A stretch of 24,966 nucleotides of DNA from a virus. Under the pieces are notes generated by a model, which did no database searches, was not told the DNA's origin, and was given only the letters and a program-made list of their open reading frames with translations. The position numbers and the translations under genes are program-made. Shown here one piece after another: positions 1 through 24,966 of this stretch; position 1 is the first letter of the stretch; each line of letters begins with the position of its first letter. Location of the stretch: IMG/VR virus record IMGVR_UViG_3300017757_000141, positions 1 through 24,966 of that record, one strand, 5' to 3'.

Positions 1-1470
1 AAAAAGTTTACACGTAAGAAGATGAGAGAACGTGAGGAGCAAGATGATATGGAAGGACTGGATACTACTATAGATTGGAAAAATACAGGTGATAATAGTT
101 ATGATGGTGAAAAGCTTTCTCTATTAGTACATGATGAGTCTGGCAAGTGGGAGAGACCTGATAATATAAAAAATAATTGGAGAGTTACGAAAACTTGTTT
201 AAGGCTAGGTAGTAGAATTATAGGTAAGTGCATGATGGGATCTACTTCCAATGCGTTAGACAAAGGAGGTGATAATTTTAAAAACTTATATAACAACTCA
301 GATGTTAAAAAAAGAAACCGCAATGGACAGACTAAGTCAGGATTATATTCTTTGTTTATCCCTATGGAGTGGAACTACGAAGGATTTATTGACGAATATG
401 GACAACCCGTGTTTAATACTCCTAAACAAGAAGCATTTGATCCACAAGGAGTAGAGATAGATTACGGAGTTATAGATCATTGGAATAATGAAGCGGATGG
501 CTTAAAAGATGACCAAGACGCTTTAAATGAATTTTACCGCCAGTTTCCTAGAACAGAAGAACACGCTTTTAGAGATGAGACCGGTAATAGCTTATTTAAC
601 CTAGTAAAAATATATGAGCAAATAGATTACAACGAGGGAAATAGAAACTCATCTGTATTAACAATAGGTAACTTTCAATGGACAAATGGAGTTAAGGATA
701 CTCAAGTAGCGTTTAACCCAGACCCAAACGGTAGATTTAGCGTAAGCTGGGTTCCTGGTTTAAAATTACAAAATAACGTTATATTAAAAAATGGCGTAAA
801 ATATCCAGGAAACGAACACATGGGAGCATTTGGATGTGACTCGTACGATATATCAGGAACAGTTGATGGTACTGGATCAAAAGGAGCTTTACATGGTTTA
901 ACTAAATTCTCTATGGAAGATGCTCCAGCTAATACTTTCTTTTTAGAATACATAGCTAGGCCTCAAACTGCGGACATATTTTTTGAAGATGTTTTAATGG
1001 CACTAGTTTTTTACGGCATGCCACTATTAGCAGAGAATAATAAACCAAGACTATTATACTATTTAAGAAGAAGAGGATACAGAGCGTTTAGTATGAACAG
1101 GCCAGATAAAATTTGGAATAAACTATCAGTTGCAGAAAAAGAAGTAGGTGGAATACCAAACTCAAGCGAAGATATAAAACAATCTCACGCTGCCGCAATT
1201 GAAATGTATATCAATGACCACGTTGGCTTACTTCGAGATGGCACTTATGGCGCAATGTATTTTAACGAGACGTTAAACGATTGGTCAAAGTTTGATATAA
1301 ACAAAAGAACAAAGCATGATGCTTCAATAAGTTCTGGCTTAGCAGTAATGGCCTGTAACAGACACTTGTATAGACCAAACCCAGAAATACAAAAAACACC
1401 AGTTAACCTCACAATAAATAAATACAATAACAAAGGATTTGAATCAACAATAATAAAAAATAAAATATGA
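1..1470 (+). CDS. terL: Terminase large subunit, C-terminal part (5' end outside window)
   Basis: DNA-packaging motor and nuclease. The frame is open from base 1, so the gene starts upstream; the ATG at 22 is internal. Counting from that ATG, a Walker B segment with the catalytic Asp-Glu pair (LLVHDESGKW, about residues 35-43) is followed by a motif-III-like stretch ending GSTSNA (about 73-78). A FPRTEEHAF sequence (175-183), typical of the end of the ATPase domain, follows. The nuclease part has a probable first metal Asp in GCDSYD (271-276) and a probable last one in HDASISSGLAVMA (432-444), where terminases often carry an Asp-Ala plus small hydrophobics. The Walker A segment is missing because it lies outside the window. 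The stop overlaps the portal start as ATGA (1467-1470), suggesting coupled translation. TerL identity is strong; exact catalytic residues are inferred. Confidence 0.9.
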   Translation, partial: KKFTRKKMREREEQDDMEGLDTTIDWKNTGDNSYDGEKLSLLVHDESGKWERPDNIKNNWRVTKTCLRLGSRIIGKCMMGSTSNALDKGGDNFKNLYNNSDVKKRNRNGQTKSGLYSLFIPMEWNYEGFIDEYGQPVFNTPKQEAFDPQGVEIDYGVIDHWNNEADGLKDDQDALNEFYRQFPRTEEHAFRDETGNSLFNLVKIYEQIDYNEGNRNSSVLTIGNFQWTNGVKDTQVAFNPDPNGRFSVSWVPGLKLQNNVILKNGVKYPGNEHMGAFGCDSYDISGTVDGTGSKGALHGLTKFSMEDAPANTFFLEYIARPQTADIFFEDVLMALVFYGMPLLAENNKPRLLYYLRRRGYRAFSMNRPDKIWNKLSVAEKEVGGIPNSSEDIKQSHAAAIEMYINDHVGLLRDGTYGAMYFNETLNDWSKFDINKRTKHDASISSGLAVMACNRHLYRPNPEIQKTPVNLTINKYNNKGFESTIIKNKI

Positions 1471-3872
1471 GAGACTCTCACGTTAATTTTCCCTCTCAAG
1501 CAGTTAGTGATTTAGAAAAGCTAAGTGACGAGTATGGTTTAAAAGTTGCTAAAGCAATAAAGCAAGAATGGTTTACGGATACTACAAGTAGATTTAATAA
1601 CAATCTTAATAGCTTTCACAAACTTAGATTATATGCCAGGGGAGAACAGCCTATACAAAAATACAAAAATGAATTATCAATAAATGGTGATCTATCTTAT
1701 TTAAACTTAGATTGGAAACCTGTTCCAATAGTGCCAAAGTTTGTTGATATCGTTGTTAATGGCATGTCACAAAGAAGTTACGAAATAAACGCTTTTTCAC
1801 AAGACCCAGCTGGTGTAAGCAAGAGAACTGAGTATATGGAATCCGTGCTTAGAGATATGAGGACAAGAGAGTTTAACGATGCTGCTAAATCTAGTTTTGA
1901 TATTGATTTATATGAAAATGATAAAGAAACGCTACCTGACTCAGAAGAGGAATTAAAATTGCACATGCAGCTCAACTACAAGCAATCTGTAGAAATAGCA
2001 GAAGAACAAGCTATAAACGTGTTAATGCAAAACAGCGACTACGATTTAGTAAGAAGAAGATGTCTGTATGATTTAACAACAATAGGTATAGCATCTACAA
2101 AAACCACATTTGACTGGCATGATGGTGCAAAATTAGAATATGTAGATCCAGCTAATTTGGTTTATTCACATACTGAATCGCCATACTTTGATGATATATA
2201 TTATGTTGGAGAGATTAAAGAAATACCTATAAACGAATTAGCTGCTGAGTTTGAACACTTAACAGAATCTGAAATAGAAGAAATAGTTAAAAAATCTGGA
2301 ACTCCATTTGATGGATATAATTCTAGAAAAGTAACTAGTGATAAAAACAAAGTTCAAGTTTTGTATTTTAATTATAAAACTCACATGAATGATGTTTATA
2401 AACTAAAAAAGTTAGCTACTGGAGGTGAGAAGGTTATTGAAAAAGATGATACGTTTAATCCACCAATAGAGAACATGGAAGGAGATTTTAGCAAATTAGA
2501 AAGAGTTGTTGAGTGTTTATATGAGGGCGTTTATCTTCCAGGTTGTAATAAACTTTTAAAATGGGGAATGGCTGACAACATGATGAGATCAGACTCTGAT
2601 TTTGGTACAGTTAAAATGAACTACCAAATTGTTGCGCCTAGAATCTACGAAGGTAGAATAGAATCACTAGTCGGTAGAATAACAGGCTTTGCTGATATGA
2701 TTCAATTAACTCATTTAAAGTTGCAACAAGTAATGGCACGTATGGTACCAGATGGTGTTTATTTAGATGCTGATGGTTTAGCTGAAATAGATCTTGGCAA
2801 CGGAACAAACTACAGTCCGCAAGAAGCTTTAAACATGTTTTTCCAAACTGGTTCTGTTATTGGTAGAAGCTTCACATCTGAAGGAGACATGAATCCTGGG
2901 AAAATTCCAATTCAACAAATACAAAATGGCTCTGGAGGAAACAAAATACAAAGTCTTATCACCACGTATAACTATTATATGCAGATGATAAGAGATACAA
3001 CTGGGCTTAACGAAGCTAGAGATGCTAGTACTCCAGATAAAAACGCTTTAGTTGGTATTCAAAAGCTAGCAGCGGCTAATTCTAACACGGCGACAAGACA
3101 TGTGCTTCAATCAATGCTATACTTAACAGCTAGAGGAGCGGAGTGTTTATCTTTACGTATATCAGATATTGTAGAATACTCTCCAACAAGAGACGCTTTT
3201 GTTAATGCTATAGGTGCTCACAACGTGGCAGTGCTAGAAGAGATAAAAAACTTACACTTATATGATTTTGGTATATTTATAGAACTAATGCCAGATGATG
3301 AAGAAAAACAATTGTTAGAAAATAACATACAGATGGCTCTACAACAACAAACGTTAGACCTAGATGATGTTATAGACTTAAGAAATGTTAGAAACGTAAA
3401 ACTAGCCAACCAGTTGCTTAAGGTTAAAAGAAAAAAGAAAATGGAAAGAGATCAGGCTATGCAGCAGCAAAACATCCAAGCTCAAGCTCAAGCTAATACT
3501 CAGCAGCAACAAGCCTCGGCTCAAATGGAGGTTCAAAAAAATCAAGCAAAAACACAGTCTGAAATTCAATTAGAACAAACAAGAAGTCAATTAAAAACTC
3601 AATACTTGCAAGATGAAATTGTAGCTAAAAAAGAACTAATGCAGTTTGAGTTTGAGTTAAACTCTAGAATGAAAGAAATGGAAATGTCGGTTAAATCTCA
3701 GGACAACGCGATGAGTGAAAACAGAAAAGACCAGAGAGTTGATAGGCAAGCTGGTCACCAAAAACAAATGATACAACAAAGAAAACAGGGTGAACCCACT
3801 AAAAAATTCGAATCTTCAGGTAATGATATAGTTACAGGAGGTGCTAACATGAGTGGTTCTCTTAATATTTAA
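1467..3872 (+). CDS. Portal protein (P22-type, with long C-terminal coiled coil)
   Basis: Dodecameric ring at one capsid vertex through which TerL drives DNA and on which the tail is built. It lies directly after terL and overlaps it by four bases. The 801-residue length fits the large portals of the P22 group (P22 gp1 is 725). Near the N-terminus is RLYARGEQPIQKYKN (about 54-68), then LDWKPVPIVPKFVDIVVNGM (81-100), a helix-turn pattern often seen in podovirus portals. Residues about 652-775 are almost only Gln, Lys, Glu and Ala with a predicted coiled coil, which would suit the barrel that P22-like portals extend into the head. The start is fixed by the ATGA overlap; no Shine-Dalgarno sequence is present. 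A short CAAGCT triple repeat (3477-3494) encodes part of the Gln-Ala run. Confidence 0.85.
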   Translation: MRDSHVNFPSQAVSDLEKLSDEYGLKVAKAIKQEWFTDTTSRFNNNLNSFHKLRLYARGEQPIQKYKNELSINGDLSYLNLDWKPVPIVPKFVDIVVNGMSQRSYEINAFSQDPAGVSKRTEYMESVLRDMRTREFNDAAKSSFDIDLYENDKETLPDSEEELKLHMQLNYKQSVEIAEEQAINVLMQNSDYDLVRRRCLYDLTTIGIASTKTTFDWHDGAKLEYVDPANLVYSHTESPYFDDIYYVGEIKEIPINELAAEFEHLTESEIEEIVKKSGTPFDGYNSRKVTSDKNKVQVLYFNYKTHMNDVYKLKKLATGGEKVIEKDDTFNPPIENMEGDFSKLERVVECLYEGVYLPGCNKLLKWGMADNMMRSDSDFGTVKMNYQIVAPRIYEGRIESLVGRITGFADMIQLTHLKLQQVMARMVPDGVYLDADGLAEIDLGNGTNYSPQEALNMFFQTGSVIGRSFTSEGDMNPGKIPIQQIQNGSGGNKIQSLITTYNYYMQMIRDTTGLNEARDASTPDKNALVGIQKLAAANSNTATRHVLQSMLYLTARGAECLSLRISDIVEYSPTRDAFVNAIGAHNVAVLEEIKNLHLYDFGIFIELMPDDEEKQLLENNIQMALQQQTLDLDDVIDLRNVRNVKLANQLLKVKRKKKMERDQAMQQQNIQAQAQANTQQQQASAQMEVQKNQAKTQSEIQLEQTRSQLKTQYLQDEIVAKKELMQFEFELNSRMKEMEMSVKSQDNAMSENRKDQRVDRQAGHQKQMIQQRKQGEPTKKFESSGNDIVTGGANMSGSLNI
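3477..3494 (+). repeat. Short tandem hexamer, (CAAGCT)x3, inside the portal gene
   Basis: Three in-register copies of CAAGCT encode Gln-Ala dipeptides in the portal's coiled-coil tail. Such units can change copy number by replication slippage without breaking the frame. It is probably a by-product of Gln/Ala-rich coding. Confidence 0.5.
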
Positions 3873-3891
3873 TATTTTATAAAATTTTATT

Positions 3892-5085
3892 ATGACAGAA
3901 GAAAACAAAGAAGTTGTTGAAGAAACAACAGAACAACCAATTGAAGAGGTTGTAGAAAATAAAGCGGACCAACCGCGAGACGAAAAAGGACAATTTAAAT
4001 CTAAATTCGAAAGCGATGGAGATGATAGCGTTTTAAAAGTAGATTTAAGTAAACCTCCACCTAACCAAGAGGTAGATCAAGGTGACGTGGTAGCAGAAAA
4101 TAATACTGAAGAAACAAAAGTAGATAATGCTACTCAAGAAGACACTCCGGTCATTGAGGAAATAACAGTAGAAGATTTAAAAGAACAAGAAACTGTAGAA
4201 GAAAAAATAGAAGAAGCTATAGTTGAATCTATAGAGACTGGAAAACCATTACCAGAAAATATACAAAAGCTTGTAAATTTTATGGATGAGACAGGCGGTG
4301 ATTTAAAAGATTACGTTAACTTAAATAGAGATGTAGAGAAAATGGACGACTCCGAAATACTAGATGAGTATTATAGAGAAACAAAATCTCATTTGTCTCC
4401 AGAAGAAAGATCGTACTTACTAGAAGACTCATTTGGAATAAACGAAGATGTTGACGACGAAAGAGCGGTACGAATGAAAAAAATAGCCCTCAAGGAGCAA
4501 GTTGCCGAGGCTAAAGCCCACCTGGACGGGCAAAAGTCCAAATACTACGAAGAAATTAAAGCTGGGTCAAAGTTGACTCAAGAACAACAACAAGCTATTG
4601 ACTTCTTTAGTAGATATAATAAGCAGTCTGAGGAACAGGAAAAATTGTCTGAAGAAACAAAGAATCGTTTTACTCAAAAAACCAATAATCTTTTCAATGA
4701 AAAATTCAAAGGTTTTGAATACAATGTTGGAGATAAAAAATACAGGTTTAATGTTAAAGACGTTGAAGGTGTAAAAACGGCGCAAAGTGATATTAATAAT
4801 TTTATCAACAAGTTTGTTGGTGAAGACAAAACTAGTATTGAAGACGCGGCGGGTTATCACAAATCTTTATACACAGCTATGAATGCTGATAGAATTGCTA
4901 GTCATTTCTATGAACAAGGAAAAGCTGATGCTATAAAAAATCGTGTGGCTAGAGACAAGAATATAAATACTGAGCCTCGTAAGACTCACGGCGAAACTAA
5001 AGCAGGTGGTGTTACTTATAAAATTTTAGGTAATAACGCTGATGGTCTCGCTAATAGATCATTTAAAATTCGAAAGAAAAATTAA
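3892..5085 (+). CDS. Probable capsid scaffolding protein
   Basis: A 397-residue acidic, Glu/Lys-rich protein placed between portal and major capsid genes, where P22-like phages carry their scaffold. The first 130 residues are low-complexity and very acidic. PRDEKGQFKSKFE (28-40) is a short basic/acidic motif that I associate with the N-terminus of phage scaffold-like proteins. The rest is predicted helical, with coiled-coil stretches around 195-255. No protease triad is evident, so a scaffold is likelier than a scaffold-protease fusion. Residues about 200-220 are encoded by an unusually G+C-rich patch (4487-4549). The start follows a 19-base all-A/T leader that lacks a Shine-Dalgarno sequence. 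The function rests on position and composition, not on a recognised fold. Confidence 0.65.
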   Translation: MTEENKEVVEETTEQPIEEVVENKADQPRDEKGQFKSKFESDGDDSVLKVDLSKPPPNQEVDQGDVVAENNTEETKVDNATQEDTPVIEEITVEDLKEQETVEEKIEEAIVESIETGKPLPENIQKLVNFMDETGGDLKDYVNLNRDVEKMDDSEILDEYYRETKSHLSPEERSYLLEDSFGINEDVDDERAVRMKKIALKEQVAEAKAHLDGQKSKYYEEIKAGSKLTQEQQQAIDFFSRYNKQSEEQEKLSEETKNRFTQKTNNLFNEKFKGFEYNVGDKKYRFNVKDVEGVKTAQSDINNFINKFVGEDKTSIEDAAGYHKSLYTAMNADRIASHFYEQGKADAIKNRVARDKNINTEPRKTHGETKAGGVTYKILGNNADGLANRSFKIRKKN

Positions 5086-5103
5086 CTTTAAAATATATTA
5101 ATT

Positions 5104-6573
5104 ATGGCAATTACAAGTTTTGGGGGTTCTACTCCCGGTATGGCAGCTGCTCCACAGAAGCAAACTCTCGTACAAAACTACATAGACTTCACAAGCGGAG
5201 CCGGTAACGACTGGTCTCAGCAATACCTGCCTGACTTAATGGCTCAAGAAGCTGAGGTTTACGGAAAACGTACTATCTCAGGTTTTTTAGCTCAAGTCGG
5301 TGCTGAAGAAGGAATGAGTGCAGATCAAGTTATTTGGTCTGAACAAGGTAGATTACATTTAGCTTACATAGCTAAGTGGGTATCTTCAGGTATTATTCAA
5401 ATAGAAAAGGACATCGATGGCAATGCTCTTGCAGCTCAAGACGCTCACGGTATTAGAGTAGGTGATACAGTATTAGTATCTTCTGCTACTAAAACAGTAA
5501 GAGGTTACGTAAACACAGTTGCTGCTGGTGCTAACCAAATTACAGTTTTACCTTATTCAGGAGCTGCATTAGACGCTGCTTCATTAGGTACTCCTGGTAC
5601 AGACCCTGAAAAGCTAAGAGTATTAGTTTACGGTTCTGAAGCTGTAAAAGGAACACTTGGTAAAGCTGGCGCTAACAAGCCTAGATTCAAATCACTATCT
5701 AACAAACCAATCATTTTAAAAGACAAGTATGAGATTTCAGGATCTGATGCCGCTCAAATTGGTTGGGTTGAGATAACTGGTGAAGACGGGCAAAATGGTT
5801 ACTACTGGTATCTAAAAGCAGAAGGTGAAACTAGATCAAGATTTGGCGACTACTTAGAGATGTCAATGGTTGAATCTGAAAAAGCTGACACGCTTTCTGC
5901 AATACATGACAATCCTATTTATGCTGCGGGTGGTACTCATCCAGCTACTAGTCCTGGTACTGAAGGTTTATTTTCAGCTATTGAGACTAGAGGTCACGTA
6001 TCAACTGGTGTATCTGGTATTAACGCTGCTACTGATTTAGCAGAGTTTGATGCTATGTTAGCTAAGTTTGACGAAAACGGTGCTATTGAAGAAAATATGA
6101 TGTTTATTGATAGAGCTACAAGCTTAGCAATGGATGATATGTTAGCTTCAATGAATTCTTACGGAGCTGGTGGTACTTCTTATGGAGTATTCGACAACTC
6201 AGAAGATATGGCACTTAACTTAGGTTTCTCAGGATTTAGACGAGGTTCTTATGACTTCTACAAATCTGACTGGAAATACTTAAATGACAAAGGAACTCGT
6301 GGTGCATTAAACGATACTGTTAACGCTATTAGAGGTGTTATGGTACCAGCTGGTGTAACTTCAGTTTATGATGAGTCATTAGGTAAAAACCTAAAGCGAC
6401 CATTCTTACACGTAAGATACAGAGCTTCTCAAACAGAAAGTAGAAAAATGAAAACTTGGACTACTGGTTCTGTTGGAGCCGTTACTTCCGATCTTGATGC
6501 AATGGAGATGCATTTCTTATCTGAGAGATGTTTAGTTGTACAAGGAGCAAATAACTTTATGTTATTGAAGTAA
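5104..6573 (+). CDS. Major capsid protein
   Basis: Main shell protein, presumably with the HK97 fold common to tailed phages. It follows portal and scaffold, is 489 residues long, lacks long charged tracts, and shows the regular codon choice (many GGT, GCT, ACT) expected of a highly made protein. Residues about 114-152 (DTVLVSS ... ITVLPYSG) look like a small beta-domain inserted in the shell fold. FIDRATSLAMDDML (about 338-351) and GFRRGSYDFYKSDW (about 380-393) resemble the central-helix and surface segments of capsid proteins, but I cannot assign a subfamily. It is followed 11 bases later by an intrinsic terminator, which would end transcripts after this gene. The start has an A/T leader (TTAATT) directly before the ATG. 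The head role is strongly supported by synteny. Confidence 0.82.
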   Translation: MAITSFGGSTPGMAAAPQKQTLVQNYIDFTSGAGNDWSQQYLPDLMAQEAEVYGKRTISGFLAQVGAEEGMSADQVIWSEQGRLHLAYIAKWVSSGIIQIEKDIDGNALAAQDAHGIRVGDTVLVSSATKTVRGYVNTVAAGANQITVLPYSGAALDAASLGTPGTDPEKLRVLVYGSEAVKGTLGKAGANKPRFKSLSNKPIILKDKYEISGSDAAQIGWVEITGEDGQNGYYWYLKAEGETRSRFGDYLEMSMVESEKADTLSAIHDNPIYAAGGTHPATSPGTEGLFSAIETRGHVSTGVSGINAATDLAEFDAMLAKFDENGAIEENMMFIDRATSLAMDDMLASMNSYGAGGTSYGVFDNSEDMALNLGFSGFRRGSYDFYKSDWKYLNDKGTRGALNDTVNAIRGVMVPAGVTSVYDESLGKNLKRPFLHVRYRASQTESRKMKTWTTGSVGAVTSDLDAMEMHFLSERCLVVQGANNFMLLK

Positions 6574-6584
6574 GACTATTTATT

Positions 6585-6618
6585 TATAAGGGCGGTCTAG
6601 TATCGCCCTTATATTTTT
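6585..6618 (+). terminator. Rho-independent terminator after the capsid gene
   Basis: TATAAGGGCG (6585-6594) pairs perfectly with CGCCCTTATA (6604-6613): a 10-bp stem with a 9-base loop, followed at once by five T residues (6614-6618). It starts 11 bases after the capsid stop codon. It is the G+C-richest intergenic sequence in the window. Confidence 0.88.
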
Positions 6619-6642
6619 ATTAATTATATTATATATTATATT

Positions 6643-7473
6643 ATGGCAAAGAAAAAAGAAACAATTAAGGTTGAAGAACCTGTAATTGAAGAAACGGTTG
6701 TTGTTGAACAACCTAAGGTTGAAGCTCCTAAGGTAAAAGCTAAACCAACTAACACTTGGGAAATAAAAGACAGACAGTATTTTTTAACAGGAGGTAAAAC
6801 CCCTTTGAGTTATAGCGTTAAAAGTGCTAATATACATTGGTTCGACGAAGAAAAAGGTTATGAAAGAGAATTAAAATATTGCTCTAACCAAAGAACATCG
6901 TTTGTCGATGAGATGAAAGGTGACCAAAGATTAGAACATATAACGTTTAGAAGTGGTAGTTTGTATGTACCTAAAGAAAAAACAGTACTACAAAAACTAC
7001 TATCACTTTATCACCCTCATAGGAACTCTTTGTATATAGAATATAAACCTACTGAGATAGCTGAATCGCAAATAGACGTATTGGAAATGGAGATAGAGGC
7101 TTTAAATGCAGCACAATCCGTAGACATAGATATGGCCGAAGCTATAATGAGAGTAGAGAAAGGATCTGAGGTATCTAACATGAGTTCTAAGGAGCTTAAA
7201 CGAGATTTACTATTATATGCTAAGAAAAATCCTCGTCTGTTCTTAGAGTTAGTTAATGACGAAAACGTTCAGCTTAGAAACTTTGGTATTAAGGCTACTG
7301 AGTTAGGAGTTATAAAACTGTCAAGTGATCAACGGTATTTTATATGGGCTTCTACAGATAGAAAGCTTATGACCGTTCCGTTTGATGAACACCCATACAC
7401 AGCATTAGCACATTGGTTTAAAACCGATGAAGGTATGGAAATTTATTCTAATATAGAAAAAAGAATAAACTAG
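6643..7473 (+). CDS. Conserved-looking phage protein of unknown function between capsid and adaptor genes
   Basis: I do not recognise a characterised family. The 276-residue protein begins with a flexible charged arm rich in Lys, Glu, Val and Pro (1-36). A compact domain follows, with many aromatics (YFLTGG 46-51, IHWFDEEKGY 64-73, FRSGSLYVP 102-110). Next comes a helical stretch, 136-206, that includes KELKRDLLLYAKKNPRLFLEL (183-203). It ends in a small beta-like part (RYFIWASTDRKLMTVPF, 231-247) and a final helix. It sits alone between two intrinsic terminators, so it may be expressed as a separate or attenuated unit. No membrane segment or signal peptide is seen. Position suggests a minor head or head-completion protein, but a DNA-binding or regulatory role is equally possible. 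Confidence 0.7.
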   Translation: MAKKKETIKVEEPVIEETVVVEQPKVEAPKVKAKPTNTWEIKDRQYFLTGGKTPLSYSVKSANIHWFDEEKGYERELKYCSNQRTSFVDEMKGDQRLEHITFRSGSLYVPKEKTVLQKLLSLYHPHRNSLYIEYKPTEIAESQIDVLEMEIEALNAAQSVDIDMAEAIMRVEKGSEVSNMSSKELKRDLLLYAKKNPRLFLELVNDENVQLRNFGIKATELGVIKLSSDQRYFIWASTDRKLMTVPFDEHPYTALAHWFKTDEGMEIYSNIEKRIN

Positions 7474-7494
7474 TTAGTTCAAACTAATAAAACT

Positions 7495-7522
7495 ATAGCC
7501 ACCTTAACGGGTGGCTATTTTT
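7495..7522 (+). terminator. Rho-independent terminator after the 276-residue gene
   Basis: ATAGCCACC (7495-7503) pairs with GGTGGCTAT (7510-7518): a 9-bp perfect stem with a 6-base loop, then TTTT (7519-7522) and further T-rich sequence. It begins 22 bases after the stop codon of the preceding gene. Confidence 0.87.
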
Positions 7523-7549
7523 ATTTAGATGCTAACCTTTCGCTTTATT

Positions 7550-7563
7550 ATGTAACTATAATA
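7550..7563 (+). promoter_or_regulatory. Candidate promoter or leader element, copy 1 (ATGTAACTATAATA)
   Basis: This 14-base sequence is repeated exactly at 20944-20957, in another intergenic gap. It contains TATAAT (7557-7562), a good -10-like hexamer. It lies just after a terminator and 18 bases before the next start codon, where a restart promoter would be useful. No convincing -35 element or Bacteroidetes -33 TTTG is seen at the proper distance, so the call is tentative. Confidence 0.3.
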
Positions 7564-7580
7564 TTATAAAATATTAATTT

Positions 7581-7739
7581 ATGAAATCAAAAGGACTCGG
7601 AGATACGATAGAAAAATTCACAACGTTTACTGGTATAAAATCATTTGCCCAAATGACAGCTAGGGCTGCAGGTAAAAAAGATTGTGGTTGCAATAAAAGA
7701 AAAGAAGCATTAAATAAAATGTTTCCATATAAAAAATAA
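7581..7739 (+). CDS. Small 52-residue phage protein with a Cys-Gly-Cys motif
   Basis: A short gene between the second terminator and the adaptor genes, ending five bases before the next start. It translates to 52 residues. The N-terminus (KGLGDTIEKFTTFTGIKSFA) looks like an amphipathic helix. Then come CGC (35-37) and a basic C-terminus, RKEALNKMFPYKK (40-52). This pattern of a 'GLGDxI' start, a Cys-Gly-Cys centre and an 'LNxxFPYK' end resembles small proteins I have seen in structural modules of Bacteroidetes phages, but no function is known to me. The two close Cys might bind a metal with partner residues or another subunit. Coding is supported by good spacing, the typical A/T leader, and a protein-like composition that ends cleanly. 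Alternative: a small head-tail or regulatory factor. Confidence 0.72.
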   Translation: MKSKGLGDTIEKFTTFTGIKSFAQMTARAAGKKDCGCNKRKEALNKMFPYKK

Positions 7740-7744
7740 TAACT

Positions 7745-8563
7745 ATGGTAAATGTAGACAATGTATATCAAAAGGTTTTAGCTTTAGCAAACAAAGAGCA
7801 GAGAGGTTATATAACACCTCAAGAGTTTAACTTATTTGCTAGCAAAGCTCAAATGGAAATAATGAATGATTATTTTTTTAAAATAAGGACAGCACATTTA
7901 AAGCCAAAAAATCTTTCTGAATCATTTGATGATATTGAAATTTTAAAAGAAAAATTAAACTACTTAAGAAAAGTAACAACTGGAAACTCAAACGGTAATG
8001 GATCTGAAGCAACTTCTGATTTTTCTATACCGTACACAAAGTATAGATTTTTTCAATCAGCATCAGCTGATCTTTATAAAATAGGTTCTATAATTTATGC
8101 GGGAGATGATGGTGACGGAATGGAAAAAGGAACTGAGATAGTTGAAGTCGATAGACCCACTCTTAGTCATATGCTTAGAGTGCCTCTAATGCTACCAACT
8201 CACGATAATCCAGTTTATTTCGTGGAAGAAACCGATTCGCCTAATAGTGCTATTACTACAGCATCTTCTTCTGTTATAAACATAAGAGTTTATCCTAGTG
8301 CTTCTGCAAGTCAATATGCATCAGTTCAGATAAAAATGGAATACTACCGTAGACCTAAAGAACCTAACTGGGGCTACGTTGTAGTTAATCAAAAACCACT
8401 GTACAACTTTAATACAAGTAGAGATTTTGAACTACACCCAATGGAAGAAGAGAATATAGTTAACAAAATATTATCGCTAGCTGGTATAGCTTTAGAAAAA
8501 CCTCAACTTCCACAAACTACGTTAGCATTAAATCAACAAACGAAACAAGAACAAAATAGTTAA
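7745..8563 (+). CDS. Probable head-tail adaptor / head-completion protein
   Basis: A 272-residue protein without a membrane segment. Its N-terminus is helical and contains NKEQRGYITPQEFNLFASKA (about 16-35), a motif common at the start of structural proteins in marine Bacteroidetes-type phages. The middle has mixed beta sequence with tyrosine-rich segments. The C-terminus holds YYRRPKEPNWGYVV (about 200-213) and a DFELHPMEEENIVNKIL helix (about 228-244), resembling the end of adaptor-like proteins that contact portal and tail. It ends in a Gln/Thr-rich tail. It sits two bases upstream of another adaptor-like gene and upstream of the nozzle gene, as expected of head-tail junction proteins. The specific role is inferred from order. 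Confidence 0.65.
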   Translation: MVNVDNVYQKVLALANKEQRGYITPQEFNLFASKAQMEIMNDYFFKIRTAHLKPKNLSESFDDIEILKEKLNYLRKVTTGNSNGNGSEATSDFSIPYTKYRFFQSASADLYKIGSIIYAGDDGDGMEKGTEIVEVDRPTLSHMLRVPLMLPTHDNPVYFVEETDSPNSAITTASSSVINIRVYPSASASQYASVQIKMEYYRRPKEPNWGYVVVNQKPLYNFNTSRDFELHPMEEENIVNKILSLAGIALEKPQLPQTTLALNQQTKQEQNS

Positions 8564-8565
8564 TT

Positions 8566-9456
8566 ATGGGATTACTAGACAATCAAACTTACTTTGGCTA
8601 CCTTGCAAGTGGTAATTTAGGTAATTATCAATTTACCAATTTAAATACCATTATAAATACTTTTATGGTTGCTTATGTAGGTGAAGATAAAATAATATCT
8701 AAAGTTCGTAGAACAGACGTTCAATTTCATGCCATGCGAGCCGTGCAAGAGTTGACTTACGATGTTTTCAAATCTGTAAAATCTTGGGAGTTTACAGTTC
8801 CTAACAACTTAGTGGTACCACTACCTCAAGATTATGTAAATTACATTAAGATTTCTAGATCTGATAATAATGGAATGGAGAGAATTTTATATCCAGCTAA
8901 TAAATCAGGTAACCCAATATCACTACATCAAGACGAAAATGGAGGTTTTACGATAACAGATTCAGAATTAACATATAACACAATTGGTGATCCACCATTA
9001 ATAAACTCTCAAACTTTACAAAATTTTCAAAACCACGCTGACACTTCAGACGCTTACAGTAACGATGCGGTTGATTTAGAAATAGACAATGAGGGTAGAA
9101 GATATGGGCTAGATCCTCAATTCGCTCAAGCTAATGGGTCTTTTGTAATAGACAACAATAATGGAACATTGCACTTTCCATCCTCTTTAACAGGACAGTT
9201 GGTTGTTTTTAAATATGTAAGTGATGGACTTGGGACCGATGAGGAAATGGTTGTGCATAAATTTGCTGAAGAAGCTATTTACAAATGGATAGCATATGGA
9301 ATACTATCAGTAAAATCTAATATACCACCATTTATAATACAAAGATTTAAAAAAGAAAAATTTGCTGAAACAAGAAAAGCAAAAATAAGATTATCGAATA
9401 TTAAAATAGAAGAATTTACTCAAATACTAAAAGGAATGAGTAAGCCAATAAAATAA
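8566..9456 (+). CDS. Probable head-tail adaptor (tail-tubular-A / gp11-like)
   Basis: A 296-residue protein starting two bases after the previous stop and ending four bases before the giant tail gene. Its first half has a helical region with VRRTDVQFHAMRAVQELTYD (about 47-66). That is followed by WEFTVPNNLVVPLPQDYVNYI (about 76-96), in which the 'PLPxDYVxYxxI' pattern is typical of podovirus adaptor rings such as T7 gp11 and its distant relatives. The middle region is Asn/Asp-rich and probably exposed. The C-terminal region, from about 220, returns to helices rich in Lys (HKFAEEAIYKWIAYGILSVK). The gene would form the ring between portal and nozzle. Family assignment is by motif and synteny, without a structural match. 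Confidence 0.68.
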   Translation: MGLLDNQTYFGYLASGNLGNYQFTNLNTIINTFMVAYVGEDKIISKVRRTDVQFHAMRAVQELTYDVFKSVKSWEFTVPNNLVVPLPQDYVNYIKISRSDNNGMERILYPANKSGNPISLHQDENGGFTITDSELTYNTIGDPPLINSQTLQNFQNHADTSDAYSNDAVDLEIDNEGRRYGLDPQFAQANGSFVIDNNNGTLHFPSSLTGQLVVFKYVSDGLGTDEEMVVHKFAEEAIYKWIAYGILSVKSNIPPFIIQRFKKEKFAETRKAKIRLSNIKIEEFTQILKGMSKPIK

Positions 9457-9460
9457 TATT

Positions 9461-12400
9461 ATGCCAGAAATTAAAAATACTTTCACTGGTGGCAAGATGA
9501 ACAAAGATCTCGATGAGAGACTTGTCAAAAATGGTGAATATAAACATGCTTTAAACATACAGGTCAGAACAACCGACGGTGATAGCGAGGGTAGTGGTGA
9601 TGCTGGCACGGTCCAAAATATACTTGGTAATAAGGAGGTTGGTAGTGTAAATTTACAATACTGGATGAACATGGTGACTGATGATACCTACGCAACAGGT
9701 GGTGCATTGCTTAATGAGGGCTCATCTTTTATGCCTAGATGTGTTGGTAGTGTTTCTGATGAAAAAAATGATGCTGCCTATTTTTTCTTTGGTACACATG
9801 ATCCAAAGCTTGAATTTTCTCTATGGAATTATGATGAAAACATTAGGTGCTACGCGGATACAATAATACAACAAAGTGTAACAACCTCATCGCAGGTAAC
9901 TACTCCCGTGGTCGTTGATGTTTGGGCTGTTCACGCTAGGGTCTCGAGCCATATACCTGGTATATCTCAAGGTGGAAATACACCTTATCAAAACACAGGT
10001 TGGTCAGAGATTGTTGTTTCAGACGAACTAGCAAGTAAGCTTAGGCCTGAGATGGTGATGAAGATTATAAACAACGCAGGTGATGTTACCGTTGGTAATG
10101 CTATTATAAAAGCTGTAAATGGCACAACTATATTATTCGATGAATCTTTTTTTATCACGCTAACGCCAAACACAGCTGCTTACGTAGTATTTGAAGCTGA
10201 AAAAGTTTTAAACTTTCCTAGCGCATCTGCGTTTTCAGATGTTATTACTGGTATAAATATTATAGATGATTTATTAATGTGGACAGATGGTCGAACTGAA
10301 CCTAAGAAAGTGCATGTGAGTAGATCTATAGCCGGTACAAATATAGGTGGAGTTATAAACGACGGTACAATACACACAAAGCTTTATTTAAATAACACTA
10401 ATGGTTCTGGTTACGTAGATGCTAACACACTTTATAGCAACTTAGATAATGGGGGATTACAGAATGGATCAGGTATTAATTCTTATTTAAAAGAAGAACA
10501 CTTAACTGTACTAAGAAGATCACCTAAGCTTCCACCAACATTAGAAATGAGCCACGTTGATAGGCCTGGTATTACAGATACAACTTGCACATACTCTTTC
10601 ACAAACGGCCAAGCTGACTCTGATATGAATACTATTAGTGTCGGTGATATTAGAGAGATTAACTTAGATACATCTGATACAAACTACAGACCAAATGACA
10701 TTTTGGTTTTCACGTCTCAAAATTCTCTAGGTAATATTAATTATAAAGCTAAGTTTATAGCTTACGTAAGTGCTACAGGAGAGCAGGTGTTAACTTCAAC
10801 TGGGATTATATTAGTTGAAATGGTTACTGTTATAGAAGATCCAAACGTTCAAAACGATTGGAATGTTAGTCTAGAAGCTAGAAAGCCTTTATTTGAATTA
10901 AAATTAGTTAGATTTGGATATAGATACAAATACAATGATGGTGAGTATTCTTCTTTTTCGCCATGGTCTGAACTAGCTTTTTTACCAGACGAGTTTGATT
11001 ATAAAATTAGTAAAGCCTACAATCTAGGTATGGTCAACACCGTGAGGCAACTTGTTATAAAAGATTTTATTCCTTATAATATACCATTAGATGTTGTTAG
11101 CGTCGATATATTATATAAAACAACAGATTCTTCTAGTGTGTATATCGCTGAAACAGTTGACATAGACACACCGCAATGGAATAATTTTACACCTAGTGGA
11201 GTAGATGACATAGATATTAAAACAGGTCAACTATCCATTACATCAGAAATGATACATCGTGTATTACCAGAAAATCAAGTAACAAGAGCTTGGGACAACG
11301 TTCCAAGGTATGCTAACGCTCAAGAAGTAGTGGGCAACAGATTAGTGTTTGGTAACTATGTTCAAGGATATAATTTATCTAGTAAATTAAATCTAATACA
11401 AAGCGTTAATAGTGATAATATAGAAGCTAATGAAGCAACACAGCCACCACATAAATCACTAAAATCAATTAGGGATTATAAAATTGGTATGGTATTTGGA
11501 GATAAATATGGTAGAGAAACACCCGTTATTTCACCTGGATACATATTAGACTCTGACGACGCGGAAAATACTATTGACTCAATAGTTGATGGTTTAAATG
11601 TAGACAAAACTTTATGTGCTAACTCTAATAGTTTTCTTGTTCAACAAAATTGGGAGGAAAATAGTACTCCTGACAACTGGATAGATTATGTTAGATATTA
11701 TGTAAAAGAAACATCCAACGAATATTATAACTTAGTTATGGACAGATGGTATGACTCTGGAGATAATACTGTTTGGCTTTCTTTTAACTCTGCTGACAGA
11801 AATAAAGTTGATGAGGAAACTTATTTAATACTTAAAAATAAGTTTGGCTCTCACGAACCTGTTTTACAAAAAGCTAGATATAAAATTATAGCAATAGAAA
11901 ATGAAGCGCCTGATTTTATAAAAACAGAGTACAGTGAATTAGGCGTACTTGGTGAGGTTACAGATGCTGATACAGGCGCTGGAGTTGGTGGTTTAGATAC
12001 GGTTGATGATAATGGTAATGATTATGTTTTAGATGTTTGGCCAACTGCAACTAATGCTAACAATGCTGCGCCTAGCGGCTGGATAAATGGAACTTCTTTT
12101 AGAATTGACATAGGAAAATGGGATGCAATTTTTAATTCAACAGACGAATACATATACGGGCAAGAAATAGAAGGTAATGTAGAAATGAGGATAGTTGGTA
12201 AATCATGGAATGGTGACACAACTCCTAACACCAATTTGTATACTCAAAAAACAGCATGGAAAAGATTGACTAACGTTAGAAAAACTGATAACGGTACCTT
12301 TGTTGAGGTTTCTTACATTTCAGCTTTTGGTGCTGAGTGCGACTTTTTTAATATTTGGAGCAACTCTACTGACGCGAGTCCATATCCAGTTGATGTTAAC

Positions 12401-15400
12401 GATAACCCACTAAACATTGCTGAGTTAATTTATGAAGTTGAGTTTAGACAAGGTATAGTAAAAAATAGACCAGAGTTTGATGGTAAATTTTTTGTAAAAA
12501 TAGAAGCCGATGAGGTTTTAAGATCCAACGTTCTAGTTGTTGGTGGACCCGGTTACGATTGGTCTAATATGGGAACATATCAATTATCTTATATCTCCAG
12601 TACAGAAACTAATGAAGCATCGTATGGACCACGCGCGGGAGACACAGCTGTTTTTGATCAGGCTTCCATAGTGGCAGCATCACCAGAAAACCGTTGGTAT
12701 CACAACGCTTTTAGAACAATTACAACTTACGGTTATGACGGTAGCTCTTGGGTTGGTGGCCAAGGTGTTTGGTCTGGAATAGCTGGAGAAAACTTTTTTG
12801 AAGAAGGAGTGCTTCAGTACTGTGGTGATGGAAATCATTTTAGCGATACAGATACATATAACCCTATAAACAATAATGGTGGTACTGCTGGCATGACTAC
12901 AGAGCACGGAATGGCTTGGTCAACTGGTATTCCTGGTGGAACACCCCCTTCAGGTGGAAACCCAGGAGGATGGCCTTCGCCTAATTGCTGTACTAGTATA
13001 AAAAGTGACGGGCAAGGCTTGTTTAGTTATTTGTCGTTCGAAGATGGAGGATCTCTAGACACTGGTGGTGTATATAGTACTGACGTGCCTTATTCCAATG
13101 TTGGTATTAGTTCTAATTTTGGGTTTGGGTATGACGGTGAAACTGTATATCAAAGTTTTGAAAATTCAGGAATACTAAATATGAATGCTAGCGCCGAGTT
13201 TAATCAAGCCGCTAATTATGGAGTGTTTGGCTCTTGTACTTGGGGTCACAATTGGATGACATCTCTTTTTTGGCAATCCTATGGTGGTATAGACAAGGGG
13301 CAAACAGAGGGTAATAACCTTGCTTTTATAGACGGAGCTAAAGCTAGGCATTTTAACTGGGGAGCGGCAACCAATCAAGATGGCACCCAATATCAAACAG
13401 AAAGTAGTAATTTCTATAAACCAAAATCTATAGGTGGAGAGCAGGATAATGGTACATTTAATGAAATGGTTATATCTAGACTTCATGACGCGACTGGGGA
13501 TTTAACTAATAGCACAGCGGAAGTATTAATGGACCTCTTAGATGATGCTGGTGGTGCTCATTTTAGAATAGGTAACGATCCTAATATATATAAGGTTTAC
13601 CAAGTTATAAAACCAGATCAAGATCCTAGAAACTTTTCTCAAGGTAGCACAAGGGCTTATAAATTAGACATAGGTAATAATGATTATAACGTTTGGTACC
13701 CGACAAAACTTATTGAAAATTGTAAGGCGTGCGGAGATGGGCTACCACATAAACACCCTGAAGATCAGGCTGGTAATATAGTTGATGCTTCGACTTGGGG
13801 AGATGGTGGCAGTTACTACGATGGTTTTTTCTTCGACCAAACAAATGGTTGTAAAAGAAAGTCAATGTTGATTAGATTTAGGAAGGTTAATCCTAGTAAT
13901 GGTGTAGACATGAACGACGAGGCTAATAATCCTATAGGATTTAATTTAGATTCTGACGGTTATGATCCAAGAGGTCATTTATATCATGACGGCAGGAATA
14001 GTATTGACATAACAATTCTAAAGCCAAGAATAGTATCATATGGTGATGATTCGCCGATTAATGATTTAGGTGCTTGTTGGGAAACAGAGCCAAAAGATGA
14101 TTACGATTTAGACTTATACTATGAAGCATCAGGTTCTATACCAGTAAAGCTAAATAGAGATAATGCATTTAATTTTGCACCTATTAATTCTAAGGTTTCT
14201 ATACAAAGAGTTCAAAATGGAGTTTTACAAGAATACTCTATGCAAGGATCTAGGTTCGGCCATAAAGTGGCTAACATAGATATGGCTAGCAATAACAATG
14301 CGGCTATAATCACTGTAGTTTCGCATGGCCCCGGTAGCACTATAAATCCAACTTACACTATTCACAACGGTCCCTTTGACCAAGACGGTGGGTACGATGC
14401 AAATATGGTTCTCTCGGAATATGACATAGCCCCTAATGACATTATAGTGTTTACACACCCTAATGGAACTAAAACTAGATCCAAGGTTACTTCTTACTAC
14501 GAGCCAATTGATGACTCTCCATCGGGAGCATTTAATGATATATCATTGTCAGATACTGACAACGGTGTAACCTCAGGACCTAAAGCTTTTAGGGCAACAT
14601 CAGTAAATGCTGGGCCCACTGGTTTTTACGGTATAGAAATAAACGTTTGGAATAACGAAGTTCAACTACCGTGGTTTAACTGTTACTCATTTGGTAATGG
14701 TGTTGAGTCAGATAGAATAAGAGATGATTTTAATGCTCCACAGATAGACAACGGCGTTAAAGTTTCTACAACGTTTTCTGGTTATCAGCAAGAAAGAATA
14801 AAAAGTGGAATAATATATTCTGGTATATATAACTCAACATCTCAAGTTAATGATTTGAATGAGTTTAACATGGCAGAAAAAATAACAAAAGAGCTAAATC
14901 CTAGATATGGTTCTATACAAAGATTTAAAACAAGAGACACAGACATGGTTGTGTTTGCTGAAGATAAAGTTTTAAGATTACTAGCTAACAAAGATGCGGT
15001 GTTTAACGCTGATGGAAATCCTCAGCTAGTAGCATCTAATAGAGTTCTAGGAACACCAGTTCCTTATGCTGGTGATTATGGTATATCTAAAAATCCAGAA
15101 TCATTAGCTTGGGATCAGTACAGAATGTATTTCACTGATAAACAAAGAGGAGCTGTTTTAAGGTTATCTAAAGATGGGTTAACGCCCGTATCAAATGTTG
15201 GTATGAAAAATTGGTTTAGAAAAAATCTTCCAAATACTTTATCTGCAATAGGATCATTTGATATAGTTAATGGTGAATACAATCTATCTTTAAAAATGAA
15301 AAACAACAATAGAATAACTGTTTCTTTTAACGAAGCGTCTAAAGGTTGGGTTAGTTTTAAATCTTTTGTGGCTGACACAGGGTTGTCATTAAGTGGCGAG

Positions 15401-17794
15401 TATTATACCGCTTATGAAAATAAAGTTTGGAAACACCACGATTCTACCGTAGACAGAAACGACTTTTATAACAAGGGTACTGTGAACTCTATGGTAACAA
15501 TGCTATTCAACGAAATGCCCAGTGTTGTAAAGTCTTTTAAAGCTATATCGTATGAAGGTTCTCAGGCTAGAGTTATTCCATTTTTAGGCGAAAGCTTAGT
15601 GGCATACACGGGTAACCCAATTTACGCCCCTGATTATCTTGACGTTCCATCAGTGCCATTCCCGTTTGGGGGAAATAATATTGATGAAAATGATGGAGTT
15701 CCGGATTATCTTGAGCAGTATGTTAACCCTGAAGCTGGTCAAATTATTGGCAGTGAAACAAGTATTGTATCCGTAACAGACAACGAGTACTATAATATAA
15801 CTGGACAGCCTGGGTGGTATTGTTCTGATGTTAAAACAGATTTAGAAAAAGCTAACATAGTAGCATTTAAGAATAAAGAAAACAAATGGTTTAGTGAAAT
15901 AACTGGAAAAGAAGTTTCTATAAACGAGGACTATATAAACACAGATCAATTCACAGTGCAAGGTATAGGTCAAGTTTCTGCGGTACAATATTTAGAGGTT
16001 AACCCACCTGAAGGTGAAGATTGTATACCACCTTGCCCATCAGATTATGTCTGTGTTAATGGTATATGTGAAGAATTTACCGTCGCAATATATGGTTGTA
16101 TGGATGAAAACGACGCCAACTATAATCCCTTAGCAACAGTTGATGATGGTAGCTGCGTTGGCACGGTGTATGGTTGTATGGACTTAATGTCACCCAACTA
16201 TGATCCGCTAGCTATAGAAACTAACGATACTGAAAACTGCCAACCGCTATGTACTGACTGTGTGCCGTACGTCTATGGTTGTATGGACGAAACGGCGTAT
16301 AATTATAATCCAATAGCGACCACAGATGGGTACTGTTACTTTAATGGCCAAATGGTTCCGTGTCCTCAGTCGCAGGTTTTAGACGAAAATAGCCCCAACT
16401 ACAATGGTAGTCAATGGGCTAATCCTTTTACCATGGGCCTAATAGATAATTTTGTTCCAACATACCAAGCTAGTTGTTTATATGAAACTGGCTGCCCAGA
16501 AGGACAATTATTTAGCACGCTCTTTGGTTGTGTAGACGTTGTACTTGGATGTATGGACCCTGGCTTTGTTGAATATAATCCTGAAGCAACTATAGATGAT
16601 GGTAGTTGTGCTATAGGCGTTGGCACCGTGGTTTATGGGTGTACTGATCCAGCAGCTTGCAACTATTTTCAGTATGCAACAGTAAATGATGGTAGCTGTG
16701 AATATCTTACGTGTGTTGGTTGTATGACGCCTGGAGCAATGAATTATAACGAAGCATTAATAAACAATGGTACTATAACTCAACCTTGTGATGATTGTTG
16801 TTTATTTGAAACCCAAGTTGAAGATGAAAATCCTGGTTGCACAGAAGAAGGTTATGAACTTTACGACCCAGAGGCTAGTATTATGTGTATTAACTTATCC
16901 TTCTCAGAATGTTGTGGCTTACCGCTTGAAACTGTATTTGAAGAAACATTGGTTTATGGCTGTATGGACAACGGTGACACGCTCGGTGATAACGTTGAAG
17001 TTTTAAATTATAATCCTAACGCAAATAGTCAGCAAACTAATGGCGTATATGACCCAACTTTATGTCAGTATTCTATATGTGGTTGTACTAATGTAGATGC
17101 ATTTAATTACGATCAAGAGTGGATCAACGGCTTACCAATAAACTACACAGTTATAGACTGTGATTCAACTCCATGTTCAGATACTATTGTTGGTTGTATG
17201 GACGATACTATGTTTAATTTTGATTCAAATGCAAACACACCTGGTGAATGTATACCATTTTACTATGGCTGCATGGAACCAGGTGCAATAAACTACAACC
17301 CATTCGCAAACACTGATGCTCCAGGTTTTAATCCAGTTAGCACCTTACAATTAGTGCTATACTCAAATGACGAAGTTCTATTTGGTAATTACAGTAGTTA
17401 TGATGGAGAGTGTGATTACTGGGTTTATGGCTGCATGGACCCCACGGCGTTGAACTACGCCGGGCCAGGTAATACAGCAGGTGGAGTTGGTGAGATTACA
17501 GATGATTACCCACAAGGAGAGCCTATAGCACTTTCCCCTCCAGCTAATACTCAATATAACCAAAGTTACGAAATAATGAGTCAAGAAGACTGGGAGAACC
17601 CAGCATTTCCTTCTTTCGCAATAACATGGACACCTGCAAATATTATCACTGATAGTGAGATAAGCACCGGTGAAGCTGTGGAATGTGACACATGTAATTG
17701 CTTATACATTGGCGATGGTAACTTACAACTTCAAGTCAGAAACTACCCTGGTGATTCAGAGGCAACGGAGGAAGACGTTGATTACAACGACTAA
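9461..17794 (+). CDS. Giant nozzle-like / tail-hub protein (2777 residues) with C-terminal Cys-rich repeats
   Basis: Probable short-tail nozzle with a large extension. FTGGKMNKDLDERLVKNGEY (about 8-27) has the 'MNxDxxxxxxxxxxY' pattern of podovirus nozzle / stabilisation proteins (T7 gp12, P22 gp10 and crAss-like hubs). Further core-like segments are NRLVFGNYVQGY (626-637), GDKYGRETPVI (680-690), KETSNEYYNLVMDRWY (from 749), NEAPDFIKTEY (814-824), RPEFDGKFFVKI (near 1003) and DQYRMYFTDKQRGAVLRLSK (near 1885). About 1040-1730 is Gly/Asn/Asp-rich and unassigned. It contains Cys-x2-Cys then His-x-His at 1421-1432. An Asp/Asn motif of calcium-binding type (2075-2085) precedes a Cys-rich start (from about 2186) and about twelve Cys repeats (2211-2670). 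Family nozzles are usually 470-1100 residues, so this is exceptional. No frameshift is seen. The tail role is likely; nozzle identity is moderate. Confidence 0.72.
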   Translation: MPEIKNTFTGGKMNKDLDERLVKNGEYKHALNIQVRTTDGDSEGSGDAGTVQNILGNKEVGSVNLQYWMNMVTDDTYATGGALLNEGSSFMPRCVGSVSDEKNDAAYFFFGTHDPKLEFSLWNYDENIRCYADTIIQQSVTTSSQVTTPVVVDVWAVHARVSSHIPGISQGGNTPYQNTGWSEIVVSDELASKLRPEMVMKIINNAGDVTVGNAIIKAVNGTTILFDESFFITLTPNTAAYVVFEAEKVLNFPSASAFSDVITGINIIDDLLMWTDGRTEPKKVHVSRSIAGTNIGGVINDGTIHTKLYLNNTNGSGYVDANTLYSNLDNGGLQNGSGINSYLKEEHLTVLRRSPKLPPTLEMSHVDRPGITDTTCTYSFTNGQADSDMNTISVGDIREINLDTSDTNYRPNDILVFTSQNSLGNINYKAKFIAYVSATGEQVLTSTGIILVEMVTVIEDPNVQNDWNVSLEARKPLFELKLVRFGYRYKYNDGEYSSFSPWSELAFLPDEFDYKISKAYNLGMVNTVRQLVIKDFIPYNIPLDVVSVDILYKTTDSSSVYIAETVDIDTPQWNNFTPSGVDDIDIKTGQLSITSEMIHRVLPENQVTRAWDNVPRYANAQEVVGNRLVFGNYVQGYNLSSKLNLIQSVNSDNIEANEATQPPHKSLKSIRDYKIGMVFGDKYGRETPVISPGYILDSDDAENTIDSIVDGLNVDKTLCANSNSFLVQQNWEENSTPDNWIDYVRYYVKETSNEYYNLVMDRWYDSGDNTVWLSFNSADRNKVDEETYLILKNKFGSHEPVLQKARYKIIAIENEAPDFIKTEYSELGVLGEVTDADTGAGVGGLDTVDDNGNDYVLDVWPTATNANNAAPSGWINGTSFRIDIGKWDAIFNSTDEYIYGQEIEGNVEMRIVGKSWNGDTTPNTNLYTQKTAWKRLTNVRKTDNGTFVEVSYISAFGAECDFFNIWSNSTDASPYPVDVNDNPLNIAELIYEVEFRQGIVKNRPEFDGKFFVKIEADEVLRSNVLVVGGPGYDWSNMGTYQLSYISSTETNEASYGPRAGDTAVFDQASIVAASPENRWYHNAFRTITTYGYDGSSWVGGQGVWSGIAGENFFEEGVLQYCGDGNHFSDTDTYNPINNNGGTAGMTTEHGMAWSTGIPGGTPPSGGNPGGWPSPNCCTSIKSDGQGLFSYLSFEDGGSLDTGGVYSTDVPYSNVGISSNFGFGYDGETVYQSFENSGILNMNASAEFNQAANYGVFGSCTWGHNWMTSLFWQSYGGIDKGQTEGNNLAFIDGAKARHFNWGAATNQDGTQYQTESSNFYKPKSIGGEQDNGTFNEMVISRLHDATGDLTNSTAEVLMDLLDDAGGAHFRIGNDPNIYKVYQVIKPDQDPRNFSQGSTRAYKLDIGNNDYNVWYPTKLIENCKACGDGLPHKHPEDQAGNIVDASTWGDGGSYYDGFFFDQTNGCKRKSMLIRFRKVNPSNGVDMNDEANNPIGFNLDSDGYDPRGHLYHDGRNSIDITILKPRIVSYGDDSPINDLGACWETEPKDDYDLDLYYEASGSIPVKLNRDNAFNFAPINSKVSIQRVQNGVLQEYSMQGSRFGHKVANIDMASNNNAAIITVVSHGPGSTINPTYTIHNGPFDQDGGYDANMVLSEYDIAPNDIIVFTHPNGTKTRSKVTSYYEPIDDSPSGAFNDISLSDTDNGVTSGPKAFRATSVNAGPTGFYGIEINVWNNEVQLPWFNCYSFGNGVESDRIRDDFNAPQIDNGVKVSTTFSGYQQERIKSGIIYSGIYNSTSQVNDLNEFNMAEKITKELNPRYGSIQRFKTRDTDMVVFAEDKVLRLLANKDAVFNADGNPQLVASNRVLGTPVPYAGDYGISKNPESLAWDQYRMYFTDKQRGAVLRLSKDGLTPVSNVGMKNWFRKNLPNTLSAIGSFDIVNGEYNLSLKMKNNNRITVSFNEASKGWVSFKSFVADTGLSLSGEYYTAYENKVWKHHDSTVDRNDFYNKGTVNSMVTMLFNEMPSVVKSFKAISYEGSQARVIPFLGESLVAYTGNPIYAPDYLDVPSVPFPFGGNNIDENDGVPDYLEQYVNPEAGQIIGSETSIVSVTDNEYYNITGQPGWYCSDVKTDLEKANIVAFKNKENKWFSEITGKEVSINEDYINTDQFTVQGIGQVSAVQYLEVNPPEGEDCIPPCPSDYVCVNGICEEFTVAIYGCMDENDANYNPLATVDDGSCVGTVYGCMDLMSPNYDPLAIETNDTENCQPLCTDCVPYVYGCMDETAYNYNPIATTDGYCYFNGQMVPCPQSQVLDENSPNYNGSQWANPFTMGLIDNFVPTYQASCLYETGCPEGQLFSTLFGCVDVVLGCMDPGFVEYNPEATIDDGSCAIGVGTVVYGCTDPAACNYFQYATVNDGSCEYLTCVGCMTPGAMNYNEALINNGTITQPCDDCCLFETQVEDENPGCTEEGYELYDPEASIMCINLSFSECCGLPLETVFEETLVYGCMDNGDTLGDNVEVLNYNPNANSQQTNGVYDPTLCQYSICGCTNVDAFNYDQEWINGLPINYTVIDCDSTPCSDTIVGCMDDTMFNFDSNANTPGECIPFYYGCMEPGAINYNPFANTDAPGFNPVSTLQLVLYSNDEVLFGNYSSYDGECDYWVYGCMDPTALNYAGPGNTAGGVGEITDDYPQGEPIALSPPANTQYNQSYEIMSQEDWENPAFPSFAITWTPANIITDSEISTGEAVECDTCNCLYIGDGNLQLQVRNYPGDSEATEEDVDYND
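16091..17480 (+). repeat. About twelve Cys-rich protein repeats, consensus YGCMD...NYNP.A...DDGSC
   Basis: Units begin at 16091, 16169, 16274, 16544, 16634, 16715, 16832, 16955, 17078, 17189, 17264 and 17426. Clear units are 22 residues: (Y/V)GC(M/T)D, a short spacer, NYNP, A.., and DDGSC. Others are stretched to 35-50 residues by insertions between the tyrosine core and the last Cys. Each unit has a Cys at position 3 and one near the end, fitting one disulfide or metal-linked pair per unit. Between units 3 and 4, the 16337-16543 stretch holds further Cys and one degenerate unit (SPNYNGS). The same 'GC(T/M)DP.A.NYNP.A..DDGSC' repeat is known to me from secreted proteins of Flavobacteria and other marine organisms. 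DNA identity between units is low, so it is an old, diverged array. Confidence 0.9.
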
Positions 17795-17826
17795 TAACAC
17801 AAGGATAATAAATTAAAATATAAGAT

Positions 17827-19077
17827 ATGTCACTAACAAATTTACATGTAAAAAACTGGTTTAAAGATGAATTCACAAACAACTCTAGTACAAGTTTAAT
17901 ACTACCTGTAACAGCTGGTAATGCGTTTATAAGCTCCAGTGGTCAATTAGTTCAAAATGGTGACACTCAATCTTATTTAAACCCGAATGTTTTAGCTAGA
18001 GCTGTTAAGTTGGAAATATCAGTACAAAATGGTGAATATCAAGAAGGGGAAAATGGAGACTGGGGATACTACTCTGTTTGCATAAGAGATATTTCTATAA
18101 GTGGTTATAGTGGGGCATTAAATAAAACTTGGGCCACAAATACTTATCCACAGAATGTTAGCCAGGGAAATCCTCTTTACCACACAGAGTACCAACCAGG
18201 TATAGGTCAAGGTATGCTTTTGTATGGAAGCGCTATTTCAACTTTGAACGATACTCCTTATGATGTGCCAGGTGGATGGATGGGTTCCTCTTATGAGTTG
18301 GGTTATCAGTATGACAACGATGGAAACGTTTTAAATGGAACAGCCAATAGGAGCTACAAAGTGTTTACTCAAGCACAAACAGAATTATATGGAGACCAAT
18401 CTCTTCAAGATTATATTACTGAGTATGGTGGAACCAATAACGCTACTGGTGAAATAGAAGGTTTAGTACCTCAGGGTGACGCAGAGGTATTAACGTGGGA
18501 AGCAACTGATGGTATTACTATAGATGGTTATTGGTACCAACAAATAGAAACAGCTCAAGGCGAGTGGTTTAATCCTGAAACAAATGTTGTTTATGTTGAT
18601 CAAGCACAATCGTCTACTAACCAATGGAATCCAGTTGTTGAAAAGGTAATAATGTTTGATACCATTGGCTTTGAGTACGTGCCAGGCGCGGGTCCGCAGG
18701 GATTGCAAAATAACACAATAGACGTTTTTGTGATATTCAAAGATGTGCAGGCCGCAGGCTACTTAAACTTTGACACAATAAACAACGTGGTAACAAACCC
18801 AACTTATGGTATAACTATAAACACTAGCTTAGCAGACGGTGGTGCTTGGTATGAAACTGGAAACGGTGTTGTTCACATAGACTTTGATGGAGTTCCTAAG
18901 TGGACTAGGGTATTAAACCACCCACCGGAAGACGATAACACCGGAGATACTAACGTTGGTGATACCGGTAATACTACTTTTAATGATACTAACGTTGATG
19001 TAGTCGTAGATGAAAACAGTGAAGATAATGATAGTGGTGTAACAGTTATTCTTGATCCATTTGATATTACGGATTAA
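17827..19077 (+). CDS. Probable virion / tail-surface protein of unknown family (416 residues)
   Basis: I do not recognise a family. The 416-residue protein is rich in Gly, Asn, Tyr and Trp with alternating beta-type sequence and no membrane segment or signal peptide, as in tail fibres and receptor-contact proteins. Residues about 50-330 contain repeated aromatic-glycine stretches (WGYYSVCIRDISISGYSG, GYWYQQIETAQGEWFNPET). The C-terminal 50 residues are an Asp/Asn/Thr-rich tail in which a 13-base direct repeat (18946-18958 and 18985-18997) encodes DTNV twice; such tails may bind calcium or act as a linker. It lies 32 bases after the giant tail gene and 29 before the next gene, so it is probably co-transcribed. 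A host-contact role is inferred. Confidence 0.62.
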   Translation: MSLTNLHVKNWFKDEFTNNSSTSLILPVTAGNAFISSSGQLVQNGDTQSYLNPNVLARAVKLEISVQNGEYQEGENGDWGYYSVCIRDISISGYSGALNKTWATNTYPQNVSQGNPLYHTEYQPGIGQGMLLYGSAISTLNDTPYDVPGGWMGSSYELGYQYDNDGNVLNGTANRSYKVFTQAQTELYGDQSLQDYITEYGGTNNATGEIEGLVPQGDAEVLTWEATDGITIDGYWYQQIETAQGEWFNPETNVVYVDQAQSSTNQWNPVVEKVIMFDTIGFEYVPGAGPQGLQNNTIDVFVIFKDVQAAGYLNFDTINNVVTNPTYGITINTSLADGGAWYETGNGVVHIDFDGVPKWTRVLNHPPEDDNTGDTNVGDTGNTTFNDTNVDVVVDENSEDNDSGVTVILDPFDITD

Positions 19078-19106
19078 TATAATTTAACAATGAAACTTTA
19101 ACAACG

Positions 19107-20513
19107 ATGGCTAAAAAAGACATAAAACTTTTAAGAAAACCCTATACTCATCAGGAAATAGTTGATGGAGCTAATGTTGATTCAACTAGGTATTCTTTGC
19201 AAATTAGTAAAGTGCCCGTTGGTACAACTAAAAGTTTATCTAAAGTTACTTTTAAAGCTGAGGATGGTAAGTACTTTTCAACTTTACCTACTTTAGTTTC
19301 TAATTCTAATAATGTATTTTTAGTTAAACACACTGAAAAGAAAAGTAAAAATAAAGTTATTGAATGCGTATACATATTAAAATATAAAAACGTAGGAGAC
19401 GGCATAACGCCGGATATTTCTTTTGAGTACGAAGCTGTAAAATTTAATGAAACTTGGAGTAGAACACCTATAATAACAGGTTTAAAGGTTTCTAAGAGTA
19501 CAATTAAAAATACTGGAGGTAGAATTAAGATTACAGTAAATGGAGATAAAGGAGCTAAATATGCTATAGCCATAAATGAGAGCCAATTAAATACTGACAA
19601 TACAATAGACCACGCTAGTGATGTGTCTATACTAAAGCCTGGCCAATGGAATAAAGAAATTAATTTCCAAGGTCAACTTGACTTTAAAGTTATTGAGGGC
19701 ACTTTAGATAGAAGCGGAAAAAAAGTTATCACATATTCACTACCATCATCTCTAGTTAAAAGCACTCAAAATACTCACACTAGTAGTAGTACTAAAGCAA
19801 TGAGGTTACAAAGTATAAGAGGTGTTAAAGTCGGTGATAGAATAAAATCTCCATCTATATTAAAAAGTAGTAACATATCTGTCGAAACTATAGTTAATGA
19901 GAAATTCGGTCAAATAACCGCTACTGGAAACGTGACGCTTTCTTCTACTGGAACTTCTGTTCTTTTTGAAAGAGAAAAGATTTTTACTGTAAATTTAATT
20001 AAAGAAAATTATTCAGAACTACCAACGAAGTCTAGTTGTGTGATAAGACAGTTTCACGACCCAATATTGACGATAAATTATAACGTTGGTGGAAGTACCA
20101 CTATAACGCATGTTAACGGCGTTGCTACCTCTGCTGGTGCTGGTATTGACCAAGAGGCTTTTATAGTTGGTAAAGCTGAATCTAGCTCATACGGCATATC
20201 AAAAACTAAATTAAATTATAATAAAAATTATAATTCTTCAGTGTTAGACGTGGACTTAACGCTTACTAGAGGTAGTAATTTTACAACATTTTCTAATCCT
20301 CCTGATATTGAAAACCCAAGAGAAGATATAAACGGTGGATTTACAATGCCTATTACGGATGCTTTTAATAATACATATAGAATGTATATTTGCGGTCTAA
20401 GTACTAGCGCTCTACCTAACACGACAATTCATTTGTATTTTAAAATAAAGGTAACTTCTTGGGGCAGAAGAGATCAAGTTTTAAATTTTGATATAGATAG
20501 TTTATTTAATTAA
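19107..20513 (+). CDS. Probable virion structural protein, beta-rich, unknown family (468 residues)
   Basis: No recognised family. The 468-residue product is Ser/Thr/Lys-rich with long alternating hydrophobic runs (RIKITVNGDKGAKYAIAI 144-161; ITHVNGVATSAGAG about 330-343), suggesting several immunoglobulin-like or beta-sandwich domains in series. The N-terminal 60 residues are polar and basic (MAKKDIKLLRKPYTH). A small domain around 238-300 is separated from the earlier part by a Ser/Thr linker (STQNTHTSSSTK, about 218-229). It has few Cys. Placement between the tail gene and the ejection cassette suits a fibre, a whisker or a capsid-decorating protein. The chosen start at 19107 lies just after a three-codon ORF (19090-19101) that is probably meaningless. 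Confidence 0.62.
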   Translation: MAKKDIKLLRKPYTHQEIVDGANVDSTRYSLQISKVPVGTTKSLSKVTFKAEDGKYFSTLPTLVSNSNNVFLVKHTEKKSKNKVIECVYILKYKNVGDGITPDISFEYEAVKFNETWSRTPIITGLKVSKSTIKNTGGRIKITVNGDKGAKYAIAINESQLNTDNTIDHASDVSILKPGQWNKEINFQGQLDFKVIEGTLDRSGKKVITYSLPSSLVKSTQNTHTSSSTKAMRLQSIRGVKVGDRIKSPSILKSSNISVETIVNEKFGQITATGNVTLSSTGTSVLFEREKIFTVNLIKENYSELPTKSSCVIRQFHDPILTINYNVGGSTTITHVNGVATSAGAGIDQEAFIVGKAESSSYGISKTKLNYNKNYNSSVLDVDLTLTRGSNFTTFSNPPDIENPREDINGGFTMPITDAFNNTYRMYICGLSTSALPNTTIHLYFKIKVTSWGRRDQVLNFDIDSLFN

Positions 20514-20525
20514 TAAAATAATAAT

Positions 20526-20933
20526 ATGGTAATTTTACAATTTAATGGGGGTACGGACAATATATCTGTAGATATTAATGACTTAGTTTATTATGTGGCT
20601 AACGTTCAAAATCAATGGAATAATCAATATATGACCTCAGAGTCTGAGCTACAGACAGGAATATCAACTCACGTTTTTATTGGTCACGTCTCTACAATCA
20701 CAAAGGGTATATCAAACGATGGTACTCCTACTTTTACTATAACAACTGAAGAGCCTTCAAATACAACTATAGTTCCTCCTAGTGAAAATGATTTTATATT
20801 TTTTGTTAAAAATAATAAATCAGAATTAGGTTCAGTTAAAGGTTATTATAGTAGTATAACGTTTCAAAATAATTCTCCAAAAAAAGCAGAACTTTTTGCG
20901 GTATCATTAGAAACAGTTGAATCTAGTAAATAG
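20526..20933 (+). CDS. Small structural-module protein, unknown function (135 residues)
   Basis: A 135-residue protein of a type commonly found next to structural genes of marine phages, without a known role. The N-terminus is beta-rich (MVILQFNGGTDNISVDIND). Two aromatic segments follow: DLVYYVANVQNQW (19-31) and NDFIFFVKNNKSELGSVKGYY (about 87-107). The C-terminus is KKAELFAVSLETVESSK (119-135). A pairing of 'FFVKNN..' with '..KGYY...F.NNS..KAELFAVS' suggests a small all-beta fold ending in an exposed Glu/Ser/Lys tail. It sits 12 bases after the 468-residue gene and 38 before the ejection cassette. It could be a minor tail or decoration protein; no enzyme motif is visible. Confidence 0.65.
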   Translation: MVILQFNGGTDNISVDINDLVYYVANVQNQWNNQYMTSESELQTGISTHVFIGHVSTITKGISNDGTPTFTITTEEPSNTTIVPPSENDFIFFVKNNKSELGSVKGYYSSITFQNNSPKKAELFAVSLETVESSK

Positions 20934-20943
20934 TTAACAAAAA

Positions 20944-20957
20944 ATGTAACTATAATA
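20944..20957 (+). promoter_or_regulatory. Candidate promoter or leader element, copy 2 (ATGTAACTATAATA)
   Basis: An exact second copy of the 14-mer at 7550-7563, located 14 bases before the start at 20972. It contains TATAAT (20951-20956). The leader then ends AAACAGT before the ATG, as does the leader of the gene at 23074. As with copy 1, no convincing upstream box is present. Confidence 0.3.
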
Positions 20958-20971
20958 GTAAAACAAACAGT

Positions 20972-21715
20972 ATGTCAAATATAAAATTCAAATCAAGTAA
21001 ATCAGAAAGTCCAAATAAGTTTGTACCGTTATTAGCTATTGGAGCTGGAGCATCATTACTTAGTGGAGCCATGGGAGCAATTAGCGCGGGTAAACAAAAA
21101 CGTATAGCAGAAAGAAAAGAACAGAAAGCTAGGAAGGAAATGAACAGAATGAAAGAGATGTACAAAAATCTTGATACTAGTAATCCTTTCGCTAATCTAC
21201 AGAACCAATATGTTAACATGGAAAACACTTCTGAAGACTTGACGGTTAATCAACAGCAAGCACAGTTCGAAAGAGATTCTTTTGAGAGACAGCAAGCTAA
21301 TATAATGAGTAACTTTAGGGGAGCGGCTGGAGGATCTGGTATAGCGTCGTTAGCTCAATCGTTAGCTAACCAAGGTCAAATAGCAGCACAAAGACAATCG
21401 GCTAGTATAGGCCAACAAGAAACTGCAAACCAAAGACAAGCAGCAACGCAGGCTGGTAGGATACAAGAAATGGAAAGACGTGGTCAAGCTAATGTAGATC
21501 AATTAAAAGCCACTGGTGAACAAACAGCTCAACAAAGAGAAATGGACAAGACAGGCACTTTATTGGGAATGTCACAACAGGAGACGGCCTCGTATCAACA
21601 ACAAGCCCAAGCAGCAAACAAGGCTAAGTGGGATGCTATATCTGGTGGCATAAGTAATGCCGCTTCATTCGCAGGAAGTGATGGTACATTTGGCTTTGGT
21701 ACACCAGGAGCGTAA
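20972..21715 (+). CDS. Probable internal virion / DNA-ejection protein (T7 gp14-like)
   Basis: A 247-residue protein with one hydrophobic stretch near the N-terminus (about 17-40, FVPLLAIGAGASLLSGAMGA), then a basic helix (about 41-65) and a long Gln/Ala/Arg-rich helical region (about 85-215). This profile matches the small internal virion proteins that leave the capsid first and enter the outer membrane, such as T7 gp14 (196 residues). Gly/Ala clusters at about 110-125 (RGAAGGSGIASLAQSLANQG) break the helices. It opens a three-gene set with the 434-residue and the large following protein, which mirrors T7 gp14-gp15-gp16. It has the candidate leader element upstream. The role is inferred from composition and order. 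Confidence 0.68.
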   Translation: MSNIKFKSSKSESPNKFVPLLAIGAGASLLSGAMGAISAGKQKRIAERKEQKARKEMNRMKEMYKNLDTSNPFANLQNQYVNMENTSEDLTVNQQQAQFERDSFERQQANIMSNFRGAAGGSGIASLAQSLANQGQIAAQRQSASIGQQETANQRQAATQAGRIQEMERRGQANVDQLKATGEQTAQQREMDKTGTLLGMSQQETASYQQQAQAANKAKWDAISGGISNAASFAGSDGTFGFGTPGA

Positions 21716-21734
21716 TAATATAAAATAAGATAAT

Positions 21735-23039
21735 ATGGCAAGTGATGCAAATTTAATTAAAGGCGCTTATGCAGCGGCTGGTTCAGGTCAAGCTGATTTA
21801 GCTGCAGCTAAGGGTATGACTAAAATAGCTGATACTATAGCTAAGCCCGTGGCTAAAGAACTAGGCAAAAGAAGAGATTCATTCAATGAGTTTATTGAGT
21901 GGGAAATGAACAGACAACCTGGTTTAAACGACGCTAACTTTGATCAGAGGGTAGACGATTTAATGGAAATGAAAGCTGATTATATGTGGGGAGACAGCGC
22001 CGGTAGAGCTAAGATAATGAGACACATGGGTGATATGAAAGCTCAACAAGAAGCTTTAGAAGGTGCTATAACTGATTTAGCTACCTCAGGTGATAACGAC
22101 ACCGATGGTTTAGAAAATCATTTTAAAAATAGCCCTGAAGCGCAAGCTATTGCTGATGCTGCTAAAAATGGTAAGTGGGCTTGGATAGATGGTCAATATA
22201 AATTAGCTACAGAACAAGACGGTCAAACAGTATATTATTCAGAAGGAGATTTAAATAGACTTAATCAAGAGTTTACTTTTGATAAGGGTTCTAAAAATGT
22301 ATTTGATGCCTACATTGATAATACATTAAAATCAGCAGAAGAGTCAGATCCCTATAACTATGTAGATTTTGATTACGAAGCTGAAAGAGGTAAGGTGGCT
22401 AATATAGTTAACCAAGGTTCAGTTAAATCAATGGCGTTATCAGATAAGTTTATACCTGGTAGAGTTTTTAGAGATGATTTAATATCATCTTTAAAGGAAG
22501 GTTCATATGAAGATCTTGGCGTTGATGTTAGTCATATACAAAATGTAGATCCAGATAGTGATGGAGATGGCGTTGAATTCATATCAGATGATGATGCTAC
22601 AGCTATAGCTGACGCACTTATAAATGACAACGATCTTGCTAAAGAATATTTAACAGAATACTTTACTATACATACCGAAAAGAACTGGGAAAAATCACAA
22701 CTAAGAAATAAAAGGCACTTATCTGAACTAAATTCTCAAGTTAGTGATGTTAATAAATTAATAGGAGGCCTTAGCGAGGAAAGTATTACAACTGATTTAG
22801 AACTTCCAGCTGGCGGAGCAATAAATGAATTTGATAAGTTTGGTAACAGAAAAGAAAACAGTAAACCTATTAAAAATATGAACGTAGCTGAGCTTGAAAA
22901 TGCTAGAGATATATTAGCTAGTACATATGGTCAACAACCAGAGGGTAGTTTAGCTAGAAAAAATATAGATAGATTAATATTATTAATGGATCAAAGAGAA
23001 AATGAATTAAATAAAACTATATCACCAGACCAAATATAA
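21735..23039 (+). CDS. Probable internal virion / DNA-ejection protein (T7 gp15-like position)
   Basis: A 434-residue mostly helical, acidic protein with no membrane segment. The N-terminal 45 residues (LIKGAYAAAGSGQADLAAAKG) are Ala/Gly-rich and helical, similar to segments in internal core proteins. Residues 274-285 (DSDGDGVEFISD) follow the D.D.DG.....D pattern of a calcium-binding EF-hand-type loop, although one loop without a flanking partner is weak evidence. The rest is helical, with clusters of Glu/Lys in about 305-345 and 385-430. It lies 19 bases after the gp14-like gene and 34 before the large gene. T7 gp15 is 747 residues, so this would be a shorter version. The function is inferred from order and composition. 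Confidence 0.6.
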   Translation: MASDANLIKGAYAAAGSGQADLAAAKGMTKIADTIAKPVAKELGKRRDSFNEFIEWEMNRQPGLNDANFDQRVDDLMEMKADYMWGDSAGRAKIMRHMGDMKAQQEALEGAITDLATSGDNDTDGLENHFKNSPEAQAIADAAKNGKWAWIDGQYKLATEQDGQTVYYSEGDLNRLNQEFTFDKGSKNVFDAYIDNTLKSAEESDPYNYVDFDYEAERGKVANIVNQGSVKSMALSDKFIPGRVFRDDLISSLKEGSYEDLGVDVSHIQNVDPDSDGDGVEFISDDDATAIADALINDNDLAKEYLTEYFTIHTEKNWEKSQLRNKRHLSELNSQVSDVNKLIGGLSEESITTDLELPAGGAINEFDKFGNRKENSKPIKNMNVAELENARDILASTYGQQPEGSLARKNIDRLILLMDQRENELNKTISPDQI

Positions 23040-23073
23040 CACCATTTTATTAACGGGTAACTAACGAAACAGT

Positions 23074-24966
23074 ATGGGAAAATACAAACTATCAGATGGT
23101 AGGATTGTCGAGTTCGATGAGAGCGATGAGAATGCTAACAACACATTTCAACAAAGACTAACAGAAAAAAACCTTACGGCTGAATTAATAACTGATGAGC
23201 CGGGAAAGGATCAAGGGGCAAATCCGCCCCAAAACAATCAACAAGAAAATACGGAATCAACCTCGGAAGATACTTTATCGGACTCACAGTTTCGAGCTGG
23301 AGCTGAAGATGAAAGTGATTTTTCGCATGGCAAAACGTGGACTAAAACTGGCGTTGACGCTGGTGGTGAAGAAACGTGGGAATGGGTAAAAAACGAAGAT
23401 GTAGATTTAGCGACAATTAAAGCTGGAGTAGCAGCACCGCAATCGTCATCAATGATAGACGAACTATCTGAAAAAGAAAAAGAGCAAAAAAGAAATGAAC
23501 TAGCTCAGAGCACTTTAAATCCAGCGTGGGAAAAAACTAGAGACAACGTATTTACTGACGAACTGTTTCTTGGTGAAGAAGAAGAGGCGGCTGAAACAAT
23601 AAGTGATAACCTTACTGATTGGGGAATTATACCAGAAGAGATAATAGGCGATTATGATGCTACAAAACTAAAAACTATAGACGGTAAAAGTGAGTATATA
23701 ATAGATCACGAAAGGTTACAGTATTTAAAAAAAGAAAGCCCAGAGCGGTACAATGAGTACGTGGATAAAATAAAAGAGTGGGTTGATAACAACGCTAATC
23801 AAGACGCTGGATATAAGAACGATGGAGTTATGATGTTTCTAGAAACTGCTGAGGTTTCAGAAGATCAATTAAAAGAAATAAACACAGACATAAATAACAC
23901 TACTAGTTCTTTAAAAGAATACGCTAAAAAACTTAATATAGAAAACAAGCCTCTTGATGAGGTGTTACATATATGGGGGTCAATACAGACTTCCAGTGAC
24001 TACGAGGGAGATGGTCTCAAGGGAGGTTGGTTTTATAGTGACTATATTAATAATGATACATTTGGAGAACTTAGTGAGGAGGAAATAAACAACTACCTAG
24101 CTTTAATGGGAGACGACAGGGAGAAATTTGATGAAGATGGAGAGTTTGGTATATATAACAATAAACATAATTTCAGTGCAGCTATAGAGGCTGATAAAAA
24201 CGCTAGAAAAAGTTTAGCAACAGAAAGATTTATTGAACAATACTACGGAGGTAACGTAGAAGAGTTTAATAAAGATTTTATGGACGATGCACTTGCTAGT
24301 AAAACGGGATACGGTAAACCCTTATGGGATGAAAACGCAAACTACTTTGAAAAGTATCTTGATGAATGGACATTGCTAGATAGAAAAGGTAACCCAACCG
24401 AATCTATCACCGAAGAAGAAGCTTTAAAAAGAGGGTTGTTAAATAAAGATGAAAATGGAAATGTTACAGCGCCTATAAGCGCTGTTCCGGCTATAGGTAG
24501 AAAAAAGGAAAAATCAAGCACATACGACGCATTGTATAATGATGATAGATTTAAGGACATAATAAATAACCTTGAACTAAGTGAAGACGAAAGAGCTGGC
24601 ATAATGAACAATATATCCAACACGGCTCTTAGAGAGAGAACAGAAGAGGCTTTTAACTCTAACTTGAGAGATGAAATAAAAGATCTAGGTGCTGGCAACA
24701 TGTGGAGCGAAGAGCAGATTCAAGATGTACTTGAAAAGAAAGCTAAAAGTAAGTTAGACGATGTATCATATGAAATAAAAAGGTTTACTTCTACTGTAGA
24801 TAGAAAACAAGATACATTAGAGTCTAACGCTGAGAGATTAATCTCACTTCAAGATGATATAGCAAACTTTCCTACTGGGCTTGAAAATGCTGTTGTAGAA
24901 ATAGCTGGAGATTTAAACATAACAAACCAACAAGACTTTTGGAAAAACGAAGAGGCATTAAAAAGA
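23074..24966 (+). CDS. Large internal virion protein, N-terminal 631 residues (3' end outside window)
   Basis: The ATG at 23074 opens a frame of 631 codons running unbroken to the window end, so the gene is longer. It begins GKYKLSDGRIVEFDE, a short N-terminal pattern I associate with large structural proteins of Bacteroidetes phages. An acidic low-complexity part (about 17-80) follows, then TWTKTGVDAGGEETWEWV (about 89-106). The rest is helical and Asp/Glu/Lys-rich, with few Cys and many short charged helices. Position after the gp14- and gp15-like genes suggests the T7 gp16 analogue, an ejection protein that often carries a lytic transglycosylase. No such motif is visible in the part seen. 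The leader shares GTAACTA (23057-23063) and AAACAGT before the ATG with the gene at 20972. Confidence 0.68.
   Translation, partial: MGKYKLSDGRIVEFDESDENANNTFQQRLTEKNLTAELITDEPGKDQGANPPQNNQQENTESTSEDTLSDSQFRAGAEDESDFSHGKTWTKTGVDAGGEETWEWVKNEDVDLATIKAGVAAPQSSSMIDELSEKEKEQKRNELAQSTLNPAWEKTRDNVFTDELFLGEEEEAAETISDNLTDWGIIPEEIIGDYDATKLKTIDGKSEYIIDHERLQYLKKESPERYNEYVDKIKEWVDNNANQDAGYKNDGVMMFLETAEVSEDQLKEINTDINNTTSSLKEYAKKLNIENKPLDEVLHIWGSIQTSSDYEGDGLKGGWFYSDYINNDTFGELSEEEINNYLALMGDDREKFDEDGEFGIYNNKHNFSAAIEADKNARKSLATERFIEQYYGGNVEEFNKDFMDDALASKTGYGKPLWDENANYFEKYLDEWTLLDRKGNPTESITEEEALKRGLLNKDENGNVTAPISAVPAIGRKKEKSSTYDALYNDDRFKDIINNLELSEDERAGIMNNISNTALRERTEEAFNSNLRDEIKDLGAGNMWSEEQIQDVLEKKAKSKLDDVSYEIKRFTSTVDRKQDTLESNAERLISLQDDIANFPTGLENAVVEIAGDLNITNQQDFWKNEEALKR

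Follow-up and report, generated by a model that had tools for sequence, protein, structure and literature searches.

The muzzle of the crAss-like phage phiCrAss001 is a hexamer at the tail tip which contacts the surface; the solved phiCrAss001 virions contain disulfides, which stabilise parts of the tail (PMC10172136). The only solved relative of the repeat described here is a unit of perforin-2, which sits in an EGF-like link between two domains (PMC6989145). Cryophage encodes a T9SS cargo protein; this is a precedent for T9SS-tagged phage proteins only (PMC7468147).

The window (the whole stretch of 24,966 nucleotides analysed here) is from an uncultured marine crAss-like phage. A single open frame on the plus strand (9461-17794; 2777 aa) encodes a muzzle protein, which would sit at the tail tip. 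Its body is a crassvirus-type muzzle, or tail-tip nozzle (phrog_14478, E 2.5e-112), in agreement with the sequence-only reading, which had called it a nozzle-like phage protein. The body matched 89 phage records by tblastn and is approximately 29-35% identical to the muzzles of Cellulophaga, Maribacter, Tenacibaculum and Flavobacterium phages; PF25729 (crAss_MUZ_C) gave a weak match (20.7 bits, cut-off 27) covering only 38 residues (aa 1998-2035). The muzzle neighbours align with the related loci L011 and L026, and gene order is as in Cellulophaga phages. Capsid-position and tail genes lie directly upstream and large late genes lie downstream. The portal protein is 41-50% identical to portals of Flavobacteriia phages (best records), and in the Calle_1 phage the gene at the position corresponding to the virion structural gene is annotated as major capsid protein. 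The features of the window are:

1-1470, plus strand: terminase large subunit (phrog_6681, E 3.2e-113)
1467-3872, plus strand: portal protein (phrog_6547, E 8e-141)
5104-6573, plus strand: virion structural protein at the major-capsid position (phrog_13704, E 5.4e-97; relatives in L011 and L026)
9461-15970, plus strand: muzzle body, aa 1-2170, with the conserved motif KEGKWF..(V/I)QGIG at its end (phrog_14478)
16022-16069, plus strand: Cys-rich linker CIPPCPSDYVCVNGIC preceding the first unit, aa 2188-2203 (L112 and L114 have a similar one)
16091-17482, plus strand: array of approximately 12 DDGSC-type units, aa 2211-2674 (profile, shuffles, alignment with five relatives)
16091-16162, plus strand: best-preserved unit YGCMDENDANYNPLATVDDGSC, aa 2211-2234 (39.3 bits, i-Evalue 7.8e-12 in a six-frame search of the window)
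17483-17791, plus strand: C-terminal tail past the last unit, aa 2675-2777, with C2742, C2745 and C2747, ending in LQVRNYPGDSEA (similar ending in L011 and L153)
20526-20933, plus strand: separate 135-aa gene, homologous to the domain which ends the arrayless muzzles of L180, L183 and L185

Cysteine is strongly concentrated at the end of the muzzle: 44 of the 59 residues lie in aa 2181-2777 and 15 in aa 1-2180 (hypergeometric p 1.7e-18), which confirms the enrichment of about 44 against 16 claimed earlier. The final 567 aa contain 40. The array comprises approximately 12 units with the consensus [IV]YGC[TM]Dx(T)AxNY[DN]PxA[NT]xDDGSC, and shows the DDGSC-repeat pattern GC-x-[DN]...N[YF]...A...[DN][DN]G-x-C in series with Cys about 19 residues apart. 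This spacing is exactly 19 in the units at aa 2212, 2363 and 2393 and varies in the others. There are 14 'GC' motifs within aa 2212-2657, 12 of which open a recognisable unit; the unit profile finds 10 clear copies in aa 2211-2666, starting at aa 2211, 2237, 2272, 2362, 2392, 2420, 2541, 2578, 2602 and 2656. The tail scores 184 with the profile, whereas 1000 shuffles of its residues reached no more than 10.1. The motif GC[MTVLI][DNE] occurs 12 times in the tail (shuffle mean 0.26, maximum 3) and is absent from the first 2180 aa; no other ORF of the window has a DDGSC unit. Profile and shuffles thus bear out the view that about twelve diverged Cys repeats end this giant protein. The extent first given, 16091-17480, fits the array core; the Cys-rich sequence is wider, from approximately 16022 (C2188) to 17701 (C2747).

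Among the 69 crAss-like muzzles whose end is readable, an array is present in 26 and absent from 43, with at least six changes (gain or loss) on the muzzle tree. The window falls in a starred clade of seven rows, comprising six arrays and one cut row. The array follows the conserved 'VQGIG' motif and starts 11-51 aa past GIG in muzzles where the motif was located. Many arrayless muzzles stop 6-50 aa past GIG. Others bear different tails at this site; adhesin-type domains are present in those of L177 (Big_9/cadherin-like, E 1.1e-14), L181 (fn3, E 7.5e-10) and L156 (a weak SprB match). In a profile search, the terminal beta-domain was a separate gene in 56 loci (23 with an array) and fused in nine (none with an array); phrog_18548 bridges the muzzle C-end and the separate 135-aa protein of the window. 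The tail diverges faster than the body (66% versus 86-92% for L149/L151). Such repeated gain or loss marks the tail extension as an exchangeable module for host contact. Of the isolate muzzles examined, none has a DDGSC array at its end. An assembly artefact was rejected as the source of the array, which is found at the same site in 26 distinct muzzles.

No model in Pfam, PHROG or NCBIfam was above threshold for the DDGSC unit, and nothing relevant was found in literature text on DDGSC or GCTDP; a family model of the repeat would label many unnamed proteins. There are 198 confirmed matches, nearly all in Bacteroidota. In one marine family of Flavobacteriales the unit is found in 49 of 52 genomes; it is found in 3 of 296 genomes sampled across the phylum and in 1 of 299 genomes of another phylum (the anchor only). 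Flavobacteriales array proteins are mostly exported and often T9SS-tagged, and a T9SS tail is present in 28 of the 66 bacterial array proteins that are complete. The earlier attribution of the repeat type to secreted Flavobacteria proteins therefore stands: relatives among Bacteroidetes secreted proteins were looked for and are present. The combination of array and Lcl_C is common to two muzzle tails (L172 and L189) and Flavobacteriales proteins (L172/L056, E 8.9e-14). The repeat is very common in marine Flavobacteriales, and a pore-forming immune protein of animals has a single copy.

The nearest relatives of muzzle units are in other muzzles (53%) rather than in bacteria (30%); recent capture from a host is consequently not demonstrated. 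The direction of transfer is also blurred by a cyanophage virion protein which bears a DDGSC unit. T9SS export of the muzzle itself was rejected: it has neither a sorting tail nor a signal sequence. Its N-terminus, MPEIKNTFTGGKMNKDLDERL, read by eye from the sequence, contains no hydrophobic stretch and no apparent signal peptide; no Por_Secre_tail or CHU_C domain was matched on the window tail or in any of the 26 crAss-like muzzles (0/26).

In a Cys-blind scan, both Cys of the unit were near-invariant (1623 and 1602 of 1624), which makes a co-loss test of the two uninformative. Conserved spacing is 19 residues within units and 5-7 between units. In a strict count, extra Cys occur within 15 residues of the array ends in 74% of cases upstream and 78% downstream, versus 16-17% expected. 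These end Cys could reflect inter-unit bonds (C2 to the next C1) or capping; they do not argue against intra-unit bonds. A model of three units had pLDDT 82 and pTM 0.44, and a Foldseek search of this model against the PDB gave no structural match; AF2 modelling of the full-length tail (678 aa) reached pLDDT 42, and that model was not used. The units are not EGF-like domains, which have a six-Cys pattern: there are two Cys per unit, and no Pfam EGF match was found.

Taken together, the array is rather likely to be an exchangeable, probably disulfide-stabilised stalk or adhesin at the tail tip, which the phage captured from the pool of host surface proteins or exchanged with it. The region would be a modular C-terminal appendage, in which approximately twelve two-Cys mini-domains may form a flexible or rod-like structure. 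It would hang from a muzzle C-terminus which is free because the last beta-domain is encoded separately (20526-20933). A hexameric muzzle, as in phiCrAss001, would give six copies per virion. The mini-domain most likely stems, by capture or exchange, from the exported surface-protein pool of marine Flavobacteriales, and related phages acquire and drop the appendage. Most likely the appendage serves to reach the host surface and hold on to it until the muzzle opens. The array Cys probably form disulfides after lysis; the earlier concern about the reducing cytoplasm is weakened by the disulfides in solved phiCrAss001 virions (PMC10172136). A host-type surface repeat which comes and goes at one fixed tail-tip site offers specific testable proteins in both phage and host.

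The array might instead be a passive spacer, a generic disulfide-stiffened stalk which sets distance or flexibility while flanking domains or other fibres bind; this is somewhat unlikely. Cyanophage S-CAM3 and marine virus AG-345-P14 have 2 or 3 units that separate an N-terminal domain from apparent Ig-like domains, and the S-CAM3 layout, with two units between domains, fits a plain spacer equally well; the perforin-2 unit in its link (PMC6989145) is also in favour of a spacer. However, the arrays of the window and L011 lie near the protein end with only about 50-100 residues after them, which leaves little for a stalk to present, and the array diverges faster than the body. It is improbable that the array docks on, or imitates, host DDGSC surface proteins, with the host repeat coat as putative receptor. 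The repeat is very abundant in likely hosts and is found in three marine phage lineages, but the host link is based on repeat abundance only, and one MAG of the array-rich Flavobacteriales family contains an arrayless muzzle fragment. Quite doubtful, too, is a shared surface-repeat language of marine Bacteroidota phages and their hosts, in which crAss-like phages dock with tail-tip DDGSC repeats on the host DDGSC coat and T4-like phages cause infected cells to export a T9SS-tagged version which masks this coat and blocks rival phages.

Locking of muzzle subunits by intersubunit disulfides, for virion stability, is very unlikely: disulfides do stabilise tail parts of phiCrAss001 (PMC10172136), but 43 of 69 related muzzles have no array and the Cys spacing within and between units points to local bonds. 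Metal binding, by reduced thiolates or by calcium in the Asx-rich loop ANTDDGSC of the consensus, is scarcely credible. Although the muzzle is made in the cytoplasm (no signal sequence), the unit also occurs in perforin-2, which folds in the ER, and in exported proteins, both settings in which oxidised Cys are the norm, and the consensus contains neither His nor CxxC.

In muzzle-family body homology, the muzzle of the window resembles phiCrAss001 gp44 (PMC10172136) and its counterparts in the Cellulophaga phages phi38:1 and phi13:2, and it shares its gene neighbourhood with the two Cellulophaga phages. Unlike the window, phi13:2 (with L180, L183 and L185) keeps in its end region the beta-domain which is a separate gene here. 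Among phage records, the window array had no match in 50,697; only a canonical array retrieved S-CAM3 and AG-345-P14. The S-CAM3 virion structural protein (YP_009321289.1) is fibre-like and has two units, but this Synechococcus phage belongs to Kyanoviridae and its units are internal, ahead of apparent Ig-like domains. T4-like marine phages (L003, L009, L010 and others) also have the DDGSC unit, in T9SS-tagged proteins. They differ in a signal-like N-terminus and a T9SS tail (16 of 24 arrays, in contrast to none of the 26 crAss-like muzzles); the T4-like proteins are therefore cell-exported and not part of the virion. Perforin-2/MPEG1 (PDB 6u2j, 6sb3) has one DDGSC unit in its EGF-like linker (E 1.3e-4); it differs in being an animal immune protein with a single copy between the MACPF and P2/MABP domains and no array. 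The exported proteins of Flavobacteriales share with the muzzle the unit, its 19-residue Cys spacing and, in L172 and L189, the array with Lcl_C; they differ in their apparent signal sequences and, in many cases, a T9SS tail, neither of which the muzzle has.

The window, a virus record of 24,966 bases, carries genes for terminase, portal and tail proteins and a gene at the capsid position, all of the type found in crAss-like phages of Flavobacteriia. Its muzzle, the crassvirus tail-tip nozzle protein, is a 2777-aa product (ORF 9461-17794, + strand) that matches phrog_14478 (E 2.5e-112) and shares ~29-35% identity with its counterparts in Cellulophaga, Maribacter, Tenacibaculum and Flavobacterium phages. 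Of its 59 Cys, 44 fall in residues 2181-2777 (p 1.7e-18). The starts of about twelve two-Cys repeat units are spread over aa 2212-2657, and this tail has a profile score of 184, against 10.1 for the top of 1000 shuffles. The protein is a crassvirus muzzle carrying a host-type repeat appendage. The sequence-only reading, which proposed about twelve Cys repeats forming a host-derived module on a nozzle-like protein, was correct in its counts to within a few; its account of the sequence stands, and that of the kind of module does so for the most part.

The unit consensus is [IV]-Y-G-C-[TM]-D-x-T-A-x-N-Y-[DN]-P-L-A-N-T-D-[DN]-G-S-C (249 units of 26 residues from related loci). Of 1496 units, 1445 have a 19-residue spacing between their two Cys; from the second Cys to the first of the adjoining unit the commonest distance is 7, with 5 or 6 also found. 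A Cys-blind scan gave 1624 matches, which keep the first Cys in 1623 cases and the second in 1602. No model in Pfam, PHROG or NCBIfam matches this DDGSC unit above threshold.

A search of 84,980 species genomes gave 198 confirmed array matches; among the matches listed, nearly all are Bacteroidota, mostly marine Flavobacteriales MAGs. In the family of one matching Flavobacteriales MAG, 49 of 52 genomes are positive (E <= 1e-20), against 3 of 296 drawn evenly over the phylum (1e-12). One 1.7-Mb genome holds 179 array matches. The T9SS tail, a C-terminal sorting domain of exported Bacteroidota proteins, is found on 28 of 66 complete bacterial array ORFs (local profile), and Por_Secre_tail on 42 of 70 ends of bacterial and phage array proteins (Pfam). 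Arrays also occur in MAGs with unexpected labels, namely Woesearchaeota, Rhodobacteraceae and Taylorbacteria (L034, L065, L085). In the phylum sample for the Rhodobacteraceae label only that anchor is positive (1/299), so the bin has likely been contaminated or includes phage/host contigs; for this MAG, a contaminating contig is probable. A MAG of the array-rich Flavobacteriales family contains an arrayless crAss-like muzzle fragment (L192), which hints weakly at the host.

Array proteins of 700-1470 aa are also encoded on ~20 T4-like marine phage contigs. Three of these (L003, L009, L010) carry a Gp23 major capsid gene (E about 1e-63); the viral status of the others comes from the IMG/VR classification only. 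The features are as follows.

L003:9248-13036, L010:8801-12766, L002:8182-12579, L009:5966-10027: large array proteins with apparent signal sequence and T9SS sorting tail
L002:6070-8162, L003:13033-15137, L004:6587-8817, L008:7490-9702, L022:5842-8017: gene set adjoining the array genes
L004:12-4694, L008:976-5592, L022:1-3969: second array ORF (~1300-1560 aa, 5-7 units), near tail-fibre-like genes

An apparent signal sequence is present wherever the start is complete, and 16 of the 24 full-length array ORFs end in a T9SS tail; judged from these sequence signals, the infected cell probably exports or displays the proteins. The adjoining set looks like an envelope-remodelling cassette. It includes a ~350-aa protein with a signal-like N-terminus and the end NKYWNREW.., and an exported-looking protein of ~110-126 aa; L004, L008 and L022 additionally have a nuclease-like protein (..LDRVVDGDTIDA..). 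The second array ORF of these three contigs is possibly a virion protein. A fibre-like virion protein with two or three internal units occurs in cyanophage S-CAM3 and in the single-cell marine virus AG-345-P14. More widely, three phage lineages share a single unnamed repeat with the surface proteins of marine Flavobacteriales.

On the muzzle, the array is an appendage that can be swapped. A muzzle-body search found at least 547 relatives, of which 80 were retained; among 69 with a readable end, the array is present in 26 and absent in 43. A quick-search tree of muzzle N-termini (88 rows, 900 columns) requires at least 6 gains or losses and puts the window in a well-supported clade with arrays. 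In muzzles with the conserved VQGIG motif located, arrays start 11-51 residues past it; many arrayless muzzles end 6-50 residues past it, and some bear different tails. L177 has Big_9/cadherin-like domains in place of the array, L156 has a weak SprB match, and L181 has fn3 domains interspersed within its array.

L180, L183 and L185 have a 120-140-aa domain at the muzzle end, as does phi13:2 in its second muzzle ORF. In 56 loci, the window among them, a gene of its own encodes this domain:

window 20526-20933: terminal muzzle domain as its own gene

Arrays occur in 23 of the 56 loci with a separate domain versus none of nine scored as fused. Only four of the nine are firmly fused, since the domain profile gave only insignificant matches to the other five (phi38:1, Calle_1, Panino, Gundel_1, MW202828). 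The array is therefore attached to a muzzle C-terminus that does not bear this domain. Muzzle end and separately encoded domain are bridged by phrog_18548. Between the muzzle and the 135-aa gene at 20526-20933, window 17827-20513 holds two genes (416 and 468 aa) whose products matched no family; at this place L011 has a pair of similarly sized ORFs and L026 no gene.

An Lcl_C-like domain follows the array in L172 and L189 (E 1.5e-5 in L172) and also lies beside arrays of Flavobacteriales proteins (L172 versus L056, E 8.9e-14; versus L028, 5.5e-13). Given this common architecture, the L172/L189 branch, at least, has likely exchanged sequence with host surface proteins. Recent capture in general is a different matter: in balanced comparisons the nearest relatives of muzzle units are other muzzles (53%), bacteria (30%) and T4-like arrays (17%), and arrays in the window's clade align over their full length at 38-44% identity, which speaks against it. 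One or a few old acquisitions, followed by vertical descent with losses or more swaps, are likely. Repeat abundance suggests that transfer ran from host to phage.

In phiCrAss001 the muzzle forms a hexamer at the tip of the tail, where it presumably touches the cell surface, and disulfides are present in virion tail parts (PMC10172136). By extension, the array would project outward from the muzzle, its Cys would oxidise following lysis, and it may act as a stalk or adhesin. This role is supported by exchange at one site, by the adhesin-type alternatives there and by a tail that diverges faster than the body (body 86-92%, tail 66% for L149/L151; body 65-83%, tail 55% for L172/L189). However, the unit is an internal spacer in S-CAM3 and perforin-2.

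A structure prediction for window units 1-3, built on 91 aligned rows, gives pLDDT 82 and short strands at YGC. Extra Cys lie close to 74-78% of array ends versus 16-17% expected, which favours bonds between adjoining units or end caps. The sole convincing relative found among solved structures is perforin-2/MPEG1 (PDB 6u2j/6sb3), an animal pore-forming immune protein with one near-perfect bacterial-type unit (22 letters, E 1.3e-4) in its EGF-like hinge. Its two Cys are presumably paired with each other in UniProt. This lone unit favours an intra-unit bond. The perforin-2 site is termed an EGF-like link and joins the MACPF and P2/MABP domains (PMC6989145, PMC7593815).
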